A stretch of DNA of 64,000 bases from Ophioderma brevispina. Lineage: Eukaryota > Echinodermata > Ophiuroidea > Amphilepidida > Ophiodermatidae. The stretch covers positions 86,341-150,340 of the forward strand of contig JAMKCH010012490.1 in the NCBI GenBank assembly GCA_023653785.1, read 5' to 3'. Positions 1 through 64,000 of the stretch are shown in pieces (within the stretch, counting starts at the first letter, position 1; every line of letters begins with the position of its first letter). The notes under the pieces were generated by a model, which saw only the letters and a list, made by a program, of their open reading frames with translations, had not been told where the DNA came from and made no database searches. The translations under genes and the position numbers were made by a program.

Positions 1-590
1 CTAGTGACCTACCCATCGAGCCGCGCCTCGTGCTGGCGAACTCGTTGGCTCGGTCCCTTGGGTAGCGAGGGGTCTTCTCGATGGACTAAGAATGGCCACA
101 GCTGTAAAACATTCTGAGATCGCATATTAGTAATTTTAATGGGGAAGACAGCAGGGAAAGATAAAGATTAAATCTAATTTCATTCCGTTGACCCCTGTCG
201 TTTTGTACTGTCACGGTATTCAATAAACACAAAGGACAGCGAAAAAAATTAAAATGAGCCTAGTGCATTAGTAAGAACTTGGAGTGTACCAAATAAAACA
301 CGATTACATTAATACATTTCTGCTACAGTGGCAGATGAGGGAGTGTATTAGGACGTACTAAATACAAATAAGCCCTATCTGAGCTCCCGCGGTGAAAAGA
401 CAGGTCAGCTTTTGCCGTGAATATGATGAATTCGGATGGATAAATACACTCAATCTGTCGTAGTTGCCAACTTTAAGGAACACAAAACGTAATTCTTTGA
501 TTCAAAAATGAGTATTTTGTGCTCCAAGGATGTCAAGAGTAACCACCTTTCTAAATGCGAAGTAGATTCAAAAAGAATTTGAATGTTGAA
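1..590. other. Unassigned AT-rich DNA
   Basis: I see no gene or recognisable repeat here. The first 90 bases are GC-richer than the rest and contain a short inverted match (cccatcgag near base 12, ctcgatgg near base 77). The remainder is ordinary AT-rich sequence with stops in all frames. Confidence 0.4.
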
Positions 591-591
591 A

Positions 592-1290
592 TCTAGGGTA
601 AAATTTGAACTCAGAAAAGGCAAAAGAACGGTAAAAAATGACTTAAAATTGGTAAAAACAAGGAAAATGGTATATGGTATGCATATGATTCAATATTAAG
701 CCATGAATTTCAATAAATCAATCGCCAATTTAAAACCTATATTCACTCTTATTAGAAGTGACATTCAAAATTGTAAACTTTGGATAATGGTCAAATTACA
801 CCAAATTTGGTCAAAATTTAACCAAATAATGCACGATTTACCTCTGCGCAGTCTTGCTCTGTTAAAATGGTAAACTTTGTCATAATGCACAATAAAGTTA
901 TTGTGTAATTTAAATGTGTAATTTAATGTGCAGTTTAGAATATTCAGCTCTAATATTTCCAACAATTGGAACTCTCAAAATTAATTTAAAATTGGTAAAA
1001 GCTGTTAAAATTGTATTGTTTTGTATGGTGTTGTTGTAATAGCAGACCCGAACTTTCATTTCAATAATTCTAACCAATCGCAGAATAAGAAAAAATATAA
1101 ATTTGGTATTCCTTCTACTGACATTTACAATAAAACACTTTGAAAAAAGGATCAGAATGGCCACCCAATTTGGTCAAAATTTAACCCCATGCTGCATAAT
1201 TTTTACTTTCCCCAAAAAATTGGTTAAAAACAATTGTATCCTGTGGCATAACAGTTTGTCTTTCATGAAACCACTCCTAAAATGTTCTCC
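592..1290. repeat. Degenerate direct repeat, two units of about 270 bp
   Basis: Two diverged head-to-tail units run about 641-903 and 981-1258. Both begin with TTAAAATTGGTAAAA, both carry the block TTTGGTCAAAATTTAACC near their middle (about 807 and 1169), and both end in a CATAA-containing block. The units differ by many substitutions and small indels. No coding frame is preserved across both, so this looks like an old tandem duplication of non-coding or transposon-derived DNA. Confidence 0.55.
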
Positions 1291-1639
1291 AACATTTTGG
1301 TTGTTTTTGTTTTATTTTTGCCCTGAAATTATCAAAACTGTTTTAGTGTTAAGGTAGGCATATAATATGGAAGTCTGATGTCTAGAGCAACTAACTTGAA
1401 CTAAGACCGGTTAAATGGCTCTTATACAAGGCAACTCATGCAAGTTGAAAACATCTATTGGAAGAAACATCCTACCAAACATCGGATCTATAGTCATATA
1501 CCTCCTATCTCCACAATCGTCGCACAGAAGAGAGCATGCAGTTCGGTGGGTATTGCTTGCAAGTCAATGATCAGATTATATCAGACCTTTCTTCTGTGGA
1601 GTCTTCCATGTCCAAGTAGAGGTAGCAGACCGCTAACCT

Positions 1640-2520
1640 ACCATGATATGCTCTTATGATATGCTATGAATGAAGTGGGTATAGCAATGCGGGATATAGA
1701 CGTTTGGCAAAGAAATATTTCATGGATCCAGACAAAAGTCGAAGGATAATGGTGAAGGATAATGGTGAATGATATTGTCAACAAAAGATATTTGAACGTC
1801 TCCTTTGTAATTCCTACGCCCAATAAATTCATCAAATGTTCATCGACTGTGTTTTTCCTGCTGTTCATAATCTGACTGTTTCTGTATCAGATATATCCAT
1901 CCACTCTGTTCATACATCTCTATCACACAGTCATGTATCATTGCAGTGTCTTGTGGAACAATTTGTTTTGCATCCACATCCTTCAAAAGTTATTACAGCA
2001 TCTGATGTGGACCAAAGTACCATCATATGGGGAATGAGCTGTCCGTCTTCATCTCAATTCAGCCATAATTGTCAACTGGTGACAGGTTCAAGTATATGAG
2101 TCCACATACTTGACTCGTTTCAAATATTGCATGAATGGCACAATATTGTAAGAGGTAGTGTTTCACTTCGTTTGTTCTTTGCAAAGGGTTTATAGCATAA
2201 GAGATTCAAGAACTTTTCCACTTTAACCGGTGAAACATGATTCCTAGGAGCTTCCAGTATCTTGGCCACATTGCTGCAACATCCGAATCTTAGCTCCACA
2301 CACGCACATTGTCATGGGACAGCTTCATCATAAGCCGACCCATGTTCTGGGATGACAAAGTGATTGCCAGATAAAAAGAATCCTAACAGTCCTAACATTT
2401 GGAAAGTAATTTGCAGTGCTGCCTGGGATTCCGGATTTCCTGCACCTAAGTATTTCCTTGTCCGGCTACCTAAACTTTTATAGCCTCTTCTTTGACATAG
2501 TTGTCTCCAACAACAAAGGG
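1640..2520 (-). pseudogene. Decayed ORF with CXC-like cysteine motif, probably transposon-derived
   Basis: Read on the minus strand, about 2,100-2,040 gives a tryptophan/proline-rich segment and about 1,975-1,925 gives CGCKTNCSTRHCND. This is a cysteine cluster of the kind found in CXC-like tails of some invertebrate transposon proteins, where a C-x-C-x3-C-x4-C block is followed by further CxC repeats. The reading is broken by several stops and frameshifts, and the later cysteines of the motif are only partly recognisable. Upstream minus-strand sequence to about 2,520 contains further short open stretches without a clear domain. I cannot name the parent element. The family is inferred from the motif alone. 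Confidence 0.4.
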
Positions 2521-2687
2521 AATGCAGTATGAGGATGGCGTAAATTGATTATACAACTCCAAATGTCTTGCAACTTTCAGTGTCTGTACACAGGGGGTTC
2601 CCAGTCCATTTTCGATGGGGTGAAGTCGGCAAAATATTTATTTGCCAAAAAAATTTCAAACATTTTTGTGTCGACACCATTTGTACC

Positions 2688-2727
2688 GTTGGTTCAACAA
2701 TCTGAGGAGCGGGAGGGGGAGGGATGA
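2688..2727. repeat. Solitary terminal-inverted-repeat end
   Basis: CCGTTGGTTCAACAATCTG followed by AGGAGCGGGAGGG closely matches the end of the TIR element at 18,528-19,341. No second end is seen nearby, so it is either a truncated element or one whose other end lies in degraded sequence. It is followed directly by a TA-rich microsatellite. Confidence 0.5.
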
Positions 2728-2783
2728 TCAATATTATATTATATTATTATATTATATTATTATATTATTATAATTTATATTAT
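2728..2783. repeat. TA-rich microsatellite (ATT/ATATT)n
   Basis: About 55 bases built only of short AT, ATT and ATATT runs. The strand is not meaningful and no function is inferred. Confidence 0.85.
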
Positions 2784-2839
2784 TTGCGGACGACGGAAAT
2801 ATACTTTTTCACACCCCGATTCTAAATAAAACACTTAAT

Positions 2840-2961
2840 ATAGTCCGGCGGGAGCCAAAGTCAGGGCTCCATAGACGATAACGGAATAAAGCGTGAAACT
2901 AATGTTGCGTGAAAAGTCAACTGAATCTAGTGCTCTATTCTTTATCGTTGTAGCCGGACTA
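2840..2961. repeat. Fold-back element (arm ATAGTCCGGC) with CGGAATAAAG core
   Basis: The left arm ATAGTCCGGC (2,840) and the right arm GCCGGACTAT (about 2,952-2,961) are inverted copies. The inner parts ACGATAACGGAATAAAGCG and CTATTCTTTATCGTTGT are also complementary with mismatches. The left arm has an extra GGGAGCC...GGGCTCC mini-hairpin. The core ACGGAATAAAG recurs in three other fold-backs in this window. Confidence 0.6.
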
Positions 2962-3026
2962 TGAATACGGCGGACTATAATTACTTCTACACCTGTTTAA
3001 ATTAAACAAATTACCGTTGAACATTA

Positions 3027-3560
3027 AAAAGACCAGCTATACGCTTTTTAAAAATAAATAAAATAATAAACCAGAAATTAAACTTGATATAAAAATTAGC
3101 AATACTCCGATTCAGCAAATACTAACTACAAAATTTCTTGCTATCCTTATTGACCACAAATTTTCCTGGAACTCGCATACCCAGCACATTTCAAAAGTTA
3201 TCGCTAAATATAAGTTATTCGTAAGTTAGACCATTTCTTCCTCAAAAGTCACTTCACACATTATAATTCACTTATTTTATTCATACGGAGCTATAATATA
3301 GCTTTGGCAGATGCTAAAACGTTTGTCTGGACTCACTTTTTTTTCTACTCAAAACGTTGAAGTTTAATGACATTTATAACTCTAGCTTGCTACATTCATG
3401 TATCCATACAACTATAAACTACTACCGGATGACCTTATTAATCAAGATTTTGCAACTTTTACACTCACACTCACCATTACGAGACCAGGCATGCTCTAAT
3501 ACCCCGTGTAAAACCGCAATACCGTACTTGCTAATAATACTCTGAAGTTTTTTTTTACTT
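3027..3560 (+). pseudogene. LINE reverse transcriptase C-terminal fragment
   Basis: The plus strand reads as the thumb and post-RT part of a non-LTR retrotransposon ORF2. Recognisable segments are TTKFLAILIDHKFSWNSH near 3,124-3,177 and HISKVIAKYKLF just after, as in families that carry TKFLGVxIDxxLxWxxH. The YADD catalytic box is not present, so only the distal part survives. In-frame stops occur at about 3,060 and after about 3,220. The remains of a TRPG-type tail are near 3,480. It is 5'-truncated, as is typical of LINE insertions, and lies between two fold-back elements. Confidence 0.7.
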
Positions 3561-3620
3561 TGGTTTATTTGCCTTCATTTACAATTAAATTCACCAACTA
3601 TCACCTCTTTCATCAGACTT

Positions 3621-3756
3621 GCTGTATTTTGCGAAACAGAACTCCCATTGGATTACACGCTTTATTCTGTTATGCACGGTATGCATGCATGACGGAATAT
3701 TAAAGCATGTAATCCAATGGGAGTTCTGTTTCGTTTCGTTTCGCAAAATACAGTAC
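3621..3756. repeat. Fold-back (palindromic) MITE, about 50-bp arms
   Basis: The left arm CTGTATTTTGCGAAACAGAA and onward through CCCATTGGATTACACGC is matched by its inverse on the right, which has an extra TTTCG repeat. Loop-proximal parts are GCTTTATTCTG and CGGAATATTAAAGC, a variant of the core motif of the other fold-backs. Part of the arm (ATTGGATTACACGCTTTATT) recurs alone at about 52,180. There is no coding capacity. Confidence 0.75.
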
Positions 3757-3759
3757 GCC

Positions 3760-4580
3760 CTTTCATCATCTCTTCTTAATTTCCTGTCTTTTCCTGTCTT
3801 TTCTCGCTGCTGTTACATTTACCAGTGGAATTGAGTCCAATGTAATTTATATCGTATTGGCTGTCTTGTCCTGTTTTGTCATGACTTGTTGTAATTTTGT
3901 ATTTGTCTTGTTTTGGTTTAGTTAAACACGTAATTTAAAGCCACTATCAGTGATTTCTTCAAAATGTAAACAAATCCCACCCCTATTTTTCATCAAAGTC
4001 CATTTTTTGCATTGTTGTATTGGAAATTGTAGTAGAGACCCCTGTAAGTGGCTAAACGTAACACGCTCTATTTGTCAAGAAATTATTATTTTTATGCTTT
4101 GTTTACTAATAAAAGTCGGGAACCGACTTTTTAAAGTCCAGAAACAGTCGTAAATGGCATCTTCAAGACCGCTTTAAAATGCTCAAGTGTCTGTTTTTCA
4201 CAATGAAAAGTAATATAAGGTGTTGATGTGACCTAACACTAGCAATTAAGAGACAAAATGGCCATTTTGCATTTTGAAAAAAAAATGACTGATAGTGGCT
4301 TTTAAGTGAGGTCGTTATATTAATTCTCCACTTCTGCGATTATAACAATCTATAGATTAATAAATCACGATTTCCATTGTGAAATTCATTTGTACGTTTA
4401 CTATAATTTGTATTTCTTGTATTTCACTATTTGATGTGATGATGTGATGAACAAAATAAATGATTGATTGATTGAGACTTTGGAGGTGACGCGTATGTTA
4501 GGCAGTCAAGGTTGATGCCGGTAAAACGTAAAACTGCCCATTTCAAAAACTTGCCAGCTCGCAGCGCTCGACGGGTAAAT
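3760..4580. other. Unassigned non-coding DNA
   Basis: AT-rich sequence with no supported gene. A short open stretch near 3,950-4,150 has no recognisable composition or domain. A TTGATTGATTGA run lies near 4,460. Confidence 0.4.
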
Positions 4581-4608
4581 GTAATTGTACTCCGAGAGCG
4601 CAGCGAGC

Positions 4609-5046
4609 CGGAAAATTCTTGAAATTGTGTCGGCAAATGGACAGTTTTGTCGCCAATATTTTAGACTGGCAGCCCAGAAGGTTTTGATCAAACGAACGAG
4701 ATACCAATATCTGAATGCGGGAAAATTCAGAGAAAAATATAACATTTTCAAATATGAATGTCTGCCGGAGACCCGCTGCTGCGTGTGGCCCCAGGAGAGG
4801 GGTAAAGTTACTATGGGGGTCAAATGTTTGAACTGCTCTAAATCTAATGAAATATAGCTCAAATTATTCCTTAGGTTACCAGGAGTAAAAAGTCAATTGG
4901 GGCACATGCGTGTAGTGCCTCCTTTCCAAGATATTTGGGAAATAGGCTAAAATGTCATTTATTTATTCAAGGAAGGTAACTTTTTGCAATACCCAGATTT
5001 CTTTGTAAAAATATATCAAAAGAAATATTTAATGATACTGATTTTT
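4609..5046 (+). repeat. Interspersed repeat, copy 1 (inverted relative to 18.3 kb)
   Basis: This segment is found in reverse orientation at 18,285-18,520 and, beyond an inserted element, at 19,341-19,395. Shared blocks include CTTGAAATTG..GTCGGCAAATGGACA, GATCAAACGAACGAGATACC, ACCCGCTGCTGCGTGTG and TTAATGATACTGATTT. It has short open stretches on both strands but no recognisable protein, and it behaves as a non-coding mobile repeat. Confidence 0.7.
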
Positions 5047-5049
5047 TTT

Positions 5050-5310
5050 TATTTTGCATAGGGGTGGTTCCCTTTAATAGGGAGGGATATAATGTCCCCA
5101 TCCCCATAGAGTCCTACAGGGAATTTTGTACCCGGCCCCTCCCATTATAACAACAAGAAGATGCCGAAAGTGCTAAATCATTTCATATTTTTAAGGGGGG
5201 GGGGGGTTATTCCTCCCGCTCCCAAATGTTAATTTTTTTTTTCCACCAGCAAAAAGTGAGATTTTTTAACACCCTGCGGAAAAGTCTTAGCTTTGAAATA
5301 CTTTTTACTT
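5050..5310. other. Low-complexity spacer with G-run
   Basis: This contains a run of ten or more G near 5,195, poly-T stretches and ordinary AT-rich sequence. It separates the 4.6-kb repeat from the first LINE copy. No gene is seen. Confidence 0.5.
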
Positions 5311-7395
5311 GTATTGACTAAAATCCGACTCTCGCTTCCGAAGATATACTGATCAAAGTATCGGAAGTGACAAAAAAACTTGGCGAAAAGCATTTGTCAT
5401 CTACCAATCAGGTCATTGTCATTTTGGCCGCGGGTCGGCAACAAGTTAATTTTTTCTTAGCTTGTGATGAATTTCGACAATTGATCAGACCCGCTAATTT
5501 CTTGGCTCTTTGGTCACAGTTTTAAAAGTCCCTACCGAGGTTTATGAATACATCCCTGACAAATTTAACAAAGTCCTTGAATACATAACAATCTCTCATT
5601 AACATGACTACAACTGAGATCTCTGTTGATACTTTTCTTCCATCCCTTCCGTTTCCACCTCACTGTCAATGATATGTTCCAACCCATCTTACGCAGATCT
5701 TGATTCGTTGGCTACCGTTTTCCCTGAAAAATGGCGCGGCTTCCGCACCCCACCAATCCCTGGCCTCCTTCATATGCCAATGGTTCCATCAAAGAATTTC
5801 CGAGCTGTATCTGAAAGTCACACTCTGCTGCCCAGAATTTCATTCGTTGAAGGGTATGATGTAGTTTTAATCATGGCATAGCTCCCGTCTTGAGAGGGAA
5901 AGGAAATGGGTTTCAAAAACATCTTTTGTTCTCAAGTCCGCAAGAATCTTCTTATAGTCCATGCAAAATGCTACCTCCTTAAAGAACTCAAAATCGGCCA
6001 AAAATATAGGAAGATGCTAACTCTAGCTTTTGGCACCTCACGTAAAACCTCTGCTGGTTCCGGGTAGATGTGTTTTATAGATTTATATGCACTGAAGCCA
6101 ATCCACTTTTGGAAAAGCATCGTTTATAACCTTCCGGTCGGGTTTGCAAATTTGTTATCATGCCTTATGTGATACACTCACAATAAGGTCAACGTAAAGC
6201 GTTGGGGGAAAGCTAATCAACGAGCAAGTGCTAAACTGTGTAAGAACAGGGCTACCCTTCACCACATTTTGAATCATTGGCTTTGCCCCATTTGCTCGCT
6301 CGATCAGGGCCGGTACACTGGCGCCATACTAACTTCTTCACTATATATGGAAACACGGATACCGGTTCCAATCGACCAAAATCACAAATATTCTGCGATC
6401 TTAAACTTTAGCAAAGGGGACAAGCTTCAACATCTCCATTGGTCGTACGTCACATCTCTTTCCCCATCTGTGTTTGGTTTCTGGGAGTCTGCACGGAGGA
6501 GGGCATTCATTGAAACTTACCGTACGGTGCCCTTGAACTTAATTTTGACCAGCCCACAATAGAAAAATCTGACAAATATGCACCGCTTGTCCGCTGATAT
6601 TCAAATAATCATTTTGAGTGTGATCTCATTGCTCTAGAAATTGGTAGTGGGGTACATGTCTCCCAAAAACCTTGATAGGCTTAAATGTATCCCCTCAAGG
6701 TAATAAATCCCACACCTTTCAAAATAATTCGGGATGATATCAGTAAATTATCAATTTATCATACCTTCTCTATTTTCCACGCCCACTAGGAACCTACCTG
6801 GGACGTTTAACCCCACTTCTTATTGTGCATAATTGCTCTTTTGGGCGGTCCCTTAGGGTTATCCCTTTTATCTATTTGTGTTTCTTTGGTCAGTATTGTT
6901 TTGGTCACCTGTTTTTATATTTTCCCTGCATGTCAGATCCACTAACATGGAGAATTGTTTCTGGTTTACATGTCTTCCTTTAGTGTGTATTTTAATCTTT
7001 GGTACAATGCTTAATAAAAGTGATATGAATTACCATTATTATTAGTTTTTCAACCAGTGATAAGTAACAATATTTTTCAAAAATAAATATAGGCCGTGGG
7101 TTGTGTTTCTTTTCAAGTTTTGTATGGAATTATTAAAATAAAATGACAAAGATTAAATATGCTCACTTGTAACATACTGCGATACATTTCTATGTATTTC
7201 TTTATCTTTATTTCCTCACCCTGCTAGATTTAACAAAATGATATTAAAAATTAATAACAAGTAATTAATGCATATTTTTCAAATCAAACCTTTGATTAAA
7301 AATTAGATACTTACTACTCTAACATGACAAAATGCAAAACAATTAACAGTAATTCAGTATAAATAGCGCCCTCAACGTAGCACAATATCTCAATA
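5311..7395 (+). mobile_element. LINE 3'-half relic, copy A
   Basis: About 2.1 kb that recurs in direct orientation at 15,688-17,795. The plus strand encodes the distal part of a non-LTR retrotransposon ORF2. Near 6,230-6,290 it reads LCKNRATLHHILNHWLC, the cysteine/histidine zinc-binding segment that follows RT in several LINE families. Near 6,613-6,648 it reads FECDLIALEIGS, from the conserved C-terminal tail. Upstream (about 5,600-6,100) are further coding-like pieces broken by frameshifts. The 3' untranslated part has an AATAAA signal at about 7,012. The catalytic RT core is not recognisable, so this is a 5'-truncated, dead copy. The exact clade was not assigned. The 3' boundary (CTCAACGTAGCACAATATCT) is set by the end of identity with copy B. 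Confidence 0.75.
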
Positions 7396-8237
7396 ACCCC
7401 CATTTGCTTCTTTCCGCTACCTACGCTTTTTTTTTCCAACAATTTTTCCCAGAAAAACATCCACTTTTTAAACAGTTTAAACATCCAAATTCAAATTTCA
7501 CCCGCTACACGCACATTTTGAACAATTTGTATATTTCAATTTCATGGCAATTAACTGTGGAAGAAAACTCTGGAAGAGAAGAGACGCACTTCTATTTGAA
7601 CTGCAGTTTTGTTAACCTCAATGGCCCTCTCTTAAAGTACAACTGAATGACCCCATTCTAATTCAGGCTATGTACATATTTTACCTGAATGGCCCCCTAC
7701 TTTTTACCTGATGGCCGAGACACATAACCTTCACTTCAGATAGGCTGGGCCCGGACTTTTCCGAATGAGATCATACCTTAAATTTTCATAGCAAATCAAA
7801 ACTCGTTTTGTTACACGGTAAAAGAGCGTGTAACTAAAATGCTGCCCTCACTTGAAAGACACATTGGAGTCAAGTACTTATTTGACTTGTCAATTAGAAC
7901 TTTCGTTTTCTGAAAAGAATTAGTAGTGCTACTATATCGTACTGATGCTTATCATTGTTACAAATTTGTTACCATCCATGTGTAAAGGATTAAGTTGCAA
8001 TAATATTCACCCACATTGGGCTTTACTCACTAGCTCTGAAATCAGTCGTTACCCCTTTAATCATTTAAGCATAGAGTTTCCATACATGTTCAATAAAAAT
8101 CAAACAAATTTAATCCTGACCTTTAATGTACATTGAAATGTTCTTGAAGATTTGCATACTTTCTCATAATTAAAAAAGTGTTGTTTATCATAAAATCGGG
8201 TAGTGTCACTTAAAACAAGAATTTCACCTTTTCACTG
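7396..8237. other. Unassigned DNA between LINE copy A and the LTR
   Basis: No gene or repeat is supported. Homology to copy B stops abruptly at about 7,395, and the LTR of the gypsy element begins at 8,238. Confidence 0.4.
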
Positions 8238-9296
8238 TGTATGACGTCTCGTGGACGCCCAGTCACGAAATAACTTTCAAACACAAATAAATGATCTTTG
8301 TGTCAGAACAAATGCTCTGAATTTTATATAATAAACATTTTAATAATGATCTTACTTGTTTTGGTTCAAGAATTTGGTAAGGTCCAACACAAATTACATA
8401 TAATTACACATTCTATTATTATTTATACAGATGGTCTAGTATCCTATTTTGAAGGCGTTGCAGTTCACCGAGATATTCCCCACAGCGAAGACGCCAAATG
8501 ACAGGATGCAACGTTCACATTTTTTAAACTCTTCAGGTAGTATATTTCTTGGGAGATCTTCCATTCCGGAAATAACTTTTGTCCAGCAGTTCAATACGTC
8601 AAGGTTAAATTAAGTCCCTCGACGACATTAATATACCACAGTATATCAGTCCAAGATAAATCACCACGATTTCTAATCTGTCCACAATTTGGAATCTTTA
8701 TTTTGATTCCCAGCACTTTTGGCTTCAAGACGACCGTAGAATAATTCCAGCACTCTGCTCACATGGAAGTGTTATATAATCAATGCCGGGCAAGCCCAAG
8801 AGTACTGTCCTTCACTTCATTGGCAGATTAAATAGCTATCTTCTGCTACTTGTTAGAAGAATGGATGCTGGCAGAATAGTCCTTCCAGTGATAGTATTTA
8901 CTACTCACAGATAGATTCCCCTTTCCTAACAATAATCTTACATCATCTCATGCATAAACATAACCTTACACTACTGACCCAAGCGGATTTCATCACCCGA
9001 ATTACATTACTTCACATATAGATCTCTTGGGGAATTTCCCAGATCTTGCAATGTTTTGATCTTGAAAGCATAAACAAGTTTTACCCAGTTTCTAAGTTTA
9101 GCATCCTTGGGAATCCCACTTCCTCCTCCCTATTGTGCCATCTAAACAGGGTGCCTTAGCAAAACAAACTAGGGGTATTCCCCTTCTCTCTTTAATAGTA
9201 AAACAAAAAAACTTTTCCCCGTGCGAAATCTCGCCTGCCTCAATAAATTGAGAAAATAATATTTTAAAAGTTTACTCAAAACATGAGGCCATAACA
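8238..9296 (-). repeat. 3' LTR of the gypsy element
   Basis: A direct repeat of 14,587-15,547. Shared anchors are CTCGTGGACGCC near the left end, GAATTTTATATAATAAACAT, ATTTTGAAGGCGTTGCAGTT, ATCATCTCATGCATAAAC and the closing GAGGCCATAACA. On the plus strand it starts TGTATGACG and ends ATAACA. It is about 100 bp longer than its partner and differs by many one- or two-base indels. Confidence 0.85.
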
Positions 9297-9309
9297 TCCG
9301 CCCCCTTAG
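9297..9309 (-). other. Polypurine tract
   Basis: On the minus strand this reads TAAGGGGGCGGA immediately upstream of the 3' LTR. That is the expected position and composition for the plus-strand primer of an LTR retrotransposon. Confidence 0.7.
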
Positions 9310-9499
9310 AAAGAAAATGAATGCAATTAAAATTTTTCCAATCTGGCTTTATACCTTTTAACCATTTGTGGTTCAATTTTACATCAGTTTACACATTGCA
9401 AATTTTTACCTTTTTTATTATAAGGTTCCTTGCATTGCTGCCTTCATGTCTATATTCATAACTTTGTAATACTAAATTTTCTGAACAAAATTTTAGGCA

Positions 9500-9880
9500 G
9501 CTCTGATACAAGCATCTGCCAAGACATTACCTTTTCCTTGATATTCTTATGTCCAGATTGTATTTCTTGTAGATTAAACTCCACCTGACAATCTCTGATT
9601 TCTGTTTTTCATCTTGTGGATGAAGTCACCGATTGTGATCCGTTACACTAGAACGGGTGTACTGTTGTTATCTCAGTACACTTCAAAATTTTTGCAATGA
9701 CAGTAGCCATGCAGACATTCTTTTCTCACTTGTTGTGAGTAGTTTTTCTGATGTTTTCAAACGTCTTGTGAGAAATACCATCCAAGGAATCTGATCTAAA
9801 GCATTTTCATCTGCTTGCATGAAACTCCACCACAACTACATCCACTGGCCTCACCTGCCACTTGATGTGCTGAAAGTCTG
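9500..9880 (-). pseudogene. Gypsy RNase H remnant
   Basis: Minus-strand reading about 9,640-9,500 gives HKMKNRNQRL, then YQGKGNVLADA. This is the end of a gypsy RNase H domain (family form: ..KNQRLxRW..., GKxNxxADALSR). It follows RT and precedes the purine tract by about 200 bp, so RNase H is the last pol domain, as in Gmr1-like order. Stops and indels interrupt it. Confidence 0.7.
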
Positions 9881-9899
9881 GCGCAATCAAACGTGCGCA

Positions 9900-10640
9900 G
9901 TCATCAAAATAGATGATTTTCTTCAACGACGTTTTTGGCATTGCTCTGACCAGAACAAATTTTGCATTTTTCTTCAGAAGGTTGGTCAGGAGCCGACACG
10001 CAATTTTTGAAGAAATTGGACAGCATTTTCCTGTAATACCCGACCATACCTAATAATCTCATGAGATTCTTTTGCTTTGTGGTTTGGGAATTTCTCAATT
10101 GCTTCAACTTTTTCTGTGATTGGCCTAATTTGCCCTGTCCTACAATAGCCCCTAAGTATGTGACATTTGCATGGCAAAATTCACTTTTTCCCAATCACAG
10201 TTTAAACCTGCCTGAATAATTTCTCAAACAATTGATGGAGCTGTCTCATGTGTTCTTCCCATGTTTTCACTGTAACACAAGGAGATCATCGACATAGTCT
10301 TCACAATTTTCTATGTCTTGCAACTCCTCTGCACACCTCTGAAATGTTGCCGGCAGAATTTTTGAGACCAATGTCCATTCTTTTGTCTTGGTATAGGCCA
10401 ATCGGGCGTACAAAAGGCGAAATTTCTTTGGCACGTTCAGTGAGGGGAATTTGCCAATACCCCTTCAACAAATCAAAATTTGCTAACAAACTTGGCATTT
10501 CCAACTCTATCTATGCAATCATCAATTCGTGGATCGGATATTAGTCGGTTTTGAACAAGGTTGACTTTCGAAAATCTGTGACAAAAGAAATGAACCATCA
10601 GGTTTTGGTCACCAGAATACATTGGGACTCCATTCACTAT
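9900..10640 (-). pseudogene. Gypsy reverse transcriptase, broken
   Basis: In element order the minus strand gives RIDDCIDRVGNAKFVSKF, immediately followed by DLLKGYWQIPLTERAKEI near 10,480-10,430 (RT motif with the first catalytic aspartate region). Then comes FCHANVTYLGAIVGQG near 10,180 and FLGMVGYYRK-like sequence near 10,070 (RT thumb/connection). The central YxDD region (about 10,300-10,250) is frameshifted, with only 'DDL' still visible. At least three frameshifts separate the readable blocks. These are unmistakably Ty3/gypsy-type RT motifs. It lies downstream of integrase in element orientation. Confidence 0.85.
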
Positions 10641-11059
10641 TGCTTTGCTCTAAGATTCCAATTTCTAACATGTATTTTCACCTCATTCCTTGAATGTTGC
10701 AACTTGATTTGGATTCACCCATATAACGGATGTTGCTTACAGGCTCGGAAGTCCCCTACACTACTGTGCATGGGTTTGACATGTGGTTTCACTGGGGCAC
10801 ATCAGGAAATATGTTTTCCCCTCAGAATTAACTAACCTTTCAATTTACCTTGTTGTCTTTCTGGGAGGTGACCTATTTTCTGTGTCTACAGTGCAGTATG
10901 TCATAAGTGTTGCATTTGACACCATAACATTTTCTGTGTTTACAGTGCTGTTTGTTCAGTTTTGTGCACTCTGGTGTGTCAATATTATTTGCACACTCAA
11001 TCACTACTCTGACGACATCACACCGCAGGCTTAATAGTATATCACCTCTTTCATTATCC

Positions 11060-12070
11060 CTTGAGATATTTATTTGACATAATGTCGACTGTTAACGTCT
11101 CTGGTGTTTTGATCACATAGTCAGGGTCTCCCACTTGTTCTCATCTCATATGGTCCAGAATACCAGGCTTGCAACGGATGCCTTGATTGGAAAAAGGTTG
11201 CCAAAACTCTGTCAACCTGGCCTGAATACTCTATTCCTGGCATCTTGTCATACCATGTTTTCGCAGGGATTTTGCCTGACTCTGGTTTAGATTTTGTGTG
11301 GCAATTTCAGTGGCTCTTTGTAGCCCTTGTGTCTGAATGAGACACATAGTCCACAATTCAGCATAAGAATTTTCACACAACCACTTTTCTTCATAGTTTA
11401 ATGGTCCCTAACTTTGTGAATCAAAACCCCCCCACCCCCCAACACCAACTCAAATGGCTAAATCCTAATTACTCTTGTACACCTCCTGGTAGCAAATAAC
11501 AGGAGACTAACTCCCATCATCCCAATCCCTCTCAAATCAAAACAATAGGTTTTGATCATTGTCTTCAATATTTGGTGGTACCTTCTAGGGCCCCCCCGGA
11601 TTCTGGGTGGTATTCTGAATAACTGTACTGGGAATTCCCAACTGGTCCCCTACTGTTGGAACAACCCTGATATGAAATTTGATCCTTGATCAGACGAATT
11701 GATTTTGGAAGGCCAGCTAGGGTGAAAAACTTTGTTAGATCTCGCTATATTCGTTCCCTACTATTTCCCAAGGTTATATAGCCCAGGAAATCTTTGGAAG
11801 GCACACATGGATGGTCAGTAAATACGATTTTCCGACTTGTCTTGTGGAAGTGGTCCTATCGCAATCTATAAACACCCTACTAAATGGCTCATCAATGCTG
11901 GTATTGGGTTGCAAGGGAGCATTAGGAATTTTCTGATTGGCTTGCCAACCATTTGACATGTGTTACAAGTCTTACATACTCAGACAAACATCTTTTCTGG
12001 TGGTAGCCACCAAAAGGACTCCTAATTCTGTCATGTTTTTTTCTCACACCTAAGTGTCCTGCCAGGGGAC
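11060..12070 (-). pseudogene. Gypsy integrase, broken; lies upstream of RT
   Basis: In element order: a zinc-binding HHCC remnant (GHLGV..., then VCKTC..CQM near 12,020-11,945), a linker KIPNAPLQPNTSIDEPFSR, and a catalytic core start VFIDCDRT with the first aspartate near 11,860 and SYLLTIHVC after it. A C-terminal piece near 11,130-11,080 reads GDPDYVIKTPE, as in the end of gypsy integrases. The second and third catalytic acidic residues cannot be placed because of indels. Its position between gag/protease and RT, not after RNase H, is the feature that marks the Gmr1-like order. Confidence 0.8.
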
Positions 12071-12629
12071 TATCGTGGGCTTATGCCTATCACTTCCCTA
12101 GGTATACCTTTGGCACTAAAATTTGATGCACAACCTTCCATTCCTCATCTTACAAGTGCATCGGGTGGCCACCATTTTGCTCTTGAGACACCATGTGTTT
12201 GTAGAAACAACGAATTTGCTCCGGCTTCCTGTTTGCGACAATGCCCTCTCACCAATTTCCTAAGTGCTGGGTCGTTGTGCTGCTTATTTACCAGCTTGTC
12301 ATGGCTTAAAGGGTCTCCTTTACAGTCCCTAATCTATCAGCTCAGGCGGCTGTATTTCACACATTGGTTACCAGCTTGTCACTTTGTTTGGCTCAGGGGC
12401 TGGATTTTCACTAACATGGAATTTAGTCTCCGCCTGAAGAGGGAATATGACCGTCACTTCCTCCAATTTTGAGAGGAAAGTATCCTCTAAATTGGGACCA
12501 AGTCATCCTCAACACTCTAACTATATGTGTGAGTATTTGGACTCATCACCTGCTCACTTTTTTCTGTGAGCTTTTCTGGTCATTGACCTAGTTACTGCAC
12601 ATGCTGGGAAATGTCCCGCTATTTCCTCA

Positions 12630-12810
12630 ATCAAATATACCACTGTCAGGCACCTGGCAAAACGATGGGATCTGGATTACTTGCCCCCTTCCCATTATTC
12701 CCACACATGGATACCCCTTTAACCTGGGAGTTCTTGTCTAACAAAAGCACCAATGTACAGTTCCCGAAACCAAGGTCTGATTTGCAAATTCATTTGGTGA
12801 AGAGGGACAC
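12630..12810 (-). pseudogene. Gypsy protease C-terminal remnant
   Basis: Minus-strand pieces near 12,780-12,650 resemble the region after the DTGA active site of gypsy proteases, with an LVSG-like piece and a valine-rich 'LP..GV' then 'N..AG' block split over two frames. The active-site DTG itself was not found. The call depends on its position between the zinc-knuckle remnant and integrase. Confidence 0.4.
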
Positions 12811-13099
12811 TAATACAATACCTATCCCCTGAATCTATGCACTAGTTCCTGTGAACTCTCAATATCAAATGGAAGTGCATCTTCCAATATCATGGAACGG
12901 CGCGCAGCACGTGTCCCCATGAGTCTAACCCTGAACGTGACCAAAGCCCGCCAAACCAAAAGGCTTAAAGTCATCCCTACTTTTTCTCTGTGTCAATTCC
13001 CTTTTGTGGGATTCTTGTTTTTGAACAGAAAATTAACTTTTGACCTCACAGTATCTGCACAACCTATTGGTTTGGACTCACCTTTGGGCTTCCTCCATT

Positions 13100-13200
13100 T
13101 GGGTGGATAGCTGTATCTCTCCCAACACCGTGACCCTTGTTAATGCCGGCTTCCTACCGTGATTGCATGGTAACTGTGATTTGGGTCCCATCCCCATGTT
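13100..13200 (-). pseudogene. Gag zinc-knuckle remnant
   Basis: On the minus strand a CNH.GRKP segment near 13,175 is followed in another frame by CWERYSYPPKWRKPKGE near 13,130-13,080. This matches the CCHC knuckle and following proline/tryptophan-rich segment of gypsy gag proteins. A frameshift splits it. Confidence 0.5.
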
Positions 13201-13329
13201 TCTGTTTGCCCATTAACTGTCTTTACTCCCCTTTTCATGGACCTGACTGGGATTTTGCCCCTCCTGAGTGCTAACCATGAGACGCTTTGTTTAAACCCGA
13301 CTTATTGTTGTATTGTTGTACTAGTAAAT

Positions 13330-14275
13330 TCTGGCTAGGCCTACTAGTAATACTTAATTTTGTGTGTCACTGCCTAATCGTCGGCCTTTACGGCTGCTCA
13401 CGCAAACTGTCAATTGTGTTTTCATCCAGTGTGTTTTTGATATCTGGATGTAACTCCATGTTTTGAACTCTTCAACTAACAATCACTCCCTAAGTTGACC
13501 AAATTTTGCCCGACTTCTTTGAGCGAAGCCCGCGATCAAACATTTGTTCCTCCTCCCGGGGCAAATTCACATGGGTCTGGTCCATCCTTTTTCTGACCAA
13601 GACCTTATTTTTTGTCTATATGCCTCTGGCACCAATTCCTATGCTTTTGAGCCAAACTTTGCCTGCTTACCTCGTCATAATCACTACATCGGTCTAATGA
13701 CTGGCCGATATATTCTCGGGCTTTACCATGAACCTGACTGTACCACAAAGGTCCAAGACTCCTGGCCATTTCAAGCTATTGGCATTTTTTTAAAAGTGAA
13801 TAGTATTTGTCCTTACTTCTTGTTCTGAAATTTTGGAACCAGGCAAATAATTTCTTTCGCCGCATCAAAACCAGACGGGCTGGAAGAGGTCTGATGACTA
13901 GCCTGTTTTTTCAATTTTTCCTAACTCTAACTGAGCTTCAATCTCTTGTTTGTTTCATCTCATTCTCATTTTTCCCTTTTTCCAATTCTTTTTTCCTTCT
14001 CAATTTGCATTCTATCTCTTTTTGTCTCATTTCATTTGGCATTTTTTATTTCCCAATTTCCTTTTCCTTGTGCATCTCAATTTTTCTTTTTGCTAATTCA
14101 TTTCCTTTTTCTTTTTGGTTTTCCATCTCTATCTTTTTCAACTCTATTTCCAATTCCTTTGATTCAAGTTCTTTTAACTTGAAAGCATCACTTTTTTCTT
14201 GTTTCCAGAATTTCTTTCTATCCTATCCCAAATATGAACTATCCCAAACAGCTTCCTGACAACTTTTTCAATCAA
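13330..14275 (-). pseudogene. Gypsy gag: coiled coil plus capsid-like region, broken
   Basis: From about 14,275 to 13,915 the minus strand encodes a Lys/Glu/Met/Gln-rich helix (visible on the plus strand as a long T/C-rich tract). It is followed at about 13,873-13,830 by FDAAKEIICLVPKFQNK and then capsid-like pieces WTFVVQS, CEFAPGGG and LKEVGQNLVNLG down to about 13,480. A final block runs near 13,430-13,340. This layout (charged coiled coil, then a retrotransposon gag fold) is typical of metazoan gypsy elements. Several stops and frameshifts are visible. Confidence 0.75.
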
Positions 14276-14565
14276 TTATTCTTGATGACTTGCTTCTCAT
14301 AGCATTTTGCCTCAATCCTAAATGCTTGGCTAGTTCAATTACCCGGCTTTCGGCTAAGCCATCAAACTTCTCCCAGTTATTTGCTCATGCACACTTCTGA
14401 TCAAACTCCATTGTATTGTACTCTACAACACATATCTACTTGAACCAAACTACTAATTAGTACATGTAATACACCAAAATTTTGTATGCCAAACATGTGC
14501 ACAATGTTACATATGCCCACTTTAATGCGTAAATTTTGAACAATAAGGCTCAAAGTTTATCTCAA

Positions 14566-14586
14566 TTCCCGGACGAGCCCCAATTC
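14566..14586 (-). other. Primer-binding site (tRNA-Pro-like)
   Basis: On the minus strand, five bases after the LTR end (..AACA), the sequence reads TTGGGGCTCGTCCGGGAA. The 3' end of eukaryotic tRNA-Pro is complementary to TGGGGGCTCGTCCGGGAT. The match is near-complete apart from the first and last bases. Confidence 0.7.
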
Positions 14587-15547
14587 TGTTATGACGTACC
14601 TCGTGGACGCCTAAGTTCAGAAATACCCTTCAAACACAATGGAGCCTTGTGCACAATGACTGAATTTTATATAATAAACATTAATGATCTTACTTGATTT
14701 GGTTCAAGAATTTGGTATGTCCAAAACAAAATTACATTATAATTTACACAATTCAGAATTTATTATACTTTAAAGAGTTCTAGATCCTATTTTGAAGGCG
14801 TTGCAGTTCAACGATGATAATGTCCTCCCAGCGAAGACTCTCCAAACTGACAAGGATGCAAAGTTGACATATTTAACTCTTCAGGTAGTATATTTCTTGG
14901 GAATCTTCTCAGTGCTGAAGATAACTTTTGTCCAAGCAGTTCAAGGAATTTTGATTCCAGCACTTTTGGCTTCAAAGGACGACAGTAGAATACTTACAGC
15001 ACTCTGCTCACATGGAATTGTAAATATAATAAAATCGGGACACCAAGTACAGGTCTGCTTCTCATTGCAGATTAAAACTAGCTATTAACTTCTAGCTACT
15101 TGGTAGAAGTGGATGCTGGCAGAGAGTCATTCCAGTGATAGTATTTAACTACTCACAGATAGATCCCCTTTCTAACAATAGATCTACATCATCTCATGCA
15201 TAAACCTAACCTTACACTAGCTGACCAATCAGAATTCATCACCCGAATTATACAATCCTTCATAATATAACTCTATGGGGATTTCCCAGATCTTGGGCAA
15301 TGTTTTTTGATCTTTTAAAGCATAACCAAGTTGACCCAGTTTCTAAGTTAGCATCCTTGGGGAATTCCCCCACTTCCCCTATTGGGCAATCTAAAGCAGG
15401 TGCACTTAGCAAACAACTAGGGGTATTCCCCTTTCTCTCTTTTATAGTAAACAAAATACTTTTCTCCCACGGAGAAATCTCTTCTCAAATAAAATTGAGA
15501 AAATAAATATTTTTCAAGTTTATCAGAAAAATGAAGGCCATATAACA
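14587..15547 (-). repeat. 5' LTR of the gypsy element
   Basis: The partner of 8,238-9,296. The plus strand starts TGTTATGACGTACCTCG and ends GGCCATATAACA, giving TG...CA termini in either orientation. It would contain the element promoter, but no TATA box can be assigned with confidence. Confidence 0.85.
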
Positions 15548-15687
15548 CCACCAACTTATCAATTTTGCATGCAGCATATTTGAACTCAGCCCCCTCGAAT
15601 GCCTAAAACAACTCTCAGGTCTTTTAGTGTATCTTGAGTAGGGTGCAACCTTATTTTGAGCCTTTTAAGGCTTGATGGATCCCCTAG

Positions 15688-17795
15688 TATTGACTAAAAT
15701 CCGACTCTCGGTTCCGAAGATATACGATCGAAGTATCGGAGGCGACAAAAACACTTGGCGAAAAGCATTTTTTCATATACCAAATGCAGGTCTTGTCCAT
15801 TTGTTGCCGCGGGTCGGCAAACAAAGTTCATTTTTCTCTTTAAGCTGGTGATTAATTTTCGACAATTGATCAGACCCGCATAATTTTCTTGGCTCTTGGT
15901 CCATTTAAAAAGTAACCTACCGAGTTTATGAATACATCCATGCAAATTACAAAGGCCTTGAATACATTAACAAATCGCCATTAGAAATGAATACAAACTG
16001 AAGTCTATTTTGATTACTTTCTTCGCATCCCTCCGTGTCCACCTCACTGTCCAATGATATGTGCGCAACCCATCTTACCGTCTTGTTCGTTGGCTACGCG
16101 TTTTTCTGATTTCCTGAAAAAAATGTGAGCGGGCTTCCGCACCCCGCAACCCTGGCCTTCCTTCATATGCCCAATGGTTTGGCCATCAAAAGAATTTCCG
16201 ATTGTATCGTGAAAGTCCACATCTGCCCATATTTCTCTCGTTTGAAGGGTTATGAGTAGTTTAATCATTGCATATACTCCTTCCCCGTCTTGAGAGGAAA
16301 GGAAATTGGTTTCAAACACCTCTTTTGTTCTCAAGTCCGAGAATCTTTCTTAAGTCCATGCAAAATGCTCACCACCAAACGCTTAAAGAATGTCAAAACT
16401 CGCCAAAAATATTATGAAAGATGCTAACTCCTATCTTTTTTACCTGAGAAATGGCACACTCAGGTAAAAACCTCTGGCGGGTTCAGTGTAGATTTTTAGA
16501 TTTATTATGCACCGAAGCCAAATCCTACTTTTGGAAAAGCAATCGTTTATAACCTGCCGGTCGGGTTTTTGCAAATTTTGTTATCAATTCCTTATGTGAT
16601 ACACTCAACAATAAGGTCTACTTAAAACGTTGGGGTAAAGCTATCAACGACACGTTAAACGTGTAAGAACAGGGCTACCCTCACCAATTTTGATATTGCT
16701 CATTTCTCTTCAATCAGGGCAGGTACCATGCGCCTAATAACATTCTTCACTAATGATGTAAAACGATTATGACCGGTTTCCAATCGACAAGATCCACAAA
16801 ATTCTGCGATCTTAAAACTTTAGCAAGGGGAAACAGCTTCATCACCCTCCAATTGGTCCTGTAACAGTCACTCCTTATCCCGATCTTGTGTGTTCTGGGA
16901 GTCTGCACGGAGAATGGTCATATTGAACTTACGGTGCCTTTGAACTTAATGTTGAACAAGCCCACACTAGAAAATCTGACAAATATGCAGCGCTTGTCGC
17001 TGATATTTCAAAATAATCATTTTGAGTGTGATCTCATTGCTCTAGAAATTGGTAGCCGGGTAATTTTTCTCCCCAAAACCTTGATAGGCTGAAATGTATC
17101 CTCAATTTGGTGTAATCCTCCCCCAACCGTTTCAAAAAATCTCGGAGGAATGAATCAAGTAATTATCAATTTTCATCCTTCTCATTTTCCCGCCCACAGG
17201 AACCTACCTGGGAACTATACCGGCACTTCTTATTGTGCATAATTGCTATTTTTGGCTGGTCCCTTAGGTGTTATCCCTTTAATCTTTTTTTGTCTTTGGT
17301 CGTAGTTTGTTTTGGTCGCCTGTTTTATATTTCCCTGCATTCATCCACTAAAATGGAGAATTGTTCTGGTTTTTACATGTCTTCCCTTTATTGTGTATTT
17401 TATATTGGTACATGCTTAATAAAGTGATATGGAATATGCATGTTATTTATGAGTTTCAACCAGTGATAATTAACAATATTTTTCAAAAAATAAATATAGG
17501 CCGTGGGTTGTGTTTCTTTTTCAAGTTTGTATTGGATTATTAAATATAAAATGACAAAGATTAAATATAGCTCACTTTTAACATACTGCGATACATTTCT
17601 TATGTTTCTTTTAAATACTAATAATGCGTTTTGAAACCTTTAAAATTATTTAAAAATTAATAACAAAGTAATTAATGCATCTTTTTCAGTCAAACTTTGA
17701 TTAGAAATTATGATAATGACTACTCTACATGTGAAAAATGCAAAACAATTACATAATTCGTACAAATAGCGCCCTCAACGTAGCACAATATCTCA
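15688..17795 (+). mobile_element. LINE 3'-half relic, copy B
   Basis: A direct copy of 5,311-7,395, beginning GTATTGACTAAAATCCGACT and ending CTCAACGTAGCACAATATCT. The plus strand retains ELTVPLNLMLNKPTLENL-like sequence near 16,925-16,980 and FECDLIALEIGSRVIF near 17,023-17,070, the conserved C-terminal tail of this LINE family. An AATAAAG signal is at about 17,418. It differs from copy A by numerous short indels across its whole length, including the non-coding 3' part. The catalytic RT core is absent. Confidence 0.75.
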
Positions 17796-17899
17796 GTTCG
17801 TAAAAAAGCGCAAAATAGCAATTTTCAACAAATGTAAAATAGAACACGAAAAATAGTATAGGAATGAAATTTGGCACAGATGTTAAGAAGACTAAGCTC

Positions 17900-18025
17900 T
17901 AGAAAACCATGTCTTCCGATTTTTGAATTTCCCCTTCGCTTTTAAGTTATTCAGTAAAAACTGCTTATTGCCTGGCTCCCGGTTGCCATGGCAACCAATT
18001 CAAAAATCCGAGAACATGGTTTCCT
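17900..18025. repeat. Inverted repeat around CCGATTTTTGAATT
   Basis: AAACCATGTCTTCCGATTTT near 17,903 is the inverse of AAAATCCGAGAACATGGTTT near 18,003, forming a stem with a loop of about 70 bp. It sits in the spacer between LINE copy B and the 18.3-kb repeat. Confidence 0.5.
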
Positions 18026-18284
18026 CCGGAATGTCCCAAGGAACATTCTCCCCAAACCCCATTAATGTACGTCAAACGGTGTTTGAGTTACGTTTGTTCA
18101 AAAATTTAGCCAATCACAGGCCTAGCATGGTTACCATGGCAACAAAGGTGAAAATTCATACCGATTTTGAAAGTTTAGGTCAAGGCCTACATGATGGTAT
18201 ACGATATGTATAGGTGACATTTTAAGAAATATCTGAAAATCGCTCCTTGAAATTTCCAGAAATAGCGGGATAACCGCTTCCTTA

Positions 18285-18527
18285 AATCAGTATCATTAAA
18301 TATTTATAAAGGAAAGGAATAATTTGAGCTATATTACTTTAGATTTAGAGCAGTTCAAACATTTGACGCCCATAGTAACTTTACCCCTCTCCTGGGGTCA
18401 CACGCAGCAGCGGGTCTCCGGCAGACATTCATATTTGCAAAAGTTATAATCCTCTGAATTTTCCTGTGAGATATTGGTATCTCGTTCGTTTGATCAAAAC
18501 CTTCGGGCTGCTGCTCTATTTCTTACC
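18285..18527 (-). repeat. Interspersed repeat, copy 2, split by an insertion
   Basis: The reverse complement of 4,660-5,046: AATCAGTATCATTAAATATT, TTTAGAGCAGTTCAAACATT and GCAGCAGCGGGTCTCCGGCA are shared. Homology stops at about 18,527 where the TIR element begins, and resumes at about 19,341 with GCAAATCTGTCCATTTGCCG through about 19,395. Confidence 0.7.
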
Positions 18528-19341
18528 GTCGGTTCAAAAATCTGAGGAGGGATGGGGGCCAATATTAGCAATAGGAAATAATATCGTCCGAAAGGAACGA
18601 ATATTTCATTAAAATATTCTACCTACAACTATTTTACATTAATACCGATTTTGCTGTCAAGTCAACATTTGGCCGACGGAGTTCTGTAAATGGAAAGGGT
18701 TACACCCCTACACCCCTTTAGGAACGGCCGTAGGCAACACCCCCCCCCCCCCCCGGTTTTTAGCATCATTGTCACCCAAAGACCCCATATTTTGGAAAAT
18801 GTTCCCGCTGTCACCCAAAGACCCCTAATTTTCTTGGAAAATTTTGAAATTTTTTGCCCCAAACCTTGCTAAATATTCACCTAAAGCCCCTATTTTAGGG
18901 GAATTTAGCAAATTTATCACCTGAAACCCTCTTTTGGGGTAATTTGGCCGCCTCTCGCCCACTGACCCCATTTATTTGCACGTCTTGTGTCACCGAATGC
19001 CCCTGGGTTTGGAAGTGCCAATCCTTACATCCATATCCATTTATATAACATATCTTGAGGCTTCCACTATTTAAACATGTAACTGATCTTCCAGCATCTG
19101 AATAACTCACATTTGCTTCTCACTCATAATGGCATGCACAGGCAGAGCCGTTCCTGGGGGGGACAGAGACACCCAGTGTTTAAGAAATGGAAAACCGATG
19201 GCGGTGGAATTGGATTTTTAAATACAATATTGTTACTGATTGTCGGCAGATATTACCTTCCGATGCTAATATGCAGTATAACTGAAATGATATAGGCTCC
19301 ATCCCTCCTCAGATTGAGCTCAGATTTTTGAACGGACGGGA
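18528..19341. mobile_element. Non-autonomous TIR element, about 0.8 kb
   Basis: The left end CCGTCGGTTCAAAAATCTGA plus GGAGGGATGGGGGCC is inverted at the right end, GGCTCCATCCCTCCTCAGAT through TTTTTGAACGGACGG, where a short TTGAGCTC-type insertion interrupts the TIR. It interrupts another repeat whose two halves flank it, which defines both ends. The interior contains a C-run, a degenerate tandem array and no transposase. Superfamily unassigned; a target duplication could not be fixed. A lone copy of the TIR is at 2,688. Confidence 0.6.
18766..19015. repeat. Degenerate tandem array, period about 40 bp
   Basis: Recurring starts TCACCCAAAGACCCCATATT (18,771), TCACCCAAAGACCCCTAATT (18,811), TCACCTAAAGCCCCTATTTT (about 18,878), TCACCTGAAACCCTCTTTTG (about 18,918) and TCACCGAATGCCCCTGGGTT (about 18,990). 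The units diverge by substitutions and indels. It lies inside the TIR element and has no coding sense. Confidence 0.65.
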
Positions 19342-19419
19342 AAATATAGTATTGCCGGCAAATCTGTCCATTTGCCGACAACAATTTCAAGAAATTCCTC
19401 GATTGAAAAGTTCATATTT

Positions 19420-21960
19420 CCAAGCTGGAAACCTTGGGGAGTTTGACGGGGAAAGGGGTGGAGATAAGAGAGGAATTGAGGAAGAGGGAAGGTCGACGTT
19501 GTGTGGTTGTACAGGAAGTGAGGGGAGAGGGGAGGGGGCTATGATGTTGGGGGTGTCGAGGAAGAGGTACAAGTTGTGGTGGGCAGGAAATAGGGAAAAT
19601 TAGTGAAGGGATTGGGGGTGTGGGAGTATTCGTTGAAAGAGGCGCCTGTGAAAAGTGGTGGAGGTAAGAAGGAGGAGCGATAGGGTGATAAACGGTTATA
19701 ATGGTTTTCGAGGAAGAGGTAGTGAGGATGATATGTGGTTATGCGCCACAGTGTGGAAGGAAGCGTGAAGAAAAGGAAACAGTTTTATGGAACGAGTGGC
19801 GGAGGAATGGGAGGTGCAAAGTGTTGGTTGAATTGGTCTTATGTGTTTGTGATTTTAACGGCATGTGGGTGAAAGGATAGAAGGTTTCGAAGGTGTTCAG
19901 GGAGGAAAGGGTTGGAGAGAGGAATCGGGAAGGAAGAAGTTGTTGGAGTTTTTGTGATGAGAAAGAGAGGTGCGTTGCAAATACATGGTTCAAGAAGAGG
20001 AACAAAAGGAAAGTGACATATAGCTCAGGAGGGAATGAGACAGAGATTTGATTTTGTGCTAGTGGTAAGAGGAAGAGGAAAATATGAAGAATGTTAACGG
20101 TATTCCTGGCGAATTGCAACACCGGCTGGGGGTTGCAGATGTGGATACGAGGAAGGTGACAAAGGTGGCGAGGAAGGTAGTGCATGAGAGGGGAGGAAGA
20201 AAGTATGGAAGCTGAAGAAGAAGAGACAAGAAAGAAATGAGATGAGAGTAGGGGGAGCTGAGCTTGTGGGGGACTGAATGTGTCAGACTTGTGGGGGTGC
20301 TTTAAAAGAAGGGGTGTACAGTTTGGCATTGGATGAAGTGTGTGGAAAACAAAAAGGTAGGAGAGACAGGAGATACAGGGTGGTGGAATGATGAGGTGAG
20401 GGGGCGATAGCGAGAAAGAGGATGCATTTAAGGATATGAGAAAAAATGTTACAGAAGAGAATAAGGTAAGCTATAAGAGGCTAAGAAGCGAGAAAGAAAG
20501 TGGTTTGCGAAGAAAGCATGAAGGAGGAGGGCAGGCAGAGAAGGAGCGGAGTGAAGTGATTGAGTGAGTTGAGAGAGAATCCCAACAAACAAGGTATACA
20601 AGATAGTTGAAAGCAATGAAAAAGGATGGAAGAGATGTTGAAGGGGGAAGACGAAGATGTATGAGAGGAATAAGGGATGGAAAGTTGAATTTCAGTGAGA
20701 AAAATAGAGGGGCGAGTCTGGAATGTTGAGCATCTATGGAGAGAATCATGAATGCGGAGAATGAGTGGGATCAGAAGGTAGAGGCTGATGGGGGGGAAGG
20801 GCCAGTTAAGAGGGACAGCCGGGAAGAAGTGGTTAAGGCAACAATAAGAGAATGAAAAAGGAAAGGCGGTTGGACCCTAGAGGTTGTGTGGTGAGTGCTG
20901 AGAGGATTAGTGCGAGTGGAGATATAGGATGATGATGATGGAGGTGTGTCAGAGAGTGGAGATGGGGGAGGGATGGCCGGTGGGAGTGGGCAGTGTGTGT
21001 GGTTAATTTCCAATTTTAAAGGGAAAGGGGATGCAATGAGTTGTGGTGCATTATAGGGGTGTGAAGTTTGGGAAGTTGTTAGAGCATGCCATGAAGATGT
21101 GGAGAGGGTTCTGGAAGCGAATAGGATTGGAAAAGAGGGGAAGTGGATGAGATGCAAATTTGGTTTATGCCAGGGAAGGGAAGAATAGAGTTGCAGTTTG
21201 GCAAGAGATTTTGTGTGTAGAAGAGATGTGAGGAAGGAGCTGGAGGGATGGTGGAACAGGCAGTGAAAACGTTGTGATGATGGGGTGGAGTCAGTGGAAG
21301 GAGTTGAAGGGTTCACAACCTAGGGGAAGGTGTGGAGGGGGTGGTGGATGCGAGGTGCGGTGACAGCGAGAGTGAGGTATGGGTGGGTGAGTTTAGGAAT
21401 GTGGGGAGTTGTTGCATGGGAAAAGATACTTTGAGATGCAAATGAAGATGAAAGGAACATGGTGTATAAGAGCTGTGGGAGATCAGTGATGCTGTATGGG
21501 AGTGAGGAAGTTGGTGTCTGAACGAAAATGAGATGGGAATTTTGAGGCGGACAGAGAGAGCAATGATAAGAGCAATTGTTTGGTGTGAAGTTGATGAAGG
21601 ATGAAACGAGGACTTGATGCAGATGTTGGGTTTGGAAGAGGCGGTGGACCGGTGGCGAAGGCGAATAGTGTTCAATGGTATGGGCATGTTGAGGAAAGGA
21701 GGACGAGATGTGTTAAGAACGGATTTTGAGTGCGAGGGGGTGGGGGATTTGAGGAGGAGGGGACGTCCAAAGAAGACATGGAAGAAACAAGTGGAGGAGG
21801 AAGAGTAGGAGGGTTGGTTCGAGGATGGAGGATGCATTTATTGGAATCGGGGTGGAATGGAGGAAGGAGTAAGGGCGGTTTGATGCAAAATGTGAGTGAA
21901 TCCGGCCACCCCCCGTTGACGGGGAAAAACCGTATTTAAAAAACTTTGGTTTAGTTAGTA
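19420..21960 (+). mobile_element. Purine-rich LINE relic (endonuclease + RT), full ORF2 span, inactivated
   Basis: The plus strand follows a non-LTR retrotransposon ORF2 almost end to end. The apurinic endonuclease domain opens with VVVQEV (about 19,497) and KRYKLWWAGNREN (about 19,564-19,602), then VRMICGYAPQCG at about 19,720-19,755 and CVANTWFKKRNKRKVTYSS at about 19,971-20,027. RT-region pieces lie at about 21,030-21,200. The C-terminal tail shows MLYGSEE (about 21,490), CGVKLM-like, MLGLEEAVDRW (21,620) and GRPKKTWKKQVEEE at about 21,760-21,805. Numerous stops and indels disable it. The 3' UTR near 21,895-21,950 has ATCCGGCCACC and AAAACTTTGG. The plus strand is strongly A/G biased, producing long spurious Ser/Pro/His-rich frames on the other strand. 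Confidence 0.8.
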
Positions 21961-24114
21961 GTAGTTGTACAATTTGTTCGTTATTTCCCCTCAAATCCAC
22001 CATTCCCCTTGGCGTAGCAATGACCCCTCCATTAATTTTAAATAGTTCTTTTGAGTAAAAGTTCAGTTTGCTGCCCAGTCTCAGTAAAGTTTCTAAGTTC
22101 TCATCTGATAACATTGTTCTTGTTTTTTTACTTGTTAAGCTTCCTCCTGGAGAATGTTTGCTCGCATATGTACACACTTCAAAGAGGGTAAAATTGCGTG
22201 GAATGCCGGCGAAAGATTGGGCAGCGATCCGATGGAAGTCCTCGTAGAATACCAAAAGGGAGTAGCTGTCGCCGAGATGAGAATTAAACTTGGCCTTCAA
22301 ATGGGGGTTACTTTGAAGAGGTCAATAACTTCCAATAATTCCATCTGTAACATAGCTGGGCGCCGAATCTATAACTACGGTGAAAGGAGTTGAAATCTGT
22401 TGTGCGAAAGTCTATGAAACGTTGTTCAAATTGAGCCACCGAACGGTTGCCAAAGCTACGTACATTTCCGTTGGACGGCACTCCTTGTCAAACTACTTCA
22501 GTGACGGAAAGTTACAGTCAGTATTCATTGCTAAAGCTGCCATATTACCAGGTTGGGCTTTGCTTGAAATGCTTCCACGCTTCCAATCATGTCGATGATA
22601 TTTTTCCCTTTAGCCTGGAGATCTAGATTGAGAACGTTAAGATATCCAGTTACACCTGTTAGGAATTTCAGATCAGAGACAAATTCTGGATTTGTAAGAT
22701 AGGTATCTTGCTGCTTACTCAGCATGAACTCTTGCAATTCCGTTTCCGAGAGAAAACACGCGTTTAAGCACTTTGCCGCGACTAAGCCATCTGACTTGCG
22801 TGTAAAAGCAAATATCAGCATACTCTGCCTCCATTTCGATAAGAAATGTTTTAAATTGCCGACGGTTCAAAGCGTTTACCTCCTGACCTTAACGACCTCA
22901 TCCAATTACGTCCTCAAGAATGCCTCCTGGTGGATGATGCAATGATATTGCATGATTTCAATCGTTTCATCAACAGATCTCTTGTTAATAGAATGATCGA
23001 TGATCAGCTTTGCCGCACCAGATTTAGGGCCTGTCATTGCAGGGGCTCCATCAGTTTTAACTCCACTTTATGGTTCCCCAGGACAGTCTGACATTCTCAA
23101 CTGCTTTGATGATTTCCTGTGCAATATCTTTGCCTGTTGTTGTGTTCTTGATTGAACGTAACTCAACCAGTTCTTCATTGAAGGTGTTTTTGTTTTATTC
23201 TGGTTCACTAAATATCCCTGAGAAAACCTTATTCACAAAATCTTAGGGGATTCCGATCTTGTGGTTTTGTATTATGAGTATTGTATTGTATGTATTGTTT
23301 GTTTCTCACGGTCCCATAGGCCACTGTACTGTTGTAATTTCTGTCTGTTTACGGTCAGAAAATACAAAATTGCGAATTTTTCACAGATACGACAGAATTT
23401 GCACGTAAGATTAGGTACACATGGATTACTAAGGCTAATGGTTCAGATGATATAAAAATCTCAACTTTTTGAGGTAAGTCGGGGGACGAGGTTGTGGATC
23501 ACGAAATTCCCCTTTAATGTCAAAGTGTTCATTAATGCCGCGTAACATCACCAGAAGTTGAGCCGTGTCTGACATGTCGGTGCTCTCATCGAGAGCAAGA
23601 GAAAAGTACCTGAACTCATTCAGAGTTTTACTGTTAGTAGCTATGTCACTGATGCGTCTCGCTACAGTCTGCCGTGACAAACTCACTTCTTCAAATGTAG
23701 CCTTCTCTTTCGGGCATAATGCCCCAACACGGGAAAGCATGCATTCTTTCACAAAATGCCCCATCCGAAAATGGCTTGCATCGCTTTGCAATTACTTGTG
23801 AAACCTTAAAAAACTCGCCAACAGAACATTATCCTTGGCAAAGGAAGAGAACAGTGTTTGCTGCTTATGAAGCTTTAGAGAGCTGTTCAGCTTTGGTCTT
23901 TCATTCATTGCCAGTAATAGTGTCGTATTCGGGGCCAAGAATAGAGTTATAATGACGAGAAATGTTACACTCTTTCATAACACTCAGTATCTTGTTGCAA
24001 ATAAGGCCAAGAGGCTTCCCCTAATTTTCTTAAGAGAAGAAATACTTGATTGTCCATCCAGGTTGAAAAGTCCGTCCTTCTTTGGAAAATTTCCTCTTTA
24101 GTCCTTTAGGCCAT
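21960..24114 (-). pseudogene. hAT-like transposase relic, GTF2IRD2/ZBED-related
   Basis: The minus strand starts near 24,114 (ATG followed quickly by a stop) and runs to about 21,990. Readable blocks in order: KEEIFQRR and WMDNQVF (BED-like N-terminal part), HYNSI and YDTITGNE in other frames, SFAKDNVLLASF (about 23,830), VKECMLSRVGALCPKEKATF (about 23,750) and SLALDESTDMSDTAQLLVML (about 23,590-23,530, DDE-core start). After an inserted MITE come DGAPAMTGPKSGAAKLIIDH (about 23,050), YHCIIHQEA (about 22,940), FLTGVTGYLNVLNLDLQAKG (about 22,665) and TRTMLSDENLETLLRLGSKL (about 22,120-22,063, hAT dimerisation tail). This architecture matches the hAT-derived part of GTF2IRD2 and related animal proteins. 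Multiple frameshifts and stops make it a dead copy. Confidence 0.8.
23240..23515 (-). mobile_element. MITE inserted in the hAT relic
   Basis: Transposase homology breaks at about 23,515 and resumes at about 23,230. The intervening about 270 bp matches, in reverse orientation, the sequence at about 53,930-54,150. Shared blocks (minus strand here) are AAAGGGGAATTTCGTGATCC, AGTTGAGATTTTTATAT, TACCTAATCTTAC and GTACAGTGGCCTATGGGACC. There is no coding capacity. This insertion explains the odd C-terminus of the minus-strand frame here. Confidence 0.7.
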
Positions 24115-24174
24115 GTTTGCGATATTGAGATCGAATGGTTTTGAAATTCCCTAGATCTTTTCACACCAACTCAC

Positions 24175-24262
24175 GTTGTCTGCCGTCGCGGTTTGTGAAT
24201 GGGGTCAAAGGTCACACGAGGTCACCAAGGTCACACGAGGTCACCAACATGTCATCCCACCC
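24175..24262. repeat. Short GGTCAC-type direct repeats
   Basis: AGGTCACACGAGGTCACCA occurs twice head to tail (about 24,209-24,246). It resembles the AGGTCA-rich dispersed repeats found at 44.6-45.9 and 61.3-61.6 kb. Confidence 0.5.
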
Positions 24263-24809
24263 CGCCCTCTCATTTCCACCAAGTTACATCGTCGTAGCCC
24301 TTACAGAACTCAAACATACACACACAGACATACGACCAGAGTAATCCCTATGTGCCTTCTGCAAATCTTGCAGACTACACAAAAATATTTCTCATGTCAA
24401 TCTTCGCTAAAACTATATACTGTATAAAGGTCTAATTATCCCTCTAAAAATTGCCGTTTACCCCATCCCATTTGGGTCCACAGCTCCAGAGACACACTCA
24501 ATTAAGTGAAAGGCTGTAAATTTTAGTTTGGCCACTTTCACCTTAGTAGCGAAAATGTATTGAAAAGACATTGGATTTGGTGCATAACTTTCAAAGAAGT
24601 GTGAACAGATTAACATCTGAATGTTTTAATTCAGGTAGTAGTATTGATTATAAAAGAGCTTTATTATATCTCACATTAAAGTTGAATTGTTACACATTGA
24701 GCATTCCTTCAAGATGGCTGGTCCTCAGCCTGGTAACCATTAACAGCCATAATTCACCACTGAAGAGTGTGATTAAGTTGACAACTTTCATTCAGACCAG
24801 ATGCCATGT

Positions 24810-25890
24810 AGAAACCAGTCTTCTTCTTCTTGCGTATGAGGCAGCAGCTAAACATGTTGTAAACGCTGGAGCCAACTCACTGTTGATTGATTGGGGTTTG
24901 AGAAATCTGTGTCCACCGGTGGGCGAAAGGTAGGGCACTCATTGAGAATGTGATCCGCTGTGTGTGATGGAGAACCACATTGGCAGGCTGACGATGGCCG
25001 CAGCCCCCATCGGTGCAAATTGCTGTTGAAGCGACCGACTCCTGTGCGAATCCGGTTTAAGGTGACCCATTCCTTGCGTGGGAGATTGCTGCCAGGTGGT
25101 AGTTCTGTCTCAGGTGTAATAGAGAGTTGATCTGGTTTTGGAGTATCTAGCCATGCAGTATTCCATGTCTGTAGGATGTTGAAAGGGGAACTGGAGAGTT
25201 TAGCAGCATGTCGGCAGAAAGGTCGGCGAGAGCGTAGTCTCTGTCTACCAAGTAGGTGTGATTCTTTGACAGTGCAGTGTTATGCAGCAGGTGCTTGTTG
25301 TCCAACAGGGCCTTATTCATTCACTAGTTTGTGCGTGTGGTGTTCTCTCCCAAGTACTGCAGGTGCAATGCCTGAAAGCACTGGTAGGAATTCAGATGGA
25401 GTAGGACGCAGGCAACAAGTAATGGTTCTCAAAGTCTCGTTGAGTACTGTGTCCAGCTTCTTTGTGTGAGAGCTGTTGCACCATGCTGGGGCGGCATATT
25501 CAGCAGTGCTGTAGACCAAAGCCAGGGCGGTAGTGCGTAGGGTCGTTGGGCTGGCACCCCATGAAGATCCAGCACAGTCGGCACAGTCGGTAAGTAAGCT
25601 GCCGGTTAAGCTTCACTCCCAAGTAGGTTGGAGTAGGATTGTATGGCAGAGGCGCTGCGATTGAGGTTGATTTGAAGCTGGCAGTGAGCATCTTTGGTGT
25701 TGAGGTGGAAGGCAGTAGCGGTGGTCTTGGCTTCGCTCAGCTTCAGTCTCCAGGTCTTGAGATATGCTGCAAGTAGGGCCATGTCTGCAGTAAGCGTGCT
25801 TTCTACTTCTGTCCAGCTGCTGTCCGAGTGGAGAAAGGCAAGATCGTCGGCATAGCCACATTGTCTAGATGTTGTTTGAGGTAAATCGGT
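24810..25890 (-). mobile_element. LINE RT C-terminal half with zinc segment, 5'-truncated
   Basis: The minus strand opens near 25,885 with CGYADDLAFLHSDSSW (about 25,855-25,810), the RT catalytic YADD box. It continues through LKTWRLKLSEAKTTATAFHL (about 25,770-25,710) and, after a frameshift, AYSTAEYAAP-type sequence (about 25,510) with PSEFLPVLSGIAPA. Near 25,060-24,930 another frame gives RTGVGRFNSNLHRWGL and then CQCGSPSHTADHILNECPTF, a CxCG..H..C zinc segment. The tail CATACGCAAGAAGAAGAAGA at about 24,820 matches an AAG-repeat LINE 3' end. It is the same type as, but diverged from, the element at 27.06-28.79 kb. Confidence 0.75.
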
Positions 25891-25904
25891 GATATACAAG
25901 TTGA

Positions 25905-26035
25905 ATCGATAAACCTGGTTTTTCGATTTGAAAAACCAGGATTATGGATTCGAAAAGCTAGGTTTTTGATAAATCTGCTTTATCGATCGAAAAACCTAGT
26001 TTATCTGTTGAAAAACAAAGGTTTTTGCACTTCTG
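25905..26035. repeat. Degenerate tandem array of a palindromic unit
   Basis: Variants of AACCTGGTTTTTCGATT followed by GAAAAACC repeat four or five times, alternating in sense so the array is partly self-complementary. It starts where the 25.9-kb LINE is truncated and merges into the TATGTACG-type region. Confidence 0.6.
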
Positions 26036-26545
26036 TGTGTGCATCAAACATGCGTATGTACGCACATACCTGCACATAAATACTAGTACCTGCATTATGT
26101 ATTCTGAATAGGTATACACGTACCTGTGATGTATGCACGCACTTATCTGTGTACGCATGTACGTATCTGCGTACGTACTCACCTAGCACCTGTGTGTAAT
26201 TATTCCTGCATATGTCATATGTAGGTACATGCTTATGTCCCTTTACATGTACCTTACATAAGCAGGTACGTTACCTGCTTATGCAAGTATGTGCGTGTTT
26301 CTATGTCCCTGAGTATGAAGGTACGTACGTAGGCTTATATTTATGAACGTGACGTGCGTATGTAGGTATATGCGTATGTTTGTGCATAAGTATATTCTTA
26401 TTTACTTGCCTCGTTATGTGCGTATATATGTACGTGCAGGTATGTACACATAGGCTACATATATTGAGGACTGCGTATGTCGGGCCTACATTATGTACAT
26501 ACCTTTGCAGGTATTTATGCACCTATGTAGGTTATACACCACTTG
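26036..26545. repeat. Cryptic microsatellite of TATGTACG/GCATGTACC type
   Basis: About 500 bp of alternating purine-pyrimidine words (TGTATGTACG, CGTACGTA, TGCGTATGT, ACACGTACCTG) with no fixed period. Open frames here are Tyr/His/Val-rich artefacts. A shorter similar stretch lies at about 26,950-27,045, at the 3' end of the next LINE. Confidence 0.65.
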
Positions 26546-27045
26546 CATGGCATCTGGAAAAGTGCTTTAAAATGTCTGAAAATGCACTAGTTACATTAAG
26601 AAAGTGATGAAATTTCATGATTGACAAGGTAGACTGGTATATTTTCTCAAACTAAGCGGCATTTGGACAGTGATTTTGAGGAAATTTACTCCGCGGTCAT
26701 CAATTTCACATCGATTTGCAAATTACTAGCTTTGGCGACTATAGAGAATCTTGGGTTGCCGTTCTGACATCGGTCGAGTTTGGTGATTCGTAACTAAAAA
26801 TTTTTCTGGTCATCATATGTTCAAAATTTGGTTATTTGGTGATTTCAGCTTGTATTTTGGGGTGATGTTGTTGTATTTCCTCTGTGAGAGTTTTAAATGT
26901 GAAAAAACATGCTCAAAGTTGCCATTTTTCCCATAGACTACTGAGTTAGTGGTGTGTAACCTGTAGGACCTGTGTATGTATGAACCTGCATATACAGGAA
27001 TTGTGTATGTATGTATGTACCTATATACATAATAACTCGTTCGTT

Positions 27046-28795
27046 CGTGCGTGCAAGTCCAAAATCACAGTGGAAGATCCGTCTTTAACCAGCTGATAGT
27101 TTCATCATCCAGGTTGATCAGGCCTGGAATTCCTCTTGGGGACTTGTAGACCTCACAGTCATCTATGATGTTGCTAATGGTTTGTGGCTCTCCACAATCG
27201 CAGTTTGGTGAAAGTTCTACTCCGATCTTGGGAAAGAAGTTTTTTGTACGACCAACGCCAGTTCTGAGTCTTTTGAGGTTGACCCATGCTTTCCTATCAA
27301 GGTCACAGCCTTTGGGCTTGCTAGATGGGCTGTCCACAAACTGCTTTAGGTTCAAAGTAGAGGATGACCATTGCTCATACCATCTGTCATGGATCCAGGA
27401 TGATCGATAGGGATGCTGTGAATGCAGTGTCATGGATTGGGTAGCAAAGTGATTCCGTGGAATTCTCTGATCCTCAAAGGGTGTTGGTGGGGGGATTAGG
27501 CTACCAGGTTCATCACATTTCTTGGCGAGCTTGATCGTCTGAAGGTTCCTCCTATGCCAGACAGAATTGGAAGATATTCTACAGGCGTCGCCAAAACGCA
27601 ACCACTAACAAGTCTCATTGCATCATTCAGAACGACATCAATCTTGTGTGAATGTACACTGTGACTCCATACTGGTGCAGCGTATTCAGCAGTGGAGTAT
27701 GCCAAGGCAACAGTTGATGTATGTAAGGTGTCAAAAGATGCACCCCATCCAGTTCCTGCGAGCCTTCTGAGGAGGTTGACACGAGACTGCGTCTTGGCAG
27801 CGACTGCCTTGGTGTGTTGATTGAAAGTAAGGCTGCGATCCATTGTGACGCCAAAGTACTTCGGTGTTGGGTCATGTGACAGTTTTTCTCCATCTAGAGT
27901 GATGTTAAGTTCTCTTTTTGTGCATCGATTTGCAAGGTGGAAAACAGAGCTGACGGTCTTGGGTTTGCTGAGTTTCAAGTGCCATCGGTGGAAGAATTGG
28001 CTTACAGTGATTAGGTCTTTCTGCAACACTGTTTCTAAGGACTCAAAGGAATCAGCAGCTATTCCAAGTGCCATGTCGTCTGCGTAGGAGTACTGCGAAC
28101 AATCTTCCTTTGGCATATCTGAGACGTAGATGTTGAAGAGACTGGGTGCCAGGACAGAACCTTGTGGGACACCATTCCGAAGTTTGCGCTTTCTACTGCG
28201 TTGCCCATTTAATGTCTCCAGGACGAAAGATCTGACTTGGATGAGCAGCATAATGAACTTGACAAGCTTGACATCAGGGAAGATTTTGAGTAGCTTGAGG
28301 TAGAGACCTCGATGCCAGACTGTATCGTACGCAGCAGTTAGGTCTATGAAGACTGCTCCAAACTTCTGCGTCTTCTGGAAGGCTGTCTCGATGTCATTAA
28401 CTAGTCTTGCTATCTGATCAGTTGTTGATTTACCTCTTCGAAATCCAGCTTGGGTGCGGGGTAAATTTGCCTCGACCGTATCATTGATCCTGCCGAGTAT
28501 CAGTCGCTCAAGCAGCTTATAGATGTGAGATAGTAGCGAGATGGGTCCGTAACTATTGGGCTCATTTGCTGGTTTCTTGGGCTTCAGGATTGCAATGACC
28601 TTTGAAGTCTTCCATCTGGAGGGAATAGTTGACGTTCCCATGCAAGTAGAAAGGAAGAGTTGGAGCCATCGCACAGCTTCGGGTGCCATATTCTTCAAGA
28701 ATTCTGTATGGATGTTGACATTGTCAGGAGCTTTCCCATTCTTGAGAACTTTAATTCCTTCGGTGATCTCATCGTAGGTAATAACTTCTCCCTAC
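27046..28795 (-). mobile_element. LINE RT, 5'-truncated, only one clear frameshift
   Basis: The minus strand is open from about 28,793 to 27,496, then in a shifted frame to 27,065. Residues of the first block (from 28,698): IARLVNDIETAFQKTQKFGA and VFIDLTAAYDTVWHRGLYLK (finger/palm, first Asp region, about 28,400-28,310), GVPQGSVLAPSLFNIYVSDM (about 28,170-28,110), YSYADDMALGI (YADD catalytic box, about 28,090-28,058), WHLKLSKPKTVSSVFHL (about 27,985) and YSTAEYAAPVW (about 27,700). The shifted block holds RTGVGRTKNFFPKIGVELSP and CDCGEPQTISNIIDDC, a zinc segment, ending LKTDLPL. The frameshift is near 27,553. The 5' end (endonuclease, N-terminal RT) is missing. Its 3' end, GACTTGCACGCACGAACGAA, recurs at 38.88 kb. 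Relatively young compared with its neighbours. Confidence 0.85.
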
Positions 28796-28799
28796 AAGA

Positions 28800-29990
28800 C
28801 AATTCACAAAACAGGACTCCCAACTTGGGCCGCCCTTTCCTTTTTAAAGGATTTTTTTATTATTGCGTACTGGTGTAAACCGCAATCAGCTGTTTAGTGC
28901 AAGTTTCGAGACGTCATCGCTGTATGGCTATTTGCGGGAGATAGTATGACAAATTTCCTTAATTCATTTTTTCACTATTTTGTGTTTTCGTTCCAACATT
29001 AAAGTAGTTATATGGAATTATACATACTTATTTTTGATTTGTAAGCGAAAAAAATGCATTTCAATATTTTCTCAATTCTCTCGCAATATCGCTGTACCAG
29101 TATGGCGCCACAATGACGTCAGGAAGTTAGCAACTTGGTAAAATGGTTCATTTCCAAAGACACGCATCAGTGTATAAAATGCAAAAATGAAATTTTGCAC
29201 CAAAAAGGTAGGAATATCGGATTTTCATGTGGGTTTTGGCCCCCAAGTGACGGAAAATGACTAGTTTTATATTTATATAAACATATAATTGTAGAGCCAT
29301 ACTGTGCAAAATATTTAAAGAAATGAATTATTCTTAGTTGGCAACCACTCCCCCATCAATCGACTTTGACGGCGTATACGCTAATCCCGGTGACAGTGTC
29401 GCCTTCACATTTGTTTCGCCGAAAACAAGTATGTGGAAGATTTTTACGAATGTTTTAACGTTTTTGCGCACCGGAGGAAAGGTCACCTGGGGTGGTAACC
29501 CCTACCCTTTGGTAAGACGAGAATTAATGTCACTATGTCTCCCTATTTGTGAGAGATTTGATTTGTAACCAAATGTAAAAAACTGCAAAACTTGGATAAT
29601 TCTTTTTCACGATGCACAGACCGTACGTTTCAATTAGTAAAAGTAACAACATAATTAAAACACCTAAATTACAATGTGAAGTAACATGACAAATTCCTTA
29701 TGAAGTATAGAAAGGTAAATTTCACAGATTGTCTTAAATCTTGACCGACCTATTATCGATTTTGATCACTCTCAAGTAGCAATCTTTGTCCTAACGAATA
29801 CATATTCATTCGCAATTTATCTGGTTTGCTTTGAGATATTTTTGGACACGCCAAGCAATCGAATACGAATTATTTTGGATCCGGTTTTGGATACAATTAA
29901 AGAGTACATAAAATGCAACCAGAATCAACTATTAACTCAATTTGACCAAAAAATCAGATTCGACAGTATGTCGTGACCACGACGATATGA
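28800..29990. other. Unassigned AT-rich DNA
   Basis: No supported gene. A GC-richer open stretch at about 29,338-29,568 on the plus strand has coding-like composition, but no domain and no clear splice context. Confidence 0.35.
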
Positions 29991-29999
29991 TATTGCAAT

Positions 30000-30380
30000 G
30001 GATTTAAAGCGGTACTGGCACATTTTCACAAAATATGAAATTTCTTCAATTTGCTCGCCAATGATAGTCTAGGCCATTGGAAGAATAGAGATATTATTTA
30101 CTCATAAAAATAACACCCCAAAACAAGCTAGGGGCATTAATAAGAGGCTAAAGACATCCAGGTAGTATGTATAGGCTAACTTTGAAGTTTGCCGTTACAA
30201 CATGTGCCTATTACATGAATGTCATAGACTGGTGCTCATTGATACTAAAATCACAAAGGTCAAAGACAGGTCAAAGACCGGTCAAACGGGTTGGATGCCG
30301 TGGGAATCAACTCCGGCGTGTGCTCTCATGTGTTAAACGCCATTTTCGTCGTCTGCTGAATTAAAAGTGCGTGTTCCGAT
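30000..30380 (+). repeat. Dispersed repeat, copy 1 (partner at 57.87 kb)
   Basis: TTAAAGCGGTACTGGCACATTTTCACAAAATATGAAATTTC resembles the sequence at 57,873. Downstream, GGTGGGAATC/GTGGGAATCAACTCC blocks also correspond (about 30,300 and 58,120). A reverse-oriented relative, GTGCCAATATTGCTTTAA, lies at about 38,353. This is likely a MITE/SINE-like family with a TTAAAGC..GGCACATTTT end. Confidence 0.55.
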
Positions 30381-32585
30381 CGTCTTTGGGACCTCCTTGA
30401 TTTTCCCGGAAGTAGTATCGATTTTGATATCAGATGAAAGGCCGTATTTTTCTCATTGTCGTCCTGAAATTTGAGCCCTCAAATCCATCTCATTCCCAAG
30501 ATATAAACAAAAAAATTGCCGTTTTAGTGGTTACCATCAATATTAGCACAGCATTGAATAGGTCTTTGCAACATGCATTATTGCGTCTGCCATCAAAACC
30601 GCAAGTCTGTTTCTCGCGGTACTTGATGGGGTGTATGTGCAAGTGCCAGGCTCTCATATCAAGTAGAGAACACAATACACACATAGCACCTTTAATGACT
30701 CCGCCAGTCATTTTATTATAAAAATCACTCTGTTTATTCATAACGCTGATTTGGGATTAATCATTTCAGGCGAGGACTATTGTATATAAAAGCTTTACAA
30801 CCATGTATCAATTTTGAAATATCTTGAGGGCACACTATTTTTCAAATGTGCAAGTGTCTCTAGTTTAATGAGAACTTTGTAAACACGGGCCCCAAATTGG
30901 TAGGGGTTACAGATTGACAGGTTTAAAAGCCTTACCTGTAACTCTTGCACTCCTTTTGTTATCATCTGATGTTATTTTATAATCTGCAGCTGGATGTGAG
31001 TGAGAAAACAATAAACCGTTAACTGATAACAAAGAGAATACATGGACATATCCCAATACCGATAAATTTCTCTCAATTTGCTTGAAAATCATGAGAATTA
31101 GACTCAAACTAAACCAAATAATCATAAAATGTACACTCATGCCATATTTTTAGACAGTAGATTAAGAATAAATTCATAGCTTAAGAGTTTGAAGGGTTAA
31201 CCGGACAAAATAGACAAGATGAACTCGTTTGTATTCAAAGTTGGATAAGATGCATGAACAAAACGCGTAAAAGGGTCTTTTTTCCAACACGAGATGTACG
31301 CACGTACATTGACAATCTAATCAATGTACACACGTACATTGATTAGAGTGTCAAAAACAACAAAATATTGATTTGAGTAAAAACATTTAACACCAAGTTA
31401 TTGTTAAACAATAGAAAAATTGCCATAGTTTCTGAGCCCAAAGTCCAAAAGACACCAAATAAAAATCTTCTGATAGCCTGTTTATCCCTGTAAACAACTA
31501 ATGCAAACATTCAAGCAAAAATGACGTTTAACCTTTGAAAAAATCTTTCCTGAATGTAGGGTTTTTATTGACTTACACTGTATATACAGGATTAAACAGT
31601 TCATTGATTAATTACCAATGCTAACGAGCACACATTTTAAAATTTAACATGCCCGCCATCTACACATTTACAAGCTCTTGCCTGTACCTCGCAAGGTGAA
31701 ATTAGCGTTAAGTGCTGCTCCCCACATCTTCGTGTGATAATCCATTATTATAAATACTCTAAATGTATTATTATAAATACACTACATGCTTATTGGAGTC
31801 ATCGGGGTCGGGAAACTTAAATTTAAAGGTTTTACTGTGGGGCCAAATATCAGATAATTTGCAAAAACAAGCAATCCCGTAAATGGGATGACCTTCGAAG
31901 ACGCTTTAGACAACATTCTCAAAAAGTAGTTGGCATATGTTGTATACCATGTTGTTACCCGTGATCTCTAGTTTTCGGAAACACATGTCATTTCACTCAG
32001 GTCGCAATGGTAACTGAGAAAAGCCTGTAATTGGCTAAACACGGGAACGCACAAAACTACTTCACGAAAAATCGCACTCGCAACATACTTGCGTGGAAGA
32101 TATATTGGAACAATACCGACAAAACCATGAAGCCGGAGTTTTCATATGGTTTTCATGGTAACCGTGGATGATAAAATATAAATGAGAAAACAAAATGGTA
32201 ACCGTGACTCGACCAATCAGGTAATTCTGAATCATAATTCATATTTTGGAAATTCAAATAAAAAACCAGGGTCATGGTTTTGTAGATTTTTACTTATCCT
32301 CTGTGCCAATTTGCATGATCATACGATGTTTCGTTTTCTAGTTACGTTTGTTTCCGTGATCCGAGTTTGCGTATTTTAACGAAAGGAAATACAGGCCTTA
32401 AGCATTCCGTTAAATTGAGGGTGCTTTTCATACCAAATAATTAAAAATATATATTTTCATTTGTATGCTGAATTATAATAATTACAAGACACAGACCCAC
32501 TTGGTGTTAACACACCAATGTGAACTCGCGCACGGGCTTGATGTACAATAAACCCATAAAACTCGGGTGTCAACCTGTGCATGAG
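30381..32585. other. Unassigned DNA with small hairpins
   Basis: No gene is supported. A local inverted repeat of ATGTACGCACGTACATTGA / TCAATGTACACACGTACATT type lies at about 31,293-31,350. The rest is AT-rich with stops in all frames. Confidence 0.4.
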
Positions 32586-32587
32586 CC

Positions 32588-32979
32588 CGGGTAACCACCC
32601 GAGTTAACAAGGGTTCCGGCAATACAAACAGATGAAATGGCACCCTATCCCAGACCAGAGCTGTTCAAATGGATACTCTATCCGAAACCTGGGGGCAGGC
32701 AATATGACCATTGGAATTTTAACCTGGCATTTTACAGTCCATTTGAGCTATTTTATGGGCTGATTTCTGTTTTGAGCATGGTATCAACACTAAAATCTAA
32801 AATCAACATTCTAACAGAGTCCTGCTAATTTTATACTCTATCTGAGACTGAAAAGTCCAATTTGATGCCCAGTGTAAAACTGACAGAGACATAGGTTGAA
32901 TTTGATACCCTATGTTGCCAGTCTCGAGACCGGCATGCCCTGCCCAGGTCTCGCGTTTTTGTAACTCGGGTGGTTAACC
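32588..32979. repeat. Fold-back element, TIR GGTAACCACCCGAGTTA
   Basis: GGGTAACCACCCGAGTTAAC at 32,589 is inverted at GTAACTCGGGTGGTTAACC (32,961-32,979). The roughly 390-bp interior includes three variants of a GATACCCTAT-type phrase and no transposase. Confidence 0.6.
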
Positions 32980-33985
32980 GACCAGAATACTAGCTAATAC
33001 TCTGCCCCTCCCCCCCCGGCAGTAAACCAGCCGGTGAAACTGTGTATAACTGATAAAAGCCCATATAGGCGGCGCAGTGGCGGCCAAGAAATCCCACTTT
33101 TAGAAAAATGCTGATTTTTGGATATATATTATAAGACAATGTTTTCATTTTCCAAAATCGTTGGAGCTGAAGAATCAACTCCGCTGAAAGGGTTATTTCT
33201 GAATTTTTATGTATGAATAACGAACGGGGACTTTTGTGGGTCATGAGAACACCCTTGACCGAACACATTAATGAAATCAATTTGTGTAGGCCTGGTATCG
33301 ATGTTTGGTTCGTTTTGATGAGTTGCTATATTGAAAGAGTCTTGGCCGCCATCGTCTGAGCCCATAGACAATGTTGAGGTATAGCGCCACCAGGAAGCGT
33401 TTAGGAATATTTAGCCTTGTTCAAATAACATGTATTAAGTCATTAATATGCTATCGTTATCAAAAAATGAGTAACATTGAAATCCTATTCATAATTATTG
33501 GTCAAATCAGCGATTGTTATTGTTTATATTTCGAGCAGTGTGCCAAAAATGTATGTATCTGAAAACATCTCAAATATGTTATTATCTCAGCCTCGTTCGC
33601 AACATTGCAGGTGTCTCTCTGGAAGTAATCTCTTATAGCTCGCGCCCTTTCTGGGCGCGCGCAAATATTGAAATCATAAAAATTGTTGCATCCGTTCTCG
33701 TATAATTAATTTTTGTATGTAATTTTTACTAAATATCACAGGGAGAAGAAAAATACATAAGACATTCCACAACCTGTTATTTGTAATGGCATCAATTTGT
33801 AGCAAAAATTATAAAAAATAGGCAATATATCCCTAGAGGAAAATGACTACCGCAAAAAGGAAGGTAGAGTTATTTGTCTTGTTAGATCTTGGAGCAATTT
33901 CCTCTTTTTGTTTTCTTTTTTTTTAATTGTTTTTCCTCAATCAATAACAACACAATCATGCCAATGAGAATCTCGTCACAAGAGG
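32980..33985. other. Unassigned DNA
   Basis: No gene is supported. Short open stretches here show no domain or splice context. Confidence 0.35.
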
Positions 33986-33989
33986 TTTT

Positions 33990-34150
33990 TATCAGAAAAA
34001 AAGACACAGATCACACAAGACAGACAAAAACGAACCACAAACACGGACAAAACAACAACATCAAAGCACACACCAAACAAACAAAAAAACAAAGACAAAA
34101 CAAGAAAGAAAAAAAAACAAAAAACCAAAACCAACCAAGACCATGTCATG
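33990..34150. repeat. CAAA/ACAAAC low-complexity tract
   Basis: About 150 bp rich in CAAACAAA-type words. It creates a Lys/Gln/Asn-rich open frame that is not a credible protein. Confidence 0.7.
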
Positions 34151-34184
34151 TTGTCAAACTAAAACAAATAGACCACTGCAATAC

Positions 34185-35305
34185 CAGAAATTTAAAAAAA
34201 AATCAATTTAAAAAAAAATTAATAAAATTTATTATAGGTTTTTTTCCCGTTCGATTTCGCACAATTTTCATCATCCAATTCAACAATTGTATAGTTTCAA
34301 ATTCGTCCCCAACAAACCAAACGGTACATTGCCAACCCGAATTTTCGTCTTTGGACATTCCATATAGTCGATGGCAAGCGCCTTCAACTATGGTCCATTC
34401 ATTCGTCCCGTGTTAGAAGTTAGTTTATCGCGACCTTCAAACGGCGATATAATGGGTAGGTTGGGATTACTCTTTGGTCACTGGTTTTCAACAATTGTCT
34501 TTTTTTCCAATTCTCAGGTGTTTCGGGCGTATTTTCTTTCTTGTTTAAATTTATATATAGAATATATAAATATATATAGATATATATAATATTATTATAT
34601 ATCTCTATATAGATCTATCTCTATATATATATATATATTTTATATATATATTATATATTTTGATATATATATATAATCTCTCTATATATATATATATCTT
34701 CTATTATATATTTATTATATTATATTATATTATCTTATATATATATATATATCTCTCTATATCTCTTAATATCCAACATCTCATCTATATCAATCTATAT
34801 CTATATTATATCTAGTCTCTCTCTCTATATATATATATATAAGATCCAAATTTACATCTGATTGATTTGTCCCTACCACAAATTTCCGATTTTAATTTAA
34901 AATCCGTGTAATTTAGAGTGCACCACTCTCTGATTGATACATTACTACACAATTGCCTCCATACCGCCCACTGTTAGAGCCATTTCAAATGTTAGGCCAT
35001 AAACGCATGCATGATACCCGCACAATGCAGGCCCATTGCGACAATTCAATGATTTTTTATGAATCCGGATGACCAATGCGAAATTCGGTTGCCATGTACA
35101 ACGAAAGTGGTATGACCCGACGAATTTGAATTATCACGACGAACCGGTGCGATCATTGACGAGTGGCGTGCACCAGGTTGAAGTTGTTTGACCAAAGACG
35201 AAATAGAGTTGGCAAATGTCAGTTTCGATTTGACCTAAACCATTGTTGAATTCGGATGAACATTGTGCGAAGTCGAACGGGAAAACCTATATTAGAAAAA
35301 AAATC
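34185..35305. repeat. Large imperfect fold-back with AT-microsatellite core
   Basis: Arms at about 34,225-34,480 and 35,050-35,300 are inverted copies: TTCCCGTTCGATTTCGCACA pairs with TGTGCGAAGTCGAACGGGAA, and CATTGCCAAC..TTTCGTCTTTGG pairs with CCAAAGACGAAA..GTTGGCAAATG. Between them, about 34,545-34,850, lies a (TATA/TCTATATA)n microsatellite. The right arm abuts the 3' end of the L1/Tx1-like LINE. No transposase is seen. Confidence 0.65.
34545..34850. repeat. (AT)n / (TCTATA)n microsatellite
   Basis: About 300 bp of nearly pure TATATA and TCTCTATA words with few interruptions. Confidence 0.9.
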
Positions 35306-35339
35306 AAGGGGGAATAAAAAAATAATAATTTAGTAAATT

Positions 35340-37290
35340 AATCTTCATCCAAGTCAAAGGAAAACTTTTTTGAAATGTTTACCCAATTTGTCATTTTTTT
35401 CAGCAATCTTATACTCTATCTTAAATTTTAATCTGAACATTTTGAGGAAGGCCGTGAAATTGGGATTAGTTTGTTGAAATTTGCATCTATAGATGTAAAA
35501 TTTCAAATACAAAATAAGGTAATTGACACGTGTACTATGAAGAGATGAGGTTTTATCCACACCAAACATTTTCTCAAATTTAGAAAAATTGAACTGATCA
35601 CCAGTTTTTCTGCACAAATAATTGCAAAGACTCTCCCACAGAGGAGAGACATTGTCACATTCACAGAAAATGTGAACAAGAGATTCAGGCACCCTGCTAC
35701 AAAATGAGCAATTTGGAGACTCAATTGTGCAGAAACTTATTTGTACAAATTGCTCTATGAAATATTTTAACATAGAAGGACCTCATTTGGGTTTCAATAG
35801 TACTACAGAAATTATTACAGTGAACAGAGGTCCAATCTGTGTCCCCATCAACATCTAAAATATCCTGCCAATAATTTTCAGTATCAGCAGGGATGTCCTG
35901 AACCTTAAGAATATTATAAGCATGTTTGGGAACTTTAGCTGCTTGAAGCAGATCAGTGACAACTTTATCCAAAATATTATCCACATTTTTCTTGAGGTTA
36001 TAAAACCAATCCAATGAAATGGCATTCATAAGAGAATTATACTTGCGTCTATCCTTCAGGGGGATATCGTATTCAATAACTAAGTCTTCAAATGTTTTTA
36101 CAAAGTTGTATCCCCTATCAAGATCTGACAGATAAGCAATACCCTTATCCAGCCACTCTGGGTAAAAAAAGAAACGTTTAGTCTTGAGGTGGACATTTTG
36201 GTTCCACCAAATAGGGTCTTGAAGAAAATAGTCACCATGACCTAAATTTTCCTTGATCTTATTACTATAAAAGTACCAAGTCCTTAAGGTCTCAGCCAAC
36301 TGAGTGTTTTTTAACTGATTGAGAACACAGTTGGGGGCATTTGTTTTCCATAACACTGATGTATCACTATAAAAATTGGAAAGAAGATTAAATTCAATAC
36401 TTTTCCATGTATTAACATAGTTAGGGTCAAGCAAATGTCTAGCCCAAACCATCTTTGTGCCTGAGAAAAGGCCACAAGATCTACCATGCGGAGACCAGCA
36501 TTTGAATAATCATTACATAGGAATTTACGTTTCACCCTGTCATTCCCACCATTCCAGATGAATTTATAAAATAAAGTATCAAGTTTCTTAAAGTAATATT
36601 TTGGAATCGGTGCACACAAGACAGAAAATAAATAAAGCAACTGAGGCAACAAAAGAGTCTTAATAACAGTGACTTTACTAATTAATGACAAATTCCTACA
36701 GCGCCAACAATTGAGGATTTGCTGAATCTGATTAAGTTTTGGAATATAATTGAGCTCAAAAAGGGATTTAGTGTTAAGGGAGAATTGAATACCAAGACTC
36801 TTAAACGTATTGTTTTTCCACACTAAACCATTGGCTTCAAAGGACCTAAAATGACTTCCCTTGAGACTCCCAATATGAATAGCTTCATATTTAGACATAT
36901 TCACCTTGCAACAAGAGACCTTGGCAAAATTGTCCAAGATGTTAAAAAGACTCTGAAAGGATTCTTCATCACCTTGCAAAAAGCATGTAGTATCATCAGC
37001 TAAAAGACTAACTTTCTTTTCCACATCACCAATTTTAATCCCTTTCACATGTTGATCATTCCTATTAATAATAGCCAAAACCTCAATCACACAAACAAAT
37101 AAAAGTGGCAAAAATGGGCACCCTTGAAATATCCCGCGTTTCATAGGAATAGGATCTGAAAGAAAGCCATTATTAATAATATAGCTGTTCCTGTTACAAT
37201 AAAATGTCTTAACCCACTGAATAAAATTGTCCCAAAAATTAAAAGATTTAAGAACATCAATTTCCTCTTAAACACAATAAGGCAGGGGTA
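35340..37290 (-). mobile_element. L1/Tx1-type LINE RT, C-terminal half, 5'-truncated
   Basis: On the minus strand the coding sense runs from about 37,265. KSFNFWDNFIQWVKTFY-like sequence is followed by MKRGIFQGCPFLPLLFVCVI (about 37,144-37,085; RT motif with QGCP) and KVSLLADDTTCFLQ (about 37,020-36,980; the xADD catalytic box). Next are SKYEAIHIGS and FKSLGIQFSLN. The frame then shifts near 36,450 to MVWARHLLDPNYVNTWKSIE and onward to about 35,730. A second shift near 35,760 leads to NCSFCSRVPESLVHIFCEC (about 35,715-35,660), a CxxC...H..C zinc segment characteristic of Tx1/L1-clade ends, and a Lys/Phe-rich tail to 35,354. The endonuclease and first half of RT are missing. Two frameshifts disable it. 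Confidence 0.85.
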
Positions 37291-37399
37291 CGCTCCGTGG
37301 CAAAAAATGGCATTTAGGGATTTAAGGAATATTTTAGCTGAGATAATATAGCCAAATTTTATACTAATTGCCTTTTTAAAAGACACTTAATTTTTCTTT

Positions 37400-37995
37400 G
37401 CGTACCATGTTTTTGGGCCAACTCGAATAGTGTTCCCCCACCCGATATTAAACATTAGGAACTTACGCAATTTCATTGGTTCCTGCCCGGTTTCATTCGC
37501 AATTTAGACTGGGTATTGCGCGCTGCGTAATTGACGTTATTTTGAGGTCAATTGTGCCTCTCCTCCCTGATGGACCATATCGTCATGAGTCTTCCCAACA
37601 GGCCAATCGACCATTTTTGGCGAATTGAGTTTTTTGCAAATATTATTTTTATCAAAAATTAAAAAAAAAAAAAAAAAAAAAAATATTGAGCAAAATAACA
37701 TTCCAATTTTTAGATTAATAGATTTTCACTTTGGGGAAGTCATACCCAAACGCCAAATTAAAGTCTTCAAACAGACCAATTCTGCATTCGTCTGTTTTTC
37801 TGTATCTGAAGCACCGCAAACGCTGCTTATTAAAGTCAATATATAGCACATTTTTTTGAAGGGCGCCCCATTTTTGTTTTTTTTTTCAAAATTTTGAAGA
37901 TTTACACGGTTGCATTGGTAACTGCTAGTAAACTATACCCGTGAATGGGTTAAGCGCACATGTCACTGTGTCACAAACGAAGAAATTTGTCACTA
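37400..37995. other. Unassigned DNA with poly-A tract
   Basis: There is an A-run of about 20 bases at 37,662-37,683. No gene is supported. Confidence 0.4.
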
Positions 37996-38001
37996 GATAA
38001 T

Positions 38002-38025
38002 TATTATCGGGGATCCCCGATAATA
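38002..38025. repeat. Perfect 24-bp palindrome
   Basis: The sequence TATTATCGGGGA is followed directly by its inverse, with no spacer. It has a BamHI-type GGATCC centre. Function unknown. Confidence 0.9.
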
Positions 38026-38529
38026 CTTCAACGGCTTCTGGAAACGGCCTTCCAATGTGAAATAGCCGGGAAATACGCTCATGCCTTAGTTGTTTTAAAT
38101 AGTTCGTGTCAGTCAAGTCGAGGTTATTTTCTCAGAGGTTGCACTATTGTCATCATGACGACATAAAGTAGCAGTTCCAGCTCTGCCGTTAATAAGACCA
38201 ATCTGGGATCCCATTCTAATTACAAACTTGATTATTTTGTTTAACATACGCACTTTTTAGCATTCTCGTTCACCGGTATAGTTTCCTAGACATTACCACG
38301 TTAACTGTGCAAAAATATCAAATTTTGAACAATTGGGGGCGCTCTTCAAAATGTGCCAATATTGCTTTAAGTGAGCTATCGATCATTGGGATACTGCGAG
38401 ATTCCTCTGGCGACGCTTGATCAACACGGGGGGGGGGGGATATAATTTTTTTGTTTGTGATTTGTTTATTTTTAGTACAATGTGTGTAGCGTAATTGAGG
38501 ACGATTTTTGCCACATCAAAAATATTTAT

Positions 38530-38895
38530 AATTTTTCCAGTATTTACTAACATGCATCCTCAACTTTGAACCTGAAGCATTTTGTTGGACAGCCTCTACA
38601 ACCCAAATGCTGTGACCCTTGATAGAAAGCTGGTCAAGCTCAACATACTCAGAACTGGCGTTGGGTCGCACAAAGAACTTCCCTTCACAAGATCGGAGTG
38701 GGGCTTTCACCAAACTGCGATTAGTGGGAGAGCCATAACCACAAACCATTAGCCACATCAATAGATGCCTGTGAGGTCTAAAACAAGTCCCCAAGAGGAT
38801 TCCATGGCCAGATCAACCTGGATGATGAACTATCAGCTGTTAAAGACGATCTTCCCGTGAATTTTGGACTTGCACGCACGAACGAACGAGCTGAC
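38530..38895 (+). mobile_element. 3' fragment of the 27-kb LINE family, opposite orientation
   Basis: The plus strand matches the minus-strand 3' end at 27,046-27,400. In sense orientation it reads RTGVG-like GRTKNF, remnants of the CDCG zinc segment, PRGIPWPDQPG, and the 3' terminus GACTTGCACGCACGAACGAA (38,862). The coding frame is broken by several indels. About 350 bp survive, so it is an extreme 5' truncation. Confidence 0.75.
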
Positions 38896-38899
38896 AGCA

Positions 38900-41800
38900 T
38901 TTCTGCCGAATAATTACTGTGAAAATTAAGTATCACTGTAAAAAACTGATTCAATTACAACACTGAAAAATATCAACCAAAAAAATTTTTACGTGCATAT
39001 ACTGTAAAACTCAGTTAATTTTGGTAAATCATATGCTTAAACTGTCAAATTATAAAGTGAATTTGAATGAAACTATAAAAGCTGTGGTTTAATATGATGG
39101 ATTTTGGTTGCAAAATTGCCTCCTCAGTATTTTCTTATAAGATTTACGGTATTTTTCCTGTAAACCTCATATTGAGATCCATATTAGTGTATAACAATGT
39201 TGATATAATTCAAAGTTTCAAAATTGAGCCTCTCTGCATAAATTTAGTTTATTCTAGATGCCTCGAAAATTGACAAAACGTATTTACTCATATTTTAATA
39301 TTGTCAAGTATTGGCCTTTTTTCTGATCCCTTTTTTTTTTTACTGTGAAGCGCAACTATTTTCGTAATCAGATGTTGTTTAGTAGTGGTAACAAAAATAT
39401 GCATTGTAGCTGCATTTGTTTTTTAACCCGAGTAATTGTAAGATGGTCTTGACTGTCTAAGCGACGATCCGGGCGATGAGCACGGGCAAAAAGGAGCCTA
39501 CGGGGCAATCTACACGGCACCGCAGATCCAGATCGGATCCAGATCTCATATCCAGTTTGCGTCTACGGGCAAACGGCCAAACCTTGATCCATATGCTGCA
39601 ACGCGTACATGGTGTTGTGTACACGCTTTGGTTAGTGTCGCTCAGGGGCCGGTAGTCCCGCGCGCGTGGAATGTTTTCTGAAGCCCAGTTGAAAAAACAA
39701 AATGGCTGACGCCTGCGTATTATTCAATGCGTCCCTAAAAAACTACCGGCGCTCCGCAAATTGTAATCGTTGCGTCCTTGAGGCAACTCAACAGCAGGAA
39801 CCACTAGATTTTGCTATTTATAACACTAGATAGCAAACGCCAGCTCAAAGCCGTAACCATCTTTTCCCGCGTGCGTACTTAATTTCCATAGCGGGTGTAC
39901 CAATTTATTCATATATTCCCTGATTTACTAGCGTGGTGTAAAACCAATTTATTCATTATTCACGCATTTGCATAAACGATGTACGTTTCCAGCCAACACG
40001 TTACGGCGCATGCGCGTACGCGTGCGAGTTTCGAATGGATAACCGTACTGATATTTGATAATTTTCAAAACACGGTTACGTTGCGCCTATTCTTCAACGC
40101 GGGCTTACGGCATCTACCTGTTATTAATATCTTGCAGGAACCCATCTGCTGCTGTAACGTGCTTTACGCCAGATTTTTAAGGGAAAGGGACTTTTGCAAT
40201 TTTGAACTCCGCACTTTTGGGGTCGAAAACAATGATAACTTCCCTCGGTTTCGAACTCGAGTTTAAAACACAAATTTACACTTCTTTGAAACTTTTCTAG
40301 TACAACTACAAAGATCATACTTTGATGATGATTAATAATATTACATGTATTCAAATTTGACTCTGGCATGACTTTTAAAATATTGTTGGGGAAGTTTTGA
40401 TCCGTGCTCATTTTTTTTTACAATCTTTGAGTTTGTTTATCATGCTAAATCGTTTTCGCGAGGCAAATGTCTACCGCTTTACGTGCAAAATATTGAGAAA
40501 CCTCAAAAAAGGCTTATCTCCATCTTAAAACAACTAAAACCATCCCCAAAGTGGGCACTTTTTCAGAAAGGAATATTGACAAGGAAAAGACCATGACTCC
40601 ATCCCTCCTGACATTGTAAACTGATTTCGAATCATGTAAAACACGTCTGCAGCGTTTAGCGCGTTCAATAACTTCGTGCGCGAAATGCGTTCCGCCAGAT
40701 GTCGCTTGCTCAAAGACTAAATTGCTTCATTGCGCTACGCGATGCACTGCGAAAACACGCTAAGTGTTTGAAAATACGCACAAACGTGGACTTATGAACT
40801 GGTTAACTCATTCGGTGTGATTTATCCACTTTTCACAAAATGGGGGTTATAGGAGTCAACATTTTAAAAGGGTCTCTTTAAAATCATATTCTCTAGGCCC
40901 CATAGTTCAAATCTTTTTAAAAGGTTCGCTTTTCCGATAGTTTGTTGGGCAAAATTTATAACCGCTAGGACTTGTGCTAATTTGCCTGTAAGTTTCGGTT
41001 ATTGATTACGGTTACGGTCATAAAAATATATATATCTTTTTTATTTTGAGCTCTAGTCATCAGGTCTATATGCCTATATTTTATAAATAAACATACATTC
41101 AAAATTTAAGATAATAAAAAAAGGGATAAAATTAAAAATAATATTTAGTATTTTTTTGGTAGTAGTTTGTGAACACCTCCGGAAATACACCGGCGTGTTA
41201 CAAATTAAGTTACAGAATATAGGCCTATAAAACATTATTTTTCAATATCCCTGCAGACTATAAAATAATATTAAACATTAACATTTTTTACTATCGGGGG
41301 ATATGGGATTTTGTTAAATCAGAAAAAATATAACCAAAAATTGTGACAGTTACAGTATTATTTCAACGTAAACATGAGAAATAGGCCTATAAACGCTCTA
41401 TTTAGCTTGCAAAAGCTATTGATGTTAACATAAATAGTTTTAATAACGTCTTAAGCTTATCATCAGGCCACAAATTTATATAAGCACATGAAAAGATTTA
41501 ACAAACGCAAGGTTATAAATGGATAATAAAGGTGTAATTAGGGCCTATACTTTTCAACATTTTCACTATTTGGTCATATAGACATGATAGAGTCGACATG
41601 GTCAAGGGAATATCGGTTAATTATACCATTACCAATGACATAGACGGGTTCTCGCATCGCAAAAATTATCGGAGGTTGTGGAGCTCAAGAAGAAAATCGT
41701 TCAGGATTTTTAGCCATTATAAACTGAAACTTTTAAGTTTTTGATAGGACTGAAAAGTATAGTAAACTTAATTGAAGTGACGATTTACTTGATTCAAGCA

Positions 41801-42015
41801 TGCATACTTGAAATGCGGGTCTTGTATTGGCCTAAAAAAATCAGATCAAGATTGATAGGACCCGGGGTCTCACTTTTGTGCGGCAGGATGTTTGAACCGA
41901 AAATATAGGCCTATATGGGACCTATACCAAAAATGAAACAGATTTGCTACCCATCCTTAGGGCTATATACTTAAAGTTGTTGAACTATGTGACATTAACT
42001 TAATTTAGCTACCCT
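38900..42015. other. Mostly unassigned; CpG-richer island 39.45-40.05 kb
   Basis: Most of this interval is AT-rich and shows no gene. Between about 39,450 and 40,050 CG dinucleotides are much more frequent (GCGCGCGTGG, CGCGTACGCGTGCG), which could reflect an unmethylated or promoter-like segment. No TATA box or exon-intron structure could be tied to it. Confidence 0.35.
39702..39833 (+). CDS. Candidate 43-codon ORF in the CpG-richer island
   Basis: ATGGCTGACGCC starts in a favourable context (ACAAAATGG) and stays open for 43 codons before TAG. The product would be small and contains a CNRC pair, with no signal peptide or known domain. It could equally be the first exon of a longer gene or chance. 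Reported only because of its start context and CpG-rich setting. Confidence 0.15.
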   Translation: MADACVLFNASLKNYRRSANCNRCVLEATQQQEPLDFAIYNTR

Positions 42016-42021
42016 TTTCTC

Positions 42022-42264
42022 TTAATTCCTTAGACTTATTTTTTAAGTCTAACGAGACTGAATTTAGTGACAAAACTTTTTTTAACTTAAAAATTTAAAT
42101 CCATGTAAAAGTCTTATTTAAATTAAGTCCATTTGATTTGAAAACAAACCTATTTAAATGGGTTAAAACTGTTTATAAACCCATTTAAAGATTTATTTTT
42201 GAATCTAAAGGAATCGTTTTTTAAGTCTCAAGAGGTTTTGTCACTAAGAAATCTAAGGAATTTA
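42022..42264. repeat. Fold-back MITE, TIR TTAATTCCTTAGA
   Basis: TTCCTTAGACTT and later AGTGACAAAAC on the left are inverted on the right as GTTTTGTCACT and AAATCTAAGGAATTTAA. The centre carries a second inverted pair, CTATTTAAATGGGTT and AACCCATTTAAAG. About 240 bp, non-coding. Confidence 0.65.
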
Positions 42265-42269
42265 ATAAT

Positions 42270-43330
42270 ACGGGCTGTCTCATTTTAAAAAGGCATAGAC
42301 CAATTTCCTTCAATAATCTGAAAAAAATATTTCCCAGTATGGGATATTCTGCAACCTACATAGGCCTACATATCGGTTACATTCAAAACATTTTTAGTAA
42401 AAAATCCTTTTGAATTTTGAGTTTTAGGCCTAGTCACTGCCACTATACTGACCGTCGCCCCTTCTAAAAGTTGTGTACATGCACTTATGGCTTCCGCTTC
42501 AAAATTGTCATTCATATTGTAATGCCTAACGCCTACGGGTCTCTCCCTACCTTTTTCTGGCTTCTCTTTTGTAATTTATCTTGCTAAATAATTAATCTAA
42601 GTTTAAGAAATAACTGTGCATGGACTTTGGTGTAGGGTGTTGCGTCGCCACTGACCTGACGGGCGACGGACATTGACGTCGACGGATGACCTTGTAAACG
42701 ATGTTTAGTGCAGGGCGCACATTCTGAAGAGCGTATTCCGGCTTGTATTTATGAAATCAAATCATTCCCCTGATTATTTTGTTCTTGATTGTTAGATAAT
42801 TGATTACTTAATTATTGCGTTAATTGCGACGATAATTGTCCCTTCGTTCTCTCTCCCCTAATTGCAGATGTATTCTCTTTGTGGTACGCATTTGTGCGAC
42901 GGAAGAGAAACGCACCTTGGCAATCAGGCGACGGGGGACGCCGGCACCCTCTGCCGTTTTCCCATTGGACGATGCTGTGAGGGCGGGCTCCATTTCTCTC
43001 ACCAGATAGTCACGGTTGCAGCGTCCGTCACTTTTATGTTGGAGCTCATTACGTTCGGATATCATTTCTTTTCTGTGCTACATCGTTCGACTCAGTTCTT
43101 CAATTACTTTTTAGAGACTGGACTTTCATCGAAATAGCGGCCGTCTCTGTACGTTAGGTTGTTGTATATGTGAATAATACCACTTTTAATTGATTTACTG
43201 TATCCGTTGTCTTTTAGCTCCGTCTTTTCTGTTGTTTCTGTTACTTTTTATAGAGTGTTTCCAATCAATCTTCCCCCAAACAAACCCCGCTGGCAAAAAC
43301 CATTACAATATTTTTTTAGTGTAGTAATTA
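42270..43330. other. Unassigned DNA with a GC-richer segment
   Basis: The segment 42,640-43,130 is GC-richer with several CG words and open frames on both strands, but no domain is recognisable in either. The minus strand is Arg/Glu-rich and the plus strand Cys/His-rich. It may be a 5' exon or promoter region, but nothing decides this. Confidence 0.3.
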
Positions 43331-43334
43331 CAAA

Positions 43335-43640
43335 TAGTCATCTACAACTAAAGATAGTCACCTAAATTGCTTTATTAGAGATGAATCAGATTTTCCATTT
43401 TCATGAAGTGAACATTTATGCACAGTATAACAGTGCCATAGAATACTGTGCATAACAAAAATTCTGGATCCGGAATTAATAACGAGGTAGTGATTTTCTA
43501 TATGAAGGACTTTGATTTGAGCTTAGTTATTTCTTACCATGATTAGTATATGAGCAAGCATTATGTATATGCAAAAAATATGATTTGTTTGAAAATTGAG
43601 TGCGCCCTCATTGGGAAATCCAGCATACCCTTTAATGTAA
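43335..43640 (+). repeat. MITE copy 1 (inverted partner at 54.43 kb)
   Basis: Blocks ACAACTAAAGATAGTCA, GCACAGTATAACAGTGCCAT, GATTTTCTATATGAAGGACT and GCGCCCTCATTGGGAAATC match the reverse complement of 54,425-54,740 with about 300 bp colinearity. No coding capacity. Confidence 0.65.
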
Positions 43641-43690
43641 CAAGTCAATTCCAGAAACCTCACACAGCCCCTTTAATCTAGTATACCATG

Positions 43691-43969
43691 GCTGGTATTC
43701 TGAAAGGGAGTCTAACTTTAGACCTGGGTTTAAACCAAAGTTAGTCCTACAAGAGTGGACCTTTTTTCTTCCAACATACTCTTATCAATGTGCTGTAATG
43801 GGTGAGAGAATTCATAATGGATGGGCCGGAACGGCCCATACATGAGGAGTTTTCTCACCCGTTCCATTTAACTTCCGCAGTATTTTGAAAGAAAAAATGG
43901 TCCAGTCATGTAGGAGTAACCCTGGTTTAAACCCAGGTCTAAAGTTAGACTCCTTTTCAGAATACCAGC
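43691..43969. repeat. Fold-back MITE, about 45-bp TIR
   Basis: GCTGGTATTCTGAAAGGGAG through CTAACTTTAGACCTGGGTTT is inverted at the right end, CCCAGGTCTAAAGTTAGACT through AATACCAGC. A second palindrome, GGGCCGGAACGGCCC, lies near the middle. The ends are sharp. About 280 bp, no transposase. Confidence 0.8.
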
Positions 43970-44600
43970 CCATAACTCATCCCAGTTATTATCCTGATCC
44001 TAACATACTCTTTACTGTACCAGTCCATACCAAAAACATTACACATCCCTATATCATCTAGTACAACAACATATCCCAATTATTATTATAAAATGACACA
44101 TTATATCACATAAAAAGTTAAAAACAGACCAACATCCCTTTCATCTACCATACCAAATAAAAATGCAACAAGCCCTCTTGAGTGTATCGCTGCAGCATCA
44201 TCTTCCCCACAAACCCTTTCTTTGTGATTACTTGATTTAGTCTCTGTGCTGATGTAAAAAAAACTTCCAGAAAGACAATGTCAAGGTGTAGGAATGTTAA
44301 AGGTACATGGCCCGAATGCTAATAGCCTCATCCCCAGGGCCTCGGATTTTACTGGAAGTGGTCAATATTTTGGTGTCTGAAGAAAGCTACTATTTTTCTC
44401 ATCTACATGTGGACTCTTAGGCCTAAAAGGTGTTTTGTTTGGATGTCATGAGCAAAAAGGTGCCCAATTTGGTTGACCAATATTAATTTTACACAGTATT
44501 CTATTGGACTTACAGACTGTATATCAGCGTGAAATGTTACAGAGTCAAGGTCATTAATTCAATCAAGATGAAAAATATATATAATTAAATAGGGTCATAC
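43970..44600. other. Unassigned DNA
   Basis: No gene or recognisable repeat is supported. Confidence 0.35.
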
Positions 44601-44609
44601 CCCTTGAAC

Positions 44610-44870
44610 CAATTAGGGAACATTAGTAAAATACCTGGCAAGATGGCAATCTGGAACATGACCTCATATGACCTTTGACCTTGGTCCATGACCTTTGAAA
44701 TCATCCACATATGAAGGAACCCCTATTGCACCTTAATCCCAAGTCTGGTTTAAATCGGACTTCAACTTGTCGAAGGAAACGCGAAAAACGAAAACCTAAC
44801 CAAACTGGAACACACACATACACAAACACACATATGGACATGCACACCCTTGCAATATCCCCTTTCCTTT
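44610..44870. repeat. Dispersed repeat carrying a TGACCTTTGACCT box
   Basis: It contains TGACCTTTGACCTTGG at 44,669 and further TGACCTTTGAA words, followed by a phrase of ATATGAAGGAACCCC/AAGTCTGGTTTAAATC type. That phrase is repeated in variant form at 45.65-45.95 and 61.36-61.58 kb. TGACCTTTGACCT is the complement of an AGGTCAAAGGTCA direct repeat with one-base spacing. Confidence 0.6.
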
Positions 44871-44962
44871 TCAAGCCAGGGGGATAAAAACTAAATCTAC
44901 AATGCTACCATCTTCAATGAGACTGCTGACAACTTGATGGTTTAATTAAGTATGGTTTAGTT

Positions 44963-45000
44963 GAGTGAGTGAGTGAGTGAGTGAATGAATGAGTGAATTG
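44963..45000. repeat. (GTGA)n microsatellite
   Basis: GAGTGAGTGAGTGAGTGAGT continues into GAATGAATGAGTGAATT. A simple tandem repeat. Confidence 0.9.
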
Positions 45001-45096
45001 AACATTAAGTGAAATCAGTAAATAAGCAAGTGTGACTGGCAATCAAGTGAGTAAACATGCAAGTGAATCAAGCGACTAACTCAACATGAGATATAC

Positions 45097-45258
45097 CTAA
45101 AATGAACCATGAAACCCATCTTGCCTTTTTGATGATGAAACCAATCTTGCTTGCAGTGTTCTCTCCATCAGACACTTGGAATTTGCAATATGCTGCATTG
45201 AACTTGCCAAAGTCATCCATGACCATCCATGTCTTATCTTTCCATTCTCCCACATAGC
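45097..45258 (-). CDS. Candidate internal exon, phase 1-1
   Basis: On the minus strand, ACACAG precedes the exon and GTATATC follows it, giving plausible acceptor and donor sites. The 162-nt interval is open in the frame beginning with two bases of a split codon (GYVGEWKDKTWMVMDDFGKF, then NAAYCKFQVSDGENTASKIG). This leaves one base at the end, so it is a symmetric phase 1-1 exon. The product is not recognised. A second frame is also open until a stop at the donor. The gene context is the TAZ-containing region upstream on the same strand. Confidence 0.3.
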   Translation of the reverse strand, partial: AMWENGKIRHGWSWMTLASSMQHIANSKCLMERTLQARLVSSSKRQDGFHGSF

Positions 45259-45639
45259 CTGTGTTAGTGTATTGGAACATCCATCACTAAATAATACAAA
45301 AGAAAGCAAATAAAGCTTGAAAATTCATGACAAAGATTTGGGCGTATCATAAACATACCTACTTCAGATTCCCAAACACTGGCTTTTAAAAAAATAATAA
45401 ATAACAAGGTGTTTCTTGCACCGCTAGTCTCGTCTTGCTTCTGCATCACCTGGAACAGTTTAGTGGATCAAGGAGAAGAAAGAAAAGCCAAAATGAAGTT
45501 GGAAACAGGGTTCATAACGCATCATCATAATAATAATGTGCACACTGGCTCATCAAATCTACAAATAGAATTTCTTGGGTTGCTCGCTTCACCACTCAGT
45601 ATATCCCAGGAGAGCTGGGGCTGCCCCATCCAATCTTAC

Positions 45640-45960
45640 AACTTGACTAACATTACCTTTGACCTTGGCCATAACCTTTGACTCATCAACAAATGATGGA
45701 TCCCATATTGCACCTATGCTCAGTTTGAAACTTCAACTTTTCAATGTAGGTCATTTTACATTTTTCCTATTTTTCAACATTTTTGCTACTTGACCTCACT
45801 GACCTTTGACCTTGCAATGACCTTATTGACCTTGGCACATGACCTTTGAACCTCATCAACATATGAGAGATTCCATGGGGCACCTATGACCCAAGTTTGG
45901 TTCCAATTGACCTTCAACTTTTTCAAATGAGGTCAATTTTAACAACTTAACAGTTTTTAG
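45640..45960. repeat. Dispersed repeat with several TGACCTTTGACC words
   Basis: TGACCTTTGACCT lies at 45,800, with further variants at about 45,655 and 45,852. Successive phrases (GACCTTGGCC, TCATCAACAAATGATGGATC, CATCAACATATGAGAGATTC) show an internal period of roughly 180 bp. It is the same family as 44.6 and 61.4 kb. Confidence 0.6.
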
Positions 45961-47113
45961 TGTGACACACACATCCACACGACAATAAGGGATTGCTAAG
46001 GGTCCTGCCAGCTATGCGGCCAACCCACAATAAAATGCCAGCAGCTCACATTGGTTGCTCTCATCCTCATACCATCGACTATATACCTGATGCATTTCTA
46101 CACAAAAGCATTGCAACATGTGGAAAAAATTATAATCAATAAATGGACGTCAAACATTGTGACAGAAGTTCTTGCCTCATATTACGTAATGAATGCCAAA
46201 ACTGCGGTTTTCAATCTATGTATTCCTCAGATCCAAGAGTTAAAAATCATTTGATTAGCTTATCGCGTTCCTTAATATGGCATATTAAAAGGAGATGGCT
46301 AATGACAACTTGCCGATATGTAATCCAGAGGAATCAGAATACAGGAACACAGCATGGCTTCAAAGAACTGCTAATGAAATTGTAACAGGTTGTTAGTGTT
46401 CACTTAAATGTTTACTAAGAAAAACGAGACGTTGCAGTGGCTGGAAAAAGATAAAGTCAATGAAAGATGAGATTCAAGTCCTTCACTGTTGGACTCAGGA
46501 AATTGAATGAACAAGAAAGTGCATTTTCCTGTACAGAAATTGCAAAAGCAAAACTTTTTACTCATTACCATTGACAATTCAGACCAGGATTTGCACAAAA
46601 CCATGTGATTAGTATTCAAATTGCAATGCAAATATTCAACATTTTTTGAATTCTTAACACCACTGTCTTTGCATGATGTTATCTCATTTCGGTCCACACA
46701 AGCACTGCAATTGGTCCCGTAAACATTTGGAGTAAACCCTAACAAACCCGTACAAATCAGTTAGCAGCTACTTTGGAATTCATTTTTGTGGTGTTCTGTT
46801 GTAGGTAGTTATTAGGGGGGAAATGTGGAACATATTAACAAATTAGTGGTCACCAGCTTTTTAATAGCAATTGTAGGGAACATTTCCATCAGCGTTTAGC
46901 ACTCTACGATTCTGAGGGAATAACATCTGTTTGAAAAACACAACTTCTGGCATTTCAATGCATTCTTGTGTTAAACGATGGCTGACAATTGAAATCATTT
47001 GGTGATTTGAAATCTTTTTTCTTGCATTTGTTGCAATACTTTTGTCCAATGTGTGTGTATTTTTACACAAACTATGCAAATTAGTTCATTAAATATCATC
47101 TTTCAAAACCTAC

Positions 47114-47242
47114 CCATGTAAGACCAGCATCTTCTCCAAGGACTATGGCTTCCCGGTTGGAGTCTTTACAATACACCACATTTTTCCTCCTTTGGTAGTC
47201 TTTAAATAAAGGATCCAGAATGCCTCATCACATCTTTTATTT
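47114..47242 (-). CDS. Candidate exon downstream of the TAZ exon
   Basis: On the minus strand TTTCACAG precedes and GTAGGT follows, a good splice pair. Joined to the TAZ exon (which ends in phase 2) the frame reads NKRCDEAFWILYLKTTKGGK and reaches TAG at 47,143-47,145, so it could be a terminal exon. A different frame, DPLFKDYQRRKNVVYCKDSN and onward to the donor, also looks coding and would suit an alternative acceptor at GATGAG. The two readings cannot both be right. Confidence 0.35.
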
Positions 47243-47499
47243 CTGTGAAATTCAAGGGAAAGATTTATCACTAAATTGAATAATTAACAAGGCTGAACTT
47301 AGCATTAAGTACAGCTGACCTCACATGACCCCTATATGACCACTTTTAACCAATGCGGGAGGCCAACCGACCCAACTGGTAAGCCGCAAGTCAATCGGTA
47401 TCACTTCCACGTTGACGCACCTCACGCTCGGCAAAAATTTTGATTTTATTAATTATTATTAATTAAATTGGGAAAAATAACCACTAGTCCCAACAGTGA

Positions 47500-47770
47500 T
47501 ATATAATCATCCAACAGGTGAACCCGGACTTTGACCAGATGGTTGGGACAGTTAGGGTCTTGGGGGAGGGGGGGGGCAGGGCATAACCAGCTTTTTCAGG
47601 GGGGCAAAGGGGGGGCACATGTATTTTCAGGGGGGGCAAGCATATCTTTAAAATTTGTTAGGATAGTATATGGCCCTATGTAATCACTAATTTTTCAGGG
47701 GGGCAAGATCCCCAACAGGGGGCAGCTTCCCCCTTTCCCCCCTCTGGGACGCCACTGGGGGCGGGGAGGT
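47500..47770. repeat. G-rich dispersed element, possible GCCACTG-type end
   Basis: There are repeated CAGGGGGGGCAA-type phrases and many G-runs, ending in CTGGGACGCCACTGG (about 47,743-47,757). The end resembles the CAGTGGCGT terminus of the element at 59.24 kb. The G-runs could form quadruplexes on the plus strand. No coding capacity. Confidence 0.5.
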
Positions 47771-48106
47771 CCATCAACTTTCTTATCGAAATCTGACCAC
47801 TGACATGGGCTGTACAGGTCTAACGCCTTAACTCCTGTACTAGGACCAACAGATTAATGGCCCCTCCAAAGAGAGAAGATTTTAATATATTGAATCAATA
47901 TAAACATTTATATTGTCATGCATGGTAGTTAGGTATGTATCAGTTGCAGGTGTGCTTAGAATGTTTACTTGTGGAACTGGATTGATTCTTTTATGGTGGC
48001 GTATGTTTTGCAATTTTATTGGTAAAAAATGTCTACGGTAATAAAATTGATGAATTAGGTTAACGTGAGAGGAGATGATTTTTGAGGATGACAAATTTCT
48101 TCAAAT

Positions 48107-48415
48107 GCAGATCGATTGTAGACCACCTACCAAGAACATTTGAAGGTTATTCGCACAAACAAGTACAAAAGAAAACTGCAAACTTGTTTTGAACTTCCGG
48201 CTATCTCATCCCACAGTAAACCTACTTTGACTTCGGTCGTGCCCGACAGAAAATACTACATCGATCACTATTACATAAAGACGGCGTACTCGGTTATTTA
48301 CTTCACGTGTGATCTAATACCTGGTAAGAATTCCAAATATGCAAAACCAGGTTTCTAAAAAAAAATTGAGGGCACTTCATCTGGAAATGTCCTTGTTGTG
48401 TCTCTTTAATGTATG
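48107..48415 (+). repeat. Dispersed repeat, copy 1 (partner at 60.95 kb)
   Basis: Blocks TTGTAGACCAC, GTTTTGAACTTCCGG/TTATTGAACTTGCC, GTGTGATCTAATA and GGGCACTTCATCTGG/GGGCACTCTTTCTCT..GTCTCTTTAA are colinear with 60,950-61,262. About 300 bp. The right end is TGTCTCTTTAA. Confidence 0.6.
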
Positions 48416-48754
48416 CAAATTTTTAGTCTTCGCACATTGGCAAAAATCAATGCACTTGCGTCAAGGTTTATTTGAACGGGCTCCATAATGGCACGCATCT
48501 CTGCAGGATTTCTGTCATAGGTAAATGTGCATTGCTTTTTTGTGCTCTAAGTGTACTTGAAGTTAAAAATATCCGCCATTACTCTCTAATCCAAAGATAG
48601 CAAGAGCAGGCTTTCCTTAATTTTACTACATTGAACACAGTTCAACCAAAAGATCAGCAAAATGTCATGGACATATTATCTGCATATTGCCTCTGCCAAG
48701 CTCTAAAATTGAGTTTTTAGTGACTAGAAACACTTCCAAATTCTTCATACATAC

Positions 48755-48912
48755 CTTTCTTTAAACCACATACAAAATGGAACTTCACAGTATCGGTCTT
48801 TGCACGATGAGCTGTGGTTAAAGAAGCAACCCAGAACACTGCAACAGCCACTGCACCGCCTGCCACCACGAGTGTTCAAACACTGTTCCAAATTCTTAAG
48901 AAGCACCTTTGC
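48755..48912 (-). CDS. TAZ-type zinc-finger exon (CBP/p300-like)
   Basis: On the minus strand CTCAAACAG precedes and GTATGT follows, consensus-like acceptor and donor, with 158 nt open between. The frame reads QCLNTRGGRRCSGC (residues about 10-23), then CFFNHSSSCKDRYCEVPFC (about 29-47). This reproduces the last two zinc sites of TAZ domains: C-x8-C-x2-C, then H-x3-C-x4-C-x4-C. The VPFC ending is as in the TAZ2 domain of CBP/p300-type acetyltransferases. TAZ domains bind transactivation segments in the nucleus. The first zinc site would lie on an upstream exon that I could not identify. It could belong to a CBP/p300 relative or another TAZ protein; HAT, KIX and bromodomain exons were not seen here. 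The exon starts in phase 0 and ends in phase 2. Confidence 0.6.
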
Positions 48913-49086
48913 CTGTTTGAGGAAATAATGGTAAAGTGCAATTAATTGGAGGCATTATTTTTCACATGGGAAATTTTGAGTAAACAGATGATGTCATTCA
49001 TTTGCCATCAGCGTTTTTAATAAACTAAAACTCCTGCAGAGTAATTTTTGCATGGGTTGTAAAGCTTTTGCTAATATTAGTCGTCA

Positions 49087-49206
49087 CCCAGTTGGCACAG
49101 ATCAAATTTCAACGTTGAAATGACATTGAAACAACATTGATTTGACAACTCAACGTTGTTTCAACGTCATTTCAACGTTGAAACGTTGATCTGTGCCCAC
49201 AGGGCA
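49087..49206. repeat. Fold-back MITE built of CAACGTTGAAA words
   Basis: GGCACAGATCAAATTTCAAC on the left is inverted at GTTGATCTGTGCCC on the right. Between them TCAACGTTGAAATGACATTG and its inverse form a long hairpin with a short loop near 49,145. The inner AACGTT is itself palindromic. Confidence 0.8.
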
Positions 49207-49302
49207 CCTGAAACGAATATATCCAAATCAGTTCCCTTATGTGTAAATAGATTATAAACCTACATCAGATTGCGTTTATTAAATACACCTTAGATATCAG
49301 TG

Positions 49303-49608
49303 TTAAGGCGACGAAAAAAGAAAACCCTGTTTTACGGGCGAACGGACCTTTGAGTAGGGTCGGTCGGTCAAATTTTTTCTTTTTTAATTTTTTTTCCTTT
49401 TCTGGAAGTCAAAATTGGCCCAAAATAAGCCCAAATTCTGAAAAATCAAGAGAAAAATGAAAAATTTTTACAAACAAATTTTCTTTAAAAAAAATAGCCA
49501 AAATTGATAAATTTGGGCTAAAAACAGGCTGATTTTACATGATTTTTGGAAAAACTAAAAGAAAAAAATCTGGGCAAACTGAAATCAGGGTTGGTCGGGC
49601 CCGTAAAC

Positions 49609-49657
<49 letters not shown>
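49303..49657. repeat. TTAA-ended MITE, copy 1 (GGCGACGAAAA family)
   Basis: It starts TTAAGGCGACGAAAAAAG, carries AAAACCCTGTTTTACGGG, GAGTAGGGTCGGTCGG and GGTCGGGCCCGTAAA, and runs into a long poly-T. Copy 2 (50,949-51,272) shows the complete right end TTTTTCGCCTTAA, giving an inverted GGCG-A-rich terminus and a TTAA target. The right end of this copy is lost in the poly-T/A run. Confidence 0.65.
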
Positions 49658-49664
<7 letters not shown>

Positions 49665-49860
49665 TTCCAGAACAATAAAGGCTGTTAACAAGCATCTCAT
49701 TGTCCTTAGTGTTTTATAATGAATATTATTTTTTAAAATGCTGGTTACCTACTCTATATATTTTCCAGCCTGTTAAGAGTACACCTGTTTTCTTTTATTT
49801 AGGCCCAAAATGATCTACCAAAGTTTACAAAATCATCAATAAAAAAAATCACAATCATAC

Positions 49861-50016
49861 CACTGATGGTACAACTCTGGTGAAGCCATGCCTGCGGGAT
49901 TGAGGTACTGCATTGTAGTTCTATCACCTTCGTCATGACACGACAACTGGCTAAAGCAGATCCTCTGCTCTTGCCGCTCATCGTGTACAGTTCAAATCTG
50001 ACATGCCCTTGTGTTC
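49861..50016 (-). CDS. Candidate internal exon, phase 1-1
   Basis: On the minus strand TCATATTATAG precedes and GTATGATTG follows. The 156 nt are open in the phase-1 frame (TQGHVRFELYTMSGKSRGSA, then LASCRVMTKVIELQC). A second frame (ERQEQRICFSQLSCHDEGDR and on) is open for most of the length and has equally protein-like composition. The phase-1 frame is compatible with the exon at 54,789-54,899 and with the one at 45,097-45,258, but not directly with the TAZ exon. Product unknown. Confidence 0.3.
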
Positions 50017-50948
50017 CTATAATATGACAATATTTTGGCACTATGAAAAATCACTTTTGACAATCTTAAAGCAGATATTGTACATAATGTTCACTGGGAT
50101 ATAGATGAGTTGACCTGTGACGTCGACGCTGGACAACGAACAAATCACTGCTTGTATTAGCATGAGCACCTACATGGCTTTGTGCTTTAAAATTCTGCTT
50201 AATCAGGTGTGATAAGACTATTGAATGCTGTAACTGGTAGGGATATTCTAACATGTCAGTAACCAGTGTAAAAACATTGATGTCACCTCATCTATATGTT
50301 ACATCACTACCTATATCCTTGTTTTGACTATTCCCCCATTCCTGTGGCAGACACAGTGGAGCACGCCCCAGGGCAATGAATGATGTGGGTAGTAGCACAG
50401 GTCATATAACCTACACATAAACAAGTTTATTACTTTGATCATCACCTAATATGCAAAAATTATTCAAGCTTGGTTATACAACGCATTAAAGTTAATTACG
50501 TTTTACATGCTCACTTCTTGCCACAAGTGTGGGCTGCGTGCGGCACACATCAACATTGTATCGTGTGGTATTGTTGCTTGCAGTTGCGCCTGTTACTGTT
50601 CTATATCAATTCACGATGTGATAAGTCTTGCCTATTTTTGTAATGACCAAATATAGGAAAAAAAAAATTAATACCCACTTGTTTAATCTGTTTTGCCAGT
50701 TCTCCACCTATGGCAGACCCAGATGAGCAACTCACTGGGCACACAACATGGGGCATTCCAGCACGTAATGACCTACCTCATAGCAAGATTTAGATGGAAT
50801 TACCTATTATAGGAAATTATACCTACTTGTTTACCTTATTTCTCCACCCTAGTATAGACCCAGAAGAGTACCCACGGGCAATGAATAACATGGGCAGTAG
50901 CATCAGATATAACCTACATCATAACAATTTTAGTTGAATTACAACCTA

Positions 50949-51272
50949 TTGGCGACGATAAAAAAAACCCTGTTTTATGGTCGAGCGGACCTTTTGAGTA
51001 GGGTCGGTCGGGCCTGCGAATTTTTTCCTTTTTAATTTTTTTTCTTTCTGAGCTCAAAATTGGCCTAACTTCCCCAAAATCTGAAAAATCAAAAGAGAAA
51101 AATGAAAAATTTTTTACAAACAAATTTCCAAAAAAAAAATTTGCCAAAATGATAAATTTGGTACACAACAGGCTGCTTTTACATGATTTTTGGAAAAAAA
51201 AATCTGCAAACTGAAAAATCAGGGTCCGTCGGGCCCGTAAAACTTTTTTTTTTTAAATTTTTTTCGCCTTAA
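50949..51272. mobile_element. TTAA-ended MITE, copy 2 (GGCGACGAAAA family)
   Basis: Starts GGCGACGATAAAAAAAACCC and ends TTTTTTTCGCCTTAA. Interior blocks GAGTAGGGTCGGTCGGGCC, GAAAAATCAAAAGAGAAAAA and GTCGGGCCCGTAAAA match copy 1 at 49,303. It lies between two copies of the 130-bp unit, so it inserted after the unit had multiplied. Confidence 0.65.
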
Positions 51273-51405
51273 GGAATTACCCCTCGTTACCCCTTTTACA
51301 TTTCTTCAATCACCCCTATGGTAGACCCAGAAGAGTACCCACTGGGCAATGAATGACATGGGCAGTAGTATCAAGTGATACCCTACAATCATAAGCAAGT
51401 GTAAA

Positions 51406-52070
51406 CGGCCACTTTCTTACATGGTAGTTACCACCCACTACCACCAAGGTAGACATGGTTGCCTACCCACTAGACGTACACTCGCCGTCCAGGATTCGTG
51501 TAGTTTTTGTCCGCATTGACGATCGTGTACACCGTCAGCACCTTCGTGGAGTAGCTACATGTTTACACCGGCTCTCAGTGTGCGCTGTATTTCTCATGGC
51601 CATTTTGTTTTTTTGATATTTTTGGCATAGATTTGCATTTTTTTAATTACTGTGTAGCTGGGAATTTGAGTTTTTTGATGATGCCCGATTTGAATTTCGT
51701 AATGATTTTCCTAAAAAACGTTCAAACATGCTAAACAGAGCCCAATGTAATAGCGCCCTCATTTCATGAAATTTTCATCCACTCTCAAAATGGTGTTGGT
51801 GGTAACCGCGGGGTATCTACGTGGTAGCTTCGTGTCTACTCCGGTACTGTCACTCAACATCCACTTCTCTCCACCTAGTGGGCAACTACAAGGTAGCCAT
51901 TGGGGTAGGGTACTGCAGAGTAGCCACATTACCTAATAACTGTGTACTTTGTAAACCCTATCTTGCAGCTACAACATCGCAACTAGCCCAGTGTTTACTG
52001 GGGCAGAGCTGCCGCGGTAGACATGGGGTAGCTGCCGTATAGGCTACCACGTGAGTAAGAAATCCGGCCG
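51406..52070. mobile_element. GGTAG-rich fold-back element, about 660 bp
   Basis: The left end CGGCCACTTTCTTAC..GGTAGTTACC is inverted at the right end GTAGCTGCCGTATAGGCTAC..GTAAGAAATCCGGCCG. The interior has many GTAGCTAC/GGTAGCC words and an open plus-strand stretch (about 51,821-52,042) with no recognisable domain. Superfamily not assigned. Confidence 0.55.
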
Positions 52071-52179
52071 TGTAGTTGAACTTAGCCTAACTATAGGAAT
52101 TCAAACCACCCACTTGTTTAACCCTTTTGAACATTTCTTCAGGCTTATTATAGTCGACGAAACGACGGCTCAGTGCACC

Positions 52180-52206
52180 TATTGGATTACACGCTTTATT
52201 CTCATA
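52180..52206. repeat. Solo copy of the 3.6-kb fold-back arm
   Basis: ATTGGATTACACGCTTTATT is identical to the inner part of the 3,621-3,756 element. Only one arm is present, and it interrupts the last copy of the 130-bp unit. Confidence 0.65.
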
Positions 52207-52809
52207 GTAATAATGTGTAGACTCCCAGAAGAGCACTCAATGGGCAACTGAATAAATGGGCAGTAGCATGGGGTCTACCTTCATCATAAACAATTCAAAA
52301 CCACCATAAGTTACCCACAACTGTGATTTTATGTTATCTATTGTGAACTGTTCATTTCCCCCACATGTTTAAGTTTTATCCCTCTAAAATAGAAATAGCT
52401 CTGGGATTATTCAATAAAAAAAACACAAATGTAAGTTGAAGGTCTATTTTCTGAAATTGAGCTCCTGGACACATAAACAGCCCAATTCCTGATCCTAATT
52501 GGCTCCACCAGTATTACAGATCGGGTCAATCTTCATCATACAATACTGGATGAGCTTGAAGTTGACATCAGAATGCATTGCTGATGATCAAAACTGATAT
52601 TGAATCAGCTGCCAACAAGTCCAACATTTTCTGGTATCAACAAAAAAATTCCATCCCAAATTATTATTCACGAAGTAAGTATACTTGGACCTATCTTAGA
52701 AAAAATGGTACCAATTGTTTTGGCAATTTGCATGACTTATGAGAGTCCAATATTTTGTGCATATTGTGCAGACCAATCTTTTTGCATATTGTGCATGTGT
52801 GGGGGTTGG

Positions 52810-52953
52810 GTACATTTTGTGACCCCACGTTGTCTACTCCCAAGTGAATTCAGCAGCCTTTACGGAATAAAGTACAGTAATCACAATGCACTTTATTCCG
52901 TCAAGCCGGCGAATGCACTTGGGGAGGCAGACAAAGTGGGTGCAGTAAATGTA
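52810..52953. repeat. Fold-back element, CGGAATAAAGT core
   Basis: GGTACATTTTGTGACCCCAC, TGTCTAC..CCCAAGTG and TTACGGAATAAAGT on the left pair with ACTTTATTCCGTCAA, CACTTGGGGAGGCAGACA and TGTACC on the right. The loop is about 15 bp. The arms are unrelated to those of the other CGGAATA fold-backs. Confidence 0.75.
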
Positions 52954-53159
52954 CCACCCATGTGGGGAGTCATTCACTACAACCCAACCTTGGTCTACGG
53001 GAAATGCCCCATCAAGACCCCTTTTTATCTTAAGTTTTAGATCGACAGACCCACATTTTCGGTGATCTTAGTTCCAAGATCCTAAAACCTTTTGTGGTTT
53101 CACCTGCCAATTTTGAGTGGACAAAATCAGCCACCCGGAAAATTTTCATCAGTTCCAAA

Positions 53160-53490
53160 GGGCCAAATTTTTGGCCTATACTAAAGGTTCAACAAGAGAT
53201 TTTGAGCACCCAAATTTGTGTCATAATAGTAATTTTTAATAATAGACGGGACCCTCAAATGCTTTCTTACCTTGTATTTGCGACAAAATGTCTTAAAGGA
53301 GGAGAACAAGGTGCTTTTGATTGCTTATATTTCATATTAAACCTAGCTGAATTTTGTATTTGCCTCCTATACAAATTCTAAAATTTTTTGTACACAAAAG
53401 AAGCATTTCTCATCTTAATCCTTTCAGATGTAGATATTGATGGAATCTTTACATCAGGGCATCATCAGACGTCAATTTTTTTAGGGTGAT
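53160..53490 (+). repeat. Dispersed repeat shared with 59.5-59.85 kb
   Basis: Blocks GGTTCAACAAGAGATTTTGA, ATAATAGTAATTT, TTTCTTACCTTGTATTTG, GAGAACAAGGTG, GAATTTTGTATTTGC and AAGCATTTCTCATCTTAATC are colinear with 59,535-59,840. Open frames across it are broken in the partner, so this is probably non-coding transposon interior. Confidence 0.6.
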
Positions 53491-53929
53491 CCTAAGAAAA
53501 GTAAATCGTGATTCGAGCCCTGCTGCATCATCAGGTTTGTATCCTTCGGCAGATCTTAATTGCCTTGTCGACCCAAGTTAAATCTAGGGAGCTGTATTGG
53601 GGAATATTATAATCTAAGGTTGAGGGGTGGGGGTTGATGCGCTTGGCCAGCTGCCGGACCTAAGTGAAGCGAAATTATTGTGACGTTTCTGATGGCAGCG
53701 CATAATTATAATAAAATAGGCCCCACAGGGCTGTAATCTTGATGAAATGGTGCTTTGTAAAAGCCTATATATTATTGTTAGTTTTACAGAGATATTGAAC
53801 CACTGATTCTTGCAATTCAAAATATGCACACACCAAATGGTGTACCTGGGAGTGGTAATGTGCCCTGTTACATCCAGTTATTACAAATATTGCACAGGAA
53901 CACATCATAATTCACTTAGGTTGCCATTT

Positions 53930-54150
53930 TAAAGGGGCATTTTGTGATCCAAACCTCATTCCCCGACTAACCTAAAGAAGTTGAGATTTTTATATAAACT
54001 GATTGTTAGTACTTTGTAATTCACATATTACCTAATCTTACATTCCAAGTTCGGTAGCACCTGCACGAAATTCACAATTTTGTATTTATGTCCGTAAACG
54101 GACAGAAATACAGTACAGTGGCCTATGGACCGTGGGAAACAAGGAAATTT
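53930..54150 (+). repeat. MITE copy 2 (partner inside the hAT relic)
   Basis: AAAGGGGCATTTTGTGATCC, AGTTGAGATTTTTATAT, TACCTAATCTTACATTCCA and ACAGTACAGTGGCCTATGGA match the reverse complement of 23,240-23,515. Confidence 0.7.
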
Positions 54151-54324
54151 TTTTTTTTTTTTTTAAAAAAAAGAAGACAATCAACTAAAATTTGTGATAA
54201 GCTTTCACAAGGATATCTATAGAAACCTTAATAAACAGACGAGTGGAATCATGAAATGAACGTAATGGTATTTTGCATTCGCAAAGCACACTAAAAAATA
54301 TTGAACATTAAGCAGATTGCTCGA

Positions 54325-54410
54325 TGTGAGGTGTATCCGGCCAACCTGTTAGCAGGGACAAAATAGATTTAAAACTTTGGACGGACGGACGGATTGGATG
54401 ACTGACTGCA
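54325..54410 (+). mobile_element. 3' UTR fragment of the purine-rich LINE family
   Basis: GTATCCGGCCAACCTGTTAGCAGGGACAAAATAGATTTAAAACTTTGG (given in pieces: ATCCGGCCAACC, AGCAGGGACAAA, TTTAAAACTTTGG) resembles 21,897-21,950. It ends in an ACGGACGGACGGATTGG simple tail. Confidence 0.5.
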
Positions 54411-54424
54411 ACTGACATGCATAA

Positions 54425-54740
54425 AGGCCGAATCGAGATTTCCTGATGAGGGCGCCCTCAATTTTAAAAAAAAAGGGTTTTTTGCATGTATAATGCGTGT
54501 CCATAGACTAATCACTGGGTGAAATGGCTAAGCGCAAATCGAAGTCTTCCATATAGAAAATCACATCTTTGTTTAAAAAGTCGGATCCGGAAATTTTGTT
54601 ATCACAGTATTTATTGGCACTGTTATGTACACATAAATTTTTACTGCATCCAAAACGAAAACTACGATTTCATCTCAAACTTGGAATTGGCATTTTAGTT
54701 GACCATCTTTAGTTCTAGTTGATTATTTAATTAATATATT
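54425..54740 (-). repeat. MITE copy 2 (inverted partner of 43.34 kb)
   Basis: The reverse complement carries CAACTAAAATGCCAATT, CATAACAGTGCCAATAAATA, TTTCCGGATCCGA and GGGCGCCCTCATCAGGAAAT in the same order as 43,335-43,640. Confidence 0.65.
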
Positions 54741-54788
54741 AAAAAAAAAAATATATTCAGAAAATCTCTGAGTCAGACTCTTACTAAC

Positions 54789-54899
54789 CTCCCCCTGTTC
54801 CATTAGATTGCACAGATTCTTTTCTCAAGCTGTTTTCAACAAAACACCTCACTACTTTGAACTGTGATGCGATGGTGAAGGGGGACCGTGATGCTCGAC
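54789..54899 (-). CDS. Candidate internal exon, phase 1-1
   Basis: On the minus strand CCACAATTCAG precedes and GTTAGTAAG follows, both good splice sites. The 111 nt are open only in the frame starting with two bases of a split codon: RASRSPFTIASQFKVVRCFV, then ENSLRKESVQSNGTGG. The other two frames contain stops. The product is unknown. It fits in phase with candidate exons at 56,007-56,156 and 49,861-50,016 on the same strand. Confidence 0.4.
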
Positions 54900-54991
54900 C
54901 TGAATTGTGGTCAAATATGGACTGCAGAAGCAACCGCTGGAAGAGCACTGGATTGTGAATTGAGAGAATAGTTGGATTGCATAATATTTAA

Positions 54992-55920
54992 CCCTCGTCT
55001 TACCAGGGGGGTTACCACCCCCCTAGGGAATTCATCGTGAGCTAAATGCCAAAATCTTTCATAAAAAGCTTCGAGGTACAGGTAATTTTTTTCATTTTTC
55101 TCTCATTCCTTTCAGGTATTTTAGCGAAAAAAACAAAATTGAAGGAACCACTTCACTGGCGTTAGGGGTTGTATGCCGTCAAAGTCAAGGGTAGGGGGTG
55201 GTTTGCCCACCCAATGATATTTTGGTGCATTTTTGAAACTAATATATGCCACAGTAGGCCGCTAAAAACTCTATGTTTATGTAAAAAAAACTAGCCAACA
55301 TTGCATCATTAAGAGAGAAAACGATGAAAATCCGATGATATTGAAATTGAAAAAAAAAATATTCCTATGTTTTTTAGACGCAAATCGGAATTTAATTTTT
55401 CGCCTATTCTGTGGAAAAAAGCCAATTTTGCCCGACTCGCGGACTTGACTGACCTCATTGTGACGCCATACTAGGGTATATGTTGAGTACGTATTTTGGT
55501 TAGGGTATGTTGTCACGTTATGGTGCATTTTTTGAAAATATTATGCATCAGTAAGGCTCTAAAACTCTTATGTTAAGTTAATGTAAAAGTCAATTGCCAT
55601 CATTAGAGCCTGAAAAACCGCACCGCATAAAAATACGATATTCCTACGTGTTTTAGCGCAAAATCGGAATATTTGCGCCTTTTTTTCTGTGGAAGGGAAA
55701 ATGCCAATTTTGACGACTTGCGGACTGAGACAGTATTGTGAGCAATATAGGTAGTGTTGGTACTGCTTTTGGTATCAATGGCAAGAGGAGGACCATAGCT
55801 ATCCACTGGTAATCAAAAATCATAAGAATAGGGTTGCTCTTCATAAGACAAATTTCAAGGGGGTGGTAACCACCCCCCTTGGTAACTGTGTTACAAAAAA
55901 AGGCTGGTTAAGACGAGGGC
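54992..55920. mobile_element. TTAA-flanked, piggyBac-like non-autonomous element
   Basis: TTAA at 54,988-54,991 and 55,921-55,924 flanks inverted ends CCCTCGTCTTACC and GGTTAAGACGAGGGC. Sub-terminal GGTTACCACCCCCCTAGG and GGTGGTAACCACCCCCCTTGG are also inverted. TTAA targets and CCC-starting ends are hallmarks of the piggyBac superfamily. The interior is two tandem, diverged copies of a roughly 280-bp block (about 55,219-55,500 and 55,521-55,760), with no transposase. Confidence 0.75.
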
Positions 55921-56006
55921 TTAATCCATAATTTGGTAATACTAATCATCAAAAACCTTCAGAAACCACACCCTAGAATCGGCCTAGGGGCTCCTCTGCT
56001 GTATAC

Positions 56007-56156
56007 CTGTATTGCTCCAGCACGACCAGTGCTATGCACAAACTAAAGTATGAAAATTATCATCGCTACTTGACACCTGATTCTCAATCATTTTTCTGCT
56101 TGTTCTTGAAGATCTTGGCGTAATCACAGGATTGGAACTGACAGCCTCTTCCACTT
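56007..56156 (-). CDS. Candidate internal exon, phase 1-1, with an in-frame stop
   Basis: On the minus strand CTTCAAAACAG precedes and GTATACAGC follows. Joined to the exon at 57,645-57,828 the frame reads EVEEAVSSNPVITPRSSRTS, then RKMIENQVSSSDDNFHTLVC, followed by TAG about 25 bases before the donor. Either the true donor is earlier (CAG then GTGTCAAG), the exon is terminal, or the stop marks an error or a dead gene. Ser/Thr/Arg-rich with no domain. Confidence 0.3.
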
Positions 56157-56159
56157 CTG

Positions 56160-57020
56160 TTTTGAAGACAAGCATATTGAGAGAGAAATATTGAGTCATG
56201 GGAGGAATTCTTTGTAAACACAACAACACAAAATTAACATACGGCAAACATACTGCTTCGGCATGGGCCCCACAAAAGTTATTTCTAGACCTACACAACG
56301 CCCTGTGCCGCGCATTCTTTGAGATCTATACAGGGCCCTGGCTCCCTTGCGCAAAATTCATTTTTCTAAATCTAGAGGTCACCCAGCACCCTGCGCGGTG
56401 CCTAGCTCTGCAAAAAAAGAGGGTGCACACTGGTGCCCCCCTAAATCTGCCCCTGGGCTGGTCTAATCCATATGGGACTGGTGTAGATAGGCAAATAAAA
56501 GATAATAGTTCTTATCTATTAGGTCCGCACATTTTGATTATGGATCATTTTAACCTGCAATATGTGATGCGATCTGTAAAAACCGTCCACAGGGTCCAAA
56601 ATTTATATTTTTTAATAGTTTTGACTATCATTGCAAGATTTGAAAGATAAAGTTTCCATAACTTTTACTTCTTTCTTCTATGAATCACATATCAAAAGTT
56701 ATGCCTATACAATCTGACAAAATAAAGGACAACATAACAGATTTGAAGGTATTTTCTTTATTTTTTCAAACCTGTCCTGTGGCGACATGTGGCGGGTTTT
56801 CCCAGATCACATCACAATAACTCTAATCATCTCTGCTAATCAGACCAACACAATGTGACATAAGAACAATTTCACCAAAATCTTAATGCAAATTACAGTG
56901 GGTTCTGATCTCATTTGAGCTTTACATGTTACACCGTCCAAAAACCCTGTCTTCGATGTGCTTACCCTTATTAAAAATGTCAAAACAAACAAACCCATCG
57001 ATCATTGAAATAATGATAAT
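56160..57020. other. Unassigned DNA, presumed intron
   Basis: No conserved repeat or gene is identified. The plus-strand open stretch 56,198-56,650 lacks a domain and contains GCGC-rich dispersed sequence. I do not consider it coding. Confidence 0.35.
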
Positions 57021-57059
57021 AATAATCACTAGTACGCATACTTATGGAGACTAGAAACA

Positions 57060-57445
57060 CAACTTTCAGTATGAAACATCACAAATAAAATCTGTCGTCC
57101 ATACGGGACCTAGACTTTGGAATAAGCTTCCTGAATCTATACTCAAGCTAACACCTGAAAATATTCAAGAAGTCCTTCCGCTCTTTTCTTAGTCCCCAAA
57201 TGCCATTCCTTTCTAAATATTAATTTCTTAAAACATCAACAAAGTTTGTCTCATAAATATTCTTGCATTTTGCAAATGCGGTGCAGTCGCCACTCCCCGC
57301 AGCGGTCGTTGGTGACCGCTGTGTTGAGAGTTAACGTGACCAAGAATATACTATTAGATGTTTAGTTCTGCCACCGCCCAGTCCTTGTCCTTGTGTTTTC
57401 TTGTGTCCTGTTCTGTGTTCGTTTGTTTGTAGCTTTAATAAGGTG
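57060..57445 (+). mobile_element. LINE 3'-end fragment
   Basis: The plus strand reads SVVHTGPRLWNKLPESILKL near 57,095-57,155, the GPxxWNxLP signature of the C-terminus of many non-LTR RT proteins. A stop, a short 3' UTR, and an AATAAG stretch at about 57,437 follow. Only the last about 40 codons are present. Confidence 0.65.
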
Positions 57446-57644
57446 GTGCAACAACTTTTCAGGCTTTGCCTTTAATTGCCTCTCCTTCATCTACCTTTTT
57501 TAATCTTTTGATGTGTTGATTTTTTTGTTGTTGATGTTAATACGAATACGCATATCAAGTTTCATGAATATCCATCAAATCTATTGGTATCTACACATAA
57601 GTAAGCAACTGATCAACTTACTCCTCTTCTTGCAGTAATTTTAC

Positions 57645-57828
57645 CTGCCCTTTGAATGGTTTCCACATTCATAGCACTCCCTTTCTCATGATTTGACTGG
57701 ATCCCTCTGATGATCGGATGGGAAACTTGGGCCATAACTCTGAAAGGGTAACTCTGTTTGGAAGGCCAGAACTGGCGCTGCTTCAAGTTTTGGCTGCAGT
57801 TCTTGGTCAGTGGCAGCTGGACTGGAAT
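57645..57828 (-). CDS. Candidate exon, ends in phase 1
   Basis: On the minus strand TTCATTTTCAAG precedes and GTAAAATTAC follows. The 184 nt are fully open in one frame (IPVQLPLTKNCSQNLKQRQF, then WPSKQSYPFRVMAQVSHPII). A second frame (SSPAATDQELQPKLEAAPVL and on) is open for about three-quarters and is also protein-like. Ends in phase 1, matching the next candidate exon downstream. Product unknown. Confidence 0.3.
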
Positions 57829-57867
57829 CTTGAAAATGAATAACATTACATTTGTACTTGTCATTTT

Positions 57868-58200
57868 ATTAAAGCAACACAGGCACATTTTTACAAAATA
57901 AAATTTCTTTAAGTGTTCTCAATACTAGTCTAGGACGTGAAGAATACTATTTTTGGAACACAAAATTTACCCAAAAACATTATGTTGGAGCTTTGAAGCT
58001 AAATACATCCAGTGAGCCTGTGGAACCTGTTATAAGTTTCTCAACAAAAGTTTAAATCACATTGATATCAAACCCATTACTCGATCCTGTATATTAAAGC
58101 CACAAAGGCACAGACCGGTGGGAATCCCGAGAGAATCAACTCCAGTGGTGATTTTTTTTTTTTTTTTTTTTATTTTTTTTGTGTTCAACCACCACAAGTC
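57868..58200 (+). repeat. Dispersed repeat, copy 2 (partner at 30.0 kb), with poly-T
   Basis: TTAAAGCAACACAGGCACATTTTTACAAAATAAAATTTC is matched at 30,004 (quoted there in part). GTGGGAATCCC..GAATCAACTCCAG matches 30,298. A T-run of about 20 lies at 58,151-58,171. Confidence 0.55.
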
Positions 58201-59240
58201 TTCAGTCTACTGATAAAACCACCTGGAGTGATTTCCATCTATAAAATCCTTCTTTTACTCCTACTCCCCATTGTCAATTTTTTTGAATGTATTGCACAGA
58301 TGTGTTGCCAATGTTCTAGAAATCTATACATGTGAATAGTAAGGCATAAAATTTTGTACTTGTCCAAACAACATATTTTGCCATTATATAGGGATCATTG
58401 ATTCTAACTAAATGCCCACACTGGAAGCCTAATTTCTGTTCATTTCATCCATTACATGAAAATACCAACTTATGAAAATGACCCCAACTTGACTTTCATC
58501 AACCACAGTACAGTTCAATGTATATACAATGGCGACTTTACATGCACTATTTTGAATAACCCCCGGAACTGCAACAATTTGTAACACATCTAATTACAAT
58601 GGTTTTTGAGTGATTAAATATGTTGACAGGCTGACATGAGACCATGAAACGTGAATTCTTAAGTGCTGCAATGGTGCCTTGGGGGGGTGTCAATCAAAGT
58701 TTTGGTAACGTGGAGGGGTGTCAATTTATTAAATTGATCCAATCATGTTGAAAAGTATAACCATGCTGTGTGTCCCTAACCATAAGAATTCAGAAAAGGT
58801 ATAGTTTTTTGTAATATCGACAGCCTAAATGTTTCAGGTATAGGCCCAAAACAGCAAAATCAATAAAAAGGGTCATTTCAGTAGTACATGGGACCTATTT
58901 TAAATTTGCTCCGATTTGGATAAAAAATGTGGAGTTCATAGGATTTACATAAGAATAGTTTTTTGACTGTTTTAAAAATAAAAATGCTTCGTTTCCAATG
59001 TAGGGGGAACAGAAAGTCAACATACATTTAATTGCATTCATGAGGCTTGACCTTGGTTTTCACACCCTTGTGTAACAAGCATTTGAGAACACACAAAACC
59101 TATTCCCTTGTTTTATCCTATGAGCTCTACCAATATCCTTCGATCAGTATTGTGCGGAAGTCCAATAAATTTTTTCAGGGGTTTCTGAAAATAAACTTTG
59201 ATGTCTCAATCCTTGCTCTTTCATGCAACACCTGTGCAAA
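58200..59240. other. Unassigned DNA, presumed intron or intergenic
   Basis: No gene is supported. A GGGGGGTGTCAATCAAAG / GGAGGGGTGTCAATTTAT direct pair lies near 58,685 and 58,715. Confidence 0.4.
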
Positions 59241-59243
59241 CAT

Positions 59244-59988
59244 CAGTGGCGTAGCCAGGATTTTGTTGACGAGGGTGCAACAGATTTGTGAATGTACCGA
59301 CACATGTAGGCCGACAACATATTTTTCGCGGCTCGCTACGCTCGCCGGTTGACCCAAATTTTTTTAAACCATCGCCTCCTAATTCTGAAGACGTGGGGGA
59401 GTGGTGGATTTTTCGTGTCAAAGCAAAAATTAATAGGGTAGTAGTATTTGACCAATACCATTTATTAGTAACCAATTATTTTCAAGGAAGCTCTATCAGG
59501 CACCAGCGCACTCAAAAAAAGCTTACAGCTTTTAAAGGTGCAACAAGAATTTTTTGAGGCACCCACATATTGGTGTCTATAGTAATTTCATATAGACGAG
59601 ACACAATCGATTTCTTACCTTGTTATTTGGCTACAGTCAGAGAGAGAACAAAGGTGATTTTGGTGATTTGCTTGTATTTCAATATAAAACATCGCTTGAA
59701 TTTCGTATTTGCTCCTTACGAAATTCGAAATTTCACACAAGTTTTGTACTAAAGAAACATTTCTCAGCTTAAATCCTTTTGAGATGAGGTTATTTTTATG
59801 AAGCCCTTACATTAGGGCAAAATCAGTACTTTCAATTTTTTGGTGCTCGACACTTGATTATGTGAAATCTCTCGTTGCACCTTTAAGACAATTAAAACCG
59901 ACGGACCGTTATGTACCGACAAAACCATCTCGGTCGGGGGGGGGGGGCACATTCCCTCCTGCCCCCCCTCTGCTAACGCCCCTGGGCA
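59244..59988. mobile_element. Non-autonomous element with CAGTGGCGTAGCC end
   Basis: The left end CAGTGGCGTAGCCAGGATTT and the right end CCCCTCTGCTAACGCCCCTGG form a short imperfect inverted terminus of a kind frequent in animal DNA transposons. The interior holds the 59.5-59.85 kb block shared with 53.16 kb and a G-run. No intact transposase. Confidence 0.55.
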
Positions 59989-59989
59989 A

Positions 59990-60940
59990 ACATTCGTGCC
60001 AAAATCGTTCCCAAAAGTTGCACCTTATGGACATTGCAGTGTATGGGTAACACTAACATGCGGAACTAAATGTAGGTATACGCTTATTCAGTGGGAAATG
60101 CTCTTTGTTTAAAATCAATACATAATATGGATTCCTTGCAATGTAAGCTGTTGTACACACAGCGACCATTGAAAACCATAAAGGGCAACTTTAGTAAAGG
60201 AGTATTTGGCATCTTTTGGTACATCATATCTTGGCCATTTTGGCACGATTCTTTACAGTGAGACAATGAGGTGTACATGACAAGCAAAGCTAAACAAAAT
60301 GTATATTTTGAACTTCAAAAATTATTGGACTTTGGCAAAAACACCAATTGAAATAATGCTGAGATAATTTTTGTGGCGAATGTACTAGCCGAAAAATGAG
60401 CGGAAAACATACAGGAAAAGGGGGGAGCGAGCGAGATAAGAGTACCATAAGGGGTGTAAAATTGGTTAGCATGCTATTCCTAATTTAGGTCTTTTTAAGA
60501 GGTGGGCAGCCATGTATGGGGAGTATCAAGGTCAGGTGACAATTAAGTGACCCCCCCTAGGACTTTTTCAAGAAAATCAGGGGAATTGTGGAGTTATGTT
60601 AGGTATGTTGGCGATGGTCTCAGGACTGTATGCGAATGGTCTAGGACTGTGAAACAGAGAAAACAGCCCTAGGTCAGCTCACTCTCACACTTACTGTATT
60701 TCAGAAGCCCGGTATCACACAAGCCAACTTGAAACAATTGTCTGATGACATTACATAAACCACAACTGACCCTTTTTTTAGAGCCCAGGCCAACCAACAA
60801 TCATTTTTTATTAGGGCTAAGATACAGGTTTTTTCCATATGGTCCTACCCATTTGACCACTGAATAAACCATATTGAATATCTGTTAAAGTGTCAGAGGA
60901 GATTTTTTTTAGGATCGAATTCTCTCAAATTTCACTACCG
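59990..60940. other. Unassigned DNA
   Basis: No gene or shared repeat is recognised. Confidence 0.4.
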
Positions 60941-60949
60941 AGAATCGGT

Positions 60950-61262
60950 TTGTAGACCACTACCGAGAACGTTTGGAAGGTTTATCAGCGGACAAACATG
61001 TGTCAAAAGACAACCGTCAAACCCTGTTATTGAACTTGCCTGCATCACATAATCGTTCTCCCTAGAAAACCATGCTTTGACTTTCTGTAGTGCACGACAA
61101 ACTACTAAACATCATCTTATTACTAAAGAGACGGCTATTTTTGCTTATTCATCTTCAGGTGTGATCTAATAATTTGTAGCATTCCAATATGTAAAAAACC
61201 GGGGTTCGAGAAAAATGGGGGCACTCTTTCTCTGGGACTCTCCTCATGTCTCTTTAAGGTTT
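60950..61262 (+). repeat. Dispersed repeat, copy 2 (partner at 48.1 kb)
   Basis: Colinear with 48,120-48,412, including TTGTAGACCACTACCGAGAAC and the end CATGTCTCTTTAAGG. Diverged by many small indels. Confidence 0.6.
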
Positions 61263-61334
61263 CTGAATATAAAAATGTTTCACAAAATACACAGCGCTCC
61301 CTCAGACCAGCATGTGTTGCCTGCCATCGTGGTT

Positions 61335-61590
61335 TGTAAATGATAGGCCTCATATATGACCTTTGACAATTGATATGTGACGCTTTAACCTCATAAACAA
61401 ATGTGAGTTTGTAATCACCATAAACCAATTTGGTTCCAATTGAACTTTTCAATTGAGGTCACTTTACTTTCAGCCTATCTTACAACTTGAACACAGATGA
61501 CCTTTGACCTTGCATGTGACCTTCGACCTCACCAACAAATAGGGATCCCATGTTGCCATCTAATGATGCAGGTTTGATTTAAATCCATTG
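61335..61590. repeat. Dispersed repeat carrying TGACCTTTGACCT
   Basis: TGACCTTTGACCTTGCATGT lies at 61,498 with flanking GACCTCACCAACAAATAGGG and TTTGGTTCCAATTGAAC phrases, as at 44.7 and 45.9 kb. Confidence 0.6.
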
Positions 61591-61599
61591 AATTATGCA

Positions 61600-62590
61600 T
61601 ATATTAACAGGCAATGTTAACCCTTTTGCACATGAAGAAACAACAAATCAACAACATCAACAGACAGCACCAGTGGACAAAGTGATCCCTATGTGTTTTC
61701 CTGGCCTTAGGCAGGCGACACAAAGTGGACAGATGGGTCACCTTATGGTAACACCCATTAGAATACATCCATTTTCCCTGTGTCACAGGATTGGTGGTAA
61801 CTTGTGGTTTGCGCCAAGATTCTTTAGAAATCAAAAGGGGCAATCCCAGCATGCTTACTGGATCTTAGACCTGCGCGCACGATCTGAATCCTGAAAGTAG
61901 AAAAATCTATACTGCAATTTAATATTGCATAGATCCCCCCCCTGGCAGAGACATCTAACAGGTCAAAGGTCACACATGGAACAGAGGAAAAGCTATGGGA
62001 TATGGAATGACATAATTTTGTCTCGTCTGACGTAGCGCAGTGGCGATGTGTGCGAATATCGAGTGCTGCCTTTCAGTTGTAGCTGCGCTTGTGTTTTGAC
62101 TACGTTCGCAATGAAAGCTGGTACAATGTATACGCCGCGTCATTACTCATTACTTAAAGTGGACAGAGTATAGTCACCTTGTCAATCATGACATATTGGG
62201 TATGAGCTTTATTCTGAAGAGACTTGATTAACAGTCTGAAAAATTTCAAATATCGGGATGGTATTATCTACTGCAAAATCTAAATTCTCAAGTGGCAAAT
62301 ACAGACAGGAGAATCCATTTGACAAAAAGCCTGAAAAAAAAAGCGTGAAAATGACTAAAATAACCCTAAACTGGGCTGAGACAATCAAATTGAATATTAA
62401 ATCTGAATGACAAAAAAGAGTGTGAATTCAGGCAAAAGCCTGAAGATTCTCATGACCATGCAAAAAAAGATTCCCAAATTACTGCGTAATAGGTAGTGTA
62501 GATTTCATGTTACTGCCCACAAAAACCCCACGTTACCACACATTTGAGAAGAATAGGGACGCGAGGTCCCAAATAGGTAATACGATTTAT
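61600..62590. other. Unassigned DNA
   Basis: A minus-strand stretch starting at 61,890 after TTTTTCTACTTTCAG has a good acceptor but no convincing open frame or donor. Nothing else is supported. Confidence 0.3.
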
Positions 62591-62593
62591 TGT

Positions 62594-63120
62594 TGGTCAA
62601 AGGAATAGAGAGCAATATAATGCCCCTACCTAAGTGAACCCAGAATGCCCCTTGACCTTCAATCTGTTACCACATAAGATCAATAGTCTCAATGGATAAG
62701 TAAAAGTATGCAACTTGCTCCCTCACTGCCCACTAAAAAGCTATTGATAAGTTGAAAAAAGTGACAACCAAAAGGTATTAGTTAGAGCAACATAATAGAT
62801 TAAGTGACCCCAAAGACCTTTGACCTCCTCATCTGTTATCCCCCTTTATTTCAATGTATAAGCATAACAGGTATGCACTCAATCCATCAATGGACTAAAA
62901 AGCTACAGTTAGTAAGTGAAAAGTAGTTAACCAAACGGTGATAATAGAGCAATATAATGACCCTAAGTGACCCCTGCATGAAGTCCTTTGACCTATTCAT
63001 CTGTTACCTGCAATAAGACCCCTGGTATGCAAGTATAAGCACACCAAGTATTGATCGTTGATCATCACGGGACTTACAAAGTTATAGCAAGTTTTGAAAA
63101 AGTGTCAACCAAAAAGGTGG
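62594..63120. repeat. Tandem repeat, three units of about 165-175 bp
   Basis: Units start at about 62,596, 62,766 and 62,927, each with AGAGCAATATAATG-like, AAGTGACCCC, CTTTGACCT..ATCTGTTA and a terminal AAAGCTA.. CAACCAAAAGGT block. A fourth partial start lies at about 63,104. Confidence 0.7.
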
Positions 63121-63296
63121 ATAGTTTCAGACCACAAATCATGCAGACATAAGGTCTTTCAGATCGCAGCGAATGACTAAAATGTAATATATGGCAAAAA
63201 TATCTAAAAAAAACCAAAATGGTCGGTAACCACATAGCTACTCCGGGATGGTGCACACAACTTGCTGTGTGTACAATCTGTATATGCAGCAACATA

Positions 63297-63468
63297 GACG
63301 GGAGTTTCCGTAATCCTGACCCATCTGATGCACCTTTTTCTGCCCACACTTATGAATTCGGGATCCCTTCACGGAATAAATCACCGGCTTATTCCGTTAA
63401 GGGGTTCTGAATTCATAAGTGTGTCAGAAAAAGTGTTTCGGATGGGTGAGGTTACGGAAACTCCCGCC
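63297..63468. repeat. Fold-back element, CGGAATAAA core
   Basis: GGGAGTTTCCGTAATCCTGA, CCATCTGATGCACCTTTTTC and CACACTTATGAATTC on the left are each inverted on the right, with a core CACGGAATAAATCACCGG / CTTATTCCGTTAAGG and almost no loop. Arms of about 85 bp have few mismatches, suggesting a young element. Confidence 0.8.
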
Positions 63469-63609
63469 ATAACCTCCAATTGAAAAGCAGAAGGAGCTAT
63501 TAGCGCGTTGCCACCACTTCTGCCACAAATGGAAAACATTCTAAGAACAGCTAACTTTTTTATTGATTTTAATTCTTCTTACTCATTTCAAAAATAATTC
63601 TTGGCCTAC

Positions 63610-63694
63610 CTTGCATGGCGGAGAGTTTTCTGTGTCTGCTGCTTCGCTGCTCTTGATTTTCTTGTATACAGCATTTCATTTTCTCTGTGATTTG
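63610..63694 (-). CDS. Candidate small exon, Gln/Arg-rich
   Basis: On the minus strand GAGAACTAG precedes and GTAGGCC follows (CAAG then GTAGG is a strong donor). The 85 nt are open as QITEKMKCCIQENQEQRSSR then HRKLSAMQ and end in phase 1. No domain. It could be a 5' exon of the gene whose other candidates lie at 57.8-45.1 kb. Confidence 0.3.
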
Positions 63695-63699
63695 CTAGT

Positions 63700-64000
63700 T
63701 CTCAAAAAAGAATACAAAATGTAACAAACATTCTTTTCGACTAACTATGGTTCTCTTTTCACACGCTTTACAAATTATTATATTAAGATACAAAATAAAT
63801 GATACAGCAGGGCAGACATTGGCTGTTCCAGATAGATTCCATAACCCCCCTATGGAAGGCAGATCAATAACCGATTAGAATTACCAGTTTTGCTTTCCAT
63901 AGGGTAGGTATGGATGTCATTTGTAAGGCAATGTCAATAGGGGGGGGAACCGCGTGCCGCAAAACTTCAGACGGGTGTTTAAAAACCGTTTGTACATCCT
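63700..64000. other. Unassigned DNA at window end
   Basis: No gene or repeat is recognised. A GGGGGGGG run lies near 63,940. Confidence 0.4.

What the first reader, a model, noticed from the sequence alone, without database searches (positions are those of the whole stretch)
9297..14586. Ty3/gypsy element with integrase upstream of reverse transcriptase (Gmr1-like order)
In element orientation, integrase blocks (12.06-11.06 kb) come before RT (10.6-9.9 kb) and RNase H (9.7-9.5 kb), yet the sequence motifs are gypsy-type. Ordinary gypsy elements place integrase last. This Ty1/copia-like order is known for the Gmr1 group described from deuterostomes, and the sequence shows it directly despite many frameshifts.
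Basis: partly seen in the sequence, partly recalled or inferred. Interest (0 to 1): 0.75.

Follow-up and report, generated by a model that had tools for sequence, protein, structure and literature searches.

The report
Gmr1-type retrotransposon in a brittle star
This is a decayed copy of a known kind of jumping gene whose inserting enzyme is encoded before its copying enzyme, a swapped order long known in marine animals; the one odd detail is that many copies in this brittle star carry an unusual protease active site.

Summary
9297-14586 is the interior of a minus-strand LTR element (LTRs 14587-15547 and 8236-9296). Integrase pieces precede reverse transcriptase and RNase H in the window and in 14 of 14 fetched sister copies. 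In sister L013 one naturally open 563-codon frame carries the integrase C-terminus and then RT, so nesting or misassembly does not explain the order. Thirteen of 13 scanned homologs agree. Gag is SCAN-like in relatives and weakly so here, a second Gmr1 mark. By COX1 the host is a brittle star. It is an ordinary member of the known Gmr1 group, though no tree with named Gmr1 elements could be built.

Additions: (1) The window copy has an excess of short indels (41.5/kb against 64 substitutions/kb, ratio 0.65; 0.12-0.19 in the five cleanest sisters), so part of its frameshifts may be assembly error. (2) The protease site reads D-T-C in 13 of 17 readable copies, and 84 exact D-T-C sites face 11 D-T-G sites genome-wide; 60 of 61 long relatives have D-T/S-G. 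(3) The element lies between 2.1-kb direct repeats.

The parts
14587..15547 (-). 5' LTR (TGTTATAT...CATAACA)
   Evidence: pairs with 3' LTR at 80-82% identity; ends read from sequence
14565..14582 (-). primer binding site, TGGGGCTCGTCCGGGAAT, like the complement of a tRNA-Pro 3' end (tRNA assignment recalled, not tested)
   Evidence: sequence; sister L021 reads TGGGGGCTCGTCCGGGAATT
13397..13831 (-). Gag capsid, SCAN-like region
   Evidence: tblastn of homolog P0122, E 6e-5; SCAN PF02023 E 2.4e-4 in a piece of sister L021
12906..12914 (-). protease active-site codons D-T-C (in place of D-T-G)
12012..12149 (-). integrase zinc-binding H2C2
   Evidence: tblastn E 9e-12
11572..11910 (-). integrase core (rve)
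   Evidence: tblastn E 2e-8
10118..10627 (-). reverse transcriptase
   Evidence: tblastn E 7e-24; RVT_1 E 5e-3 on a piece
9589..9777 (-). RNase H
   Evidence: tblastn E 3e-10
9297..9307 (-). polypurine tract AAGGGGGCGGA
   Evidence: next to 3' LTR; similar in several sisters
8236..9296 (-). 3' LTR

Best explanation
A degenerate copy of a Gmr1-type Ty3/gypsy LTR retrotransposon. In relatives one frame encodes Gag (SCAN-like capsid), protease, integrase, reverse transcriptase and RNase H, in that order (shown in homologs). Inferred life cycle: the RNA is packaged in Gag particles, reverse transcription is primed at a tRNA-Pro-like site and at the polypurine tract, and the cDNA is inserted by the integrase. 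The swapped order only changes where each enzyme lies in the polyprotein. This copy is broken as assembled.
For: Order in the window and 14 of 14 sister copies. One naturally open frame with Integrase_p58_C 168-201 and RVT_1 343-500 (L013). Against the Ty3 polyprotein the same frame matches in permuted order: residues 277-553 fit Ty3 570-849, and residues 65-213 fit Ty3 1301-1454, the latter weakly (16.7 bits). INT before RT in 13 of 13 homologs scanned, of 211 held. SCAN over the cut-off in 4 of 4 scanned long homologs, weakly in own copies. LTRs, PBS, PPT. Host COX1 nearest to brittle stars. RT groups with elements of the brittle star Amphiura filiformis, support 98/97.
Against: No named Gmr1 element could be put in the tree. 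No convincing target-site duplication in the window (read by eye). SCAN in own copies is below Pfam's cut-off. Six of 10 window pieces gave no Pfam hit. tRNA-Pro is recalled, not tested against host tRNAs. No INT-last gypsy of the same genome was available as a control.
Confidence: 0.95

Rival explanations
1. Ordinary gypsy element whose order was scrambled by nesting or misassembly, so that integrase only seems to precede RT.
For: The window stretch has many indels and flanking direct repeats.
Against: Same order in 14 of 14 other copies, one open frame across the junction in L013, and 13 of 13 scanned homologs.
Confidence: 0.01
2. A Ty1/copia element, in which integrase before RT is normal.
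For: Domain order only.
Against: Best PDB match is the Ty3 polyprotein, E 2e-64; none of the 29 matches listed is named as a Ty1/copia element. Integrase H2C2, p58_C and SH3_Tf2-1 and RT_RNaseH in sister copies; SCAN-like Gag.
Confidence: 0.01
3. A separate INT-first gypsy lineage that arose independently of Gmr1.
For: No labelled Gmr1 sequence could be compared.
Against: SCAN resembles the Gag capsid of Gmr1-like elements (PMC4592553, passage); passages of PMC6238403 and PMC8220671 name Gmr1 as the gypsy clade with this order.
Confidence: 0.04

Closest known systems
Gmr1 clade of Ty3/gypsy (Goodwin and Poulter 2002; only its entry in a reference list was seen)
   Same: Integrase upstream of RT, gypsy-type domains, SCAN-like Gag, no room for an envelope gene after RNase H, deuterostome host
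   Different: LTRs about 1 kb, against 337-518 bp in pufferfish Gmr elements (PMC11117352, table passage); protease motif D-T-C in 13 of 17 readable copies
INT-first elements of Amphiura filiformis (P0061, P0206)
   Same: RT 70-77% identical and same supported group; P0061 has integrase before RT
   Different: No protease motif was found in P0206 and P0061 begins within integrase, so their motif is unknown; P0206's order was not scanned
Ty3 of yeast (PDB 7q5b)
   Same: RT and, weakly, integrase C-terminus alignable
   Different: Integrase follows RT in Ty3
Ty1/copia elements
   Same: Integrase before RT (recalled, and stated in passages of PMC6238403)
   Different: Sequence is gypsy-type

Membership tests
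LTR retrotransposon | Paired LTRs, primer binding site, polypurine tract | tested here: met
   LTR pair 80-82%; PBS and PPT in window and several sisters
LTR retrotransposon | Target-site duplication | tested here: inconclusive
   No clear 4-6 bp duplication seen next to 15547 and 8236 (by eye)
Ty3/gypsy | Gypsy-type RT and integrase | tested here: met
   Ty3 polyprotein best PDB match, E 2e-64; Pfam H2C2, rve, p58_C, RT_RNaseH in sister copies
Gmr1 clade | Integrase upstream of RT | tested here: met
   15 of 15 copies including the window; L013 frame
Gmr1 clade | SCAN-like Gag capsid | tested here: inconclusive
   Over the cut-off in 4 of 4 scanned long homologs; in own copies 2 of 10 Gag/protease pieces match, E 2.4e-4 and 0.095, below the 27-bit cut-off
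Gmr1 clade | RT or integrase groups with named Gmr1 elements | not tested
   No protein listed is named Gmr1; the tree holds INT-first homologs and Ty3 only
Retropepsin (clan AA) protease | D-T/S-G active site | tested here: not met
   Window and 12 of the other 16 readable copies read D-T-C, none has the glycine codon in frame; 11 sites genome-wide read D-T-G

The most novel reading that the evidence does not exclude
In this brittle star the larger part of a Gmr1 family carries a protease whose catalytic glycine codon became cysteine by one G-to-T change (GGC to TGC), yet it spread. It would then be a protease-defective lineage matured in trans by a minor D-T-G lineage or another element, or else a retropepsin that works with D-T-C.
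Probability: 0.3. Interest if true: 0.45.

Novelty: new member of a known kind. Interest (0 to 1): 0.2.

Why it matters
It places an abundant INT-first gypsy family in a brittle star, fitting a known group. The protease change, if it belonged to active copies, would allow a test of whether an LTR element can spread on another element's protease. It also shows how indel-rich assembly of repeats can make an element look more decayed than it is.

Tried and rejected
Nesting, misassembly and copia membership were considered and rejected. A second integrase downstream of RNase H: no room. Target-site duplication: none seen. Never answered: a control with INT-last gypsy elements of the same genome; a histone search meant as a host-gene control for indels (not repeated); the copy number of the flanking 2.1-kb repeat; the count of D-T-C sites under the same degenerate pattern as for D-T-G. 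The comparison 84 to 11 therefore uses the 84 zero-mismatch rows listed, and all 11 rows have the same flanking letters. Print on D-T-C: PMC2642776 has no occurrence of 'DTC' in its main text, and the titles listed show nothing on it; this does not show that it is unpublished. Papers were seen as search listings or passages only; none was read whole.

Full report
What was checked. The window lies in a 2.51-Gb genome of 65,844 contigs. Its mitochondrial COX1, an open frame of 530 codons (read with code 9 for the search), is nearest to brittle stars among named hits of the best 120 listed: 90% to Amphiura sp., 88-89% to Ophiurina, Stegophiura and Gorgonocephalus, 82-85% to further ones (Ophiomusa, Ophiacantha, Aspidophiura, Ophiophthalmus; placed among brittle stars from recall), against 73-77% for other named echinoderms. 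Amphiura, Gorgonocephalus and Stegophiura are Ophiuroidea, within Deuterostomia. The species was not determined.

Anatomy. On the minus strand the element runs from 15547 to 8236. The LTR pair is 80-82% identical, with 10% mismatches and 72 gap openings per kb. A tRNA-Pro-like primer binding site (recalled assignment) follows the 5' LTR, and a polypurine tract precedes the 3' LTR.

Order of domains. tblastn of separate domain pieces gives H2C2, integrase core, RT and RNase H in that order in the window, E from 2e-8 to 7e-24. All 15 copies examined (the window and L009-L022) have at least one integrase piece, RT and RNase H in this order; 8 of the 15 lack one or two of the three integrase pieces. 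The sisters were taken from 39 other places with 88-90% RT identity to the window, so they are the nearest relatives, not a random sample. In L013 a frame of 563 codons, open as it stands in the genome, holds Integrase_p58_C at 168-201 and RVT_1 at 343-500. Compared with the Ty3 polyprotein this frame is permuted: RT residues 277-553 match Ty3 570-849 (204 bits), integrase residues 65-213 match Ty3 1301-1454 weakly (16.7 bits).

Relatives. A protein search gave 3091 homologs, of which the best 120 were listed; named ones include Solemya, Biomphalaria, Amphiura, Ptychodera, Apostichopus and Pinctada. A second search gave long gag-pol proteins. Of 211 proteins held, 13 were scanned with Pfam, and all 13 have integrase before RT. 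The four long ones scanned read SCAN, H2C2, rve, p58_C, RVT_1, RNase H. In own copies SCAN matches 2 of 10 Gag/protease pieces, E 2.4e-4 and 0.095, below the curated cut-off. PMC4592553 states that the SCAN domain resembles the C-terminal part of the Gag capsid of Gmr1-like elements (passage). In an RT tree of 27 rows the four own copies included group with both Amphiura filiformis rows and five unnamed rows, support 98/97; 13 of 24 inner branches are weak, and Ty3 is a very long branch. No labelled Gmr1 element is in it.

Known kind. Passages of PMC6238403 and PMC8220671 describe Gmr1 as the gypsy clade with integrase upstream of RT. It is reported outside deuterostomes in crustaceans (PMC3587641) and an annelid (PMC8220671), and in frogs and fishes (PMC4131045, PMC11117352). 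The finding is a new member of that group.

Frameshifts. Least-squares rates from 105 copy pairs give the window 64.1 substitutions and 41.5 short indels per kb, ratio 0.65; the 14 sisters range from 0.12 (L012) to 0.54 (L009), five of them at 0.12-0.19. One-base gaps dominate. So high a ratio is unusual for decay (recalled), so part of the frameshifts are probably uncorrected assembly errors (inference). Against a contig-wide error rate: 431-codon and 318-codon frames with RVT_1 elsewhere in the window are open. The host-gene control did not complete.

Protease. Of 38 sequences searched, 19 aligned over the active site and 17 are readable there: 13 read D-T-C (the window among them), L018 D-T-Y, L021 D-M-C, L022 D-I-C, and L046 is unclear because of an extra base; none has the glycine codon in frame. 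Genome-wide, 504 sites match the D-T-C pattern with up to 2 mismatches, which includes D-T-G and other variants; the reversed-pattern control gives 0. Of the 100 places listed, 84 are exact D-T-C. The D-T-G pattern gives 11 exact sites. Of the 61 held relatives of at least 1250 residues, 60 have D-T/S-G and one D-T-A; many of these are close to each other, so they are not 61 independent cases. Around the site 8 loci (7 D-T-C, 1 D-T-G) have frames open for 10 to 132 codons; the D-T-G one has 35. L052 and L054 give the same 103-codon frame, so some sites may be allelic or doubled in the assembly. PMC6058741 says of ERV-K proteases that this glycine must be small (passage). I read this as a lineage that lost the glycine and still spread, perhaps using protease supplied in trans; this is inference.

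Surroundings. The element lies between direct repeats 5308-7392 and 15684-17795 (81%; 87.5 mismatches and 77 gap openings per kb), outside which lies an inverted pair 4669-4872 / 18314-18511 (92%). The flanks had no match in the loci fetched by then, L001-L050. Their nature is open.

Verdict. Observation confirmed, interpretation supported, ordinary member of a known group; the protease change is the one detail worth a follow-up.

Noticed in passing
window 12906-12914 (-), and sites genome-wide: Protease active site reads D-T-C instead of D-T-G in 13 of 17 readable copies; 84 exact D-T-C sites listed against 11 D-T-G sites.
   Followed up: partly
window 5308-7392 and 15684-17795: 2.1-kb direct repeats, 81% identical and indel-rich, flank the element on both sides.
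   Followed up: partly
window 4669-4872 and 18314-18511: 204-bp inverted repeats, 92% identical, outside the direct repeats; may be a common short repeat.
   Followed up: no
window 27499-28791 (-) and 36314-37267 (-): Long open frames with RVT_1 (E 6.5e-33 and 1.4e-10), apparently non-LTR elements.
   Followed up: no
window 9297-14586: Indel excess relative to sister copies (0.65 indels per substitution), suggesting local assembly error.
   Followed up: partly
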